From positions 2,007,501 through 2,071,500 of the forward strand of contig NZ_CP020100.1 in the NCBI RefSeq assembly GCF_002056295.1: a stretch of 64,000 nucleotides of DNA, written 5' to 3'. Source of the stretch: Halopseudomonas phragmitis (GTDB lineage Bacteria > Pseudomonadota > Gammaproteobacteria > Pseudomonadales > Pseudomonadaceae). Positions 1 to 64,000 of the stretch are shown here, piece by piece. The notes under the pieces were generated by a model that made no database searches, had not been told where the DNA came from, and was given only the letters and a program-made list of their open reading frames with translations. The position numbers and the translations under genes were made by a program. How positions within the stretch are numbered: position 1 is the first letter of the stretch; each line of letters starts with the position of its first letter.

Positions 1-1104
1 TGACAGTGGTCGGTCGTCGGTCGGCCAGTTGCCGTTGATCTGGCCGGCATTCTGGAAGCGTTCGCTGAGCAGGCCGATGGCCAGCGCGTAGCTGGTGGAG
101 TTGTTGTAGCGCAGGATGCTGCGAAAGTTGTTCATGACCAGAAAAGCTGGGCCGCGATGGCCGGCCGGTAACAGCAAAGAGGCGCTGTGCTCGCCAGGAT
201 TGGCTCGCAGAGCCCGGCCATTGCCATCACGTACTCCCAGCGTGCTCCAGTCGCTCAATGGCTTGCGCACATTCATGTCGGCCAGAGCGTAATCGAAGTC
301 ATTCGGCAGGGTGACTTCCAGGCCCCAGGGTTGACCGCTTTGCCAGCCTGAAGCGTTGAGGTAGTTGGCCGCAGAGGCCAGAGCATCGGCCGAAGAATTC
401 CAGATATCACGTTTGCCATTGCCGTCGAAGTCCACCGCATAGCTGTTGTAGGTGGTGGGAATGAACTGGGTCTGGCCCATGGCGCCTGCCCAGGAGCCGA
501 GCATCCGCTCCGGGGTGATGTCACCGCGCTGAAGAATCTCCAGGGCTGCCAACAACTGAGTGCGGGCAAACACCGGACGGCGCCCTTCATAGGCCAGGGT
601 GGCCAGCGAGCGTACTACCTGGCGGTCGCCCATATTGTTGCCGTAGTTGCTTTCCAGCCCCCAGATGGCGACCAGAATATGGCGGTCGACCCCATAGCGC
701 TGCTCGATGGCATTCAGTGTATCGTGTTGCTGAAGCAGCAGACGCTTGCCGCTGGCGACCCGTTGCGGTGACACTGCGCCGTCAAGGTATTCCCAGACGG
801 GACGGGTAAACTCCGGTTGACTCTGGTCGGCGCGCAGAACCCCTGGGTCCGGTTGCAGGCCAGTGGTAACCCGGTCGAACAGGTCGGCCCTGATGCCGGC
901 CTGGAGTGCATCCTGGCGCAATTCGCCCAGCCAATGGGCAAAGCTTTGGGCTGGGGCGCTGGGGGTAAGAGCGGCGCTGGTTGGTGAGGCGGTGCTTGCA
1001 GTCTGAATCGGGGTGTCGGCACAGGCAGCCAGGGCCAGCATGCCAACGCCGGCGATGGCCAGAAAGCGACTTGCTGTGGCGCGAAGTGTTTGGGTTTTCA
1101 GCAT
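1..1104 (-). CDS. Lytic murein transglycosylase lipoprotein, MltB/SltB3-like (3' end outside window)
   Basis: The gene reads leftwards from an ATG at 1104 and is open through position 1, so 368 codons are visible and the C-terminus is missing. The N-terminus is a lipoprotein signal peptide with lipobox LAAC ending at Cys28. The body has the MltB-type catalytic region VAIWGLESNYG, with the presumed catalytic glutamate at residue 151, followed by GAMGQTQFIPTTYNSYAVDFDG, typical of family 3 transglycosylases. It should cleave peptidoglycan between MurNAc and GlcNAc from the outer membrane. Its place upstream of the holA-lptE-leuS block resembles P. aeruginosa PA3992 (SltB3); the exact paralog cannot be fixed without the C-terminus, where a peptidoglycan-binding domain may follow. 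Confidence 0.9.
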   Translation of the reverse strand, partial: MLKTQTLRATASRFLAIAGVGMLALAACADTPIQTASTASPTSAALTPSAPAQSFAHWLGELRQDALQAGIRADLFDRVTTGLQPDPGVLRADQSQPEFTRPVWEYLDGAVSPQRVASGKRLLLQQHDTLNAIEQRYGVDRHILVAIWGLESNYGNNMGDRQVVRSLATLAYEGRRPVFARTQLLAALEILQRGDITPERMLGSWAGAMGQTQFIPTTYNSYAVDFDGNGKRDIWNSSADALASAANYLNASGWQSGQPWGLEVTLPNDFDYALADMNVRKPLSDWSTLGVRDGNGRALRANPGEHSASLLLPAGHRGPAFLVMNNFRSILRYNNSTSYALAIGLLSERFQNAGQINGNWPTDDRPLS

Positions 1105-1436
1105 TCAAAGTTCCAGCAGAATCCGGGTTTCGATCATAGGCAGTCAGTAGTGTTGCCTCACTGTAGCATGCTGGTCAGGTCGAGGATATCGAACCAAACC
1201 TGTGCTTGTTGGAGTCGTGGGGATTGAGCTCGGTTCCGTCTTGCCGGGCAGGTTGCGAAAAATCGCTGTGCAATGAACTAAGTTCCTTGCCTGCGGGTCG
1301 TATTCGCAGTGCCAGGAGAGTCTTGAGAGTGCCATTGTGTCGACCCGATGTTATCGATGGGATTGACAGGTTGATCAAGGTCGAACAATTCATGCCAGTT
1401 GCCAGGGAAGGGCAAATAACAAGAGGTTTAGGAGTG
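1105..1436. other. Intergenic region between divergent transglycosylase and sialidase-like genes
   Basis: This 332-base gap must hold the start signals for the leftward transglycosylase gene and the rightward sialidase-like gene. I see no convincing -35/-10 pair, long inverted repeat or RNA motif. The reading frame of the sialidase-like gene stays open upstream to about 1206, but that part has no ribosome site and no signal-like sequence, so I treat it as non-coding. Confidence 0.4.
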
Positions 1437-2750
1437 ATGAAGGTCTTGGGGATGCTGGGCCGGCGGGCCATGTTGGCGCCGCTGGTGGTAGTTGTGTTCG
1501 TTTCAGCTTCGCTGACCCGGCCTGATTACCAATGGTCGGGATTTCAGGTGCCGGAGGTCTCGGGCAACACTCTGGAGGCGATCAGTGAACAATTGTCTGG
1601 GCATGAGCGCAAGCCGGTCTATGAGCAGCGTTTTGCTTCATCGGATCTTGACGAGTTCGTACACTCGCCCTCGATTACCGCGTTGCCTGATGGCGGGCTG
1701 ATGGCGGCCTGGTTTGCCGGCTCGCGTGAGGGCGCGGCGGATGTTGAAATACGTACATCACGCTTTGATCCGGCTACGGGCTGGTCAGACGAAGAGGCCC
1801 TGGTAACCCGGGAAATGACCCGTCAGGCGCTTGGCAAACCAATCCGCAAGCTGGGCAACCCGGTGATTGCTTTGGCCCCGGATCAACGCCTGTGGCTGTT
1901 CTATGTATCGGTATCGCTGGGCGGCTGGGCTGGCAGTGCGATCAACAGCATGGTTTCCGAGGATTTTGGCCAGAGCTGGTCTGAGCCACAGCAACTGGTG
2001 ACTTCCCCTTTTATCAATATCAGTACCCTGGTGCGGGCTGCTCCGGTCTTTCATCAGGATGGCTCAATCGGTCTGCCGGTCTATCACGAGTTTCTCGGCA
2101 AGTTTCCCGAATATCTCTATCTGAGCGCCGATGGGCGGATTCAGGACAAGTTTCGGATTGCTGACGGCACCAATTCACTGCAACCAACGGTAGTGCCTCT
2201 GGATGAGCAGAGGGCAATCGCGCTGTTGCGCTATGCCGGGCGACGCGGGCATGCCCTGGCGGCAGTGACCGAGGATGGCGGGCGCACCTGGAGCGAGGAG
2301 CAGGTCATTGCACCCTGGAATCCCAACAGTTCGCTGGCGGCGGTACGCTCGCATCGCAATACCCTGCTGGTGGCGCAGAACAACCTGATCGACGGCCGCT
2401 TTCGTCTGAGCCTGGATGAGTCAACACCAAGCCTTAGCACCTGGTCGCTGGTCATGGATCTGGATTCTTCGCCCGATCCTGATGGTCAACCCTTTGCCCG
2501 GGAAGACTATGAGCCTCTGTTGGCTACCAAGTTTATTGCCTCTAGCGGAGAACGGCGGCGCTCGTTGGTAAACAAGTTTATGCAGCAACTGGATCAGCGC
2601 TTGTGCCGTGATGGTGCCTGCGTATTCGAGTATGAGTACCCCTACATGATCAATGCCGGTAATGGCGTGTTCCATCTGGTGTATGCCTGGAACAACAGCT
2701 TCATCAAGCATGTGTCTTTCAATACCGACTGGCTGGAGGTGCAACCGTGA
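1437..2750 (+). CDS. Sialidase-like (BNR/Asp-box, PF13088-type) exported beta-propeller protein
   Basis: The protein is about 437 aa. It opens with a short basic stretch and a hydrophobic segment (MLAPLVVVVFVSASLT) that looks like a signal anchor. The rest resembles the six-bladed sialidase fold: SITALPDGGLMAAWFAGSRE near residue 80, then two clear Asp-boxes, SEDFGQSW and TEDGGRTW. This superfamily includes sialidases and other glycan-acting enzymes; the classical N-terminal FRIP motif of GH33 is not obvious, so the substrate is unknown. GTG at 1434 and ATG at 1437 are both possible starts behind AGAGG/AGGAG; I chose the ATG. The stop overlaps the next gene's GTG (GTGA), so the two are probably translationally coupled. 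Confidence 0.75.
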   Translation: MKVLGMLGRRAMLAPLVVVVFVSASLTRPDYQWSGFQVPEVSGNTLEAISEQLSGHERKPVYEQRFASSDLDEFVHSPSITALPDGGLMAAWFAGSREGAADVEIRTSRFDPATGWSDEEALVTREMTRQALGKPIRKLGNPVIALAPDQRLWLFYVSVSLGGWAGSAINSMVSEDFGQSWSEPQQLVTSPFINISTLVRAAPVFHQDGSIGLPVYHEFLGKFPEYLYLSADGRIQDKFRIADGTNSLQPTVVPLDEQRAIALLRYAGRRGHALAAVTEDGGRTWSEEQVIAPWNPNSSLAAVRSHRNTLLVAQNNLIDGRFRLSLDESTPSLSTWSLVMDLDSSPDPDGQPFAREDYEPLLATKFIASSGERRRSLVNKFMQQLDQRLCRDGACVFEYEYPYMINAGNGVFHLVYAWNNSFIKHVSFNTDWLEVQP

Positions 2751-3340
2751 TTCTCACCACCTGGGTTGCTTATCTGGCATTTACTCTGTTGCTTTTTTTG
2801 CTTTTGCCGGTGAGCCGCTTGCCGGTTGGCTGGCGCTGGGCCGTACTCGTTGTGGCGCTTGTTCTGGGAGCACTGCCATTGATTGATGGCTTGTCGCTGG
2901 CAGGCTATCTGCGGGCTTTTACTGATGATCTGGCAATTACCAGTCTGGTCGCGCTGTCTGCCGCGACGCTGGTGCGCCTGGGATGGCTGTCATCTCCGGT
3001 GCGGCAACACAAGCTGGAGTGCTATCTGCTGTTTGCCCTGATGGGGTTGGCGCTCTACCCGGCGGCCATGGGGCTAGGCATGCTGGACCCCTATCGCTTG
3101 GGCTATAGCCCGGATGGGTTGTTGCTCGTTGTGGCGGTCCTGACGCTGCTGATGCTATGGCGGGGCAACCTGCTCGCGGTGCTGATGCTGACGCTGGCCA
3201 CCCTGGGCTACGCTCTGGAGCTTAAGGCCTCCGGCAACTATTGGGATTATTTGCTGGATCCGTTTATCGTTTTGTTTGCGCTCTGGAGCTTGTGCCGTGA
3301 TCTGGTGCTAGGGGTGTTCCGGCGCCTTTGGCCGGCCTGA
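2747..3340 (+). CDS. Hypothetical polytopic membrane protein coupled to the sialidase-like gene
   Basis: The 197-aa product is very hydrophobic, with about six likely transmembrane helices separated by short loops such as RLPVGWRW and RLGWLSSPVRQHKLE. I recognise no family motif. The GTG start overlaps the stop of the sialidase-like gene by four bases, so the two proteins are probably made together, perhaps as an exported glycan-active protein and a membrane partner. That pairing is inferred from gene overlap only. Confidence 0.65.
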   Translation: MILTTWVAYLAFTLLLFLLLPVSRLPVGWRWAVLVVALVLGALPLIDGLSLAGYLRAFTDDLAITSLVALSAATLVRLGWLSSPVRQHKLECYLLFALMGLALYPAAMGLGMLDPYRLGYSPDGLLLVVAVLTLLMLWRGNLLAVLMLTLATLGYALELKASGNYWDYLLDPFIVLFALWSLCRDLVLGVFRRLWPA

Positions 3341-3644
3341 GCTGGCGGAGCACTCAGGTCTCTAAGGAACATGCTCGGTAGCTGTTGGCTACCCAGTATG
3401 CTAAAGTCCGCCCCCTTTGATTGAACTATGGCTCTGTTCATCGTGTTGACTCTCTCCGGCGTTACGCCACCGTAGTTTTCTGCCTTCCGGCCGTCAGGCC
3501 GCGCTCCCATCCACGCTGTTGGCGGTCGGGTGGAATTTTTCGTGCCCCCTCAAACTGTCATTGTTTCGCTCGTCTGTGACAGAGCGGCTGATGTGTTGTT
3601 TTCGGGTTTCTTGCAGTTTTCTGAATCTTGTTAATGGACGTGGT
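3341..3644. other. Leader/promoter region of the SulP transporter gene
   Basis: This 304-base gap contains a TATGCTAAAGT stretch near 3397 that resembles a -10 region, and two small perfect hairpins: GGCG-TTA-CGCC at 3458-3468 and CGGCC-GTCA-GGCCG at 3488-3501. The coding frame is open from 3519, but the conserved SulP N-terminus starts only at 3645. The hairpins could belong to a structured leader, but I recognise no known RNA family. Confidence 0.35.
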
Positions 3645-5138
3645 ATGACTCTTATCCAATCGGTAAGACAAAACTGGTTTGCCAATATTCGTGGCGATCT
3701 ACTGGCCGGACTGGTTGTAGCGCTGGCGCTGATTCCTGAAGCCATTGCTTTCTCAATCATCGCTGGGGTTGACCCCAAGGTCGGGCTGTATGCGTCATTC
3801 TGTATCGCCGTGATCATTGCCTTTACCGGCGGTCGGCCGGGGATGATTTCCGCCGCTACCGGAGCCATGGCGCTGTTGATGGTCACTCTGGTGCGCGAGC
3901 ACGGCCTGGAGTATCTGCTGGCCGCGACTGTTCTCTGTGGGGTTCTGCAGATTGGTGCCGGATATCTCAAGCTCGGTTCGTTGATGCGTTTTGTGTCCCG
4001 CTCGGTGGTGACTGGCTTTGTCAACGCTCTGGCGATTCTGATTTTCATGGCGCAATTGCCAGAGCTGATCGATGTCACCTGGCATGTCTATGCCATGACT
4101 GCTGGTGGGCTGGCGATCATCTACCTTTTCCCCTATGTGCCGGTGCTCGGCAAGCTGATTCCTTCTCCGCTGGTATGTATCCTGCTGTTGACAGGATTGG
4201 CCATGTACCTGGGGCTGAATATCAATACCGTATCCGGTATGGGCGAGCTGCCGGATACGCTTCCGGTATTCCTCTGGCCGCAGGTGCCACTGACTTTGGA
4301 GACGCTGTGGATCATTCTGCCGTACTCGGCGGCGTTGGCGGTGGTTGGTCTGCTGGAGTCCATGATGACTGCGACCATCGTTGACGACCTGACCGATACC
4401 AGCAGCGACAAGAACCGTGAGTGCAAAGGTCAGGGCATCGCCAACATCGGTGCTGGTCTGATGGGAGGTATGGCTGGTTGCGCGATGATTGGTCAGTCGG
4501 TGATCAACGTCAAATCGGGGGGGCGCACCCGGTTGTCCTGCCTGACCGCCGGTGTGGTGTTGTTGATCATGGTGGTGTTCCTCAGTGACTGGGTTGGGCA
4601 GATTCCGATGGCGGCTCTGGTTGCCGTGATGATCATGGTCTCGATCGGAACTTTCAGCTGGGACTCGTTGCGCAATCTGAAGAAGCACCCGTTATCAACC
4701 AATATCGTCATGCTGGCGACTGTGATCGTCACCGTTGCGACTCACAATCTGGCCTATGGTGTCTTTGTTGGTGTGCTGCTGGCGGCGTTGTTCTTCGCCA
4801 ATAAAATGGGGCATTACCTGCATATCGCTAGTGAAGTGGATCCGCGTGGGCGGCAACGGACCTATCGGGTGGTTGGGCAGGTGTTCTTCAGTTCTTCCGA
4901 CAAGTTCGTTACGGCCTTTGACTTCAAGGAAGCCCTTGATAAGGTGGTTATTGATCTCAGCCGTGCGCATTTCTGGGATATCACGGCGGTGGCGGCGCTG
5001 GACAAGGTCGTTCTCAAGTTCCGTCGCGAAGGTGCCGAAGTCGAGATCGTTGGCCTCAATCAGGCCAGTGCTACCATCGTAGATCGGTTTGGTGTGCACG
5101 ATAAGCCTGATGCTGTCGACAAGCTGATGGGCCACTGA
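3645..5138 (+). CDS. SulP-family inorganic anion transporter with C-terminal STAS domain
   Basis: The 497-aa protein has the SulP start [20 protein letters not shown], a series of about 10-14 membrane helices to near residue 390, and then a cytoplasmic STAS domain ([20 protein letters not shown]), as in bacterial SLC26 relatives. Members carry sulfate, bicarbonate, chloride or dicarboxylates; the substrate cannot be read from sequence. ATG 3645 begins [11 protein letters not shown], directly before the conserved core, and was preferred over upstream in-frame codons. A universal stress protein gene follows after 20 bases. SulP-Usp pairing is common in proteobacteria, which suggests stress- or nucleotide-linked control, possibly of bicarbonate uptake. 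Confidence 0.9.
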
Positions 5139-5158
5139 TAAACAACAAGGAGAAATGT

Positions 5159-6016
5159 GTGACCACAGTGAATGTGCTTGCCTGTATCGATGCCTCCCGG
5201 TCAGCCACTGGTGTTTGCGACTATGCCGCCTGGGCCAGTCTGCGACTGGATGCGCCACTGGTGTTTCTGCATGTGCTGGATCATTCGAGTTTTCCGGTGC
5301 ACGGCGACCTGTCGGGCAATATTGGCCTGGGTAGCCGTGAGCACCTGCTTGAAGAGCTGGCCAATCTCGACGAAAAGCGCGCCAGGCTGATGCGTGAGCA
5401 GGGTCAGTTGATGCTGGAGGCGGCGCTGGAGCGTGCCCGGGCTGATGGTGTCGCTGAACCTGTCAGCCGGCAACGGCATGGCGATCTGGTCGATACTTTG
5501 CAGGAGCTGGAGCCGGAAATCCGCTTGCTGGTCATGGGACGCCAGGGCGAAGAGGCAGACTCTCTGGGCCGGCATGTCGGCACCCACCTAGAAAGTGTTG
5601 TGCGTACCATGCACCGGCCGATTCTGGTGACTGCCGGGGAATTCCGTCCGCCGCGCAGCGTAATGCTGGCCTTCGACAATGGTCCGAGCACGCGCAAGGG
5701 TGTCGACATGATTGCCGATAGCCTCTTGTTCAAGGGGATGCCGATCCATCTGCTGATGGTCGGGGCTGATACCAAGGATGCATGGGAAGCCTTGAATGCG
5801 GCTAAAGCCCGACTGGAGCAGGCCGGTCATCAGGTCGAGGCAGCCATTCGTGCAGGTGAAGTGGAGGCTACGCTGCTTGACTATGAGGCGGAATACGATA
5901 TCGACATGATCGTTATGGGTGCTTACGGCCACTCGCGGATTCGTCAGTTCTTCGTCGGCAGCACTACCACCAACATTCTGGCTAGAACTACCCGGCCGTT
6001 GCTGCTGCTACGCTAA
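5159..6016 (+). CDS. Tandem-domain universal stress protein (UspA family)
   Basis: At 285 aa this is twice the length of a single Usp. The first domain (about residues 1-145) contains the degraded nucleotide-site region MGRQGEEADSLGRHVGTHLESV. The second keeps the ATP-binding type MGAYGHSRIRQFFVGSTT near the C-terminus (G-x2-G-x9-G-S/T). The start is GTG 5159 behind AAGGAG. It is 20 bases downstream of the SulP transporter and almost certainly cotranscribed, so a role in sensing for, or modulating, that transporter is plausible. Confidence 0.9.
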   Translation: MTTVNVLACIDASRSATGVCDYAAWASLRLDAPLVFLHVLDHSSFPVHGDLSGNIGLGSREHLLEELANLDEKRARLMREQGQLMLEAALERARADGVAEPVSRQRHGDLVDTLQELEPEIRLLVMGRQGEEADSLGRHVGTHLESVVRTMHRPILVTAGEFRPPRSVMLAFDNGPSTRKGVDMIADSLLFKGMPIHLLMVGADTKDAWEALNAAKARLEQAGHQVEAAIRAGEVEATLLDYEAEYDIDMIVMGAYGHSRIRQFFVGSTTTNILARTTRPLLLLR

Positions 6017-6229
6017 CCTTCCCATATGTGCAGCCTGGGGCTTGCCCCGGGGCTGTCTGCCGGCAGGCATTGCCCGGCATGGCCATCCCAGTTATTTTTT
6101 GCAACATATTGGAACAAGTTCATTGCCGTTAGGTCTGATGGCGGTATGACTGTGTGTCGGTATCTGGGGGGTGGTTGGCGCCGGCCTGCGGTTTCGTTTG
6201 ATTAGTGACAATAATTCCAAGGAGCCGAC

Positions 6230-8266
6230 ATGGCCTGGCTGCAGTCCCGTCGTTTGCACTTCCTGCTGGGGGGGGTGCTGATTCTGTTTCTGGTTTTCGC
6301 CGCTCTGCGTGGCGTTTTCCTGATCGCTTTTTCTGCGGTAGAGCCTGGGGTCGATCAGCCCTGGTCGCTGGTGCTGGAAACCTTGGGGGTCGGCTTGCGC
6401 TTTGATCTGCGCCTGGCGATTCTGGTCATGTTGCCGTTCATGTTCCTGGCCTGGCTGCCGCTGTGGAACAGTGTCAGGTCCAAAGTATTGCGCCGGCTGG
6501 GACGCAGCTATCTGTTAGTGGTGCTGGCGCTGTTGTTCTTCATGTATTTTCTCGATTTTGGGCATTATGCCTACTTGGGCGTGCGGCTCAATGCCTCGGT
6601 ACTCAAGTTCAGCGAAGATGCGTTGATCTCCCGGCAAATGCTGTGGGAGAGCTACCCGGTGGTATGGATTTGTCTGGGCTGGCTGGCGCTGACTCTGCTG
6701 ACCTTCTGGCTGCTGGGTCTGCTTGAGCGGGTGACGCTGGATCGCCCGGCCAGGCCGATTGCGCTGTGGCCGCGGATCTGGGGCAGTGCGCTGATGACGG
6801 TAGTGGTGTTCCTGGCGATTCTTGGGCGCACCAGCAACATCAATCTGGAAAATCCGGTGCCACTGCGCTGGAATGATGCCTTTTTTGCCGGAGACAGCCA
6901 GTTGGGCGCTCTGGGGCTTAATCCGGTGATTTTCTTCTACGATACCCTCAAGGTACCGGCCGAGCGCTATGACCTGGGACAGGTGCGTGAGCATTATTCG
7001 GTGGTGAGCGAGTATCTGGGCGTGAGCCAGCCGGATATCGATCAGTTGAATTTCACTCGTCAGGTGGCGGTACAGCCACATCGGCTTGATCTCAGTGAGC
7101 GCCCGAATGTGGTGTTCATCATGCTTGAATCGCTCGGCACCACCGCGGTGGGAGCCTACGGCAATCCCTTGCAGCCGACCCCGAATATCGACCGACTGGC
7201 CCAGCAAAGCTGGTTTTTCCGGCACTTCTATGTGCCGGTGACGGGTACCGCCAAGACTGTCTGGGCCAGTATTACTGGTATTCCCGATGTGTCGCGTCAG
7301 GAAACGGCCACCCGCAACCCGTTGATCACCAATCAGCACAGTCTGATCAACGAGCTCAGGGACTACCACAAGCTCTATACCATCGGTGGCAATTCCGGTT
7401 GGGCTAACATGAATGCGCTGATCCGTCAGTCGGTTGATGATGTGCAGTTGTATGAAGAGGGCTATTGGCAGGCCAGGAATGTGGATGTCTGGGGAGTGTC
7501 TGACCTTGATCTGTTCAAGGAAACGGACAAGCTGCTGCGTGAACTGCCCAAGGACAAGCCATTCTTTGCCTATATCCAGACTGCCGGCAATCACCGGCCG
7601 TTCACTATTCCCCAGGACAATGACGGGTTCGAGGTGATCGAGCGCTCGGTGGAAGAAGTTCAGGCCGCCGGCTCACGCAGTGTTGCTCAGTACAACGCAG
7701 TGCGCCTGCTTGATTTCAACATCGGCCGGTTCATGGAAATGGCCGAGGCTAGCGGCTATCTGCATAACACCATCTTTGTGATGTTTGGTGATCACAATAC
7801 CCGGATCGCCAATATCGATTATATGAAACCGGCATTCGACAAACTGGGGCTGGAAAGCAACAACGTGCCGCTGCTGATCTATGCGCCGGGCTATCTTGAA
7901 CCGCGTGAGTTTGAAGAGGCGGTAGGCTTGACCGATCTGTTGCCGACTCTCGCCGGGCTGCTTGGTATCGAGTATGAAACCCGGGTCATGGGCCGTGATC
8001 TATTCACGCCCGCACCGGAAGGCGAGCGAGTGGTGCCGCTGGTGTTGCGTGAGGGCTCGTTCCCGTTGATTGGCGCGGTGAGCAAGGACTTTCTGTTGCA
8101 GATGAATCACGATGGTACTCAACCGAGTTTGCACGATCTGCATTCGGACACCCCGCTGGATAACGTGGCTGAGCAATATCCTGAGGAATATCAGCGACTG
8201 CTGCCGCTGACCCGAGGCCTGTATGAAACTTCGCGCTACATGCTGTATGACAATGTCAGGAAGTAG
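6230..8266 (+). CDS. LtaS/OpgB-like sulfatase-fold membrane enzyme (alkaline phosphatase superfamily)
   Basis: The protein has 678 aa, with about five transmembrane helices in residues 1-200 and a large periplasmic sulfatase domain after residue 280. NVVFIMLESLG holds the metal-binding Glu, and VTGTAKTVWASITGIPD lies where the catalytic Thr of LTA synthases sits. MFGDHNTR supplies the late Asp-His metal ligands. In Gram-negative bacteria such enzymes move phosphoglycerol or phosphoethanolamine onto periplasmic glucans or envelope glycans. The start ATG 6230 has AAGGAG seven bases upstream. The gene stands alone, with a 213-base gap before it and holA convergent after it. The exact donor and acceptor are unknown. 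Confidence 0.88.
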   Translation: MAWLQSRRLHFLLGGVLILFLVFAALRGVFLIAFSAVEPGVDQPWSLVLETLGVGLRFDLRLAILVMLPFMFLAWLPLWNSVRSKVLRRLGRSYLLVVLALLFFMYFLDFGHYAYLGVRLNASVLKFSEDALISRQMLWESYPVVWICLGWLALTLLTFWLLGLLERVTLDRPARPIALWPRIWGSALMTVVVFLAILGRTSNINLENPVPLRWNDAFFAGDSQLGALGLNPVIFFYDTLKVPAERYDLGQVREHYSVVSEYLGVSQPDIDQLNFTRQVAVQPHRLDLSERPNVVFIMLESLGTTAVGAYGNPLQPTPNIDRLAQQSWFFRHFYVPVTGTAKTVWASITGIPDVSRQETATRNPLITNQHSLINELRDYHKLYTIGGNSGWANMNALIRQSVDDVQLYEEGYWQARNVDVWGVSDLDLFKETDKLLRELPKDKPFFAYIQTAGNHRPFTIPQDNDGFEVIERSVEEVQAAGSRSVAQYNAVRLLDFNIGRFMEMAEASGYLHNTIFVMFGDHNTRIANIDYMKPAFDKLGLESNNVPLLIYAPGYLEPREFEEAVGLTDLLPTLAGLLGIEYETRVMGRDLFTPAPEGERVVPLVLREGSFPLIGAVSKDFLLQMNHDGTQPSLHDLHSDTPLDNVAEQYPEEYQRLLPLTRGLYETSRYMLYDNVRK

Positions 8267-8274
8267 ACACCGGC

Positions 8275-9303
8275 TTACAGTCTGATTCGCGCGCCGGCTG
8301 CCTGCACCAGGATTAACGCCAGGGTATCCCAGGCTGAGCCGGGCTGCAGGCCCTTGATCTGCTCGTCGGCCTGTTGAGCCTGTTGCAGCCAGCCGGTCCA
8401 ACGGCTGGCCGGGTGGCGTTGCAGGGCCTGGCTCAGCACCGGCTTGCGCTTGTCCCAGACCGGTGGGCGTTGGCTGGCGAAGACCCGATCCAGAGGCACT
8501 CCGCGGCCAAGGTCCTGGGCCATGGCGGCCAGGCTGCGCAGTTCGCGACTCAGGGCCCAGAGCACCACCGGCGCTTCCACGCCTTCACCCTTGAGCCCGT
8601 GCAGGATGCGTAGGGCGTGTTCGCCCTGGCCCAGCAGCATGGCGTCGACCAGATTGAAGACATCGAAACGGGCGCTGTCGGCGACGACCTGCTGCACGGT
8701 ATCCAGGTTCAGGACCCCGCCACTACAAAACAGCTTGAGCTTCTCGATCTCCTGGGCGGCGGCCAGCAGGTTACCCTCGACCCTGGCGCTCAGCAATTCC
8801 AGTGCTTCAGGGCTGGCCTGAATCCCGGCAGCGGCCAGCCGATCACGCATCCAACTGGGCAACTGGGCGCTTTCCACTGGCCAGATTTGAATGAAACGCG
8901 AGTTGGGGTGTTCGATCAGCGCCTTGGCCCATTTACTGCGTTGGGTGCTGCCGTCGAGTTTGGGCAGGCTGATCAGCAGGGTGGTGTCGGCTGGCGGTTC
9001 CTGCAGATAGGCGAGCAGGGCTTTGGCGCCTTCATCGCCGGGTTTGCCGCTGGGAATGCGCAACTCTAGCAGACGCTGGCTGGCGAACAGTGACAGGCTG
9101 TGGCTGGCCTCATACAGCTGCGCCCAGTCGAAACCGCGTTCGACCTGGAACACCTGACGTTCTTCACAGCCGGCGCTACGGCAGGCCTGGCGAATGCTGT
9201 CGGCGGCTTCGCCGGTCAGCAGCGGATCATCGCCACTGACTACCCAGACCGGCGCCAGCTCTTCCTTGAGCTGGCGTGCAAGTTGCCCGCTGTTGAGCTT
9301 CAT
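8275..9303 (-). CDS. holA: DNA polymerase III delta subunit
   Basis: This 342-aa protein matches HolA, which opens and loads the beta clamp as part of the clamp loader. The N-terminus MKLNSGQLARQLKEELAPVWVVSGDDPLL and the central ISLPKLDGSTQRSKWAKAL are characteristic, as is the C-terminal helical collar domain. It follows lptE by four bases on the minus strand, the usual leuS-lptE-holA order of pseudomonads and enterobacteria, so it is probably translated from the leuS transcript. Confidence 0.95.
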   Translation of the reverse strand: MKLNSGQLARQLKEELAPVWVVSGDDPLLTGEAADSIRQACRSAGCEERQVFQVERGFDWAQLYEASHSLSLFASQRLLELRIPSGKPGDEGAKALLAYLQEPPADTTLLISLPKLDGSTQRSKWAKALIEHPNSRFIQIWPVESAQLPSWMRDRLAAAGIQASPEALELLSARVEGNLLAAAQEIEKLKLFCSGGVLNLDTVQQVVADSARFDVFNLVDAMLLGQGEHALRILHGLKGEGVEAPVVLWALSRELRSLAAMAQDLGRGVPLDRVFASQRPPVWDKRKPVLSQALQRHPASRWTGWLQQAQQADEQIKGLQPGSAWDTLALILVQAAGARIRL

Positions 9304-9307
9304 CGGC

Positions 9308-9862
9308 TCAGGGGGCGGCCCGGTCGAGTTCGCGCTCGCGGGCTTGCAGTTCGCGGCTACTCAGGCTCGACAGACGCAATAGCAGCTGACGGCTGAGGTC
9401 GCGACGCATTTCTTGGCGCAGCAGTTCTTCTTCTTCACTGCCGGCGACCACGTTGTCGCGATCACGGACCAGGGCGCGCTGGGCTTCCAGGGTCTCGGGA
9501 CCAACCAGGGCGCGGCCCTGGCGATCGAGAATCTGGTAGCTCAAACGGCTAGTGAGCTGAAACTCGGCCGGGCTGGCGCGAGTGGTGTAGCTGACCGCGC
9601 TGCGCTCGTTCTGCTCACCCAGCAATTGCAGGTGGTAAGGTGCACTGGCGCTGAGGCGAACTCCGCTGCTGCGCAGCATGTCGCGCACTTCCTGGTGAGT
9701 CTGGCCGAGGTTGTCGATCGCGCTGAGTCGCAGCTCTCGCAGCTCGACATTCTCCAGGGCGCCGCTACCAGTGCCGCGCAGTTGGAAGCCGCAGCCACTC
9801 AGAACCAGGGTTATACCCAGCAGGGTGGCGGTGAGTAGTCGTCGGGGGCGATTCAGGGACAT
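9308..9862 (-). CDS. lptE: LPS-assembly lipoprotein LptE
   Basis: The 184-aa precursor carries a lipoprotein signal ending in LVLSGCGFQLRG, the hallmark of LptE (formerly RlpB). The mature part is a small alpha/beta domain that plugs the LptD barrel and helps insert LPS into the outer leaflet. It lies between leuS and holA on the minus strand, as in related genomes. The C-terminus is charged (LQARERELDRAAP), typical of Pseudomonas LptE. Confidence 0.93.
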   Translation of the reverse strand: MSLNRPRRLLTATLLGITLVLSGCGFQLRGTGSGALENVELRELRLSAIDNLGQTHQEVRDMLRSSGVRLSASAPYHLQLLGEQNERSAVSYTTRASPAEFQLTSRLSYQILDRQGRALVGPETLEAQRALVRDRDNVVAGSEEEELLRQEMRRDLSRQLLLRLSSLSSRELQARERELDRAAP

Positions 9863-9878
9863 CCGCTTTCTCCGTTTC

Positions 9879-12632
<2,754 letters not shown>

Positions 12633-12687
12633 TCATTGATGGAGGCCGGGGTGGCTTGGCAACTCGATATACAGAGGTAAGTGATTG

Positions 12688-12972
12688 ATGAAAGCACCGG
12701 AGCCGGAACCACTGGCGTGTCGGAACCGGGATTCCTCCTATGATCGGTTGTTGCGGCGGCTGGATCAGGCACTGGATATGGCACGGACGCGCCAGTGGCT
12801 GGACGGACAGCCGCCGGGACTGACCGAGCTGGAAGTCAACGGATTGAGTCCGGAGGACTTGCGCTTGCTATGGCGGATTCTCGATACCATAGCTGAGCAG
12901 CGGGCCGCGTCATACCGCAGTTCAGCGCTGGCGGCGCACGACACACAACAGCAGCAGCGCCAGCACGGCTAG
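12688..12972 (+). CDS. Small conserved-looking hypothetical protein
   Basis: A 94-aa, Arg/Leu/Gln-rich, probably soluble helical protein (SYDRLLRRLDQALDMARTRQ, then a linker, then EDLRLLWRILDTIAEQRA). I do not recognise the family. ATG 12688 is preceded by GAGG at 11 bases; a TTG at 12685 would be closer. It is divergent from leuS, and its last 51 bases overlap antisense with the 3' end of lnt. Its position between leuS and lnt matches small hypothetical genes in P. aeruginosa, which supports it as real. Confidence 0.6.
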   Translation: MKAPEPEPLACRNRDSSYDRLLRRLDQALDMARTRQWLDGQPPGLTELEVNGLSPEDLRLLWRILDTIAEQRAASYRSSALAAHDTQQQQRQHG

Positions 12973-14430
12973 CCCGACAGGCCAGCCGCGCCAGCGCAAA
13001 TAGGGGGTCAAACCTTCGTGGGGCTGAACCCAGCCTTTCAGGGTCAGGGGCTGGAACTGTGGAACTTGCGCGCGAATACCGCCCTGGTGGTCAATCAGGG
13101 CGGTAACGCCGTTATTGGTTCCGCGGATCATCCAGCGGCCGCTTTCCAGTGCCCGCATACGAGCCATTTGTAAGTGTTGCAGCGGACCAATCGATTCACC
13201 AAACCAGCTGTCGTTGCTGATAGTGATCAATAGTTCGCTCTGAGCCGCCAGACGGGCGGCGAAATCCGGATAGACCACTTCGTAGCAGATGAACGGTGCC
13301 AGTCGATAGCCGGCGGCGCGCAAGGGTGGCTGATCGGCTGCGCCACGCGAGAAGCTCGACATCGGCAGGTCGAAGAATGCAATCAGGCCGCGCAACCAGG
13401 CTTCCAGTGGCACATATTCGCCGAATGGCACCAGTTTGTGCTTGAGGTACTGATTGGCGTCTTCACCGGCCACCAGAATACCGTTATAGATACGCAGACT
13501 ACCGGTGCTGTAGTCATCGACCGGGATGCCGGTGATCAGGGTGCTGCCGTGCTCGGCCAGATTAGCAGCGATGCCCTGGACGAACGGCTCGGCCCGGCTG
13601 CTCAGTACCGGTACTGCGGTTTCCGGCCAGATAATCAGGTCACTGCCCAGGTGCGCGTAGCTCATGTCGCGGTACAGGGTCAGGGTGTGCTCGATATGGG
13701 CCGGGTCCCACTTGCGTGATTGCGGGATGTCGGCCTGAACCAGGGCGACTGACAGCGGCTCGCCGGCCGGCTGGGTCCACTCCCGGCCGTACAGGGCCCA
13801 GCCACCGAGCCAGATCGCCAGCACCAGGCCCAGGCCAGCGAGTGCGCGTGGCAGGTGCCAGAGCCGGGTTTCGCTCAAGATGGTGGCCGTCAGTACGCTG
13901 AACAGGCTGACCAGCCAGACACCACCCAGCGGAGCCCAGCCGGCCAGCCAGGTATCGAGCAGGGCGTAGCCCTGATACAGCCAGGGAAAGCCTGTGAGGA
14001 ACCAGGCGCGGAAAAACTCCTGACCAACCCACAACGCAGCAAAGCCGCTCACGCTCAGCCAGGGCCCCGTTGGGCGTAGCCAGCGGCTCCAGAGCCAGGC
14101 CATCAAGCCGTAGATCAGCGCCAGACCAGCAACAAAGCCGGCTGTCAGCAGCCCAGCCAGAGCTGGTGAGGCGTCGCCGTGTATATGAATGCTGATGTAG
14201 ACCCAAGAGACCCCGCTGGCAAACAGGCCAAGCCCCCATAGCCAGCCACGCAAGAAGGCCTGGCGACCTTCAATTCGGGCCAGGCCCTGGTAGAGCAGGG
14301 CGGCCGAGAGCAGGCCCAGGGGCCAGATATCGAACGGAGTGAAGGCCAGGGTGCCCAGTGCGCCGCCAGCCAGCGCGAGCAGATGGCCGGTCCAGCCTGG
14401 GGCTTGCAGCCAGTGAAGCGGGTGTCGCAC
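12922..14430 (-). CDS. lnt: Apolipoprotein N-acyltransferase
   Basis: The 502-aa inner-membrane enzyme adds the third acyl chain to the N-terminal Cys of lipoproteins. The N-terminal half has about six to eight membrane helices; the C-terminal half is a periplasmic nitrilase domain with the Glu-Lys-Cys triad visible in WPETAVPV, LKHKLVPFGEYVP and PFICYEVVYPD. The start is GTG 14430 behind AAGGACGCC. It sits 18 bases downstream of corC in the conserved ybeZ-ybeY-corC-lnt run. Confidence 0.96.
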   Translation of the reverse strand: MRHPLHWLQAPGWTGHLLALAGGALGTLAFTPFDIWPLGLLSAALLYQGLARIEGRQAFLRGWLWGLGLFASGVSWVYISIHIHGDASPALAGLLTAGFVAGLALIYGLMAWLWSRWLRPTGPWLSVSGFAALWVGQEFFRAWFLTGFPWLYQGYALLDTWLAGWAPLGGVWLVSLFSVLTATILSETRLWHLPRALAGLGLVLAIWLGGWALYGREWTQPAGEPLSVALVQADIPQSRKWDPAHIEHTLTLYRDMSYAHLGSDLIIWPETAVPVLSSRAEPFVQGIAANLAEHGSTLITGIPVDDYSTGSLRIYNGILVAGEDANQYLKHKLVPFGEYVPLEAWLRGLIAFFDLPMSSFSRGAADQPPLRAAGYRLAPFICYEVVYPDFAARLAAQSELLITISNDSWFGESIGPLQHLQMARMRALESGRWMIRGTNNGVTALIDHQGGIRAQVPQFQPLTLKGWVQPHEGLTPYLRWRGWPVGLAVLALLLLCVVRRQR

Positions 14431-14448
14431 GATGCGGCGTCCTTGTCC

Positions 14449-15288
14449 TTATTGATCGATTACGGTGATGCGCAGCAGATGAACACGGCGGCTGTCGGCG
14501 TTGAGTACCCGGACCCGGAAGCCTTCCAGTTCAACTACTTCGTTGCGTTTGGGCAGATGACCGAAGGCATTCATGACCAGCCCGCCGACGGTATCGAACT
14601 CTTCGTCGGGGAAGTCGCTGCCGAAGTGCTCGTTGAAGTCTTCGATCGGGGTCAGGCCCTTGACCAGGAAGTCGCCGCTGGGCAATGGCTTGATCTGGCT
14701 ATCTTCGTCGACATCGTGTTCATCCTCGATATCGCCAACGATCTGCTCCAGCACGTCCTCGATAGTGACCAGTCCGGAGACGCCGCCATATTCGTCGATG
14801 ACGATGGCCATATGATTACGGGTCGAGCGGAATTCGCGCAGCAATACGTTGAGCCGCTTGGATTCGGGCACGAAGGTCGCTGGACGCAGCACTTCCTTGA
14901 GGTTGAAGCGTTCGCAATTGCCGTCCAGCAATAGCGGCAACAGGTCCTTGGCCAGCAGAATGCCCAGCACTTCGTCGATGCTTTCACCGATTACCGGGTA
15001 GCGCGAGTGCGCAGCCTCGATCACGGCCGGCAGGAAGTCACGTGGGGCCTGGGTGGATTTGATGGTGGTCATCTGTGAGCGCGGAACCATGATGTCCCGG
15101 ACCTGCATGTCGGAAACCTGCAGAGCGCCTTCGATGATCGACAGGGCCTCGATATCCAGGACCTCGTTCTGATGCGCTTCGCGCAGCAGTTCCAATAGTT
15201 CCTGGCGATTCTTGGGTTCATGGACAAAAGCCTGGACCAGTCTGTCCAGCCAGGACTTATGTCCGTTGGTCGATCGATCTTCGCTCAT
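14449..15288 (-). CDS. corC: CorC/HlyC-family CBS-domain protein
   Basis: The 279-aa cytoplasmic protein has two CBS domains (DIMVPRSQMTTI near residue 70 and HMAIVIDEYGGVSGLVTIED near 150) and a C-terminal CorC transporter-associated domain (FDTVGGLVMNAFGHLP). Family members are linked to Mg2+/Co2+ efflux and nucleotide sensing. It lacks the membrane DUF21 domain of larger paralogs. It lies five bases after ybeY on the minus strand, as in E. coli ybeX. Confidence 0.93.
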   Translation of the reverse strand: MSEDRSTNGHKSWLDRLVQAFVHEPKNRQELLELLREAHQNEVLDIEALSIIEGALQVSDMQVRDIMVPRSQMTTIKSTQAPRDFLPAVIEAAHSRYPVIGESIDEVLGILLAKDLLPLLLDGNCERFNLKEVLRPATFVPESKRLNVLLREFRSTRNHMAIVIDEYGGVSGLVTIEDVLEQIVGDIEDEHDVDEDSQIKPLPSGDFLVKGLTPIEDFNEHFGSDFPDEEFDTVGGLVMNAFGHLPKRNEVVELEGFRVRVLNADSRRVHLLRITVIDQ

Positions 15289-15293
15289 GTTCC

Positions 15294-15752
15294 TTACTCG
15301 TTGGGGGAAATATAGGGGTCGGGAAAGCCCAGTTCGGCCAGTAGCCGGGTTTCCAGGGTTTCCATGACCTCGGCTTCGGCGTCTTCGATATGGTCGTAGC
15401 CAACCAGGTGCAGGCAGCCGTGGATAACCATATGGGCCCAGTGGGCCTCGGGTGTCTTGCTTTGTTCGGCGGCTTCGCGCAGTACCACCGGGACGCAGAT
15501 CACCAGATCGCCGAGCAGCGGGATATCCAGTTCCGGCGGCAGGTCGGCCGGAAACGACAGTACATTGGTTGGATAGTCGCGCTGGCGGTATTCGCGGTTG
15601 AGTGCCTGGCTTTCTTCGGCATCGACCAGACGAATGGTCAGTTCATGGCCGGGCTTGTCGCGCAGGGCCAGCCCGGCCCAGCGTATGAAACAGTCGTCGT
15701 CAGGCTGGCCAGGCAGGTCGGTGGCGCGCTGGATGTCCAGATCAAGCGTCAT
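15294..15752 (-). CDS. ybeY: Endoribonuclease YbeY
   Basis: The 152-aa protein carries the zinc motif [11 protein letters not shown]. YbeY is a single-strand RNase needed for 16S rRNA 3' maturation and ribosome quality control. The frame is open further upstream, but the family N-terminus begins at [10 protein letters not shown] (ATG 15752), which overlaps the end of ybeZ by 11 bases. That overlap suggests translational coupling within the ybeZ-ybeY-corC-lnt operon. Confidence 0.95.
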
Positions 15753-16764
15753 CGCTTGGCTCCTGACGCTCCTTGCGGGCCTTCTCCTGAGCGTGATCGA
15801 AGCGATCATAGGCTTCGACAATGCGTTGCACCAGTGGGTGACGGACCACGTCCTTGGATTTGAAATGGGTGAAGCCGATGCCCTTGACACCGTTGAGCAC
15901 GTCCATCACATGAATCAGTCCGGAACGGGTGCCGCGTGGCAGGTCGACCTGGGTGATGTCGCCGGTGATCACGGCGGTGGAGCCGAAGCCAATCCGGGTC
16001 AGGAACATCTTCATCTGCTCGACTGTGGTGTTCTGGCTCTCGTCGAGGATGATGAAGCTGTTGTTCAGGGTCCGGCCGCGCATATAGGCCAGCGGCGCGA
16101 CTTCAATAACCTGGCGCTCGATCAGCTTGGCGACCTGATCGAAACCGAGCATCTCGTACAGGGCGTCGTACAGCGGGCGCAGATAAGGGTCGATTTTCTG
16201 AGCCAGGTCGCCAGGCAAAAAGCCCAGTTTCTCACCGGCCTCTACTGCCGGACGGACCAGCAGTATGCGGCGAATCTGATCGCGCTCAAGGGCGTCGACC
16301 GCGCAGGCTACGGCGAGGTAGGTCTTGCCGGTACCGGCCGGGCCGATACCAAAGTTGATGTCATGTTCCTGAATCGAGCGTACATAGCTTTGCTGGTTCG
16401 GTCCGCGTGGCTGAATCGTCATACGCTTGGTGCGCAGCAGCACCGGCTGGTGCCCGTCGACGTCATTGAGCGTTTCGCTGAGGTTTTCCAGGCCAGATTC
16501 CTGCAGGTACAGGTGTACGGTGTCCGGGGTCAGCTCCTGCTTGCCGCGGGTTTCGCGGTACAGTTGGCGCAGTACGGCTTCGGCCGAGCGGGTGATGGCC
16601 GGATCGCCGATAAGCTCGAAGTGATTGCCGCGGTTGCGCACCTCAATGCCGAGACGTTGCTCGATCAGGTGCAAATGTTCGTCGAACTGCCCGCAAAGAC
16701 TGGCGAAACGCCGGGAATCCACGGGTTCGATGCTGAAGCGATGTATATGCAAGGGAGCGTTCAA
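15742..16764 (-). CDS. ybeZ: PhoH-like ATPase YbeZ
   Basis: The 340-aa protein has Walker [12 protein letters not shown] and Walker [12 protein letters not shown] of the PhoH family, usually encoded beside ybeY and acting with it in RNA metabolism. The sequence fixes an unusual start: an in-frame TAG lies two codons upstream, so the longest product begins at a TTG (16764, reading [13 protein letters not shown]), with no clear Shine-Dalgarno. A shorter start cannot be excluded but would cut into conserved residues. Confidence 0.94.
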
Positions 16765-16866
16765 AGTGGTCTATGGGGCGCCATGTGGCTCAAGTTGAAT
16801 ACAGCATAACGCTCAGACGGCGTCATGCAAAGTAGACTGGAAGCAGGTCGCTCCCAGCCTGGGTTG

Positions 16867-18183
16867 TCAGTGACTTTTCAATTGTCCGCGCAGCGAGTGC
16901 GGCAGCGCCTCGATAATCTCGACTTCGGCGAACTGGCCGATCAGGGCCGGGTTGTCGCAGCGGAAGTTGACTACCCGATTGTGCTCGGTGCGGCCCTGGA
17001 GCATGCCTGGGTCCTTTTTCGAGAAGTCGCTGACCAGAATGCGTTGAGTGCTACCGACCATGCGCCGGCTGTTCTCGAAGCCCTGCTGGTTGAGGCGTGC
17101 CTGGAGGATTTGCAGGCGCTGCTTCTTAACCTCGGTTGGGGTGTCGTCCTTGAGGTCGGAAGCAGGGGTGCCGGGGCGGGCACTGTAGATGAACGAATAG
17201 GAGAAGTCGAAACCGACCTCTTCCACCAGTTTCATGGTCTGCTCGAAGTCACGGTCGGTCTCGCCGGGAAAGCCGACGATGAAATCCGAACTGAGGATAA
17301 TGTCCGGCACGGCGGCCTTGAGCTTGCGAATCCGTGACTTGTATTCCAGGGCGGTATGATTGCGTTTCATCGCCGCCAGCACCCGGTCGGAGCCGGACTG
17401 TACCGGCAGGTGCAGGTACTTCACCAGTTTAGGAAGCTCGGCATGGGCCTGAATGATCGCATCGGAAAACTCCAGCGGGTGGCTGGTGGTGTAGCGGATG
17501 CGCTCGATGCCGTCGATCGCCGCCACTGCGTGCAGCAGGTCAGCGAAGTCCGTGCCGTCAAACCGGTAGCCGTTGACGTTCTGGCCAAGCAAGGTGACTT
17601 CCTTGACTCCGTTCTCGGCCAGGTGAATGATTTCGGCCAATACGTCGGCCAGTGGCCGACTGACTTCTTCGCCGCGAGTGTACGGCACTACACAGAAGCT
17701 GCAGTACTTGCTGCAACCTTCCATAATTGAGACGAAGGCGGTCGGGCCATCGACCCGGGGTTCGGGCAGACGGTCGAACTTTTCGATTTCCGGGAAGGAG
17801 ACGTCGACCTGGGCGGTTTTGGTACTGCGTGCGGCGTCGATCATTTCCGGTAGGCGGTGCAGGGTCTGCGGACCAAATACCACATCCACATAGGACGCGC
17901 GGTCACGGATCGCGGTGCCTTCCTGGCTGGCGACGCAGCCACCGACACCGATGATCAGTTCCGGGTTCTTTTCCTTGAGTGGCCGCCAGCGCCCCAGCTC
18001 GGAAAACACTTTTTCCTGGGCCTTCTCGCGGATCGAGCAGGTGTTGAGCAGGATGACATCCGCGTCTTCGGGGTTGTCGGTCAGCTCCATTGCCTGATGT
18101 TCGCCGAGCAGGTCCGCCATGCGCGAGCTGTCATACTCGTTCATCTGGCAGCCGTGGGTCTGGATAAAGAGTTTCTTGGCCAT
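16867..18183 (-). CDS. miaB: tRNA-i6A37 methylthiotransferase
   Basis: The 438-aa radical SAM enzyme puts the 2-methylthio group on i6A37 of tRNAs. N-terminal MTTase domain cysteines are in [23 protein letters not shown] and VGGCVA. The radical SAM cluster is [16 protein letters not shown], and a TRAM domain follows near the C-terminus. The frame reaches 18228, but [13 protein letters not shown] at 18183 is the family start. A TATAAT reading leftwards at 18220-18225 could be its -10. It is divergent from the DUF1820 gene. Confidence 0.96.
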
Positions 18184-18280
18184 GGGGTCTACGAAAGAAT
18201 GCTCTCGGAAAAAAGCGCGATTATACACGGTATGCTATGATCCGCGCCCGCACTTCATCATTAGCGTGTCCGCAATCCTC

Positions 18281-18610
18281 ATGAGCAAAGACAAACAGCC
18301 GATCTTTCGGGTGATTTTCAATAATCAGGGCCAGGTTTTCGAACTCTATGCCCGGCAAATCTTCCAGAGCGAGCTCTGGGGTTTCATGGAGATCGAGGAA
18401 CTGGTGTTCGGTGAGCGCTCTGGCGTGCTGGTCGATCCCGGCGAAGAGAAGCTCAAGACCCAGTTCGAAGGCGTCAAGCGCAGCTTCATCCCGGTTCAGG
18501 CGATCGTGCGCATCGACGAAGTCGAGCGTGTCGGTCAGGCCAAGATCAGTGAAGCCAAGGGCGGCAACGTTATGCCGTTTCCGCTGCCGCCAGGCCCGAC
18601 CCAGGGCTGA
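18281..18610 (+). CDS. DUF1820 family protein
   Basis: A 109-aa soluble protein (MSKDKQPIFRVIFNNQGQ start; GVLVDPGEEKLKTQFEGV in the middle) of a family frequent in gamma-proteobacteria next to miaB. Function is not established. ATG 18281 was chosen because the conserved sequence starts there. It is transcribed away from miaB across a 97-base divergent region. Confidence 0.85.
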   Translation: MSKDKQPIFRVIFNNQGQVFELYARQIFQSELWGFMEIEELVFGERSGVLVDPGEEKLKTQFEGVKRSFIPVQAIVRIDEVERVGQAKISEAKGGNVMPFPLPPGPTQG

Positions 18611-18624
18611 GCGCTCTTCTCCGT

Positions 18625-19239
18625 CTATTCCAGCGGTTCGGGGTCGGCCGGTGTTACCGGCGTTTCCGGGCCCAGGGCCGGGCTGGGCTCGGGTACCAGT
18701 GCGCGATTGAGTTGCTCTTCACGCAATTGGGCCAGGTAGTTTCGAAACAGAGTGCTGAGTACCTGATTGGCTACCGCCAGCTCTTCCGGTCCCATCTCTT
18801 CGGCAATCCGGTCGCTGGCATCCATTGCAGTATCTTCGCCGTTGACTGCCGCCATTTTCAGAATGATGAAGGCCTGGGGCAGGTTGCGCGGTACCCCCTC
18901 GCCCTGATAGTGCATCAGGCCAAGTCGATACTGGGCTGTGGGATGGCCTTGGATCGAGGCTTCTTCATACCATTCCAGCGCCATTTCCACGTCGCGCTCC
19001 AGACGTTCGCCGCTGTTGTACAACTCGCCCATCTCGAATTGGGCCTGGGCGTCGCCGGCTTTGGCCAGCGCCGTGCACTGCTCAATCGCCAGCGGCAGAC
19101 TGTCATCGTCCACCCGATTGAGCGCGCAGCGCTCTTCGGTGCTGATCAGTAGTGGATTGCCGGATTCGGCCAGAGCCAGGGCTGGCAGCAGCAGACCGAA
19201 ACCAAGGGGGATTAGCAGGGGGCGTATGGAAGCTGTCAT
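18625..19239 (-). CDS. Exported Sel1/TPR-repeat protein
   Basis: The 204-aa precursor has a signal peptide (LLIPLGFGLLLPALALAES). Two or three Sel1-like repeats follow (AQAQFEMGELYNSGERLERD and TAQYRLGLMHYQGEGVPRN), then a Pro/Glu-rich tail. Such repeats form protein-binding solenoids; the partner is unknown. The ATG at 19239 overlaps the stop of the upstream membrane-protein gene (TGATG), which supports this start over one 36 bases upstream. It matches the position of P. aeruginosa PA3978. Confidence 0.82.
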   Translation of the reverse strand: MTASIRPLLIPLGFGLLLPALALAESGNPLLISTEERCALNRVDDDSLPLAIEQCTALAKAGDAQAQFEMGELYNSGERLERDVEMALEWYEEASIQGHPTAQYRLGLMHYQGEGVPRNLPQAFIILKMAAVNGEDTAMDASDRIAEEMGPEELAVANQVLSTLFRNYLAQLREEQLNRALVPEPSPALGPETPVTPADPEPLE

Positions 19240-19904
19240 CACCGAGGTGCCGTTGTCGAGTCGTTGCTGGGACACGCGTTGTCGCTATTGTGCGCCTGTT
19301 CGGCCAGCAGGCCAACCGCCAGTGCGGCAGCGACGAAGCCTGGCAGCAGCCAACTGGCGCTGGCCTCGGCGCTGAGCAGGGCGGTCAATGGCAATTGCTG
19401 GCTGAGTAGGGCAGGAGCGATCAGGCTGACCGGAGCGATCAGGCAGAGTCCGGCGATACGCTTGTCGCGGCCCAGGTACAGTACCGCGCTGGCCAGCAGG
19501 CCGGCAGCACCGAGCAGGTTGACCAGCCAGTGGTAGCCGGGTTGCCAGCCGAGATAGCGCGACAGCTCGAAGCAGGCCATCAGGCCCAGAATGACCTGGC
19601 CCCAGATCATCGGCTTCCAGCGTAGTCCCCGAGCCAGATAGACACTGACCAGTCCCAGTAGCGGCAGGCTGAGGTGCTGCGCGGCCAGGCCGAAGATCCG
19701 CTGGGCGTCGGCCATTGCCGTGCCACTGGCTCCCCACTGGCCGAGCGTCAGCAGCAGGCTGCTGAGCGCCGCCAGCAGCAATGCGACCAGGCCGGCGTTC
19801 AATGCACCCCGTGCACCGGTATGCCGTCCGACCCGGCGTGGCCAGAGCCACAGGCTAAGGCCGGCGAGGAACAGGGTCAGGAGCAGATAGCTGATAGCGA
19901 TCAT
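19239..19904 (-). CDS. Hypothetical membrane protein
   Basis: The 221-aa product has about seven hydrophobic segments with Trp/Arg-rich turns ([14 protein letters not shown]). I recognise no family motif. It overlaps hemL by four bases upstream (ATGA) and the Sel1 gene by one base downstream, so it belongs to a hemL-membrane protein-Sel1 transcription unit. No functional link to heme synthesis can be shown. Confidence 0.7.
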
Positions 19905-21181
19905 AGGGCGGCGAAGGCCTTCTCGGCGGCGTCCAGGGTCAATTTGAGCTCGGTATCGCCATGGGCGATCGAGGTAAAGCCGGCTTCGAAGGCGCTAGGC
20001 GCCAGGTATACGCCAGCGTCCAGCATCAGATGGAAGAAGCGTTTGAAGCGTTCGGCGTCACTGGCCATCACATCAGCGAAGGTGACGATATCGTCGGCAC
20101 CGCTGAAGTACAGGCCGAACATGCCGCCGGCCTGGGTGGTGACGAACGGGATGCCGGCGGCATCGGCGCGCTGTTGCAGGCCGTCGAGCAGGCGCGTGGT
20201 GTAGTCGGCAAGCTCGCTGTGAAAGCCCGGGCGGCTGATCAGCTTGAGGGTGGTCAGGCCGGCAGCCATGGCCAGCGGATTGCCCGACAGGGTGCCGGCC
20301 TGATAGACCGGGCCGAGCGGAGCGATATGTTCCATTATTGCGCGCTTGCCACCGAAACAGCCGACCGGCATGCCGCCGCCGATGATCTTGCCGAAGGTGG
20401 TCAGGTCCGGGGTGACCTCATAGTGTGCCTGAGCGCCACCCAGGGCTACGCGGAAACCGGTCATTACTTCGTCGAAAATCAGCACTACGCCATGCTTGTC
20501 GCACAGTTCGCGCAGGCCTTCCAGGAAACCGGGTGCTGGTGGTACGCAGTTCATGTTGCCGGCCACCGGCTCGACGATGATGCAGGCGACCTCGTTACCA
20601 ACTTGGGTCAGGCACTCAGCCACTGCATTGATATCGTTGAATGGCAGGGTCAGGGTGTGTTTGGCGAAGGCTGCCGGCACGCCAGCAGAGTTCGGCACGC
20701 CCTGGGTCAGGGCGCCAGAGCCGGCCTTGACCAGCAGGCTGTCGGAGTGGCCGTGGTAGCAGCCCTCGAACTTGATGATGCTGTCGCGACCGGTGTAGCC
20801 GCGGGCCAGGCGGATTGCGCTCATGGTGGCCTCGGTGCCGGAGCTGACCATGCGGACCATATCCATCGACGGCACCAGCGAGCAGACCAGTTCGGCCATC
20901 TCGGTTTCCAGTGCGGTCGGTGCGCCATAGGACAGGCCGTGATCAAGCTGGCGGCGCACGGCGTCGAGTACGTCCGGATGGCTGTGGCCGAGGATCATCG
21001 GGCCCCAGGAGCCGACGTAGTCAACGTAGCGCTTGTCGTCTTCGTCGATCACATAGGCGCCTTGGGCATGTTTGAAGAACAGCGGGGTACCGCCGACGCT
21101 CTTGAACGCGCGAACCGGCGAATTGACGCCGCCGGGGATGTGTTTCTGGGCGTTGGCAAAGAGGATTTCGGAACGGGACAT
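19901..21181 (-). CDS. hemL: Glutamate-1-semialdehyde 2,1-aminomutase
   Basis: The 426-aa PLP enzyme makes 5-aminolevulinate in the C5 heme pathway. It shows [18 protein letters not shown] at the N-terminus, [29 protein letters not shown], and the PLP lysine in [26 protein letters not shown] at 21181 is the usual start; an ATG seven codons upstream is less likely. thiE lies 17 bases upstream on the same strand, the familiar thiD-thiE-hemL order. Confidence 0.97.
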
Positions 21182-21198
21182 GAGTACTCTCTCAGGAT

Positions 21199-21828
21199 TC
21201 AAAGACTGGAAAATAATTCGGTAAAGCCGCGCGCGCGACGCTCGACTTCAGCGGTGGTATCGGCGCCGAACAGGCCGTTGACCACCGCCAGCAGGTCGGC
21301 ACCGGCGCTGATCAGTTGTGGGCCATTGTGCAAAGTCACGCCGCCAATGGCGACCAGTGGCAGGCTATAGCGCTTGCGTGCCTGCTCCAGCAGCACCGGG
21401 GTGGCCGCCGGAGCACCGGGCTTGGTCACTGATTGGAAAAAACGCCCGAAGGCCAGGTAGCTGGCGCCGGCTGCGGCCGCTTGTTCTGCAAAGTCGAGGC
21501 TGGCGTGGCAGGTGGCGCCAATGATCGCGTCACGTCCCAACTGCTGACGAGCCTCGCGCAGTGAACCGTCGTCGCGGCCAAGGTGCAGGCCGACGCCCAG
21601 TTCGGTCGCCAGGGCCAGGTCATCGTTGATGATCAGCTCAGCACCGTAATAGCTGCACAGGCTTTTCAGTTGAGTGGCTTCGTCGAGTCGGCGGGCACTG
21701 TCGGTGGATTTGTCGCGATACTGTAGCAGTCGGGCGCCGCCGGCCAGGGCTGCGTCAACCCAGGGCAGCAGCTTGCCGTCGGCCAGCAATTTGCTGTCGG
21801 TGATGGCGTACAGGCCGCGCAGGCTCAT
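21199..21828 (-). CDS. thiE: Thiamine-phosphate synthase
   Basis: The 209-aa TIM-barrel enzyme joins the pyrimidine and thiazole halves of thiamine. It begins [15 protein letters not shown], has [11 protein letters not shown] and [20 protein letters not shown], and keeps the phosphate-binding [10 protein letters not shown]. The open frame continues 92 codons upstream, but that part is low-complexity Ala/Pro sequence overlapping thiD, so ATG 21828 is the start. No TPP riboswitch is visible nearby. Confidence 0.95.
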
Positions 21829-21841
21829 TGCTGGTTCTCCA

Positions 21842-22639
21842 TCAGCAGGCATCCAGTGGCAGGCGGCGTGGCACATACTGGCCGTGGCCGGGTTGCTCGG
21901 CATCGCGCAGGGTGCGCCAGGTGTAGTCGAGCGCCGAACGGACCGCGCTGACCAGTCCTTCACCCAGGGCCAGGCGGCCGGCCAGGGCGCTGGCCAGGGT
22001 GCAGCCGGAGCCATGGTAGTTGCCGGGCAGGCGCTGGCAGGTGAAATCATGGTGGCTACCGTCGGCACAGTAGAGCCGGTTATGTACTTCGCTTTCGTCG
22101 CCATGCCCGCCGGTGATCAGCAGATGGCCGATATGCGGCAGCAGCCGTTCGGCGCACTCCTCAGCGCTGCCTTCCGGCAATTCGGCAAGAATGCGTGCTT
22201 CGGGCAGGTTGGGAGTGGCAATGGCGGCTATCGGGAACAGCCGTTCGCGCAGTGCATAGCCGACATCATCCTTGCCTAGCGAGCCGCCGCCACCGGCACG
22301 CAGTACCGGATCGCAGACCAGAGGCACTCCCGGTAGTTGCTGCATCAACTCGAGTACGGTCTCGACCATTTCGACCGAGCCGAGCATGCCAAGCTTGACT
22401 GCCGCAATCGGCAGGTCGGCGATCACCTTGCGAGCCTGGGCCAACACCCATTCGCGGTCCAGCACCCGGAAGTCACTGACATCGACGGTATCCTGCACGG
22501 TCAGCGCGGTCACAGTCGGGGCGGCATGGCAACCCTGGGCCAGCAACGCTTCGATATCGGCCTGCAGGCCGGCACCGCCGCTGGGGTCGTGGCCGGACAG
22601 GCAGAGAACAACTGGTCGGGAGGGCATTGGTGTGGTCAT
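21842..22639 (-). CDS. thiD: Hydroxymethylpyrimidine (phosphate) kinase
   Basis: The 265-aa ribokinase-fold enzyme phosphorylates HMP and HMP-P for thiamine synthesis. Visible marks are [19 protein letters not shown] near the N-terminus, the central [15 protein letters not shown], and the anion-hole region [16 protein letters not shown] with the catalytic Asp equivalent missing by one step (GSGC). It is 13 bases upstream of thiE and heads the thiD-thiE-hemL unit. Confidence 0.94.
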
Positions 22640-22778
22640 GGGCTAAGCTTATCATCAAGGTGGATAGAACTGCAGGTCAGTCGCCTGGCTGTCAGGGCCA
22701 TTGGCGCTGATGGGCTATATGGCAGGATTGTCGCTTTATTACAGCCACAATAACAATGCTCAGGACAGGTGCAGGCCG

Positions 22779-23204
22779 ATGATGAAACCTATCGATCAAT
22801 GGTTCGACGAATATGCGGAAAGTCACCAGAACCCGGTCAACAAGCTGTTTCACTGGATTTGCGTACCGCTGATTACTTTCAGCGTGCTGGGCATGTTGTG
22901 GGCGATTCATCCCTGGGTCTCGATGCTGGTGGTGGGCGTGGCGCTGGTGTTCTATGTGATGCTGTCCTGGCGCATTGCTCTGGTGATGCTGGTGCTCAGT
23001 CTGGTCATGTTGCTGATTCTGAGCATGATGACCTACGTGTTCTGGCCGTGTCTGGCAATCTTCGTGCTGGCCTGGGTGGGCCAGTTCATTGGTCACCATA
23101 TCGAAGGCAAGAAACCGTCGTTCTTCAAGGATGTGCAGTTTCTGCTGATCGGTCCGATCTGGCTGTTGGGCTTTGTGTTCCGCCGACTGGGGATAGACTA
23201 CTAA
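22779..23204 (+). CDS. Mpo1-like / DUF962 membrane protein
   Basis: This 141-aa protein starts MMKPIDQWFDEYAESHQNP and has HWICVPLITFSVLG, then GQFIGHHIEGKKPSFFKD, the His-rich pattern of the Mpo1/YGL010w family. Four to five helices are predicted. The yeast member is an Fe2+-dependent 2-hydroxy fatty acid dioxygenase; the bacterial role is unproven. The two adjacent ATGs (22779, 22782) are equivalent. Confidence 0.85.
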   Translation: MMKPIDQWFDEYAESHQNPVNKLFHWICVPLITFSVLGMLWAIHPWVSMLVVGVALVFYVMLSWRIALVMLVLSLVMLLILSMMTYVFWPCLAIFVLAWVGQFIGHHIEGKKPSFFKDVQFLLIGPIWLLGFVFRRLGIDY

Positions 23205-23207
23205 CGC

Positions 23208-23819
23208 TCAGCCAATCTCGCGCCATTCTCCCGGCTGCAGTCCGCCCAGCTCCCATTCGCCGATCTTCACTCTGACCAGCCGCAGAGTCGGCAGCCCAAC
23301 AGCGGCGGTCATGCGCCGCACCTGGCGGTTGCGTCCCTCACGGATGGTGATCGCCAGCCAACTGGTCGGCACTGTCTTGCGAAAACGTACCGGCGGGTTG
23401 CGCGGCCAAAGTACTGGCTCGGCGATCAGTTCCACTTCGGCCGGGCGGGTCGGGCCGTCGTTGAGTAGCGGACCAGCACGCAGTTGAGCCAATTGCTCGG
23501 TACTGGGCAGGCCCTCGACCTGGACCCAGTAGGTCTTGGCCAGTTTGTGTTTGGGGTCTGTGATCCGGGCCTGCAGGCGACCATCGTTGGTCAGCAGCAA
23601 CAACCCTTCGCTATCGCGATCCAGGCGTCCGGCGGCGTACACGCCGGGAATGTCAATGAAGTCTTTGAGGGTGGCGCGGCCCTGGCCATCAGTGAACTGG
23701 GTCAGCACATCGAATGGTTTGTTCAGCGCGATCAAACGTGGCTGGTCCGGTGCTGGCGTGCGCTGACGGCGCGGGTGTGATGGACGGCGCGATGCTGCCG
23801 GGGCGGGCTTTCTGGGCAT
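23208..23819 (-). CDS. RsuA/RluE-family pseudouridine synthase
   Basis: The 203-aa enzyme has a basic Pro/Arg-rich N-terminal tail, then [17 protein letters not shown] and the catalytic region [19 protein letters not shown] with the active Asp. There is no N-terminal S4 domain, which fits RluE (23S rRNA U2457) better than RsuA or RluB. The start [10 protein letters not shown] (23819) was chosen; the frame extends 20 codons further without conserved content. It converges on the Mpo1-like gene, with three bases between the stops. Confidence 0.88.
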
Positions 23820-23890
23820 GTAAGGGCCTGCAGACGAGGGATGGCTGTTTATGCTAGTGCCCGTGTCCGCTCGCGGCAACCCGCCGTGTC

Positions 23891-24334
23891 TCAGGTGGGA
23901 ATTTCCACCACCGCCATGGTCACCGTGGCCTTACTGAACAGGCGTTTCTCGCCGCCGATCATGGCGAATACTTCTGCCTCGACAACACTGACCTGCCGGC
24001 CCGCCTTGAGTACCTCGGCACGGCATAGCAACCTGTCACACAGGGCCGGGCGCAGCAGATTCACTTTGAACTCCAGTGTCAGCACGGTGTGGCCCTCAGG
24101 GGCCAGCATACCGGCAGCAGCGCCGGCGCTGTGGTCGGCTAGCGTCGTTTGCAATCCGGCGTGAACGAAACCATTTTGCTGGGCGTGCCGTGGCAGAATA
24201 TCGACTGCCGCTTCCACCCAGCCCACGCCGCAGTCAGTCATGCGAATCCCCAGGTCACCGATGAAGTTGGCCCTGGCGAAGCCGGCTTCAACGATGGCGC
24301 GCTGGCGTGCGCTGGGCTGTTGATGTTCATTCAT
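23891..24334 (-). CDS. PaaI-type hotdog thioesterase
   Basis: A 147-aa hotdog-fold protein with the PaaI/YiiD-like active region [20 protein letters not shown], where the conserved Asp follows HAG. It probably hydrolyses acyl- or aryl-CoA. It lies 42 bases downstream of the acyl-CoA synthetase on the same strand and so likely belongs to the same fatty-acid or aromatic-acid unit. Confidence 0.87.
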
Positions 24335-24376
24335 TTTTAGTTCCTCTTGTGCTGGTAGCTGGCTCGCCAGGTGCGT

Positions 24377-25855
24377 TCAACTGAGCTTGTGTTTCATGAC
24401 CTTGCCATTGGCGTTGCGTGGCAAGGCTTCACACAGTTGGTAAAGGCGCGGGATCTTGTAGTCGGCAAGGCGCGACTCAAGGTAGTGGCGCAGTTCGCCG
24501 GCCAGGTTTGTCAGCGGCTGGCGCAGTACTACACAGGCCTTGACGGTCTCACCCCATTGCTCGTGAGGAACGCCGATCACCGCCACTTCCACTATCGCGG
24601 GGTGCTGCTCAAGCAGTGCCTCAATCTCTCGCGGGTAGATGTTCACACCGCCTGATATGATCAGGTCTTTCTTGCGTCCGACGACCCAAAGATAGCCCTC
24701 GGCATCACGCCGGGCCAGATCGCCACTGTGCAGCCAGCCATCCTCGGTCAGGCAGTCGGCTGTCGCCTGTGGGTTGTTCCAGTAGCCCTGCATCATGGCT
24801 TCACTGCGGATGAGAATTTCGCCAACCCTGTCGTCGGTTATATCTTTCAACTGTTCATCGACCAGACGGATCTCGGTGTGCAGGGCGCCACGCTTGCCAA
24901 TCGATCCGGCTTTTTCACTGTGTTCCATGGGGTCGAGCAAGGTACCGCTGGGGCCGGCTTCAGTCAGGCCATAGACACAGTAGAACTGATTGGAACCAAA
25001 AGCCTGGCTGACCTTGCCGATCTGTTCGCTGGAGAGTGGCGCGCCCCCATAAATCCAGGCCTGCATGGAGCTCAGGTCACGTTGACCTATATCCGGTTGT
25101 GCGGCGGTCAGCAGAAAAGCTACCGGGGCGCCAAAGAAGTGGGTGGTGCGCTCACGTTCAACCCAATCCAGCAGCAGGTCAGGGCGAAATTCACTGAGAA
25201 CGACGTGACAGGCGCCGACCAGAGTACCGCCAAGCAGGAACACATGCACCGGAGCCGAATGGGTCAGCGGCATCATATGCAGTAGCCGGCTGTTGTGATT
25301 TACCCCCATTTCCACCGCAGTGGTGGTCGCCACAGTCAATATGTTGAGGTGGTTAAACAGTACGCCTTTGGGGCGACCGGTGGTTCCTGATGTGTAGAGC
25401 AAGGTACAAGCGTCCTGGGGCTGTATCGCTGGCGGCTTAAAATCGTCGCGGGTCGAGCTCAGCATACTGTCCGCCGTATCCAGCAGCAGGGTGGGGCAGC
25501 GAGCGGTGCTGCTGGCCAGGATTGACGCCTGTTGTTCACTGCTCAGCAGCAGTCTGGCCTGGCAGTCACCGAGAATGTATCCGAGTTCTTCGCCACTCAG
25601 CCGCGCGTTGATCGGGACCAGGATGGCGCCGAGGTTGATCACCGCGAAATAGCTCAATACCCATGGGTAACTGTTGGTCATGAACAGAGCGACTCTGTCG
25701 CCTGGGTTAATGTTGTAATGCTGCCGCAGGTAGCCTGCCAGTTTCAGGCTCTGTTGATGCAATTGCCGCCAGGTATGTCGGCTGTCAGGGGTGATGATGG
25801 CTTCATGGTCAGGATATTTGCGGGCGTTGACGGCCAGCAGTTCAGCGATCTGCAT
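24377..25855 (-). CDS. AMP-forming acyl-CoA synthetase
   Basis: The 492-aa ANL-superfamily enzyme activates a carboxylic acid to its CoA thioester. The ATP motif TLLYTSGTTGRPKGVLFNH, the middle motif VYGLTEAGPSG, and the hinge GRKKDLIISGGVNIYPREIE are present; the catalytic Lys lies in PRNANGKVMKHKL at the C-terminus. The substrate is unknown; length and neighbours (thioesterase, acyl-CoA dehydrogenase) point to a fatty acid. Confidence 0.92.
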   Translation of the reverse strand: MQIAELLAVNARKYPDHEAIITPDSRHTWRQLHQQSLKLAGYLRQHYNINPGDRVALFMTNSYPWVLSYFAVINLGAILVPINARLSGEELGYILGDCQARLLLSSEQQASILASSTARCPTLLLDTADSMLSSTRDDFKPPAIQPQDACTLLYTSGTTGRPKGVLFNHLNILTVATTTAVEMGVNHNSRLLHMMPLTHSAPVHVFLLGGTLVGACHVVLSEFRPDLLLDWVERERTTHFFGAPVAFLLTAAQPDIGQRDLSSMQAWIYGGAPLSSEQIGKVSQAFGSNQFYCVYGLTEAGPSGTLLDPMEHSEKAGSIGKRGALHTEIRLVDEQLKDITDDRVGEILIRSEAMMQGYWNNPQATADCLTEDGWLHSGDLARRDAEGYLWVVGRKKDLIISGGVNIYPREIEALLEQHPAIVEVAVIGVPHEQWGETVKACVVLRQPLTNLAGELRHYLESRLADYKIPRLYQLCEALPRNANGKVMKHKLS

Positions 25856-25918
25856 GGAGGGGCATACCTCATTGTTTTTGTAGTTTGGTGTTGCTGGGTG
25901 CTTGTCGATTGCTGTGGG

Positions 25919-25943
25919 CCGGCCCTGGTACAGCCAGGGCCGG
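25919..25943 (-). terminator. Perfect GC hairpin between dehydrogenase and synthetase genes
   Basis: CCGGCCCTGG and CCAGGGCCGG form a perfect 10-bp stem with a five-base loop, six bases after the stop of the leftward acyl-CoA dehydrogenase gene. There is no good U-run on the minus strand, so it may be an attenuator or an mRNA 3'-end stabiliser rather than a full terminator. Confidence 0.45.
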
Positions 25944-25948
25944 TTGCT

Positions 25949-27598
25949 TCATCCTGCATTGGGCGTTGCGCGAGCCACCAAAGCCTCCACATCAAGGCCG
26001 CGGGGCAGGGTGCCGTAGACCCTGCCGTGGCCATCCAGGCGACTGGCGATGAAGGCGTCGGAGACCGTGGTGTTGCCAGCCTCCAACAGCAGCTTGGCCT
26101 GCAACGCTACGGCCACGTCCTCGGTCAACTGGCGGGCGCGGTACTGGATGTCATCGGTATTGCGGAAGTCGGTTTGCAGGCGCTGGATATGCGCTGCCAG
26201 GCGGGCGTCACCATGGCCTTCGCCCAGTTCGGCGAATAGAGCATCAAGTACGCCGGCCTCCTTGGACAGCGCGCGCAGCACATCCAGGCACTGGACGTTG
26301 CCCGAGCCTTCCCAGATCGAGTTGACTGGCGCTTCGCGGTACAGCCTGGGCAGTATGGTGTCTTCCACGTAACCGGCGCCGCCCAGGCATTCCTGAGCCT
26401 CGTTGATCATGGCCGGGGCCCGCTTACAGATCCAGTACTTGCCGATAGCGGTGACCAGCCGGGCGAACTTGTCTTCCTGCTCGTCATGGGCGTTGTCCAG
26501 CGCCTTGCCCATGCGCAGGGTCAGGGCTAGCGCTGCCTCGCTTTCCAGCGCCAGATCGGCCAGTACGTTCTGCATTAACGGCTGCTCGGCCAGCACCCGG
26601 CCGCCGACCTTGCGGTGGGCGCAGTGGTGGGTGGCTTGGGTCAGGGCTTGGCGCATCAGCGAGCTGGAACCGATCATGCAGTCAAAGCGAGTCAACGAGA
26701 CCATTTCGATGATAGTTGGTACCCCGCGACCTTCCTCACCGATCATCCAGGCCAGGGCACCACGGTATTCGATTTCGCTGGAGGCATTGGCCCAATTGCC
26801 CAGCTTGTTCTTCAGGCGCTGGATATAGAACTGGTTGCGGCTGCCATCCGGGCGGTGGCGTGGCAGCAGGAAGCAGGATAGTCCCTTGTCGGTATAGGCC
26901 AGAGTCAGGAAGGCATCACACATCGGCGCCGAGCAGAACCATTTGTGCCCGACCAGTTCGTAGGACTGGCCAGGGCCGCCGACGCCAACCGGGTAGGCCC
27001 GGGTAGTGTTGGCACGTACATCGGTACCGCCCTGTTTCTCGGTCATGGCCATGCCGATAGTGGCGCCGGTTTTCTGCTCAATCGGCAGGTTGCGTGGGTC
27101 GTATTGGCGCGACAGGATCTTCGGCAGCCATTGCTCGGCAACGTCCGGCTGTAGTTTGATGGCCGGGACGCAGGCGTAGGTCATGGTCAGCGGGCAACTG
27201 GTGCCGGATTCCGCCTGATTGTGCAGGTACATGGTTGCTGCCCGGGCCACCTGAGCGCCAGCGCGCGGGTCGGTCCAGGGCGCCGAGGGGATGCCGGCGG
27301 CAATCGCCGCGCCCATCAGTTCATGATAAGCCGGATGAAACTCGACCAGATCAATGCGGTGACCATAGCGGTCGTGGCTCTTGAACTGCGGTTTGTTTTC
27401 GTTGGCCAGGAATCCGGCCTGCATCAAGGGACCGCCGGCCAACTCGCCATAGGCGCTGAGTTCGGCATCGGCCCAGTCGCCCTTATAGCGTCGTACCCAC
27501 TCCTGCAAGGGCAGGTCGCTGCGATAGAGGTTGATGCCATCCAGCGGCGGCACCTGGTTGGTGACTTCATGGGTTTCGGCATAGGCGTGCAGGTTCAT
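25949..27598 (-). CDS. Acyl-CoA dehydrogenase, AidB-like
   Basis: The 549-aa flavoprotein resembles the AidB branch: HAYAETHEVTNQVPPLDGIN at the N-terminus, GMAMTEKQGGTDVRANTTRA in the FAD/substrate region, HKWFCSAPMCDAFL, and a late NSIWEGSGNVQCLDVLRAL. AidB of E. coli binds DNA and is part of the adaptive alkylation response; most bacterial relatives have no tested role. The gene is coupled to an upstream TetR gene by ATGA overlap, as for P. aeruginosa PA3972/PA3973, which suggests local control by that repressor. Confidence 0.9.
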   Translation of the reverse strand: MNLHAYAETHEVTNQVPPLDGINLYRSDLPLQEWVRRYKGDWADAELSAYGELAGGPLMQAGFLANENKPQFKSHDRYGHRIDLVEFHPAYHELMGAAIAAGIPSAPWTDPRAGAQVARAATMYLHNQAESGTSCPLTMTYACVPAIKLQPDVAEQWLPKILSRQYDPRNLPIEQKTGATIGMAMTEKQGGTDVRANTTRAYPVGVGGPGQSYELVGHKWFCSAPMCDAFLTLAYTDKGLSCFLLPRHRPDGSRNQFYIQRLKNKLGNWANASSEIEYRGALAWMIGEEGRGVPTIIEMVSLTRFDCMIGSSSLMRQALTQATHHCAHRKVGGRVLAEQPLMQNVLADLALESEAALALTLRMGKALDNAHDEQEDKFARLVTAIGKYWICKRAPAMINEAQECLGGAGYVEDTILPRLYREAPVNSIWEGSGNVQCLDVLRALSKEAGVLDALFAELGEGHGDARLAAHIQRLQTDFRNTDDIQYRARQLTEDVAVALQAKLLLEAGNTTVSDAFIASRLDGHGRVYGTLPRGLDVEALVARATPNAG

Positions 27599-28236
27599 GC
27601 GTTGATCTCCTTGGCGCCCAGGGCGCGCAGACTGAAACGTATGATGGCCCGGGTGACGCTTTCCAGGCTTTCGCTGGGGAGGCCACTGGCGCGGGCTGCG
27701 CGTGCCTGGGGCGAGAGGGGGCCGACCAGGGCTTCGGCCACGGCACCGACCAGGCAGGCGGCGGTCAGGGGAATGTTGTCGACCTGAAAGCTGCCGTCGG
27801 CACTGCCTTCACGGATTAGCTTGCAGTAGATCTCGGCATAGGCTTCGCGAAAGCGCAGGCGCTGGGTGTCCACTTCCGCTTCGACCGGTTCGGCAATCAG
27901 GGCAAAGGCCAGTTGGCGGCTGTGCCAGGCACGGGCAGCAAACTGGGCCAGTCCTCGACGCAACCGTTGTTCGGCGCTGCCGGTACCCATGAACTGACTT
28001 TTCAGGGTTTCAAACTCAATACGGGTAGCGCGGGTAAATACTTCTGCAGCCAGTGCACCCTTGCCGGAAAAATGCCGGTACAGACTACCGGTGGCGATAC
28101 CAGCAGCGCTGGCCAGACCGGTCATGCTCAGACTGGCGAAGCCGCCCTCGGCGACCTGCTGGAGTGCGCAATCGAGTATGTGCTCACGCTGAGCCTGGTC
28201 TCGCTCCAGGCGGGCTTCGGTCACTCGGTAGGCCAT
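27595..28236 (-). CDS. TetR-family transcriptional regulator
   Basis: The 213-aa protein has an N-terminal helix-turn-helix (ASLSMTGLASAAGIATGSLYRHF, about residues 34-56) and a variable ligand-binding C-terminus. It is directly upstream of, and overlaps by four bases, the AidB-like dehydrogenase, so it probably regulates its own operon in response to an acyl-CoA or fatty acid. No operator palindrome was obvious in the upstream gap. Confidence 0.92.
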   Translation of the reverse strand: MAYRVTEARLERDQAQREHILDCALQQVAEGGFASLSMTGLASAAGIATGSLYRHFSGKGALAAEVFTRATRIEFETLKSQFMGTGSAEQRLRRGLAQFAARAWHSRQLAFALIAEPVEAEVDTQRLRFREAYAEIYCKLIREGSADGSFQVDNIPLTAACLVGAVAEALVGPLSPQARAARASGLPSESLESVTRAIIRFSLRALGAKEINA

Positions 28237-28344
28237 AGTCTGAATCCTGGTTCATATTATGGGTGTAGTGAATCAGGATTCAGACTTTGATGCAGGAGGG
28301 ATTTCGGTCAGAGTGCTGGTCGAACTGGCCAGTTCAGTCCTTAA

Positions 28345-28478
28345 GGAACCGCTGAAAAAACGTAGGCGAGGCAGGCAAGACAAGGCAAAAACAGCCGAAA
28401 AAGCGCAGTTTACATAGTGTAAATGAGCATTTTGAGGCTGTTTTTAACGCCGTATTGCCAACGCAGGTAGTTTTTCAG
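28345..28478 (+). repeat. Palindromic dispersed repeat, copy 1
   Basis: This roughly 134-bp element runs from GGAACC to TTTTTCAG. The outer ends are inverted (CTGAAAAA versus TTTTTCAG); an inner stem pairs AAAAACAGCC with GGCTGTTTTT, and the tip pairs TTTACA with TGTAAA. Two more copies lie at 34711-34843 and 48113-48254. It carries no open reading frame of its own, so it looks like a MITE- or REP-like non-autonomous element. Its right end reaches into the DUF2788 gene and gives that gene its stop codon. Confidence 0.85.
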
Positions 28479-28672
28479 CCGATAACGGCAATAACCACTT
28501 CTTTGATCACAAAGGCGGCTACGCCCAGGCCCAGGGCAAAGAACAGCACCATGGTGCCGTAACGTCCAGCCTTGGACTGCTTGGCCAGATCCCAGACGAT
28601 AAACCCCATGAAGGCTACCAGGCCGAAGATCATCACGGGCATGGCGATGGCTTCAAACTGTTCGTAATCCAA
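28475..28672 (-). CDS. DUF2788 family small membrane protein
   Basis: The 65-aa protein (MDYEQFEAIAMPVMIFGLVA start, WDLAKQSKAGRYGTMVLFFALGLGV centre) has two membrane helices and matches DUF2788. Function is unknown. Its last coding bases read GTTATCGGC followed by TGA, and that TGA lies in the terminal CTGAAAAAC of repeat copy 1, so the present C-terminus (VIG) may have been set by the repeat insertion. Confidence 0.85.
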   Translation of the reverse strand: MDYEQFEAIAMPVMIFGLVAFMGFIVWDLAKQSKAGRYGTMVLFFALGLGVAAFVIKEVVIAVIG

Positions 28673-28753
28673 GCGATGACTCCAGAAAGATTGACTGCGC
28701 GGCCATTATACAGGTGCGTGGACCGACTGAGCGCGACAGGTCGTCGCAGCGAC

Positions 28754-29242
28754 TCAGTGTCGCCCAAGATGTTTGAGGGGCAGCTCGGTAGAGGCCACCA
28801 CCTGATTGAGGACAAAACTCGAGCGCACGCTGGATACCCCTTCGATACGGGTCAGCTTGCCGAGCAGAAACTGCTGGTAATGCTCCATGTCAGGCACTAC
28901 TACCCGCAGGTGGTAGTCGGCTTCCATCCCGGTGACGAGGCAGCAGTCCAGCACCTCCGGGCAGTCCTTGATCACCTGCTCGAAGCCGGCAAAGCGCTCC
29001 GGAGTATGCCGGTCCATGCCGATCATCACGAAGGCGGTCAGGGTCAGGCCCAGCTTGCGCGGGTCGAGCAAGGCGACCTGGCGGTTGATATAACCGGCGT
29101 CTTCCAGTTGTTTGACCCGGCGTGAGCAGGGCGAGGGTGACAGGCCGATGCGCTCGGCCAGCTCTTGATTGCTGATTCGGGCATCGTGTTGCAGTTCGGC
29201 TAGGATCTTCAGATCGTAGCGATCCAGCGTGTGTTCAGTCAT
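28754..29242 (-). CDS. Lrp/AsnC-family transcriptional regulator
   Basis: The 162-aa protein has an N-terminal winged helix (LDRYDLKILAELQHDARISN, then LAERIGLSPSPCSRRVKQLE) and a C-terminal RAM domain (VTGMEADYHLRVVVPDMEHY) that binds amino acids in this family. ATG 29242 is the family start; the frame stays open upstream without conserved sequence. No obvious target gene is divergent from it. The next gene on the left is DUF2788. Confidence 0.92.
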   Translation of the reverse strand: MTEHTLDRYDLKILAELQHDARISNQELAERIGLSPSPCSRRVKQLEDAGYINRQVALLDPRKLGLTLTAFVMIGMDRHTPERFAGFEQVIKDCPEVLDCCLVTGMEADYHLRVVVPDMEHYQQFLLGKLTRIEGVSSVRSSFVLNQVVASTELPLKHLGRH

Positions 29243-29359
29243 TGCTGCGCCTTGATTGCTTAAAATGTGTATTTTGTAGTCGAGTATTGCTGAATGATAG
29301 TGGTTTCGTGCAATTTTAGGCAAGAAATGTCGGAGCGATCGCCGTAGCATAAACACATC

Positions 29360-29509
29360 GATTGAACGCCGAGACCGGTCGTCCAGCCGGCCCACTCACA
29401 AGGTGGTCCGGGGTGAAACACCTTACCAGGTGCAGCACCAGCCGGTTACCCCGCTCACAAGGCTCGGGAGTCAGGCACTAGCCGATCAGGATAGCTGAGG
29501 ACACCCCCG
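29360..29509 (+). ncRNA. Candidate structured RNA or leader, family unknown
   Basis: The 317-base gap between the Lrp gene and the cation-efflux gene holds a GC-rich stretch with several possible stems: CACCT-TACC-AGGTG inside GGGGT...ACCCC, and a direct repeat CTCACAAGG at 29393 and 29454. It ends at the hairpin at 29510-29541. A TAGCATAAAC at 29345 could be a -10. I recognise no Rfam family (4.5S, 6S, tmRNA, RNase P and common riboswitches do not fit). The terminator may simply belong to the leftward cation-efflux gene. Confidence 0.3.
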
Positions 29510-29541
29510 AAAAAGGCCGATTCTTGCGAGTCGGCCTTTTT
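29510..29541. terminator. Bidirectional intrinsic terminator
   Basis: AAAAAGGCCGA and TCGGCCTTTTT form a perfect 11-bp stem with a 10-base loop, giving U-runs on both strands. It lies 18 bases after the stop of the leftward cation-efflux gene and would also end any rightward RNA from the Lrp intergenic region. Confidence 0.85.
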
Positions 29542-29559
29542 CGTGCAGCCCTGTAAAGA

Positions 29560-30441
29560 CTAGACCGGGTCCTTGTGCACTAGTACTTCGGCCTGGGGAA
29601 AGCGCTTTGTGATTGTCAGCCGTACCTGCTCGCCCAACTCATGGGCCTGGGCCAGGCTAAGGTTGGAGGGCAACTCGACATGCATCTGCATGAACCACTG
29701 CTGGCCAGATTGGCGAGTGCGCAGGTCGTGCACATCAACCACCCCGGGAATCGCACGGGCAAGTGCCAGGGCTTCGTTGCGCACGGAATCCGGTAGTTCG
29801 TGGTCCATCAAAATCTGGATTGCATCCCAGCCGATACGCAGCGCGCCGTATCCGATATATAACGCGATCACCAGCCCGAACAGAGCGTCGGCCCGGGCGA
29901 TCCCATAATGGGCCAGCAGTAGTGCGACGATGATGCTGGCATTGAGCAGCAGGTCTGAACGGTAGTGCAGGGCATCGGCCTTGATCGCGGTGGAGCCGGT
30001 ACGGCGGATCACATGGCGCTGGATCAGTAGCAGCCCCATGGTTGCGGCGATCGAAAACAGCATTACTGCCACGCCCAGCCAGGCTGCTTCCAGCCCCCTG
30101 GGGTTGAGCAGCCGATCAATTCCTTGCAGCATTACCAATACTGCCGAGCCGGTGATGAATGCCGCTTGCGCCAGGGCCGCCAGTGCCTCTGCCTTGCCGT
30201 GGCCGAACCGGTGATCATGATCGGCTGGCTTGAGCGCGTAGCGCACGGCAAACAGGTTGATCAGCGAGGCGCCGGCATCCATCAGCGAGTCGATCAGCGA
30301 GGCCAGCAGACTCACCGAGCCCGACATCAGCCAGACCGAGGTCTTGAGCAGGATCAGCAGCAAGGCCACCGACACTGACGCGTAAGTGGCTAGTTTGAGT
30401 AACCGGGCGCGTTGCTCGGTAGTTAGATGCCGGTTGTTCAT
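29560..30441 (-). CDS. Cation diffusion facilitator (FieF-type) metal exporter
   Basis: The 293-aa protein has the six-helix CDF layout: metal-site Asp residues in LASLIDSLMDAGASL, the His-rich loop DHDHRFGHGKAEALAALAQ, the second site HYRSDLLLN, and a C-terminal cytoplasmic ferredoxin-like domain (VVDVHDLRTRQSGQQWFMQMH). The DxxxD/HxxxD pattern fits Zn2+/Fe2+ export like FieF. It overlaps the upstream lipoprotein gene by one base (TGATG). Confidence 0.92.
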   Translation of the reverse strand: MNNRHLTTEQRARLLKLATYASVSVALLLILLKTSVWLMSGSVSLLASLIDSLMDAGASLINLFAVRYALKPADHDHRFGHGKAEALAALAQAAFITGSAVLVMLQGIDRLLNPRGLEAAWLGVAVMLFSIAATMGLLLIQRHVIRRTGSTAIKADALHYRSDLLLNASIIVALLLAHYGIARADALFGLVIALYIGYGALRIGWDAIQILMDHELPDSVRNEALALARAIPGVVDVHDLRTRQSGQQWFMQMHVELPSNLSLAQAHELGEQVRLTITKRFPQAEVLVHKDPV

Positions 30442-30851
30442 CAGGCCCTGGGCGGCAAACCGAGGAGTGCCAACTGCTGGGTGCTGGGAGCGCTCAGGCG
30501 CTGGGCCTGTTCCAACGGCAGTTCAATGCCCAAATCCTGGTACAAAATCGCCTGCAGCTTTTGTGCGTCGACCTGGCCGTGCTCATCAACGGCCTGGTTC
30601 AGCCGCTCCGGAGCCAGCGAGTAGCGGGCGTCGGGCAGGTAAATCGCACCGGTGGCGAAATCCACGGCGAAGGCGATCAGTCCGGGAATGATATAGAACA
30701 GCAGGCCAATGCCGTTGAGAATGGCGACGCCGCTATCGATCTCACCACTGATCTGGCCACGGCGTTCGGGGTAGAACACGGTGCCGCAGGCAGCCAGTTG
30801 GCTGGTCAGGGTAGCGGTCAGGATGATGCTGGCGAGGGGTTTCAAATTCAT
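30441..30851 (-). CDS. Conserved putative lipoprotein
   Basis: The 136-aa precursor has a signal with lipobox LAAC (ATLTSQLAACGTVFYPER). A conserved-looking hydrophobic stretch follows (IDSGVAILNGIGLLFYIIPG, then AVDFATGAIYLP), and then a helical C-terminus. Function is unknown. It is translationally coupled to the cation exporter and divergent from hrpB, an order I recall from P. aeruginosa (PA3961-PA3963). Confidence 0.8.
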   Translation of the reverse strand: MNLKPLASIILTATLTSQLAACGTVFYPERRGQISGEIDSGVAILNGIGLLFYIIPGLIAFAVDFATGAIYLPDARYSLAPERLNQAVDEHGQVDAQKLQAILYQDLGIELPLEQAQRLSAPSTQQLALLGLPPRA

Positions 30852-30926
30852 GATGACTTCCGTTGAACAAGGCTGGATCGATGGTCAGTATAATGCCTGA
30901 CTTTGTCCAACAGATGGCAGTAGCGC

Positions 30927-33464
30927 ATGCATGATCTCCCTGTCAGCGCCGTGATACCCGAGTTGAAGCAGACCTTGGCTGCTGCGCCCTGTGCTGTGCT
31001 GCAAGCGCCACCCGGGGCTGGCAAAACTACTCTGGTGCCATTGGCTTTGCTGGACGCTGACTGGTTGGCCGGGCAGAAAATCATTCTGCTTGAGCCCCGG
31101 CGCCTGGCCGCGCGGGCCGCGGCCGAACGGCTGGCGCAATTGCTTGGCGAGCCGGTCGGGCAGACCGTGGGTTACCGCATCCGTCTGGAAACACGGGTCA
31201 GTCAGGCGACCCGCATCGAGGTGGTGACCGAGGGAATTCTGCAACGGCTGTTGCAGGCCGATCCGGAGCTGCCCGGTGTTGGGCTGGTGATTTTCGATGA
31301 ATTCCATGAGCGCAGTCTGGATGCCGATCTGGGTCTGGCGCTGTGTCGCCAGACCCAGCAATACCTGCGTGATCAGCCGCCGCTGAAACTGCTGGTGATG
31401 TCCGCAACGCTGGATGCCGAGGCGATTTGTGCGTTGCTCGATCAGGCGCCGCTGGTGCGCAGCGAGGGCCGTCAGTATCCGGTTGAGGTGCGTTATGGCG
31501 CCGCCTTCCGGCCCAGCGAGTTCATTGAGCCGCGGGTGGTGCAAACGGTGTTACAGGCGTTGGCTGATGAGTCTGGCAGCTTGCTGGTTTTTCTGCCCGG
31601 CACGGCGGAAATCCGCCGGGTTCAGGCGCAACTGAGTGAGGCGTTGCAGGGGCGTGACGACATTCAGCTAACGCCGCTGTATGGCGAGCTGGATTTTACC
31701 GAGCAGCGTCGGGCCATCAGCCCGGCCGAGTCCGGTCAGCGCAAGGTGGTGTTGGCGACCCGGATTGCCGAAACCAGTCTGACCATTGAGGGCATTCGGG
31801 TGGTGGTGGATGCTGGCCTGTCACGTGAGGCCGCCTTTGACCCGGTTAGCGGCATGACCCGACTGCACACCCGGCGGGTCTCACGGGCTGCGGCCGAGCA
31901 GCGTGCCGGGCGCGCCGGGCGTTTGCAGCCGGGGGTATGTTACCGGCTGTGGTCAGCCACCCAGCATGAGCAACTGGCGGCCCAGACCGAGCCGGAAATG
32001 CGCCAGGCCGATCTGGCGCCGCTGGCCCTGCAACTGGCGCAGTGGGGTGTGCAGCAAGCCGATGACCTGGACTGGCTGGACCCACCGCCAGTGGCCGCAT
32101 TGCAGCAGGGCCGCGAACTGTTGCAGCGCCTCGGTGCCTTGAGCCGGGATGAGCGCGGCTGGCAGTTGAGCGAGCATGGCCGGGCGATGGCCGAACTGCC
32201 GATGCATCCACGTCTGGCGCACATGCTACTGCGTGGTCAGGCTCTGGGGCTTGGGCGTCTGGCCTGTCGGTTGGCGGCATTGATTGGTGAACGTGATCTG
32301 TTACGCGGGGTTGAGGATGCCGATATTGCCCGGCGCCTGATGCTGTTTGATGATCCCAAAGCCGAGCCCTCGGTTGATCGTGGTGCACTGCAACGGGCCC
32401 GGCAACTGGCCGAGCAATGGCAGCGGCTGATTGAGCGTCAGCCCAGTGCGGAAGTGGTCAGCGAGCCAGAGCATGAACATTGGCAGGGGCTGTTGCTGGC
32501 GCTGGCCTATCCTGACCGGATCGCCCAGCGTCGTGGGGAGTCCGGCAGCGACTATCGGCTGGCCAACGGCCGTTCCGCCGCCTTTGCTCAGGTCGACTCG
32601 CTGCAACAGCAACGCTGGCTGGTGGTGGCCAGCCTGGGCGGACATGCCAGTCAGCGCAGTGCGCGGATTTTCCTAGCCGCTGCGCTGGATGAGGTGCTGA
32701 TCCACAGCCATCTGGCCGAGCTGCTTGACAGCGAAGATACCCTGGCCTGGGATGCTCGCACTGAAACGCTGGTTGCCGAGCGCCAATGCAAACTGGGTGC
32801 CCTGGTGGTTAGTCGCGAGCCGCTCACCAGTATCGATCCGGCCCAGCGCAACCGTGCCCTGTGCGCGGTGGTGCGCAAGCAGGGCCTGGTGCTGCTGCCC
32901 TGGACCCCGGCACTGCGCCAATGGCAGGCGCGCATTGCCCTGCTGCGCCAGCTGGATCTGGAGGCGGGGCAGTCGAGTGACTGGCCTGACCTGTCCGACC
33001 AGGCCCTGCTCGACAGTCTGGAAGACTGGCTGGCGCCGTATCTGGACAGGGTTAGCCGACTCAGCCACTTCGCCAATCTGGATCTGCACAACATTCTCGC
33101 CACGCTGCTGCCCTGGCCATTGCCGCAGCGACTGGAGGAGCAAGCGCCGACCCACTGGACCGTGCCGACCGGCTCGCGAATCCGTATCGATTACAGTGAA
33201 CATCCACCAGTGCTGGCGGTGCGTTTGCAGGAGTTGTTCGGCAGCGCCGATACGCCGCGTATTGCCGCCGGGCGGCTGGCGCTCAAGCTGCATCTACTGT
33301 CGCCGGCGCAACGGCCGGTGCAGGTAACCCAGGATCTGGCCGGATTCTGGCGTGGCAGCTATGCCGAGGTGAAGAAGGACATGAAGGGCCGCTACCCCAA
33401 ACACTACTGGCCCGATGATCCGCTGCAGGCCGAACCGACCCGGCGGGCCAAGCCCAGGGTGTAA
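30927..33464 (+). CDS. hrpB: ATP-dependent RNA helicase HrpB
   Basis: The 845-aa DExH helicase shows Walker A QAPPGAGKTTLVPLAL, box II IFDEFHERSLDADLG, SAT motif VMSATLD and motif VI AAAEQRAGRAGRLQPG, followed by HA2 and the HrpB-specific C-terminal domain ending in KGRYPKHYWPDDPLQAEP. Its in vivo role is poorly defined; in several bacteria it processes particular mRNAs. ATG 30927 fits the family start. A TATAAT at 30889-30894 is a likely -10. Confidence 0.95.
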   Translation: MHDLPVSAVIPELKQTLAAAPCAVLQAPPGAGKTTLVPLALLDADWLAGQKIILLEPRRLAARAAAERLAQLLGEPVGQTVGYRIRLETRVSQATRIEVVTEGILQRLLQADPELPGVGLVIFDEFHERSLDADLGLALCRQTQQYLRDQPPLKLLVMSATLDAEAICALLDQAPLVRSEGRQYPVEVRYGAAFRPSEFIEPRVVQTVLQALADESGSLLVFLPGTAEIRRVQAQLSEALQGRDDIQLTPLYGELDFTEQRRAISPAESGQRKVVLATRIAETSLTIEGIRVVVDAGLSREAAFDPVSGMTRLHTRRVSRAAAEQRAGRAGRLQPGVCYRLWSATQHEQLAAQTEPEMRQADLAPLALQLAQWGVQQADDLDWLDPPPVAALQQGRELLQRLGALSRDERGWQLSEHGRAMAELPMHPRLAHMLLRGQALGLGRLACRLAALIGERDLLRGVEDADIARRLMLFDDPKAEPSVDRGALQRARQLAEQWQRLIERQPSAEVVSEPEHEHWQGLLLALAYPDRIAQRRGESGSDYRLANGRSAAFAQVDSLQQQRWLVVASLGGHASQRSARIFLAAALDEVLIHSHLAELLDSEDTLAWDARTETLVAERQCKLGALVVSREPLTSIDPAQRNRALCAVVRKQGLVLLPWTPALRQWQARIALLRQLDLEAGQSSDWPDLSDQALLDSLEDWLAPYLDRVSRLSHFANLDLHNILATLLPWPLPQRLEEQAPTHWTVPTGSRIRIDYSEHPPVLAVRLQELFGSADTPRIAAGRLALKLHLLSPAQRPVQVTQDLAGFWRGSYAEVKKDMKGRYPKHYWPDDPLQAEPTRRAKPRV

Positions 33465-33549
33465 ACCTTGGGTGTAAGCCGCCGCAAACTGGCACCCCCA
33501 GGCCCGAATCCGTACAATCGCCAGCCCACCCCGCTGCCAGGAGCTGTGC

Positions 33550-34569
33550 ATGGACAACACCAGTCAGATCATCGAACGCAGTGCCGAGCTGTTTGCCGGC
33601 AAGCGGGTGTTGCTGGTCAATCCGCAGGCTGACGGTCTGACCGCCAGCCTGGAAGCTGACTGGCAGGTCTGGACCTGGGATTATGCCGCTTGGCTGGGGC
33701 TCAAGGGGCGCCTGGATGAGGCCTGCTTAAGCTTTAGTCATCTATGTCCAGAGGTCGGACAGCTCGACGCTGCCATTTTGGTTATGCCCAAGGCTATTGA
33801 GCGCGCGGAGTACGCTCTTGCCCAGATCGCTCCGTTGCTGGCTTCCGGTCAGCCGCTGTATCTGGTTGGGGAGAAAAAGGGCGGAGTCAGCCGTGCGGAT
33901 AAACTGCTTGGCCAGTTTGGCAGCCAACCGGAAAAGCTCGACTCAGCCCGGCACTGCCAGCTCTGGCGGGTGCAGCTGGACGCACCGGCGGCGCCCTTTG
34001 CTCTGGCCGACTGGCAGCAGTCGTTCACGGTCGAGCTGGCGGACCAGCAGATTGAGCTGCTGAGCCTGCCCGGTGTGTTCAGTCACGGTCGGCTGGACGA
34101 GGGCAGTGAATTGCTGCTGGAGGAGCCCGCCCCGTTGCCGGTCGGTAAGGTGCTGGATTTTGGCTGCGGCAGTGGTGTGCTGTCGATCGCCCTGGCGCGG
34201 CGCAACCCTGAGTGCCGGTTTGAACTGGTAGATACCGATGCCCTGGCCCTGTACTGCGCCGCTCAGAGTTTGGCGCGCAACGGCGTCGAGGCCGAGGTAT
34301 ACCCCTCCGATGGGCTCAGTGAGGTGCACGGGCGCTATCATGCAGTGATCAGCAATCCGCCGTTCCATACCGGGATCCGTCAGGATACCGGGATTGCCGA
34401 GCGCTTCTTCAATCAGGTGACCCGCCATCTGCTGCCTGGCGGTGAGCTGCGCATCGTTGCCAATGGCTTTTTGCGTTATCCTCCGCAGATCGAGTCGCAT
34501 ATTGGCCCGTGCCGGGTGTTGCGCGAGAACAGCCGCTTCAAAGTGTATTCTGCTGTGGCGCCGGGTTGA
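33550..34569 (+). CDS. rsmC: 16S rRNA (guanine1207-N2)-methyltransferase
   Basis: The 339-aa protein has the two-domain RsmC/RlmG layout: a degenerate N-terminal methyltransferase-like half and a catalytic C-terminal half with SAM motif LDFGCGSGVLSIALARRNP and the amino-methylation motif NPPFHTG. RsmC modifies G1207 of 16S rRNA; RlmG cannot be ruled out by motif alone, though length favours RsmC. The ATG is preceded by AGGAG. Downstream lies the manganese riboswitch leader. Confidence 0.88.
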   Translation: MDNTSQIIERSAELFAGKRVLLVNPQADGLTASLEADWQVWTWDYAAWLGLKGRLDEACLSFSHLCPEVGQLDAAILVMPKAIERAEYALAQIAPLLASGQPLYLVGEKKGGVSRADKLLGQFGSQPEKLDSARHCQLWRVQLDAPAAPFALADWQQSFTVELADQQIELLSLPGVFSHGRLDEGSELLLEEPAPLPVGKVLDFGCGSGVLSIALARRNPECRFELVDTDALALYCAAQSLARNGVEAEVYPSDGLSEVHGRYHAVISNPPFHTGIRQDTGIAERFFNQVTRHLLPGGELRIVANGFLRYPPQIESHIGPCRVLRENSRFKVYSAVAPG

Positions 34570-34610
34570 GCCCAGTTGCAGCTACTGCAATGACTTGCTA
34601 AAGTTGCGCC

Positions 34611-34930
34611 CGTCTTAGGGGAGTAGTCTCTCTCATGAGGCAGGTGTCAACATAATTGATCCGCAGATCATGGCACCTGCGACCCGCCGTCACCGCGTGT
34701 GACTGGGTAGCTCTGAAAACGTAGGCGAGGCAGCCACAGCAAGGAAAAAACAGGCGAAAAAGCGCAGTTTACAGACTGTAAATGAGCATTTTGAGCCTGT
34801 TTTTAACGCCGCTGAGGCAACGCAGGTAGTTTTCAGAGGTTCCCAGGGGTTTGACGAGACCTTTGACACATGACCACCAGCCGAGGGCGGGGGTAGTCGT
34901 GTGTCAATGGAATCGTAACCCCGCCCTCTC
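34611..34930 (+). promoter_or_regulatory. yybP-ykoY type manganese riboswitch, split by a repeat
   Basis: The 5' half has the family signature GGGGAGTAG (34618-34626), a short P2 (CTC/GAG) and a P3 arm, GCAGGT-GTCAACATAATTGATC paired with GATCATGG-CACCTGC. P4 pairs GTCAC with GTGAC near 34690. The 3' signature CGAGACCTTTG is at 34855-34865, and P1 can pair GTC..AGG (34612-34619) with CCT..GAC (34860-34867). The GGGGAGUAG and AGACCUUUG elements are known hallmarks of the Mn2+ riboswitch, and the downstream gene is a UPF0016 Mn exporter type, a known target. Repeat copy 2 (34711-34843) lies between P4 and the 3' strand. Whether ligand sensing survives is unknown. Confidence 0.75.
34711..34843 (+). 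repeat. Palindromic dispersed repeat, copy 2 (inside the riboswitch)
   Basis: This copy runs from CTCTGAAAAC to GTTTTCAGAGGTTCC and keeps the family structure: AAAAACAGGC pairs with GCCTGTTTTT, and the tip TTTACAG with CTGTAAA. Relative to copy 1, one stem base pair is flipped (C-G to G-C), so pairing is maintained. The orientation is the same as copy 1. It interrupts the predicted manganese riboswitch. Confidence 0.85.
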
Positions 34931-34940
34931 TGGAAATTCC

Positions 34941-35510
34941 GTGGAAGCCTTCTTCGTTTCAACCGGTATTGTCACGCTGGCAGAGATCGGCGACAAAACC
35001 CAACTGCTGGCGCTGCTGCTGGCTGCCCGTTTTCGTCGGCCCTGGCCGATTGTCTGGGGCATTCTGATTGCCACTGTTCTCAACCACGCACTGGCCGGCG
35101 CCGTTGGCCAATGGGTCAGCGTGTTGCTGAGTGACTTCTGGCTGCACTTGATCCTGGCTGTGAGTTTCATCGCCGTGGCTGGCTGGACCCTGATTCCTGA
35201 TAAGCTCGATGACGAAGATACCCCGCCGATCAGTCGCTATGGCGCGTTCATGGCAACCCTGGTGGCGTTCTTTCTGGCCGAAATGGGTGACAAGACCCAG
35301 GTGGCTACTGTGGTGCTGGCGGCGCAGTTCGATGCCTATGTCTGGGTGGTGCTGGGTACCACGCTGGGCATGCTGCTGGCTAACGTGCCGGTAGTATTCA
35401 TGGGTAATGTGATGGCCGGGCGCCTGCCGTTCAAGCTGATTCGGATCGTTGCAGCCAGCGCCTTCCTGGTGATGGGCCTGTATGCTGGCTGGCTGGCATT
35501 CAGCGGTTAG
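34941..35510 (+). CDS. UPF0016 (GDT1/MneA-type) manganese/cation exporter
   Basis: The 189-aa, six-helix membrane protein has the two family signatures EIGDKTQLLALLLAARF (Glu15) and EMGDKTQVATVVLAAQF (Glu114), which form the ion path in UPF0016 exporters of Mn2+ or Ca2+/Mn2+. GTG 34941 starts directly at the conserved N-terminus and has TGGA six bases upstream; longer in-frame starts would fall in the riboswitch. Control by Mn2+ through the leader is expected from family knowledge. Confidence 0.92.
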   Translation: MEAFFVSTGIVTLAEIGDKTQLLALLLAARFRRPWPIVWGILIATVLNHALAGAVGQWVSVLLSDFWLHLILAVSFIAVAGWTLIPDKLDDEDTPPISRYGAFMATLVAFFLAEMGDKTQVATVVLAAQFDAYVWVVLGTTLGMLLANVPVVFMGNVMAGRLPFKLIRIVAASAFLVMGLYAGWLAFSG

Positions 35511-35890
35511 ACGGTTCCAATTTTCAGTAATTGTTCAATGGTTATAGCCACCACCAGTGCACAGGTTGCCAACAGCAGGTGTTTAACGAGCAAGGCACTG
35601 ATGCTGTTGGCATTGTGGCCGTCGGTGACCTGGTTGATGAAGCGTTCGGTCTGGAATACCGCATACAGAAAGCACAATGCTGCCAGAACCAGTCCGAGAT
35701 AACCCGCTGCTTTGCCATAAAGAACGAAGGATGCCGGATAAATGCAGGTTGGCAAGAACGGCAGGATGATAATCCGGTTGCCTAGCGGTTCCTGAGCCAG
35801 CTTGAGAGCGAGACTCTCCAGCAGGTTGCGTGGAATGCGTGGTGTCGATGCGCGCCGGGATGCTTTGCGCGGATTCTTGGGTTTGGCCAT
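35507..35890 (-). CDS. Hypothetical small membrane protein
   Basis: The 127-aa protein has a very basic N-terminus (MAKPKNPRKASRRASTPRIP) and three or so membrane helices (IIILPFLPTCIYPASFVLYG; YLGLVLAALCFLYAVF; a C-terminal helix). I do not recognise it. It converges on the UPF0016 gene, with the two stop codons overlapping (35507-35510), so the two coding ends share DNA. Confidence 0.65.
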   Translation of the reverse strand: MAKPKNPRKASRRASTPRIPRNLLESLALKLAQEPLGNRIIILPFLPTCIYPASFVLYGKAAGYLGLVLAALCFLYAVFQTERFINQVTDGHNANSISALLVKHLLLATCALVVAITIEQLLKIGTV

Positions 35891-35904
35891 GGATGCGACT
35901 AGAG

Positions 35905-35930
35905 GCGGGCACTGATATTTCAGTGCCCGC
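35905..35930 (-). terminator. Perfect hairpin between two leftward membrane-protein genes
   Basis: GCGGGCACTGA and TCAGTGCCCGC form an 11-bp stem with loop TATT, ten bases past the stop of the gene at 35940-36416. There is no U-run on the minus strand, so this is a probable RNA 3'-end or attenuation hairpin. Confidence 0.45.
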
Positions 35931-35939
35931 AGGATGGCG

Positions 35940-36416
35940 TTATGGAGTTTGCTGCGACGGCTCTGGGGCCGCGACAGCGGCTGGAGCCTGGGCTGCAGAC
36001 TTGTTTGCCAGTTTCTCGACGTTCATGGCGATTGCCAGCAGCAGGATCAGACTTTCCTTGAAGAACGACATCAGGATCACGGCGAAGTAGAAATACACCA
36101 CTACCCCGATGGCGCTGCCGATGCCGCTGAAGAAGCCAACCCGGAACATCACGCCGAACAGGGTAATCACTGCAACTACTGCGCCGACGAACCAGGATAG
36201 GAAGATCAGACCATCCCAGGCTGCGCGAATCCAGTCAAATACCGGAAATTCCGATTTACTGCTGGCGTCGTCCGGGTTGCCGGCTGCCTGGCGGCGTTCA
36301 GCCAGACGCAGGGCGGCGCCTTTCCAGATTGACCAGGGAATGGTGAAAAAGCGCACGACGCAGACAATCAGGGCTTGAATGACGGCGGGGCCGAGTTTTT
36401 CTTGCAGTTGGGACAT
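35940..36416 (-). CDS. Hypothetical membrane protein
   Basis: The 158-aa protein has an amphipathic N-terminus (MSQLQEKLGPAVIQALIVCV), two or three membrane helices (LIFLSWFVGAVVAVITLFGV, then IGVVVYFYFAVILMSFF) and an Ala/Pro-rich tail. I do not recognise the family. Its ATG is preceded by AAGGAG and it is divergent from the arginine deiminase operon. Confidence 0.7.
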   Translation of the reverse strand: MSQLQEKLGPAVIQALIVCVVRFFTIPWSIWKGAALRLAERRQAAGNPDDASSKSEFPVFDWIRAAWDGLIFLSWFVGAVVAVITLFGVMFRVGFFSGIGSAIGVVVYFYFAVILMSFFKESLILLLAIAMNVEKLANKSAAQAPAAVAAPEPSQQTP

Positions 36417-36584
36417 GACAGCTCCTTGCTTGGGGTTATGGTCTTCAATGGGTCAACGCCCAGCATTATGCCAGCATTGAGTGAGCACCGGTGATATTGG
36501 TGATGAAGCTGGTTGCGCCGATCACAGGGCTAAAACGACTGTTTTCTGGTGCCGGTTAAGTACTGCCCTTAAGGTGGGTTGGAA

Positions 36585-36626
36585 TTGACTCAGATCAGTT
36601 GCTAGCTGTCGGAGCTGTTCTATGCT
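36585..36626 (+). promoter_or_regulatory. ANR/FNR-type site and -10 box for the arc operon
   Basis: TTGACTCAGATCAG (36585-36598) matches the ANR/FNR consensus TTGAT-N4-ATCAA at 8 of 10 positions. A TATGCT -10 box lies at 36621-36626, which puts the likely start site near 36633 and the ANR box about 41 bases upstream of it, the class II activation spacing. Arginine deiminase operons in Pseudomonas are known ANR targets. The rest of the 312-base gap before the transporter shows no gene. Confidence 0.7.
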
Positions 36627-36728
36627 GAGACAGTGCGCCCAGCTCTGGCTTGCCTTCTCACGGCGCACCGCAGGCTTGGCAGTCCCAGGAGTAGCCTTCG
36701 CTGAGGCACCATGGATAGGAGAGTCCTT

Positions 36729-38180
36729 ATGGCGGATGACAACGCACCCGCGCAAAACCAAAATCTTGAAGAAGATCTGGCCAGCCGTTTCCCTACGGCT
36801 TACAGCATTCTGTTTTTGCTGATCATTCTGGTCGCTGGGCTTACCTGGATCATTCCCGCCGGGCAGTATGAACGGGTTATGAATGAGGAAATTGGCCGGG
36901 AGGTTGCCTTGCCCGGCACCTTTGAGGTGGTCGAGCCCAATCCGCAGGGTTTTGTCGAGGTGCTGATGGCGCCGACGGCAGGGTTCTATGATCCGGACAG
37001 TTATGCCGCCAACGCCATCGATGTGGCCTTGTTCGTACTGTTTCTCGGCGGTTTTCTCGGGGTGGTGAATGCCACCGGGGCGATCGATACAGCAATCCGC
37101 AGTGCCATGCACAAGCTGGAAGGCCGAGAGATCTGGATGATCCCGATCCTGATGATCCTGTTCGCCCTGGGGGGGACGACCTATGGCATGGCCGAAGAAA
37201 CCCTGGCGTTTTATGCCATTCTGATCCCGATCATCATTGCTGCCGGCTATGACGCGGTTACCGGGGTTGCGATCATCCTGATTGGTGCCGGCATTGGCGT
37301 GCTGGGCTCGACCATCAACCCCTTCGCGACTGTGATCGCATCCAACGCTGCCGGCATTCCCTTCACCGAGGGCATGGTGATGCGCCTGGTGCTGTTGATC
37401 GGCGGCTTGCTGATCTGCTGTGCCTATGTGATGCGCTATGCCCAGAGGGTCAAGAACGATCCGTCAAAATCCATCGTGGCGCGCCAGCGCGAAGCTCACC
37501 GCAAGCTGTTTTTGCAGGGGCATGATGAGATCGACGATTTCACTCTGAGCCTCACCCAGAAACTGGTGCTGGTGATCTTCGTCCTGACCTTTGTGGCGAT
37601 GGTCTGGGGCGTGTCATCCCAGGACTGGTGGATGGCCAATATGGGCGCGTTGTTCCTAGGTGCGGCAATAGTCGTTGGTCTGGTGGCCCGGCTGGGAGAA
37701 AAACGTCTGACCAGTTGTTTTGTCGATGGCGCCCGCGATTTGCTCGGGGTGGCCTTGGTGGTTGGTCTGGCCCGGGGCATTGTGGTGATCATGGAGCAGG
37801 GCATGATCGCTGACTCGATTCTGCACAGCGCCGAAACCACGCTGGGTGGCATGTCGGCTCTGGGTTTCATCAATCTGATCTTCTGGATCGAAGTGGGCAT
37901 GAGCTTCTTCGTGCCGTCCTCGTCCGGTCTTGCCGTACTGTCGATGCCGATCCTGGCGCCGTTGGCGGATTTTGCCAACGTCAGCCGCGACCTGGTGGTG
38001 ACAGCCTATCAATCGGCCAATGGCCTGGTGAACCTGATCAATCCGACGTTCGCGGTGGTGATCGGTGGCCTGGCGATAGGGCGGGTGTCCTATGACAAGT
38101 GGCTGGTGTTCATCTGGCCGCTGCTGCTGATTCTGACCATCTTCATCAGCGTGGTAATCAGCATCGGCGCCTTCCTGTAA
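36729..38180 (+). CDS. YfcC-family transporter, probable arginine/ornithine exchanger of the arc operon
   Basis: The 483-aa protein has about 12 membrane helices and the YfcC/DcuC-type pattern (SILFLLIILVAGLTWIIPAG, ALGGTTYGMAEETLAFYAIL, LGSTINPFATVIASNAAGIP). P. aeruginosa uses an APC-type ArcD in this position, whereas this gene is from a different superfamily, as in streptococcal arc operons. ATG 36729 follows AGGAGAG; the frame is open six codons further. Its place directly between the ANR promoter and arcA implies arginine-ornithine exchange, but the substrate is inferred. Confidence 0.85.
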   Translation: MADDNAPAQNQNLEEDLASRFPTAYSILFLLIILVAGLTWIIPAGQYERVMNEEIGREVALPGTFEVVEPNPQGFVEVLMAPTAGFYDPDSYAANAIDVALFVLFLGGFLGVVNATGAIDTAIRSAMHKLEGREIWMIPILMILFALGGTTYGMAEETLAFYAILIPIIIAAGYDAVTGVAIILIGAGIGVLGSTINPFATVIASNAAGIPFTEGMVMRLVLLIGGLLICCAYVMRYAQRVKNDPSKSIVARQREAHRKLFLQGHDEIDDFTLSLTQKLVLVIFVLTFVAMVWGVSSQDWWMANMGALFLGAAIVVGLVARLGEKRLTSCFVDGARDLLGVALVVGLARGIVVIMEQGMIADSILHSAETTLGGMSALGFINLIFWIEVGMSFFVPSSSGLAVLSMPILAPLADFANVSRDLVVTAYQSANGLVNLINPTFAVVIGGLAIGRVSYDKWLVFIWPLLLILTIFISVVISIGAFL

Positions 38181-38204
38181 TTCACTGGAAAAAGGAATTT
38201 TCAC

Positions 38205-39434
38205 ATGACAGAACCTACTCTTGGTGTCCATTCGGAAACCGGTGTGCTGCGGCAGGTCATCGTTTGCCGCCCGGGGCTGGCCCATCGCCGACTGACGCCC
38301 AGCAATTGTGATGCGCTGCTGTTTGACGACGTTTTCTGGGTCAAACAGGCGCAGAAGGACCATGATGTTTTCGCCAGCCTGATGCGAGCCCGAGGTGTCG
38401 AAGTGCTCGACGTCAACGAACTGCTGGGCGAAACCCTAGATATCGAAGAGGCTCGAGCCTGGATTCTTGATAATCGAATCAACTGGAATCATGTTGGCGT
38501 CGGCATGGTCTCCGACCTGCGCGCCTGGATGGACGAATTGCCAGGCCAACGGCTGGCCGAGTTTCTGATTGGTGGCCTACAGGTCAACGATCTGCCGTTC
38601 GACCCGACGGGGCTGTTCGGCAACCATCTGGGGCCCTATGGTTTTGTACTGCCGCCGCTGCCGAACTTTCTGTTCACCCGCGACAACAGCGCCTGGATCT
38701 ACGGTGGTGTGACCCTGAACCCGATGTATTGGGCGGCCCGCAAGCCGGAAACCCTGCTGATGGCGGCGATCTACCAGTTCCATCCCAAGTTTGCCGGCAA
38801 GGTCGAGGTACTGTGGGGCGATCCGCTCAAGGACCACGCCCTGGCCACCCTGGAAGGGGGCGACATCATGCCGGTCGGCAATGGCGCGGTGCTGGTGGGT
38901 ATGGGTGAGCGCACCTCGCCACAGGCGATTGGTCAGTTGGCCAGCGCGCTGTTTGCCAAGGGGACGGTCAACCGGGTGGTTGCCTGTCAGATCCCCAAGA
39001 CCCGCTCGGCGATGCATCTGGATACGGTATTTACCTTCTGCGGTGGCAATGTGGTTACCAGCTTCAAGGAAATGGCCGATCAGATGGTCTGCTATGACCT
39101 GCGCCCGGGCGCAGGCGGCAAGCATCTGTCATTCAGCCAGGATCCGCGGCCGATGTTCGATGTTGTGGCCGATGTGCTCGGTTATGACTCGTTGGTGGTA
39201 GTGCCGACCGGGGGCGACAATCCCGCCGAGCGTGAACGCGAACAATGGAACGATGGCAACAATGTTCTGGCGCTGAGCCCGGGCGTGGTGATTGGTTATG
39301 ACCGTAATGACGACACCAACGCTGCGCTGGAGGCAGCAGGCATCGAAGTATTGAGCATTCCTGGTGCGGAGTTGGGCCGGGGTAGGGGTGGTGGCCGCTG
39401 CATGAGCTGCCCAACCATTCGCGACGCTATCTGA
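38205..39434 (+). CDS. arcA: Arginine deiminase
   Basis: The 409-aa enzyme converts arginine to citrulline and ammonia, the first step of the ADI pathway that yields ATP without oxygen. The N-terminal [31 protein letters not shown], the active-site LEGGDIMPV and HLDTVFTF, and the nucleophile region [11 protein letters not shown] (Cys399) are present. It lies 24 bases after the transporter and 17 before arcB. Confidence 0.97.
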
Positions 39435-39451
39435 CAGCAAGGAGCACCACG

Positions 39452-40453
39452 ATGGCTTTCAATCTGAAAAATCGGCATTTTCTCACCCTGCGTGACTTTA
39501 GCCCGCGGGAAATTGCCTTTCTGCTCAAGCTGGCCGCCGACCTGAAAGCGGCCAAGTATGCTGGTACCGAAATGCCGCTGCTGCAGGGCAAGGACATTGC
39601 TCTGATCTTCGAGAAGGATTCGACCCGGACTCGGGTCGGCTTCGAGGTGGCGGCGTTTGACCAGGGTGCCAGGGTGACCTACCTGGGGCCCACCGGTACT
39701 CATATCGGTCACAAGGAGTCGGTCAAGGATACCGCCAGAGTGCTTGGGCGTGTGTATGACGCCATTGAGTACCGTGGCTTTGGTCAGAATATCGTCGAAG
39801 AGCTGGCACAGTACGCTGGGGTACCGGTTTACAACGGCCTGACCAATGAGTTCCACCCGACCCAGATTCTTGCGGACTTCCTGACTATGCAGGAAAACAT
39901 CGAAAAGCCGCTGCGCGAGGTCTCTTATGTGTTTATCGGTGATGCTGCCAACAACATGGGGGACAGCCTGTTGATTGGTGGCGCCAAGATGGGGATGGAT
40001 GTGCGTCTGTGTGCACCTAGAGCCTGCTGGCCACATGCTGATATCCAGCAGGAGGCGCAGGAAATTGCTCGCACCACTGGTGCACGGATCACCATTACCG
40101 AGGATATCGACAGCGCCGTGGCCGGGGTCGATTTTGTCTATACCGATGTCTGGGTTTCGATGGGGGAGCCAGCGGAAAAATGGGCCGAGCGGATCAAGTT
40201 GCTGCTGCCCTACCAGGTCAACGCCGAACTAATGGCCAAAACCGGCAACCCGCAGGTGCGCTTCATGCACTGTCTGCCGGCCTTCCACAATACCGAAACC
40301 GCAGTTGGTAAAGATATCCAGGAGAAGTTCGGTCTCGACGCCATGGAAGTGACTGAGGAGGTATTCGAAAGTCCCGCTTCGATCGTGTTCGACCAGGCGG
40401 AAAATCGCATGCACACGATCAAGGCGGTGCTAGTCGCCACCTTGGGGGCCTGA
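39452..40453 (+). CDS. arcB: Catabolic ornithine carbamoyltransferase
   Basis: The 333-aa enzyme phosphorolyses citrulline to carbamoyl phosphate and ornithine. The carbamoyl-phosphate motif [12 protein letters not shown], the ornithine loop [11 protein letters not shown] and HCLPAFHN are intact. Length, the N-terminus [20 protein letters not shown] and operon position mark it as the catabolic ArcB rather than the biosynthetic ArgF. Confidence 0.97.
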
Positions 40454-40454
40454 C

Positions 40455-41360
40455 GTGCTGGTCGTCGCCGCCTTGGGCGGCAATGCCCTGCTAAAACGTG
40501 GTGAACCGCTGACCGCCAGTACCCAGCGGGCCAACGTCCAGATCGCCGCCAAGTCATTGGCGGCGATCGTGCGGGCCGGGCATGATCTGGTTGTGACCCA
40601 TGGCAATGGCCCGCAGGTTGGTCTGTTGGCCCTACAGGGGGCAGCCTACAAGCCGGATGAGGCTTATCCCCTGGATGTGCTGGGGGCGGAAACCGAGGGG
40701 ATGATCGGCTATATCATCGAGCAGGAGCTGGAAAACGCCCTGAACCACGATCGCCCGGTCGCTACCCTGTTGACTCAGGTTGTGGTGGATCAAGATGACC
40801 CGGCGTTCGAAAAGCCGACCAAGTTCGTTGGTCCGGTGTATGAGCGCGAGGAGGCCGAGACCCGGGCCAAGGCTGCAGGCTGGCATATCGCCCAGGATGG
40901 AGATAAGTGGCGCCGGGTCGTGCCGTCACCCAAGCCGCTGGAAATCCCCGATATGCGGGTCATTCGCCTGTTGCTGGACAAGGGCGTAGTGGTGATCTGT
41001 GCCGGTGGCGGCGGGATTCCGGTGTTGCGTCGTGATGACGGTAGCACCGTGGGGGTGGAGGCTGTTATCGACAAAGATGCCGCCAGCGCCTTGCTGGCCC
41101 AGCAGCTTGAGGCCGATGCGTTGTTGCTGCTGACCGATGTCGATGCCATTTACCGGGGCTTCGGTACTCCCAGCGCGGCCGCGATTGACTGCCTGAGCGT
41201 TGAGCAGGCCCGCACCCTGGAGCTGCCGGCCGGCTCGATGGGGCCGAAACTGACGGCGGCTGCCGACTTCGCTGCCAGGGGCGGTCTCAGTGGCATTGGC
41301 CGCCTGGAAGATGCTTTGGCGATTCTCGACGGTCAGGCTGGCACCCGCATCCTCGACTGA
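40455..41360 (+). CDS. arcC: Carbamate kinase
   Basis: The 301-aa amino-acid-kinase-fold enzyme makes ATP from carbamoyl phosphate and ADP, closing the ADI pathway. VAALGGNALLKRGEPL, LVVTHGNGPQVGLLALQ and VICAGGGGIPVLRRDDG are typical. The GTG start lies one base after the arcB stop, so coupling is tight. A strong hairpin follows the stop. Confidence 0.97.
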   Translation: MLVVAALGGNALLKRGEPLTASTQRANVQIAAKSLAAIVRAGHDLVVTHGNGPQVGLLALQGAAYKPDEAYPLDVLGAETEGMIGYIIEQELENALNHDRPVATLLTQVVVDQDDPAFEKPTKFVGPVYEREEAETRAKAAGWHIAQDGDKWRRVVPSPKPLEIPDMRVIRLLLDKGVVVICAGGGGIPVLRRDDGSTVGVEAVIDKDAASALLAQQLEADALLLLTDVDAIYRGFGTPSAAAIDCLSVEQARTLELPAGSMGPKLTAAADFAARGGLSGIGRLEDALAILDGQAGTRILD

Positions 41361-41365
41361 ATGAC

Positions 41366-41399
41366 CCATACAGCGCGAGCATTCGCTCGCGCTGTATGG
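41366..41399 (+). terminator. Terminator of the arc operon
   Basis: A perfect 15-bp stem (CCATACAGCGCGAGC with GCTCGCGCTGTATGG) with a four-base loop begins five bases after the arcC stop. The downstream sequence CGATCTTCTT is only weakly T-rich. It lies between convergent arcC and the GST gene, so it could serve both strands. Confidence 0.75.
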
Positions 41400-41433
41400 C
41401 GATCTTCTTGCCCAGATTCTGGTGCAGCTGCCC

Positions 41434-42066
41434 CTAGGTCCCGGGAAACGGAAAACGGGCCATGGCCGCTTCAATCTGTTCCATGCTGCGTCGATGGGCT
41501 GGGCGCTGTTCAAGACCTTGCCAGTAAGTCACGAACTCCGGGCGTTTATCGATGGTGCCGAACTGCATGCCCCAGCCGATATGCGAACCGACATACACAT
41601 CCGCCGCCGAAAACCGCTCGCCGGCAATGTACTGGCGCCCGCGCACGGCATCGGCCAGCACATCCAGCACCTGCTCTGGTCGGCCACAACCCAGTTGCAT
41701 TTGCTGTTCGGGGGTCATCTCGATGCCGCAGGTGCGCAGTCCGAAGCTAGCCTCAAGCGGTCCGGCGACGAAGAACAGCCAGCGGTAATAATCGCCGCGC
41801 TCGGACAGTGCCGGTGCCAGATGCGCCTCAGGGAAAGCATCGGCCAGATAGGCGCAGATTGCCGCGGCTTCGGTCATCACCACCTCACCGTGCTTGATCG
41901 CCGGGACCTTGCCCATTGGGTTGATGGCCAGATATTCCGGGGCCTTCATCGATTTGCCGTATTCCAGATATTCGATCTGATATGGCATGCCCAGTTCTTC
42001 CAGCATCCAGTGCACGATGCCGCCACGCGAGTAGGGGTTGGTGTAAAAAATGATGTCCTGTTCCAT
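41434..42066 (-). CDS. Glutathione S-transferase family protein
   Basis: The 210-aa protein has the thioredoxin-like N-terminal domain (IIFYTNPYSRGGIVHWMLEE, then NPMGKVPAIKHGEVVMTEAA) and an all-helical C-terminal domain containing RFSAADVYVGSHIGWG. The substrate is unknown; detoxification or aromatic/halogenated compound metabolism is typical. It is followed on the same strand side by the WYL regulator (upstream, 62 bases). Confidence 0.9.
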   Translation of the reverse strand: MEQDIIFYTNPYSRGGIVHWMLEELGMPYQIEYLEYGKSMKAPEYLAINPMGKVPAIKHGEVVMTEAAAICAYLADAFPEAHLAPALSERGDYYRWLFFVAGPLEASFGLRTCGIEMTPEQQMQLGCGRPEQVLDVLADAVRGRQYIAGERFSAADVYVGSHIGWGMQFGTIDKRPEFVTYWQGLEQRPAHRRSMEQIEAAMARFPFPGT

Positions 42067-42128
42067 GTTGCACTCCTGAGTTCCGTTGAAAGAAGGCCCA
42101 GCTTAGTGCGAGGTGCTGACAGATTTTG

Positions 42129-42833
42129 TCAGCAGTGTGCTTCGGGGCAGGAGTCATTATGGTCCAGAGTCGTCAACCATGCCTGGCGCAGGGCATGGCG
42201 GCGGCGCGGATAGTGTTCCGGCAGAAGCCTGGCAGCCTCGATCCGGTCGGTCCGGAAGTGACGAAAGCCTTGTCGCAGCTCGCACCAGGCCGCCAATACC
42301 CGGCTCGATTCAAAGAACACCAGGCTGATCGGCCAGATCAGCCGTTGCGAGGGGTTGCCGGCCTCGTCGCGGTAGTGGAGCTGTAGCTTGCGTTCTTCAC
42401 TGATGGCCTGACGCAGGACCGTAAGCGCCACGGTCTGCGGTCTGTCCCAACCTGGTCCTACCAACAGTGCGTCATCATCAAGCCGGGCATTCAACGCGCG
42501 TGGCAACACTGCCGACACCTTGGCCAATACTTCAGTTGCGGCGCTGGCCAGTTGTTCATCAGCCCGCTGCTCGACCCACTTAAGGCCCAGCGTCAGCGCT
42601 TCGACCTCCTCGCCGGAGAACATCAGTGGCGGCAACATGAAATCCGGTTTGAGTACATACCCCAGCCCCGGCTCGCCGTCGATCTGTGCCCCAATGGCTT
42701 TCAACTCGGCGATGTCGCGGTACAGGGTGCGCAGCGATACTTGCAGTTCACTGGCCAGCGCCTGGCCGCTGACTGGTCGGCGATGGCGGCGCAGCAACTG
42801 CATCAGTTCAAACAGGCGGGTTGTGCGGGACAT
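42129..42833 (-). CDS. YafY-type DeoR/WYL-domain transcriptional regulator
   Basis: The 234-aa protein has an N-terminal HTH_11 winged helix (TTRLFELMQLLRRHRRPVSG, then LASELQVSLRTLYRDIAELK) and a C-terminal WYL-type domain (LQLHYRDEAGNPSQRLIWPI, WCELRQGFRHFRTDRI). WYL domains sense ligands, often nucleotides. It is directly upstream of the GST gene, which it may regulate. Confidence 0.9.
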   Translation of the reverse strand: MSRTTRLFELMQLLRRHRRPVSGQALASELQVSLRTLYRDIAELKAIGAQIDGEPGLGYVLKPDFMLPPLMFSGEEVEALTLGLKWVEQRADEQLASAATEVLAKVSAVLPRALNARLDDDALLVGPGWDRPQTVALTVLRQAISEERKLQLHYRDEAGNPSQRLIWPISLVFFESSRVLAAWCELRQGFRHFRTDRIEAARLLPEHYPRRRHALRQAWLTTLDHNDSCPEAHC

Positions 42834-42848
42834 GTGTGCGGCCCTGAT

Positions 42849-43325
42849 TCATTCCATGTTTTTCGAGGCATAAATGGCGGCGAAGATCACCAGTGCCACA
42901 GCTGCGCCGAAGTACAGAGTCATTAGTGTGGCGCCGTGTTCTACGGCCTGCTCAAGGAACAGAATCACCATGATGACTACGGAAACCTGGATGATGGTGG
43001 TTTTCAGGTCGTGAAAGTTCTTGATGTTCAGAGCACTGAGAAAGGCGCTTTGCTCCTTGTGGACCGGCGTGATGAAGAGCCGGTAGAGACCAACGGCAAT
43101 AATCTGGAATGAAATGGCAATCAGCAGCAGATCCAGCACTTTAAGCAGCTTTACCGCCAGTATCTTGCCGTCGTCAGAGCTTCTTGGCATGTCCTGGAAC
43201 AGCTCGATGAATATATGCGCCAAAGCGCTCAGGCTGGCAAAGTACAGCAGCACTGCAGAAAGCGCCGCTGCGGCGACGGCGACCAGGACCAGAAGGCGGC
43301 TTTTATGAAAGGCGTGCTCTATCAT
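42849..43325 (-). CDS. UPF0114 (YqhA-like) membrane protein
   Basis: The 158-aa protein has three to four membrane helices and the family pattern HKSRLLVLVAVAAAALSAVL, DLLLIAISFQIIAVGLYRLF, then LKTTIIQVSVVIMVILFLEQ. Function is not established. ATG 43325 was chosen because AAGGA lies seven bases upstream; a longer frame exists but lacks a ribosome site. Confidence 0.85.
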   Translation of the reverse strand: MIEHAFHKSRLLVLVAVAAAALSAVLLYFASLSALAHIFIELFQDMPRSSDDGKILAVKLLKVLDLLLIAISFQIIAVGLYRLFITPVHKEQSAFLSALNIKNFHDLKTTIIQVSVVIMVILFLEQAVEHGATLMTLYFGAAVALVIFAAIYASKNME

Positions 43326-43521
43326 TTGCTTGTCCTTGTTGTTTTGAAGGCATTCCAATTCCACAACGTTAGTCTAGGCCCACGGCCGCCTACTACCATC
43401 CGGACAACGACTTGTGGTTACCAGTGTGCCGCGACTTTGGTGATTGACCAAGTGTCAGCCACAAGCGCGTAGCAGTTGTGTGGCATAGTTAGCCCCGGTT
43501 CAATGGTCTGGAGTAAGGCAA

Positions 43522-44886
43522 GTGACGGCAGAGCATGATGCAGCTGTTGGGGGGCGGGCAGTGGTGCCGGTGAGTTTTTATCAGGCTTTTGTGTTCTGGT
43601 TGAAGTTGGGTTTCATCAGCTTCGGTGGCCCTGCCGGCCAGATCGCGATCATGCACGAAGAGCTGGTGGAGAAGCGCCGCTGGCTGTCGGAGCGGCGTTT
43701 TCTCCATGCCCTGAACTATTGCATGTTGCTGCCGGGCCCTGAGGCACAGCAACTGGCGATCTATATCGGCTGGCTGTTGCATCGGACCTGGGGTGGGATT
43801 GTTGCCGGTGTGCTGTTCGTGCTGCCGTCGTTGTTCATTCTGATTACGTTGGGTTGGGTTTATCTGGCGTTCGGCGATGTGCCGCTGGTGGCCGGGATTT
43901 TCTATGGCATCAAGCCAGCGGTAACGGCTGTCGTGTTTCAGGCCGCCTGGCGGATTGGTGGACGGGCGTTGAAGAATCGTTGGTTGTGGGCGATTGCCGC
44001 AGCGGCCTTTGTGGCGATCTTTTTCCTCCGGCTGCCATTTCCGCTGATCGTGATCGGTGCCGGGGTATTGGGGGCTCTGGGTGGCTGGCTGGCACCACGC
44101 TACTTCCAACTGGGTGGCGGTCATGGGGCCGCGGACAAACACTATGGCCCGGCCTTGATCGATGATGACACGCCGCCGCCAGAGCATGCGCGCTTTAGCT
44201 GGTGGCGGTTGACGCGTCTGTTGCTGGTAGGCGGGGTGTTGTGGCTGCTGCCGATGGCGTTGCTGGTGGCACTGTATGGCTGGCAGGGTCACTTGACCCA
44301 GATGGGCTGGTTCTTCACCAAGGCGGCACTGTTGACCTTTGGTGGCGCCTATGCGGTGTTGCCCTATGTCTATCAGGGGGCGGTGACCGGTCATGGCTGG
44401 GTCACCCCAACCCAGATGATCGATGGTCTGGCGCTGGGTGAAAGCACCCCTGGGCCGCTGATCATGGTGGTGGCTTTTGTCGCTTTTGTCGGTGGCTATG
44501 TTCTGGAGTTGTTCGGCCCGGAGCAGGCGTTTCTTGCCGGTGCCCTGGCGGCGACCTTGGTTACCTGGTTCACTTTCCTGCCGTCTTTCCTGTTCATTCT
44601 AGGCGGCGGACCGCTGGTCGAGTCGACTCATAACGAGCTGAAGTTTACGGCACCGCTGACCGGGATTACGGCTGCGGTGGTTGGGGTGATTCTCAATCTG
44701 GCGCTGTTCTTCGGTTACCACGTGCTCTGGCCGCAGGGTTTTGACGGGCGCTTCGATTGGGCTTCGGCCGTGATTGCGGCTCTGGCGGCCCTGGCGCTTT
44801 TGCACTTCAAGCGCGGGGTGATGGAAACTCTGACCGGTGCGGCGCTGCTGGGCTTGCTGGTGTTCTGGTTGGGGTTGGCTTCCTGA
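43522..44886 (+). CDS. chrA: Chromate transporter, full-length two-domain ChrA
   Basis: The 454-aa protein has two homologous halves, each with a Gly/Pro signature: FGGPAGQIAIMHEELVEKRR and LLPGPEAQQLAIYIGW in the first, FGGAYAVLPYVYQG and STPGPLIMVVAFVAFVGG in the second. Known ChrA proteins export chromate by proton exchange. The start is GTG 43522 behind GGAG/AAGG. It stands alone, with no chrB regulator beside it. Confidence 0.92.
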   Translation: MTAEHDAAVGGRAVVPVSFYQAFVFWLKLGFISFGGPAGQIAIMHEELVEKRRWLSERRFLHALNYCMLLPGPEAQQLAIYIGWLLHRTWGGIVAGVLFVLPSLFILITLGWVYLAFGDVPLVAGIFYGIKPAVTAVVFQAAWRIGGRALKNRWLWAIAAAAFVAIFFLRLPFPLIVIGAGVLGALGGWLAPRYFQLGGGHGAADKHYGPALIDDDTPPPEHARFSWWRLTRLLLVGGVLWLLPMALLVALYGWQGHLTQMGWFFTKAALLTFGGAYAVLPYVYQGAVTGHGWVTPTQMIDGLALGESTPGPLIMVVAFVAFVGGYVLELFGPEQAFLAGALAATLVTWFTFLPSFLFILGGGPLVESTHNELKFTAPLTGITAAVVGVILNLALFFGYHVLWPQGFDGRFDWASAVIAALAALALLHFKRGVMETLTGAALLGLLVFWLGLAS

Positions 44887-44989
44887 TCTGCGGTTATATG
44901 CTTATCGGTAAATAATCTGGGGTCGGCGCCACGTGGGGCCTGGGACAGGCTAGGCTTGAATATGCCAAGGTCCACGTGGAGGCCATGTC

Positions 44990-45919
44990 ATGCGTTGCAA
45001 ATCCCTGTTTGCCGTCCTGTTGGGGACGGTGTTTGTGGTGTTTCAGGCCAGCCGGGTTTTGGCCGGAGCGGCGGATGTGCTGGTCAGCACCGCCTGGCTG
45101 GAGGAAAACCTCGATAATCCTGACCTCCGAATCGTGGAGGTCAGCGTCAACCCCGGCCAGTTCGAGCGAGCCCATATTCCTGGTGCGGTGAACTTCGTCT
45201 GGCATACCGATCTGGTTGATCCGGTTCAGCGTGATATTGCATCGGCGGAAAATTTTCAGAAGCTGCTGCGTGAGGCCGGCATTTCCGATGGCACCACAGT
45301 GATTCTCTATGGTGACACCAACAACTGGTTTGCGGCCTGGGGTGCCTGGATCTTCGACGTATACGCCGTGCCGAACGTCAAGCTGCTCGATGGTGGCCGG
45401 GCGAAATGGGAGGATGAGAGCCGGCCCATGACCAACCGGGTGGCCAGTTATGCTCCGGGCAATATCACCCTGGGTGAGCGCAATGAAATGATTCGTGCGC
45501 GGCTCAGTGATGTGATGGCGGTGGTCGATGGTAGTGATCAGGCCAAACTGGTGGATATTCGTTCGCCCGACGAGTACAGCGGCCGGATTTTCGCTCCGCC
45601 GGGTGTCCAGGAACTGGCGGTGCGCGCCGGGCATATTCCCGGGGCAGTGAATGTGCCTTGGGGTGAGGCGGTGGCCGCCGATGGCACCTTCAAATCTGCC
45701 GATGAGCTGCGCAAGGTCTATGCCGCGGTGGGTATCGATGGCAGCGAGCCGGTCATCACCTACTGCCGGATTGGTGAGCGTTCCAGTCATACCTGGTTTG
45801 CCCTGAGCAAGATCCTCGGCTATGAGGTACGTAACTACGATGGTTCCTGGACCGAGTATGGAAACACCGTAGGGGTGCCGGTGGTGAATCTGGCCGGTAC
45901 CGTCTGGGGCGGCAAATAG
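44990..45919 (+). CDS. Exported two-domain rhodanese-type sulfurtransferase
   Basis: The 309-aa precursor has a Sec signal peptide (MRCKSLFAVLLGTVFVVFQA, cleavage near ALAG), then two rhodanese domains. The C-terminal domain bears the active loop TYCRIGERSSHTW, with the sulfur-carrying Cys. It should act in the periplasm on thiosulfate or mercaptopyruvate. ATG 44990 follows GGAGG by eight bases. A YeeE/YedE-type transporter gene follows after 100 bases, a pairing that suggests sulfur-compound handling. Confidence 0.88.
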   Translation: MRCKSLFAVLLGTVFVVFQASRVLAGAADVLVSTAWLEENLDNPDLRIVEVSVNPGQFERAHIPGAVNFVWHTDLVDPVQRDIASAENFQKLLREAGISDGTTVILYGDTNNWFAAWGAWIFDVYAVPNVKLLDGGRAKWEDESRPMTNRVASYAPGNITLGERNEMIRARLSDVMAVVDGSDQAKLVDIRSPDEYSGRIFAPPGVQELAVRAGHIPGAVNVPWGEAVAADGTFKSADELRKVYAAVGIDGSEPVITYCRIGERSSHTWFALSKILGYEVRNYDGSWTEYGNTVGVPVVNLAGTVWGGK

Positions 45920-46019
45920 CCCCTGCCGAGGCTGTGGCGGTGGGCGTTGATTCCCACCGCCCGCTAAAAGGTTCCAAAGGTTCGCCGTAGCTCCTCCTGG
46001 CTGCGGCCTGGGGCGGGGG

Positions 46020-47210
46020 ATGCCTATGCTGCGGACGGAGGCGGTGCAGCGGTCGTCATGGTTGTCACTGGTGGCGGCTGCGCTGGTGGTCTTTGGGGTA
46101 TTGCTCTGGGCCTGGCTGCTGGCCACTCCGACTCCAGCTGGGCGGGCATTGAGTTTCTCGCTGCTGAGCGGGGCGTTGTTCGGGGTCTTGTTACAGCGCT
46201 CGCGATTCTGCTTTTTCTGTATTACCCGTGACTTCTTCGAACAGGGCGATGCCCGTGGCCTGCTGGGGCTGGTGACTGCGTTGGTAGTTGGTACGCTCGG
46301 TTATCACGCGCTGTTCGGCACTTTTGTACCTGATCCTCTATCCGGTCGCTTGCCGCCGGATGCCCATATCGGTCCCTTGAGCTGGGTACTGGCGCTGGGT
46401 GCGCTGGTGTTCGGCCTGGGTATGGCTGTGTCTGGTTCGTGCATTAGCGCCCATCTGTATCGTTTGGGTGAGGGTTCGCCGGTGGCGCCCTTTGCCCTGT
46501 TCGGTGCGTTGCTGGGGTTTGCTCTGGGGTTTATGAGCTGGAACCGGTTGTATCTGCTGGCTATTGAGCAGGGGCCGGTCATCTGGCTGCCTGGGCGGCT
46601 GGGGTATGGCGGTTCATTGCTGCTGCAGTTGAGTTTGCTCGCGGCCCTGGCCTGGCTGCTGGCACGCTTGGGGCGCCCCGCCGAGCCTGAGCCGCCAGTG
46701 AGTCTGGGGCAGGCGCTATGGCGTCGGCGTTGGCCTGTGCATATCGGCGGCATTCTGATTGGCATGCTGGCGGTGGTCAGTTACCTGCGGGTGGCGCCGT
46801 TGGGGGTGACGGCCGAGTTGGGCAGTTTGTCGCGCACGGCGGCCAGCGGGCTGGGCCTGCTGCCGGAGCGGCTATTGGGATTGGACGGGTTTGCCGGATG
46901 CGCGACAGTGGTCAAGCAGGCGCTGCTGTCCAATAACGGGGTGTTTGTGGCTGGGCTGGTGTTGGGTGCCTGGGTCGTGGCACTGCTCAGTGGCGATTGG
47001 CAGCCCCGCTGGCCACGATTGGGAGAAGCGCTACGCGGGCTCTTGGGTGGGGTCATGCTGGGGTATGGGGCAATGCTGGCGTTGGGCTGTACGGTCGGCA
47101 CGCTGCTGTCCGGCATCATGGCTGGCGCCGTGTCCGGTTGGGTGTTTGCGTTGTTCTGCGTGCTGGGAGTATGGCTGGGGTTGCAGCTCAGGCGTTGGGG
47201 CGGTTGGTAA
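46020..47210 (+). CDS. YeeE/YedE-family (TsuA-like) sulfur-compound transporter
   Basis: The 396-aa membrane protein has about ten or more helices in two repeats. The conserved Cys motifs LQRSRFCFFCITRDFF, GMAVSGSCISAHLYRLGEGS and MLALGCTVGTLLSGIMAG are the ones that pass thiosulfate through the TsuA channel. The Gly-rich second half (DGFAGCATVVKQALLSNNGV) fits the family. Starts at ATG 46020 or 46026 are both possible. Its position after the exported rhodanese suggests import of thiosulfate or a related persulfide. Confidence 0.88.
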   Translation: MPMLRTEAVQRSSWLSLVAAALVVFGVLLWAWLLATPTPAGRALSFSLLSGALFGVLLQRSRFCFFCITRDFFEQGDARGLLGLVTALVVGTLGYHALFGTFVPDPLSGRLPPDAHIGPLSWVLALGALVFGLGMAVSGSCISAHLYRLGEGSPVAPFALFGALLGFALGFMSWNRLYLLAIEQGPVIWLPGRLGYGGSLLLQLSLLAALAWLLARLGRPAEPEPPVSLGQALWRRRWPVHIGGILIGMLAVVSYLRVAPLGVTAELGSLSRTAASGLGLLPERLLGLDGFAGCATVVKQALLSNNGVFVAGLVLGAWVVALLSGDWQPRWPRLGEALRGLLGGVMLGYGAMLALGCTVGTLLSGIMAGAVSGWVFALFCVLGVWLGLQLRRWGGW

Positions 47211-47223
47211 GGCAGGAGGTTTG

Positions 47224-47266
47224 CTTGGTTGCCACGACACCGCGAGAAAGTGTTGTGGCAACCAAG
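47224..47266. terminator. Long hairpin between convergent genes
   Basis: CTTGGTTGCCACGACAC and GTGTTGTGGCAACCAAG form a 17-bp stem (one G-U type pair) around a nine-base loop. It sits between the YeeE/YedE stop (47210) and the convergent M48 protease stop (47276), so it probably terminates both. U-runs are short. Confidence 0.7.
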
Positions 47267-47275
47267 GAGGGTGCC

Positions 47276-48088
47276 TTAGCGCTTGGCGGCTTCGTACAAC
47301 GGCTGCACTCGTGGAATCGCGTTCTGCAGGTTCTGAATCCGCCCCGAGTGTGACGGGTGAGTGCTGAGGAAGGCCGGTGGCTGGCCTTGTGAGGCGCTGG
47401 CCATCTTCTGCCACAGAGTGACTGCGGCTTGCGGGTTGTAGCCAGCCCGGGCGGCCAGTTCCAGGCCGATCAGGTCGGCTTCGGTTTCGTTGCCGCGGCT
47501 GTTGGGCAGGGTCAGGCCATATTGTACGGCGGCGTCGGCGGCCTGGCGGCTGACTTCGCCCAGCCCCAGCAGGGCAGTAGCGACCTGGGTGCCAGTCTGA
47601 GTTACGTAGGCGCGGGAGATGGCTTCGCGGCCATGTTCACGCAGGGCGTGGGCAATTTCGTGGCCCATGATCTGGGCAATTTCATCGTCGGTCAGGTTCA
47701 GCTTCTCAACGATACCGGTATAGAAGATGATCTTGCCGCCGGGCATGCAGCTGGCGTTGAGCTGGTCGTTCTTGATCAGGTTGACCTCCCAGTTCCAGCT
47801 CGGCGCATCGGCGCGGAAATGCCGGGTTTGCGGAATCAGGTCGTTGGAAATGCGGCGTAGCCGGTTGAGCATGGCGGTGTCGGTATTGAGGACTTTCTTT
47901 TCCCTGGCCTCTTCGAGCATCTTGGCATAGGACTCGGCCGCCATCTGGTCGACCTGAGCGCTCGACAAGGCGCTGAACATATACTGCTGGCGCTGTACGC
48001 CAACGGCACCGCCATCGGTGGTTTGTACGGTTTCACAGCCGGCCAGCCAGATCAGCGGCAGGCCCAGAATTAGTGCACGGATACTCAT
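47276..48088 (-). CDS. M48-family metallopeptidase lipoprotein
   Basis: The 270-aa protein has a lipobox LAGC (LGLPLIWLAGCETVQ) and the zinc motif HEIAHALREHGRE, with the third ligand in NETEADLIGLELAARAGY. It resembles LoiP/BepA-type proteases that act in outer-membrane quality control; the absence of a long TPR tail favours LoiP. The ATG is preceded by AAGGAATCC. Repeat copy 3 lies just upstream. Confidence 0.92.
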   Translation of the reverse strand: MSIRALILGLPLIWLAGCETVQTTDGGAVGVQRQQYMFSALSSAQVDQMAAESYAKMLEEAREKKVLNTDTAMLNRLRRISNDLIPQTRHFRADAPSWNWEVNLIKNDQLNASCMPGGKIIFYTGIVEKLNLTDDEIAQIMGHEIAHALREHGREAISRAYVTQTGTQVATALLGLGEVSRQAADAAVQYGLTLPNSRGNETEADLIGLELAARAGYNPQAAVTLWQKMASASQGQPPAFLSTHPSHSGRIQNLQNAIPRVQPLYEAAKR

Positions 48089-48112
48089 GGGTGGATTCCT
48101 TTCATGAATTTC

Positions 48113-48254
48113 GGAACATCTGAAAAACTACCTGCGTTGGCCATACTGCGTTAAAAATGGCCTCAAGATGCTCATTTACAGCACGTAAACTGCGCTCTTT
48201 CGGCTATTTTTGCCTTGTCTTGCCTGCCTCGGCTACGTTTTTCAAAGATTCCTT
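48113..48254 (-). repeat. Palindromic dispersed repeat, copy 3 (opposite orientation)
   Basis: About 140 bp between the divergent M48 protease and chemoreceptor genes. Read on the minus strand it gives AAGGAATC, then TTGAAAAACGTAGCCGAGGCAG at one end and AGTTTTTCAGATGTTCC at the other, matching copies 1 and 2. It is the most diverged copy: the tip stem is TTTAC/GTAAA and one pair of the inner stem is mismatched. It separates both genes from whatever promoter lies beyond it. Confidence 0.8.
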
Positions 48255-48316
48255 AACTGAATTTTATCCTTTGACATGTCGCCTGGCCAAAGTATTCCTG
48301 ACGGTGGGGAAAATCC

Positions 48317-48343
48317 TGAAGATTTTTTGCGCCCCGCCGATAA
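48317..48343 (+). promoter_or_regulatory. Sigma28 (FliA) promoter for the chemoreceptor gene
   Basis: TGAA (48317-48320), 15 bases, then GCCGATAA (48336-48343) match the flagellar sigma28 consensus TAAA-N15-GCCGATAA, with a perfect -10. It lies 33 bases upstream of the chemoreceptor ATG, so the receptor is probably expressed with late flagellar genes. Confidence 0.8.
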
Positions 48344-48376
48344 GCCCTGTATGGGGTGAAATATTGAGGGTCGACG

Positions 48377-50512
48377 ATGAAGTTCAAGTCCATTCAGCTG
48401 TCCATTGCGGTGCTGGCCGGTGCCAGTCTGTTTGTCGCCGTGGGTGCCATGACGCTGTACACATTGTATGCCTCCGACCGCAGCCAGGAATTTGTCCAGG
48501 CGCGTAGCCAGCAGTTGCTGGAAGGATTGGTCGAAGAGCGTTTGGCAGGGATAGCCGAAGGGGAGAGTGAGCGCATTCGCCGGCGTCTGGAGTATCCGCT
48601 GGTGGTTACCGGGCAGTTGGCGACGCTCAACCAGATGCTGGGTGAAGTTCAGGATGACGCCCTGCCCAGTCTGATGATGAGTCGCGAGGAAATGAATCGG
48701 GTCACGCGTAAGCTGCTCGAAGTCAACTCTGACCTGCTGAGTCTGTATGTAGCCTGGGAACCGAACTCGCTGGATGACCTGGACGAATACTATGAAGGGG
48801 TCACGACGGGTGGGTATGAGGGTTCAGGGCGATTCATGCCCTGGTGGTACCGTGATGACAGCGGCAACCTGGTGCTGGAAGCATTGACCGAACTGGAAAG
48901 CACTAACCTGCTGCCAACCGGGGTCAGGGAAGGTGAATATTACCTGTGCCCGAAGGAAACCTTGCGTCCCTGCGTGATTGATCCGGCCGCTTATGAAATG
49001 TCTGGGCAGATGCAGCTGTTGTCATCGTTCAATGTGCCGATCATGGTCGATGGCGAGTTCATGGGAATTGTTGGTGCTGACTTGTCGCTGAACTTTATTC
49101 AGAGGATGCTCGAGCAAAGCAATGCCAGCCTCTACAACGGTAGCGGTAAACAGGCATTGATCAGCACTAATCAGCGCCTTGTAGCCTATACCGGCAATGA
49201 TGCACAGCCGGGTGACCCGGCCGAACGCATTCTCGATGCCAATGAGCTTGCCAACCTGGCTCGTCTCGGCGACAGCCTGATTTATGAGGTTGATGAAGCG
49301 GGAGGGCATATCGAGCTGATCATGCCGATCCGTTTTGCTGGTACGGATGCGCGTTGGGTCTATCTGATTACCCTGCCGCTGGATGCGGTGATGAGTGATT
49401 TGCTGAGTCTGCAGGGTGAGCTGGAACGCCAGCAGGCCAGTGACTCCATGACCATGGTGATCATCGGTCTTTTGGTGTCGCTGGCCGGGGTCGGAGTGAT
49501 GGCGCTGGTGGGCTACAGCCTGGCACGCCCGGCCCGGCAGTTGTCGAGCATGCTGGAAGGTATCGCCCAGGGTGAAGGGGATTTGACCCGGCGTCTGGAG
49601 ATCGACCGTGCTGATGAACTTGGCGCTATTGCCCGTGGCTTCAATGCTTTCCTCGACAAGTTGCAGGCCATGATGCGTGAGGTGGTTGGCTCGGTGCAGC
49701 AGGTGACCGATGCCTCGGAAACTACCGCCGATATCGCCATGCGCACCAACGACGGGGTGCAGCGGCAGCTCAGCGAGATCGATCTGGTCGCTACGGCGGT
49801 AACGGAAATGACTGCTACTGCCCAGGATGTGGCGCGCAATGCGACCCAGGCGGCCGAGGCAGCCAGCAATGCCGATGGCTCGGCCAACCATGGTCGGGAA
49901 GTGGTGCGGGCGACCTCGCAGACCATTCAGCATCTGGCTGAGGATATCCAGCGCGCGGTGCTCAGCGTGCAGGATCTGGCCCGCGACAGTGAGAATATCA
50001 CTGGTATTTTGCACACCATTCGCGGTATCGCCGAGCAGACCAATCTGCTGGCGCTCAATGCTGCGATTGAGGCGGCCCGGGCAGGTGAGCAAGGACGCGG
50101 CTTTGCGGTAGTGGCTGACGAGGTGCGCAATCTGGCGCAGAAGACTCAGGCCTCGACCGAAGAAATTCAGCAAATGATCGAGCAGCTCCAGCAAGGCACC
50201 CGGGAAACCGTCAAGGTCATGGAGCAGAGTCGGGCTCAGACCGAGCAAAGTGTGCTGCAGGCTGAGGAGGCCGATGCCGCCCTGACCTCGATCACTCAGG
50301 CGGTGTCGGTCATCAATGAGATGAACACCCAGATCGCCAGTGCCGCCGAGGAGCAGAGTGCGGTAGCCGAGGATATCAATCGCAATGTGGCGACCATTGA
50401 CCAGGTCGCCAAGTCGGTAGCCGAGGGGGCTCAGGAGGCTTCTGAGGCCAGCGCCGGGTTGACCAAGCTGGCCGAGCACCAGCGCCGCCTGATCAACCAG
50501 TTCCGGGTTTGA
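48377..50512 (+). CDS. Methyl-accepting chemotaxis protein with dCache sensor
   Basis: The 711-aa receptor has an N-terminal membrane helix, a periplasmic dCache-type domain of about 320 residues ([57 protein letters not shown]), a second helix ([20 protein letters not shown]), HAMP, and a signalling domain. Its hairpin tip [20 protein letters not shown] is intact. The amino-acid-binding RxWY pattern is not clean, so the ligand is open. There is no C-terminal CheR-binding pentapeptide. A sigma28 promoter lies upstream. Confidence 0.95.
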
Positions 50513-50523
50513 TCAGGGGTTGA

Positions 50524-51171
50524 TCAGGGCTGGATCAGGGGCCCGGTGGGCGTGCAGCAGATCGGCCCCTGGGTTTGTGGACTGCTCATTGCCGGGGTTA
50601 CCGGGTGCATCAGGTCTACCCGTGAGTCGGCATTGAGCAGTAGTGGTTGCAGGGCCTGCGTCGCGGTGGCGTTGGCCAGCCACAGGCTTTGCTCGGCCTG
50701 ATTGAGGCTGACCGGCATACGCTCGGCCAGGCGACTGCTCAGGCCCTTGGCGGGCACTGTGATCAGCGCACAACTGTCCCAATAGCTGCCGTCATCCAGA
50801 CTGTAGCGCTCCCATAACCCGGCCAGGGCCAGGCCACCTTCCCGACGGCGCAGATACCAGGGCTGCTTGCGTCCGCCCTGGCTGTGCCAGAGAAAGTAGC
50901 CATCCACCGGAATAAGACAGCGACGCTGGGCAAGGGCCTGGCGGAACATCGGTTTGTCGTGCAGGTATTCGGCCTGGGCGCTGAATGGCGCCCGACTCAG
51001 GTCGCGCAGCCAGCCGGGCGTCAAATTCCACAGAGTCTGGACACACTCCAGGCGATTGTCAGCCTTGCGCAGGATCAGCAGCCGCTGGCCTGGCGCCAGA
51101 TTCCAGCTGGGCTGCCAGCCGGCAGGGGTGTCGCGGTGTGGGGCATTGAACTGGGCCAGGCGTCCGCTCAT
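50524..51171 (-). CDS. Degenerate SRAP (YedK/HMCES) family protein
   Basis: The 215-aa protein keeps the SRAP fold signatures RRCLIPVDG, LAGLWERY and RMPVSL. However, all four residues shown to be catalytic in E. coli YedK are replaced: Cys2 is Ser (MSGR), the Asn of NARxE is Ser64 (FSAQAE), the Glu of GFYEW is Leu94 (GYFLW), and the His before DRMPV is Ala149 (LAERMPV). YedK crosslinks to abasic sites in single-stranded DNA through Cys2; this protein should not. It overlaps the DUF2007 gene by four bases (ATGA). Confidence 0.85.
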   Translation of the reverse strand: MSGRLAQFNAPHRDTPAGWQPSWNLAPGQRLLILRKADNRLECVQTLWNLTPGWLRDLSRAPFSAQAEYLHDKPMFRQALAQRRCLIPVDGYFLWHSQGGRKQPWYLRRREGGLALAGLWERYSLDDGSYWDSCALITVPAKGLSSRLAERMPVSLNQAEQSLWLANATATQALQPLLLNADSRVDLMHPVTPAMSSPQTQGPICCTPTGPLIQP

Positions 51172-51428
51172 GTCAGGGCTGGCTCACTTTCGGGGTCATC
51201 AAACTCATCATCCAGTGGGGTGGCGTGTTGCCAGTCGTTGATCAACTCGCGGGCCAGTCCCAGGTCCGCAGGCTCGACCCAGAGTCCCAGCAAGTCATGA
51301 GCTGGCAATTCTCCTACCGCACCTTGCAGGTACTGGCCGGTAAGATGGCAACGGATATGGTGGCTGCTCAGCAACTGTTTTAGCAGCTCGGCTTCGATCA
51401 GATCACGGGGGTTATAGGCACACAGCAT
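51168..51428 (-). CDS. DUF2007 family small protein
   Basis: The 86-aa soluble protein begins MLCAYNPRDLIEAELLKQLL and contains HHIRCHLTGQYLQGAVGELP and LWVEPADLGLARELI, typical of DUF2007 (proposed signal-transducing ACT-like fold, function unknown). The longer frame upstream overlaps the CPXCG gene out of frame, so ATG 51428 was used. Its stop overlaps the SRAP start. Confidence 0.82.
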   Translation of the reverse strand: MLCAYNPRDLIEAELLKQLLSSHHIRCHLTGQYLQGAVGELPAHDLLGLWVEPADLGLARELINDWQHATPLDDEFDDPESEPALT

Positions 51429-51438
51429 GGCGTAGTGG

Positions 51439-51633
51439 TCAGTCCTGCTCGCGGCGCAGGTCGATATGATAACCGTCCTGGTCGGGATCGATCCACAGGT
51501 TGACATGGATCGCCTGGCAGCAGACCTGACAGTCCTCAATGTAAGACTGGCTGCCGCCGGTGAGATCCAGCAACAAGGTAATCGCCTCGCCGCAGTGGGG
51601 GCATTGCAGCATGGCTTCTTCGAGCGCTTGCAT
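51439..51633 (-). CDS. CPXCG-motif small zinc-ribbon-like protein
   Basis: The 64-aa protein has MLQCPHCGEAI and a second pair CQVCCQAI, consistent with a metal-binding ribbon (CPXCG family). GGAGG lies eight bases before ATG 51633, which favours this start over ATG 51639 or the longer frame. It is the first gene of a three-gene leftward unit with DUF2007 and the SRAP-like protein. Confidence 0.8.
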   Translation of the reverse strand: MQALEEAMLQCPHCGEAITLLLDLTGGSQSYIEDCQVCCQAIHVNLWIDPDQDGYHIDLRREQD

Positions 51634-51722
51634 GGGCATGACCTCCGGCAGTGATTGACCTATCCTAGGCTGTGACATTCAGTGTAGTCCGATCGTCAAC
51701 CGGGCGAAACCGACCAGAGCAA

Positions 51723-51751
51723 TTGAGACTCTGGAACGGGCCGCGCATAAT
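51723..51751 (+). promoter_or_regulatory. Sigma70-type promoter for the acyltransferase gene
   Basis: TTGAGA (51723-51728), a 17-base spacer and CATAAT (51746-51751) form a good housekeeping promoter about 100 bases before the acyltransferase ATG. The -10 sits in the loop of a perfect palindrome, GGGCCGCGCA-TAA-TGCGCGGCCC (51738-51760), which could be an operator or a hairpin at the RNA 5' end. Confidence 0.6.
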
Positions 51752-51853
51752 GCGCGGCCCAGGGAAATCCTGAAGACAGGCAGTGAGTACGGGTTGGGCC
51801 GGCGCTGCTGTTTGTCAGGATATCCCCAACACCCACGTGTGACGAGGAGCCCC

Positions 51854-52996
51854 ATGGCCGAGTTCGATGCCATAAGACCCTACAATGATGACGAAGTCCC
51901 GGCGGTGATGCAGCGTCTGTTGCGTGACCCTGAGTTGCTGCAGATGTTTGCCCGCTACCGGTTTCCCAGTCTGTCCCGTTGGCTGATGGGGCCGCTGGTG
52001 GCTCTGATTGGTGGTCGTCTGCGCCGCCAGGCGCGCAATATCCATACAGTCAGCGAACTGCAACAGCGGCTGGAACCCTATCTGAACCGGTTGATCGAGA
52101 GCAGTACGCTGGAAGTGACCTACAGCGGTCTGGAACATCTGGCCAAGGATCGACCGTATCTGTTTCTGGCCAATCACCGCGATATCGTCATGGATCCGGC
52201 GTTCGTCAATTACGCGCTTTACCATGCCGGCCACCCGACGCCACGGATCGCCATTGGCGACAATTTGCTGCAACGGCCCTTTGTCAGTGATCTGATGCGG
52301 CTGAACAAGAGCTTCATTGTCCACCGGTCGCTGACCGGGCGCCGCGAGAAACTGGCGGCCTACCAAACTCTGTCGGCCTATATCTGCCATTCGATTGCCT
52401 CGGGGGAGTCGGTCTGGATCGCCCAGGCCGAAGGCCGAGCAAAGGATGGCAAGGACGAGACCGACTCGGCAATCATCAAGATGTTCTGTATGAGCCGCAA
52501 GGACGAGCCGTTCCCAGAGGTGATCCGCTCGCTGGGCATCGTCCCGGTGTCCATCGCCTATGAGTGGGACCCCTGTGATCTGATGAAGGCGCGTGAGCTG
52601 GAACAGCGCGAGCGGACTGGTGGTTACGTCAAACAGCCGGGCGAGGATGATCGCTCAATAGCTCAGGGGCTGACCGGTTACAAGGGCCGGGTGCATGTGG
52701 CCTTTGGTGAGCCGCTCCAGGCCGAGTATGCCGATGCCAAGCTGGTGGCGCGTGAGTGCGACCGGCAGATTCTCGGGTCCTACCGCTTGTATGTCAGCAA
52801 TTATCTTGCCTTTGAGCGGCTGCCCGACGCACCTCAGATTGAGCTGGGTGACTGGCGTGCGCAGTTTGATACCGTGACCCTGAAGGTCGAACAGGAGCGT
52901 TTCGAGCAGCGTCTGGCCGCCTGCCCGGTTGAGCAGCAGCCGTTCTGGTTGTTGCAGTATGCCAATCCTGTGATCAGTCGCGCTAAGGTTGGCTAG
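51854..52996 (+). CDS. PlsC-like glycerolipid acyltransferase
   Basis: The 380-aa protein has an acyltransferase domain with LFLANHRDIVMDPAFVNYAL (motif I), RLNKSFIVHRS (motif II) and WIAQAEGRAKDGKDETDSA (motif III). It is longer than standard PlsC and its motif I has five rather than four residues between His and Asp, a variant spacing. It most likely acylates a lysophospholipid or related lipid at the inner membrane. ATG 51854 follows GAGGAG. Confidence 0.85.
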   Translation: MAEFDAIRPYNDDEVPAVMQRLLRDPELLQMFARYRFPSLSRWLMGPLVALIGGRLRRQARNIHTVSELQQRLEPYLNRLIESSTLEVTYSGLEHLAKDRPYLFLANHRDIVMDPAFVNYALYHAGHPTPRIAIGDNLLQRPFVSDLMRLNKSFIVHRSLTGRREKLAAYQTLSAYICHSIASGESVWIAQAEGRAKDGKDETDSAIIKMFCMSRKDEPFPEVIRSLGIVPVSIAYEWDPCDLMKARELEQRERTGGYVKQPGEDDRSIAQGLTGYKGRVHVAFGEPLQAEYADAKLVARECDRQILGSYRLYVSNYLAFERLPDAPQIELGDWRAQFDTVTLKVEQERFEQRLAACPVEQQPFWLLQYANPVISRAKVG

Positions 52997-53027
52997 GGTC
53001 TGCGGCTGTGATGGGCTGCAAACAGGT

Positions 53028-53093
53028 GTTCGCGCTCGCGGAGCGCCCCTGCCCTGAAATTGCCGGGGCAGGAGCGGCCGCGGCCGCGAAAAC
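53028..53093. repeat. REP/REPIN-like palindromic repeat
   Basis: TTCGCG...GCGCCCCTGCC and GGGGCAGGAGCGG...CGCGAA form an imperfect GC-rich inverted repeat of about 65 bp. The motif GGAGCGGCCGCGGCCGCGAA resembles the extragenic palindromes common in Pseudomonas. It lies between two convergent genes, the usual location. Confidence 0.65.
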
Positions 53094-53096
53094 ATT

Positions 53097-53375
53097 CTAC
53101 AACTGGGTGCTGATCAGACTCAGGACCACAGCCAGTACCAAGCACACCGTACCTACTGCATAAAACATGCGGTTGACCCGCACACTGGCGTTGTCAAGGC
53201 TCATGTCGCCAGCACTGGCTGGGCTGGTGGCCAGACGGGCGTTGGCGCGGGCACTACGTACTTGCGTGGCAATCCATAGCCAACTGCCGCAAACGGCGTA
53301 AAACAGCGCCAGTCCATTGAGAACCAGAGCCGGATGACTCAGATAATACATCCAGGCAGCCTGAAACACGGGCAT
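53097..53375 (-). CDS. Hypothetical two-helix membrane protein
   Basis: The 92-aa protein has two hydrophobic helices (LVLNGLALFYAVCGSWLWIA and FYAVGTVCLVLAVVLSLIS) joined by a basic/polar linker. No family is recognised. The stop is four bases from the REP-like repeat. Codon use looks like that of neighbours, and the upstream gap is AT-rich. Confidence 0.6.
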   Translation of the reverse strand: MPVFQAAWMYYLSHPALVLNGLALFYAVCGSWLWIATQVRSARANARLATSPASAGDMSLDNASVRVNRMFYAVGTVCLVLAVVLSLISTQL

Positions 53376-53664
53376 GCGTGACCTCCGGACATGCTCGGCA
53401 ACCTGCTCGTTTTCTTGTTGTTATGGCTGGGTTACAACGAAGCGTTAAAAAGTGAATGACAGGATATCGGCATATACCGATTCCGACTTAAAATCGCTCG
53501 AATTTTAACCTAAAGCGTGTCCGGCATTCGACCATGACCTACCAAAAACCGATCAAAGGCACATGCGTTCAAAACGTGGCGTTGTAACCTGAAGTGAAAA
53601 ACCGCAACATTTGAATGTTGATGCAGTCAAAATCATCAAGTCCTCCATATTTAGGGATATACCC
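53376..53664. other. AT-rich divergent region upstream of the SlyB-like gene
   Basis: This 289-base stretch is clearly more AT-rich than its surroundings (for example TTAAAATCGCTCGAATTTTA near 53490). It separates the divergent hypothetical gene and the SlyB-like lipoprotein gene, so it should hold their promoters. I could not fix a promoter or a PhoP box with confidence. Confidence 0.4.
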
Positions 53665-54126
53665 ATGAAAAAGCCTTTACTTCTCAGTGCCCTGCTCAGC
53701 AGCTTGCTGGTGGTCGGTGGGTGCGCCTCGCAACTGACCGGTGATGTCTATAGCCGTGATCAGGCCCGCGCTCCACAAACCGTGCGTCTGGGCACCGTCG
53801 AGTCTGTCCGCCTGGTACAGATCGAAGGCACCAAGACTGTGATTGGCCCGGCCGCAGGTGCCGCAGTGGGCGGTATTGCCGGTAGTGGTGTCGGTGGTGG
53901 TCGTGGCAGCGCCATCGCCACCGTGGTGGGTGCGGTTGCCGGTGGTATGGTCGGCGCTGCTGCCGAGGAAGGCATTACCCGTAGCCAGGGTGTGGAAATC
54001 ACCGTACGTGAAGACGACGGCCAGACTCGCGCCTATGTGCAGCAGGTGTCCAACAACATCAGCTTCGCTCCGGGTGACCGGGTGCGGATTCTGACTGTGA
54101 ATGGCGAGTCTCGGGTTACCAAGTAA
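53665..54126 (+). CDS. slyB: SlyB-like glycine-zipper outer-membrane lipoprotein
   Basis: The 153-aa precursor has lipobox VGGC (SSLLVVGGCASQLTGDVYS) and a glycine-zipper 2TM segment (IGPAAGAAVGGIAGSGVGGG and AVAGGMVGAAAEE), followed by the C-terminal VEITVREDDGQTRAYVQQ and FAPGDRVRIL typical of SlyB/Pcp. SlyB protects outer-membrane proteins under stress and is PhoP-controlled in enterics. ATG 53665 starts MKKPLLLSALL, behind AGGGA. Confidence 0.9.
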   Translation: MKKPLLLSALLSSLLVVGGCASQLTGDVYSRDQARAPQTVRLGTVESVRLVQIEGTKTVIGPAAGAAVGGIAGSGVGGGRGSAIATVVGAVAGGMVGAAAEEGITRSQGVEITVREDDGQTRAYVQQVSNNISFAPGDRVRILTVNGESRVTK

Positions 54127-54149
54127 CCTGTGCAAGTCGGCACTCCCGG

Positions 54150-54217
54150 TTGTCATCACGGGCGGCGCAGCCGCGTGGTGATCCATGGCTACTGATGGAT
54201 TACCACGCTGCTGTGTA
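54150..54217. repeat. Degenerate copy of the ATTGCGAG-type palindromic repeat
   Basis: TGTCATCACGGGCGGCGCAGCCGCG leads into CGTGGTGATCCAT and ATGGATTACCACG, a 13-bp stem with one G-U type pair. It matches the layout of the element at 60437-60560 (GTCATTGCGAG, GC-rich core, GTGGCAATCCA) with several changes. It lies 24 bases past the slyB stop and could also act as its 3' hairpin. Confidence 0.6.
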
Positions 54218-54475
54218 ACTCATCAAAATCAAGTTCTCCCCGCAATAATCACACCCCCAAGCCTGTTCCCGGGCTAGTAATTTGCTTCAAATTGCTACAA
54301 GCGTAGTGGCTTCCCCTTCTTATTTATATTGCTATCCCGATAGTTCTCGTCTATGGGTTTAACCGGGGCTGTCAAGATGTTGTCTGATTGGCAACCTATG
54401 GTAAGTAAATGATTTACCAAGCCGTAACGGAGATATCCGGCCCATGTTGAGTTCCATCCGTACAGGATTGTGGAT
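54218..54475. other. Leader of the first mrp operon
   Basis: This part of the 349-base gap between slyB and mrpA1 is AT-rich (TTCTTATTTATATTGCTATC near 54330). It contains a small hairpin GGTAAGT...GATTTACC near 54400 and no open reading frame I believe in. The promoter of the first mrp operon must lie here or in the repeat before it, but I cannot name its boxes. Confidence 0.35.
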
Positions 54476-57198
<2,723 letters not shown>

Positions 57199-57199
<1 letters not shown>

Positions 57200-57591
57200 T
57201 GGAATGGATTGCCGCCATTACCGCCGGCATCATGGCCGCGCTGGGCGTGTGGATGATGCTGGACCGCCACTTGATGCGAGTGGTACTGGGTATTGCCGTG
57301 CTGGGCAATGCGATCAATCTCGGGGTATTGACTACCGGACGTTTCGCCGGTGAGCGGGCGGCCTTCGTGTTCGGCAACGAGGTGGTAACCGATGCGGCCA
57401 ACCCGCTGCCCCAGGCACTGGTGTTGACCGCGATTGTCATTGGCTTTGCGCTGTTTGTATTCGCTCTTGCGGTGCTCAAGCGGACCCATGAACTGCATGG
57501 GGACAAGGATACCGACAAGGTCAGTGCGTCTACCGAGCAGCCGGCTCCAGACCATAACGAGGATCACCATGAGCCGGAGGGCCGGGCATGA
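57199..57591 (+). CDS. mrpC: Mrp antiporter subunit C, operon 1
   Basis: The 130-aa NuoK-like subunit has three helices (IMAALGVWMMLDRHLMRVVL, then PLPQALVLTAIVIGFALFVF) and a longer charged tail (DKDTDKVSASTEQ...) than the second copy. The ATG shares a base with the mrpA stop (TGATG). The PLPQALVLTAIVIGFA signature is identical in the second operon. Confidence 0.95.
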
Positions 57592-59081
57592 TGAATATCT
57601 TGTTGGTCCTGCCGGTGGTCATTCCGTTGACCACGTTGTTGCTGGGCCTGTTGGTCAAGCGCCACCACGCCTGGGTGTCGTTCATCAGCCTGGCCGGCAG
57701 CCTGGCACTGTTGGCGGCCGGGGTCTGGCTGGTGATGCTGGCTGCCCAGGGCGTGGTGCTTAGCGGTCAGATGGCCAACTGGGCGGCGCCCTATGGCATC
57801 AGTCTGGTGATTGACCGGCTGTCTGCGGTGATGGTGGCGATTACCGGGGTGATTGGTCTGGCAACCCTGGTATATGCCCATCGCCAGCCTATGCCGGCCG
57901 ATTTTCTGCGCGATGTGCACCTGTTTGTTCAGGGCCTGCTGGCCGGTATCTGTGGAGCCTTCATCACCGCTGACGTGTTCAACCTGTATGTCTGGTTTGA
58001 GGTGCTGTTGATCGGCTCGTTTGCCCTGATTGCGCTGGGCGGTGGTGAGCGTCGGCTGGCTGGGGCCATGACTTATCTGGTGCTGAACATGCTGGCGACC
58101 CTGATGTTCCTGCTGGCGGCCGGTCTTGTCTATGGCTCCACGGGAACGCTAAACATGGGCGAACTGGCGCTGATCTTCCGTGCCGATCAGGCCACTTCCG
58201 GAGCCTGGCTGGGTGTCATGCTAATGCTGATGTCGTTCGCGGTGAAGGCGGCGCTGTTCCCGTTGTTTGGCTGGCTACCGGCCAGTTACCACGTGGCCTG
58301 GACCCCTGTGTCGGCGCTGTTCGCTGGGTTGCTGACCAAAGTTGGGGTGTATGCCCTGATCCGGATGGTGACCTTGCTCTGGCCTGAGCCGGGGATGGTG
58401 CATACGGTACTTCTGTGGGTGGCCTGCGCGACCATGATCATCGGGGTGCTGGGGGCGGCGGCGCAGACCGAGGTACGGCGGATTCTGTCGTTCCATATCG
58501 TCAGCCAGGTCGGCTACATGGTACTGGGGCTGGCGCTGGCGACGCCGCTGGCTCTGGCTGGCGCAGTGTTCTATCTGATTCATCATATTGTAGTGAAGGC
58601 CAACCTGTTCTTCGTCGGTGGCGTGGCCGCGCGGCTGACCGGTTCGGAGCGTTTGGCAGCGATGGGCGGGTTGTATGCCAGCAAGCCACTGCTGGCGGTG
58701 CTGTTTGCGATTCCGGCGCTGTCGCTGGCCGGGATTCCGCCGCTGTCCGGTTTCTGGGCCAAGTTCGTGCTGGTCAAGGCCAGTCTCGATGCAGGGGTTT
58801 GGATCGCGACGTTCTTCGCCCTGCTCACTGGGATCTTTACCCTGCTGTCGATGAGCAAAATTTGGAACGAAAGCTTCCTCAAAGCTCACCCGCAGCCCGA
58901 ACAACTGGGTGTTGCCGGTGATGGGCCGAGGGGGGCCTGGCTGACCATGATCGTGCTGGCAGCGATTACTGTGCTGATCGGCTTTGGCGCTGGGCCGGTG
59001 ATGGAGTATGCGGTGGCCTCGGCCGAGCAACTGGTCGAGGCGCCAGCCTATCTGCAACTGATCGAACGGGGAGGTGAGTGA
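57588..59081 (+). CDS. mrpD: Mrp antiporter subunit D, operon 1
   Basis: The 497-aa NuoM/N-like subunit has about 14 helices. The conserved Glu is in YVWFEVLLIGSFALIAL and the channel Lys in MSFAVKAALFPLFGWLPASY. Both residues are needed for antiport in studied Mrp systems. It overlaps mrpC by four bases and mrpE by four bases. Confidence 0.95.
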   Translation: MMNILLVLPVVIPLTTLLLGLLVKRHHAWVSFISLAGSLALLAAGVWLVMLAAQGVVLSGQMANWAAPYGISLVIDRLSAVMVAITGVIGLATLVYAHRQPMPADFLRDVHLFVQGLLAGICGAFITADVFNLYVWFEVLLIGSFALIALGGGERRLAGAMTYLVLNMLATLMFLLAAGLVYGSTGTLNMGELALIFRADQATSGAWLGVMLMLMSFAVKAALFPLFGWLPASYHVAWTPVSALFAGLLTKVGVYALIRMVTLLWPEPGMVHTVLLWVACATMIIGVLGAAAQTEVRRILSFHIVSQVGYMVLGLALATPLALAGAVFYLIHHIVVKANLFFVGGVAARLTGSERLAAMGGLYASKPLLAVLFAIPALSLAGIPPLSGFWAKFVLVKASLDAGVWIATFFALLTGIFTLLSMSKIWNESFLKAHPQPEQLGVAGDGPRGAWLTMIVLAAITVLIGFGAGPVMEYAVASAEQLVEAPAYLQLIERGGE

Positions 59082-59578
59082 TGGTTTTTGTCCATCTGTT
59101 GCTGACCAGTTTGCTCAGCCTCTGGTATGACGGCGCAACGCTGGCCAGCTGGCTGCTGGCGTTCGTGCTGGTCTATGGGCTGTTGAAACTATTGGGCCTG
59201 CTGCTGCCGGTATGTCGAGTCTATGCCATGCGGGTCGAGGCCGGGGCGCGCTTCGTGCCCTGGTTTACCTGGAAAGTGTTCAGTGCCTCGCTGGATGTGG
59301 CGCTGATCGTGATCAACCCGCGCCGACAGGTCAATTCGGCGGTGGTTCAGGTCCATCTGGATACTCAGGACCGTCGGCTGGTCACGGTTATTGCCTGTTT
59401 GCTGACGCTGACACCGGGTACCCTGGCGCTATCCTACCGGCCTGGTGAACTATTCGTGCACGTACTGGATACAGCCTCGGCCGACCCGGTACAGCAGGCG
59501 ATTCATGAAATCGAGTTGCGCTTGATGGCTTGGGTCTATCCCATGGGAGACAAACTGGGAGGCAAACATGACGGTTGA
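59078..59578 (+). CDS. mrpE: Mrp antiporter subunit E, operon 1
   Basis: The 166-aa subunit has two N-terminal helices and a cytoplasmic domain with VALIVINPRRQVNSAVVQ and LLTLTPGTLALSY, the MrpE/MnhE signature. MrpE stabilises the complex. Start overlaps the mrpD stop (ATGA-type), and the end overlaps mrpF by 11 bases. Confidence 0.94.
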   Translation: MMVFVHLLLTSLLSLWYDGATLASWLLAFVLVYGLLKLLGLLLPVCRVYAMRVEAGARFVPWFTWKVFSASLDVALIVINPRRQVNSAVVQVHLDTQDRRLVTVIACLLTLTPGTLALSYRPGELFVHVLDTASADPVQQAIHEIELRLMAWVYPMGDKLGGKHDG

Positions 59579-59897
59579 ACTGGCGGGTGCCTATTGGGTG
59601 CTGCCGTTGGCTGGTGCCATGTTGGTGAGCAGCGCGGTATTGATCATGTGGCGGTTGCTGGCAGGGCCGAGTCGTCCGGATCGGGCGGTGGCGGTGGATG
59701 CCATGACTCTGATCGGAGTGGCCGGGGTTGGAGTGGTCGCCCTGGTCCGTGAGCAGGCGGTATTGCTGGATGTGGCTATTGTGCTGGCGATCGTCAGTTT
59801 CCTGGGTAGCGTGGCTTTCGCACTGCTGTTCAAGGGTACCCACCACAGTGATGACCCGCATGATCAGCCGCCTGAGCGCGGGGAGGCGGGGCTATGA
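59568..59897 (+). CDS. mrpF: Mrp antiporter subunit F, operon 1
   Basis: The 109-aa protein has three helices and the MrpF pattern MWRLLAGPSRPDRAVAVDAM and LLDVAIVLAIVSFLGSVAFA. The conserved Asp in this region contributes to Na+ binding or efflux in characterised systems. It overlaps both neighbours. Confidence 0.94.
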   Translation: MTVELAGAYWVLPLAGAMLVSSAVLIMWRLLAGPSRPDRAVAVDAMTLIGVAGVGVVALVREQAVLLDVAIVLAIVSFLGSVAFALLFKGTHHSDDPHDQPPERGEAGL

Positions 59898-60235
59898 CGT
59901 TCTGGTCGGTGGGAGCCTCGGTGCTGGTGTTGCTCGGGGCGTTGCTGAGTCTGCTTGGGGCTTTGGGGGTGTGGCGTCTGCCAGATGCTTATACCCGCAT
60001 GCACTCGGCCAGCAAGGCCGGAGCCCTGGGCGCTATTCTGGTACTGCTCGGGGTGCTGTGTGCTACTGGGGGACAAAGCTGGTTTGCGGTGTTGCTGGCA
60101 ATTGCCGTGCTGCTGATGACCGCGCCGCTAGCGGCTCATGCGATTTCCCGCGCTGCCCACCGGGCTGGTGTTAAACCTTTGGTCGGGCCCTTGGGGGATG
60201 CGCTGGAGCGGGCAGGTGGGGATCAGGATCACTGA
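59894..60235 (+). CDS. mrpG: Mrp antiporter subunit G, operon 1
   Basis: The 113-aa three-helix subunit shows LLGALGVWRLPDAYTRMHSA and ASKAGALGAILVLLG, the MrpG/MnhG signature. It is the last gene of operon 1; no strong terminator follows immediately. The second mrp operon starts 584 bases downstream. Confidence 0.94.
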   Translation: MTFWSVGASVLVLLGALLSLLGALGVWRLPDAYTRMHSASKAGALGAILVLLGVLCATGGQSWFAVLLAIAVLLMTAPLAAHAISRAAHRAGVKPLVGPLGDALERAGGDQDH

Positions 60236-60819
60236 TTTGGTGTACCAGGGAAACACTGATTAAGTCTAGGTCGGGGCCTACCCGATTGGTGCTGATTCTG
60301 TTCCGATGTGCTGTGAACCCTGAAGCAAAGCAGTGCCGCCAAATACGCCAACGGCTGGTTAGGGCGAGCCGCAGCGATCAGTGTTCGCTGCCGTGTAGTT
60401 GCAGCACAACTGCACCGAGCTGTGGCGGACTCCGTATGGATTGCTTCAGGCCTTCGGCCGTTCGCAATGACGGTGGAGTGGATTTTGGCGTTCGTGTGTA
60501 CAGGACTGCTGCGTATCTGCTCCACCGTCATTGCGAGCCGCGTAGCGGCGTGGCAATCCAGGTGCGTGGGTGTAATGACTCGGTGTACAACTGCAGATTG
60601 TCTGCCTGCTTGATCAATGCTGGCATGACCTTATTTGGCCGGTGTTTTCTCAGGCGGCTTCTCAATCATTCCTATCAAATCGATAGTCTGTTTTCATGAC
60701 AGCGCCTGGCTCTGTGTGGATAATGGTGGGCTTTCCCGGCCATGACAGGGCCGGAATGTCGCTGTCGCCATAGTGAAATCGAAGAAGCCCCACCGGCCAT
60801 TATATAGAGAGAGTTCTGC
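60236..60819. other. Gap between the two mrp operons
   Basis: This 584-base region has no gene I can support: the open frames in it are short and unlike any protein. It holds the inverted repeat element at 60437-60560, a small CCGGCC/GGCCGG hairpin at 60736-60754 and a purine-rich ribosome site (GAGAGAG) before mrpA2. The spacing suggests a separate promoter for operon 2, which I could not locate. Confidence 0.5.
60437..60560. repeat. ATTGCGAG-type inverted repeat element
   Basis: Two half-elements face each other: ATGGATTGC...TTCGCAATGACGGTGGA (60437-60477) and TCCACCGTCATTGCGAG...GTGGCAATCCA (60521-60560), separated by about 43 bases. Each half also has its own hairpin potential (CCGCGTAGCGG core). 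Repeats of this sort (GTCATTGCGAG...GGCAATCC) are familiar in several bacterial genomes. A degenerate relative lies upstream of operon 1 at 54150-54217. Confidence 0.75.
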
Positions 60820-63621
60820 ATGACCTTGGCGCTAATCGTCTTGCTTCCCTTGTTGGGAACCCTGTTGCCGTTGCTGACCGACCGCTATGGGCGCTCACTG
60901 TGCGCTCTGGCAACCATGGTCGCGCCGGTGCTTGGTCTGATCCTGATGTGGCGTCATGTGCCGGCGGTATTCGCCGGTGAGGCGGTAGTTCAGACACTGC
61001 CGTGGATCGAACGGCTTGGGCTGAACCTGAGCTTTCGGCTTGATGGCCTGGGCTTTCTGTTTGCCCTGCTGATCCAGGGGATCGGCATTCTGGTCATTCT
61101 GTATGCCCGCTATTACCTGTCGAAGAAGGACCCCATGGGGCGCTTCTTCTCCTATCTGCTGCTGTTCATGGCCGCCATGCTTGGCGTCGTGCTGAGCGAA
61201 AACCTGCTGCTGATGATGTTCTTCTGGGAGCTGACCAGTCTGTCGTCGTTCCTGCTGATTGGTTACTGGTCACACTCCAGCGACGCCCGCAAGGGCGCGC
61301 GTATGGCGCTGGCGGTGACTGGTGGGGGTGGCCTGGCGTTGTTGGCCGGGGTTTTGCTGCTGGGGCATATCGTTGGTAGTTATGAGTTGAGTGCGGTGCT
61401 GGCGGCGGGTGAGCAGATCCGTGCCCATGCGCTATATCCGGTGGTGCTGGTGCTGGTGCTGCTTGGGGTGTTCACCAAGTCGGCGCAGTTCCCGTTCCAC
61501 TTCTGGCTGCCGCATGCGATGGCGGCGCCGACCCCAGTGTCGGCCTATCTGCACTCGGCCACCATGGTCAAGGCCGGGGTTTTCCTGCTGGCACGGCTGT
61601 ATCCGGCGCTGGCCGAAACTGATCTGTGGTTCTGGCTGGTCAGTCTGACGGGTATGGCCACTCTGTTGTTGGGCGCGGTAACCGCGCTGTTCAAGCATGA
61701 CCTTAAAGGCCTGCTGGCTTACTCGACCATCAGCCATCTGGGGCTGATTACCCTGCTGTTTGGTCTGGATACCCAGTTGGCGGCAGTGGCAGCGGTATTC
61801 CATATCATCAACCACGCGACCTTCAAGGCGTCGTTGTTCATGGCCGCAGGGATCATCGACCATGAAACCGGTACCCGTGACATGCGCCGGATCAACGGCT
61901 TGTGGTCCTATATGCCGCACACGGCGACCCTGGCGATGGTCGCTGCGGCGTCGATGGCCGGTGTGCCCTTGCTTAACGGCTTCCTGTCCAAGGAAATGTT
62001 CTTTACCGAAACCCTGCAGCAGCACCAGTTCGGCAACTTCAGTTGGGTGATTCCGCTGGTGGCGACCCTGGCCGGGGTGTTCTCGGTGGCCTATTCACTG
62101 CGTTTTATCCACGACGTGTTCTTCAACGGCAAGCCGGTCAACTTGCCCAAGTATCCGCCACATGAACCGCCGCGCTACATGAAGGTGCCGGTGGAAATCC
62201 TGGTGGCCTTGTGTCTGCTGGTCGGGTTGTTGCCGGCCTTTACCGTAGCCAGCCTGCTCGAGGTGGCGGCCAGCGCCACAGTGGGGGGCGACCTGCCCGA
62301 GTACAGTCTGGCGATCTGGCATGGCTTCAACCTGCCGCTGATTATGAGCTTTGTGGCCCTGCTGGTAGGGGTGCTGGTTTACGCCAAGCGCAAACCGCTG
62401 TTTGACTGGTACGCTGATTCGCGCTTTGAAAGCCTGGATGCCAAGCTGGTGTTCGAGCGCCTGGTCCAGAGTGCGGTTCGGCGCTGCGGTCAGTTTACGC
62501 TGCGTCTGGAGAATGCATCGTTGCAGCGCTATCTGGCCTGTATGCTGATTGCCGCGCTGGTGGTCAGTGGCTACTGGCTGGTGCAACTGCCGGCCCTGCG
62601 CGGGGCGCTGGCCCTGGCTCCGATAGACGGTGTAACCCTGGTCGGCACTTTGATTCTGATGATCTCGGCCCTGGCCACGGTGTACTGGCATCGTCAGCGC
62701 CTGGTCGCGCTGGTGATGCTCAGCGTGGTGGGCCTGATGGTGGCGCTGGCTTTCGCTCGCTTCTCGGCCCCGGATTTGGCGTTGACCCAGTTGTCGGTCG
62801 AGGTGGTGACCATTGTCCTGCTGATGCTCGCGCTGTTCTTCCTGCCGCGCCTGACCCCGGCCGAGTCGAGCAAGCTGCGGCGGGGCCGCGATATCGCTCT
62901 GGCGTTGCTGGCCGGCTCGCTGGTGACGATTCTGGCGTTGGCAGTAATGACCCGTCCGTATGACAGCATCGCTGGTTATTTCCTGGCCAACAGTGTCTCG
63001 GGCGGTGGCGGCACCAACGTGGTCAACGTGATTTTGGTCGACTTCCGCGGTTTCGATACCCTGGGTGAAGTCACTGTGCTAGCGATTGCCGGGGTGGCGA
63101 TCTATGCCCTGATTGATGGTCTGCGCCTGCGTATTCCACAAACCGATGCACTGGGGCGGGTCTGGGCTCGCGATGCCCACCCACTGATGCTGGTCAACTT
63201 GTCGCGGGTGATCCTGCCGCTGGCGCTGATGGTCTCGGCGTACATCTTCCTGCGTGGTCACAACCTGCCAGGTGGCGGTTTCATTGCCGGTCTGATCACG
63301 GCTGTGGCGCTGATCCTGCAATACGTGGGCAGCGGTGAGCAGTGGACCAGTGAGCGCTGGGGTGTGAACTATCACCATATGGCGGGCTGGGGGGTAATCA
63401 TCGCCGGGGCTACCGGTCTGGTCAGTTGGTTGTTCGGTTATCCGTTCCTGACCAGCGCCTTCGATCACTTCCATATTCCGCTGGTGGGTGAGGTCGAGCT
63501 GGCCAGTGCGCTGGTCTTCGATCTGGGGGTTTATCTGACCGTGGTGGGCGCCACCTTGCTGATTCTGGCCAACCTGGGCAAGTTGTCCACGGGCCGGGCC
63601 GTGACTGGGGAGAATCTCTGA
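60820..63621 (+). CDS. mrpA: Mrp Na+/H+ antiporter subunit A (fused A-B type), operon 2
   Basis: The 933-aa paralog of the first mrpA keeps [38 protein letters not shown] and the fused MrpB part [19 protein letters not shown]. Its length equals that of the P. aeruginosa ShaA as I recall it, so this operon may be the ancestral one. The N-terminus [19 protein letters not shown] differs clearly from copy 1, so the duplication is old or one operon was acquired. Confidence 0.95.
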
Positions 63622-63947
63622 TGGAGCTGCTGTTTGCCCTGACCCTGGGGCTGTTGACCGCCTGCGGCGTATATCTGCTGTTGCGGGCCCGGACCTTTCC
63701 GGTTGTGGTGGGCCTTACCCTGATCGGCTACGCCGTCAACCTGTTCCTGTTCGCCATGGGCCGCTTGAACACCGGGATGCCGGCGGTGATCGGCCGGGCC
63801 GAGAATTATGCCGACCCTTTGCCCCAGGCACTGGTGCTGACTGCGATCGTGATCGGTTTCGCCATGACTGCCTTTGCTCTGGTGCTGGCGCTACGGGCCC
63901 AGGGCGAACTGGACAGTGATCACGTTGATGGGAAGGGGGATCGTTGA
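63621..63947 (+). CDS. mrpC: Mrp antiporter subunit C, operon 2
   Basis: The 108-aa NuoK-like subunit (LTACGVYLLLRARTFPVVVG; PLPQALVLTAIVIGFAMTAF) is shorter at the C-terminus than copy 1. Its start overlaps the mrpA2 stop by one base. Confidence 0.95.
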   Translation: MELLFALTLGLLTACGVYLLLRARTFPVVVGLTLIGYAVNLFLFAMGRLNTGMPAVIGRAENYADPLPQALVLTAIVIGFAMTAFALVLALRAQGELDSDHVDGKGDR

Positions 63948-64000
63948 TGAGTCACTTGCCGATCCTGCCGGTGTTGTTGCCCATGTTCGTGGGCGCGTTG
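63947..64000 (+). CDS. mrpD: Mrp antiporter subunit D, operon 2 (5' end only)
   Basis: An ATG at 63947 shares a base with the mrpC2 stop (TGATG) and is open to the window edge: MSHLPILPVLLPMFVGAL. The hydrophobic start and position identify it as the second mrpD; only 18 codons are present. E, F and G of operon 2 should follow outside the window. Confidence 0.85.
   Translation, partial: MSHLPILPVLLPMFVGAL

Follow-up and report, generated by a model that had tools for sequence, protein, structure and literature searches.

Can a metal-sensing riboswitch keep working after a mobile palindrome has landed inside its aptamer? The question is raised by the leader of an exporter gene in a 64,000-nt stretch of the Halopseudomonas phragmitis genome (the window, in whose positions coordinates are given unless a locus or contig is named). 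The first-pass annotation had described this leader as a Mn2+ riboswitch interrupted by a mobile-looking repeat, which might either be tolerated as a long stem at the aptamer junction or lock the switch. We consider it likely that this is a true Mn2+ riboswitch with an IS5-type MITE nested in its P4 arm, the four-way junction being kept, the aptamer probably functional and the set point perhaps shifted.

The riboswitch and its gene

A methyltransferase gene (33550-34569; MTS and MTS_N domains), presumably rsmC-like, precedes the leader (34606-34940), and a gene for a GDT1/UPF0016 divalent cation antiporter (34941-35510, + strand, GTG start) follows it. The antiporter assignment comes from a PF01169 match (E 1.2e-42) to the open reading frame listed from TTG 34851, which crosses the riboswitch; comparison with relatives places the conserved start at GTG 34941. 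Within the genus of the window, the GDT1 gene was found in 35 of 37 genomes and an RF00080 match in the same 35, the other two being without both. The match in the window (34606-34698, + strand; 51.4 bits, E 1.1e-12) is above the gathering score of 45, and no other match in the 4.04-Mb genome reaches E <= 0.001. The two conserved strands, GGGGAGTAG at 34618-34626 and CGAGACCTTTG at 34855-34865, are both present as the first-pass annotation had claimed, the 3' L1/P1 strand extending over 34855-34867.

The aptamer as enlarged by the insert spans 34606-34870 (+ strand), as delimited by RF00080 and by alignment of its 3' strand to relatives. Helix names follow PMC6754395, in which P1.1 denotes the distal switch helix. 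The 5' strand of this helix (34612-34619) has its partner at 34860-34867 and is supported by covariation in 37 insert-free relatives, with 99.1% of cells paired. It is followed on the + strand by the 5' half of L1 (34620-34625) and the 5' strand of P1.2 (34626-34628), with mostly invariant columns; by P2 (34630-34639), a short hairpin in H. phragmitis according to the constrained fold; and by P3 (34640-34680) with L3 (34650-34656), defined by covariation in relatives and by comparison with Pseudomonas sp. WN033 (G018), which has the same insert at the identical place. The 3' strand of P1.2, the 3' half of L1 and the 3' strand of P1.1 occupy 34853-34867 (+ strand), and both L1/P1.2 segments show 0 differences from WN033. 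Across the 37 insert-free relatives, 98.0% of cells of the aptamer fold were paired and both sides had changed at 14 of 29 pairs, a covariation reached by 0 of 500 shuffles. When the flanks of the window insert were joined, 39 of 40 invariant columns were matched, both L1 strands and the L3 strand included (40 of 40 for WN033). The lone mismatched column is one side of the pair 34645-34675 in P3, still paired as U-A in the window; this pair is U.G in WN033, and C-G in 34 and U.G in three of the 37 insert-free relatives. The orthologous leaders of relatives without the repeat, a comparison that had been proposed at the outset, do have both conserved strands. Judged by its sequence, the leader holds a true Mn2+ (yybP-ykoY) riboswitch of a GDT1-type exporter gene. 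It has in common with RF00080 the L1/L3 core strands, the predicted P1.1/P1.2/P2/P3/P4 layout and the site before a metal exporter gene; unlike RF00080, its P4 bears a mobile element of about 138 bp, so that the aptamer measures about 260 nt as against 106-144 nt in aligned insert-free relatives.

Profile scores were rejected as a test of the leader with and without its insert. The RF00080 score is a weak test of this kind because the model draws mainly on the 5' part of the aptamer, and the 51.4 bits of the insert allele fall within the 44.2-61 bits of insert-free members of the same genus. A custom model gave 70.4 bits for the insert allele and 104.8-134.2 bits for 18 of the 19 insert-free loci kept out of the model (53.0 for the remaining one), a drop due to the failure of cmsearch to bridge the insert.

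Downstream of the junction, two hairpins on the + strand make up the putative expression platform, with pairing counts taken over 37 sequences that include the window and WN033. Hairpin A (34860-34910), a rival of the aptamer for the 3' strand of P1.1, has 91.2% of cells paired and both sides changed at 11 of 17 pairs, with 0 of 500 shuffles as high. Hairpin B (GAGGGCGGG:CCCGCCCUC, 34883-34928), just 5' of the ribosome-binding region, is less well supported than hairpin A: 89.4% of cells are paired and both sides have changed at five of ten pairs, a count reached in 13 of 500 shuffles, and the number of its further pair types does not stand out from shuffled controls (164 of 500). The two hairpins are mutually exclusive unless pseudoknotted. 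Work on L. lactis (PMC11087558) is the basis for expecting Mn2+-on regulation.

The palindromic element

The insert is a MITE-like palindromic element at 34706-34843 (+ strand), defined by an alignment of 24 copies, by terminal-repeat matches and by a core motif present in 28 copies. The alignment gives the element ends as GGAACCTCTGAAAA(A)... ...(T)TTTTCAGAGGTTCC; in the riboswitch copy they are good to 1 nt, one terminal base having been lost or changed. The repeat had at first been given as 133 bp (34711-34843); its existence was confirmed, and its size was revised to about 138 bp. It does recur twice in the window, as had been noted, with both further copies between open reading frames of at least 150 aa: one at 28345-28479 (+ strand; ends approximate; repeat search 28357-28474, direct, 88%) and an inverted one at 48120-48242 (- strand; repeat search about 48124-48241, 81%). 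The whole genome contains 32 palindrome matches (E 2e-71 to 9e-4). Terminal repeats of the CCTCTGAAAAA type were matched 42 times in the genome at <=2 mismatches and 0 times in the reversed control. Identical 4-nt flanks were found in five of 22 other copies, where re-paired flanks predict 1.19, and flanks matching in at least three of four nt in 12 of 22 (5.24 expected); the riboswitch copy itself is degenerate. There are 28 occurrences of the interior core GCGSARTTTACN{4,5}GTAAANGAGCA in this genome, 23 in WN033 and one in G002, with counts of 16, 33, 8, 6 and 11 in G043, G096, G097, G099 and G159, and the reversed control gave 0 matches across all eight genomes. Searched as a letter string, the core motif gave no match in published papers.

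A relationship to known elements is indicated by the account of MITEPsy1 and ISPsy2 (IS5 family) of P. syringae in PMC3189936. By eye, the window element shares CTCTGAAAAA-type terminal repeats with these elements, and the 4-nt CTAG/YTAA target duplication of MITEPsy1 is like the duplications at copies of the window element. MITEPsy1 is a MITE listed there as 'IS5?', with demonstrated transposition. The two elements differ in length (about 138 bp as against 100), and the GCGCAGTTTAC...GTAAATGAGCA core may be the window element's own. No terminal-repeat pair at IS spacing, as expected of an autonomous partner, was found among the 42 terminal-repeat matches in this genome. One perfect terminal repeat (G000:C1:1762250-1762266, in L356) stands alone in the match list, near an open reading frame that we take to be leuA-like; no transposase was seen among the open reading frames around it.

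Other copies of the element were considered as possible insertions into known RNAs, and this was rejected: at gathering thresholds, 0 of 28 copy loci had an Rfam match over the copy. Three pairs of orthologous copies in this genome and WN033 (L036/L342, L037/L345 and L050/L331) vary in the presence or absence of a GC-rich module of about 15 bp, which suggests exchange among copies. Elsewhere in the window, 54976-57736 and 61041-63887 contain several direct repeats (189, 112 and 78 nt) whose spacing is nearly constant at 6356-6413 bases, which suggests two similar sets of genes in tandem.

Placement in P4, folding and age

Where in the aptamer does the element sit? In the core-enforced minimum-energy fold, the basal 5' strand of P4 (GACCC, 34681-34685) pairs with GGGUU at 34847-34851, right of the insert; the corresponding helix of relatives is 93% paired, with both sides changed at three of five pairs. 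The original P4 hairpin (34689-34703; GUCAC/GUGAC) is kept as a side branch of P4, and the element is closed through its 10-bp terminal stem and a clamp of UGGG (34704-34707) with CCCA (34842-34845), all on the + strand. The mean pair probability of this clamp is 0.88 in the aptamer-only fold and 0.00 in the free whole leader. The proposal of a long stem tolerated at the aptamer junction was upheld in one half: tolerance through self-folding is probable, but the placement shifts from the junction into P4. A fifth junction helix beside a left-closed P4 was rejected since, within the bound-state fold, it reaches -101.74 kcal/mol as against -106.37 kcal/mol for the nested P4, that is, 4.6 kcal/mol worse. 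Four Pseudomonas leaders (L092, L147, L123 and L270) have a P4 of 63-84 nt that is seemingly naturally forked and resembles the layout proposed here. The four-way junction of P1.1/P1.2, P2, P3 and P4 is supported by covariation in relatives and by the constrained fold, and is absent from the free whole-leader fold.

The insertion point was read against the insert-free leader L013, which runs ...GTGACTGGGTTTGGCGAGACC; in the window, CTGG(G) is followed by the element and then by CAGGGGTTTGACGAGACC. On this comparison, CAGG at 34844-34847 (+ strand; CAAG in WN033) is probably a degenerate target-site duplication of CTGG at 34703-34706, the simplest reading being that CTGG was duplicated inside the 3' strand of P4 and has since degenerated. 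An IS5-type MITE would then have entered the P4 arm before the split of H. phragmitis and Pseudomonas sp. WN033, cutting the 3' strand at a CTGG-like site, and the target-site duplication would have left the strand in two copies that flank the element. Of these, the right one (GGGUU) would still pair with GACCC, the old 5' strand, with the result that P4 and the four-way junction would persist. The inverted repeats of the element, together with the UGGG:CCCA clamp to the left copy, would fold it into a long lateral arm at a distance from the L1-L3 metal site. With this arm clear of the metal site and P4 kept, the aptamer is probably still functional, and Mn2+-dependent expression is predicted to be retained. 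The structure proposed for the insert-bearing aptamer combines thermodynamics with covariation in insert-free relatives; the energies are equilibrium values from models that take no account of Mn2+, of the tertiary contact between L1 and L3 or of the order of transcription.

Within the aptamer, the cost of the bound core was calculated to be 2.98 kcal/mol for the native sequence and 1.46 or 1.38 kcal/mol after joining of the flanks. Dinucleotide-shuffled inserts gave a mean of 7.08 (sd 2.09) kcal/mol, and only one of 200 was as low as the native insert. For WN033, the cost was 4.25 kcal/mol as against 7.78 for shuffled inserts (one of 60 as low), and 6.67 when its 128-nt terminal-repeat hairpin was removed with the clamp strands kept. 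Seven insert-free loci ranged from 1.12 to 7.41 kcal/mol, and two loci with shortened inserts gave 1.45 and 1.25. P1.1 is not favoured in the ligand-free model of the aptamer alone (probability 0.03).

The whole leader allows a different outcome, in which the switch is re-tuned or locked: the right terminal-repeat arm UUUUCAGAG would base-pair to CUCUGGAAA (34928-34936), which is the ribosome-binding region, and the spare P4 strand would favour the ligand-free state, leaving the exporter gene low or in need of more Mn2+. The unconstrained minimum-energy fold does place the right arm of the insert on the ribosome-binding region, and its left arm on the gene start; the terminal stem of the insert has a probability of 0.00 in the free whole leader, and forcing it costs 1.1-3.3 kcal/mol. 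The whole-leader core cost rises from 6.90 kcal/mol in the joined window to 14.08 with the insert, and amounts to 12.69 in WN033. The set point may therefore have moved. The value of 14.08, however, lies inside the 5.37-18.01 kcal/mol of 16 insert-free relatives, four of which exceed it. Moreover, the insert stem comes first in transcription and by itself has a stable fold (-51.4 kcal/mol). Between the two species the core strands are unchanged and 1 of 70 platform positions differs, unlike in a dead switch. A re-tuned or locked switch seems unlikely, though with a real chance of being right.

Could the switch instead be broken, and too young to have decayed? The core would then be kept merely for lack of time, and the gene would be constitutive or expressed from elsewhere. 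Of the 30 element loci in this genome, seven, with the riboswitch copy among them, have an orthologous element locus in WN033, which makes the riboswitch copy one of the older ones. Its insert has diverged by 2.7% between the two species (over 34705-34850; 3 of 140 positions within 34705-34844), indicating limited non-coding decay; this lies within the 1.4-3.8% of the six other shared copies, and special conservation of the insert was rejected on the same grounds. Against a broken switch, 72 of 530 third codon positions differ between the window and WN033, compared with 0 of 34 positions in the L1/P1.1/P1.2 strands, and the sole difference in P3, at 34675, keeps its pair (U-A versus U.G). A related element also occurs in the P3 of four species of another genus, with P3 closable. 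We regard a young broken switch as highly improbable. An assembly or annotation artefact is hardly credible, having nothing in its favour beyond the multicopy nature of the repeat, and against it a single-contig genome and the identically placed insert of WN033, whose genome was assembled separately.

Inserts in other riboswitches and their meaning

The favoured reading, a MITE absorbed by the P4 arm, gains a wider setting from other Mn2+ riboswitches. The survey covered 218 Pseudomonadales RF00080 loci (197 distinct leaders), the window itself being outside this number. Since they mix relatives, one genus of 25 genomes, the top matches among the 150 rows listed from a 248-genome family search and deliberately chosen low scorers (30 of 39 matches), they give no unbiased insertion rate. 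Large inserts were found in seven of the 218 loci and represent four events, one in P2, one in P3 (apparently later trimmed) and two in P4; in the other 211 a script located both strands at normal distances, the unparsed L278 and the mis-parsed L285 being read by eye. Both core strands are kept in all seven, although the loci were found via the core and core insertions could escape. A partial control on this point is the genus of the window, where the 35 genomes with a GDT1 gene are also those with an RF00080 match. The P4 insertion of the window and WN033 is the first event. The second is a different element of about 220 nt in the P2 loop of G002, seen at one of 357 loci; the insert there (L062 270-489) is a 220-bp palindrome with GGGAAGCACTGATTAATTC ends. 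The third event lies in the apical loop of P3 in four species of another genus, where P3 is still able to close; P3 measures 162 nt in G043 and G096, and is shorter in G097 (85 nt) and G099 (73 nt), against a median of 24. On our reading of the sequences, a single insertion common to the four would have been followed by shortening. The riboswitch that took up this insert adjoins a downstream Na_Ca_ex gene in the insert-free locus L161 of that genus; this locus (1641-2735) is a second Mn2+ riboswitch copy ahead of a Na_Ca_ex (PF01699) exchanger gene. The fourth event extends the P4 arm of G159 to 177 nt, the median being 45. Three of the four events have the core motif of the palindrome superfamily in common.

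The cost of the bound core with the native insert and with the insert cut out is 9.62 and 9.62 kcal/mol for the P2 event, 0.86 and 0.86 and 0.91 and 0.92 for the P3 event, and 8.07 versus 7.57 for the P4 arm of G159. Shuffled inserts were as low as the native one in 15 of 60 cases for the P2 event, 0 and 1 of 60 for the P3 event and 24 of 60 for G159, so that only in the P4 event of the window and WN033 and in the P3 event does the palindrome clearly insulate. Among 75 further named GDT1 loci, 45 were parsed and 30 unparsed ones were left out. Four outliers among the further loci were inspected by eye. The P2 of L108 is long, L092 and L147 have the forked P4 mentioned above, and L109 is ordinary. 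L108 was left uncounted as an insertion, its P2 of 93-98 nt being without a clear palindrome. Candidate inserts in L148, L243, L184, L255, L279, L238, L096, L112, L285, L278 and L109 proved on inspection to be parse artefacts.

The suggestion of the first-pass annotation that this leader is a natural test of insertion tolerance is strengthened by the independent P2, P3 and P4 inserts of other species. An insertion scan of the riboswitch seems to be under way in nature, a few of the related loci having other insertions of this sort in their side arms. Enrichment of palindromes in riboswitches is not claimed, chance insertion followed by survival being possible on a rough estimate. A bolder proposal, which we consider quite unlikely, is that the element is now a working part of the switch: the duplication would provide a spare P4 strand, the right terminal repeat an arm against the ribosome-binding site and the element a second off state, with side arms of Mn2+ riboswitches as recurrent landing sites of one palindrome superfamily.

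Precedents come from other structured RNAs and leaders. Rickettsia palindromic elements lie inside tmRNA and RNase P RNA, possibly neutrally according to PMC2229807. As in the window, a mobile palindrome resides in a conserved structured RNA; those hosts are a tmRNA and a ribozyme, whereas the host here is a ligand-switching aptamer, and the elements differ. In the pneumococcal trp leader (PMC3049150), a BOX element lies between two T boxes, and the leader is judged still functional. It is likewise a repeat-borne palindrome in a riboswitch-type leader, but it sits between two complete T boxes and the window element within an aptamer arm. The mobile attenuators of PMC2965389 are transposon-borne hairpins in 5' leaders, like the window element; they make new attenuators upstream of genes, whereas the window element extends an existing aptamer arm. 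The searches, which covered open-licence PMC papers and for the most part their listings, brought up no account of an aptamer with a mobile element in one of its arms.

The MITE in the P4 arm of this Mn2+ riboswitch is real, old and apparently tolerated. For crystallography (PMC6754395), terminal loops of variable regions of the Mn2+ aptamer were swapped for tetraloops. In nature, arms of this kind have been lengthened. Four independent insertions in P2, P3 and P4, one of them shortened in two species, are ready-made alleles, with which one may gauge the amount of extra RNA that a four-way-junction riboswitch can absorb, and ask whether target-site duplication can rescue a helix at the moment of insertion.
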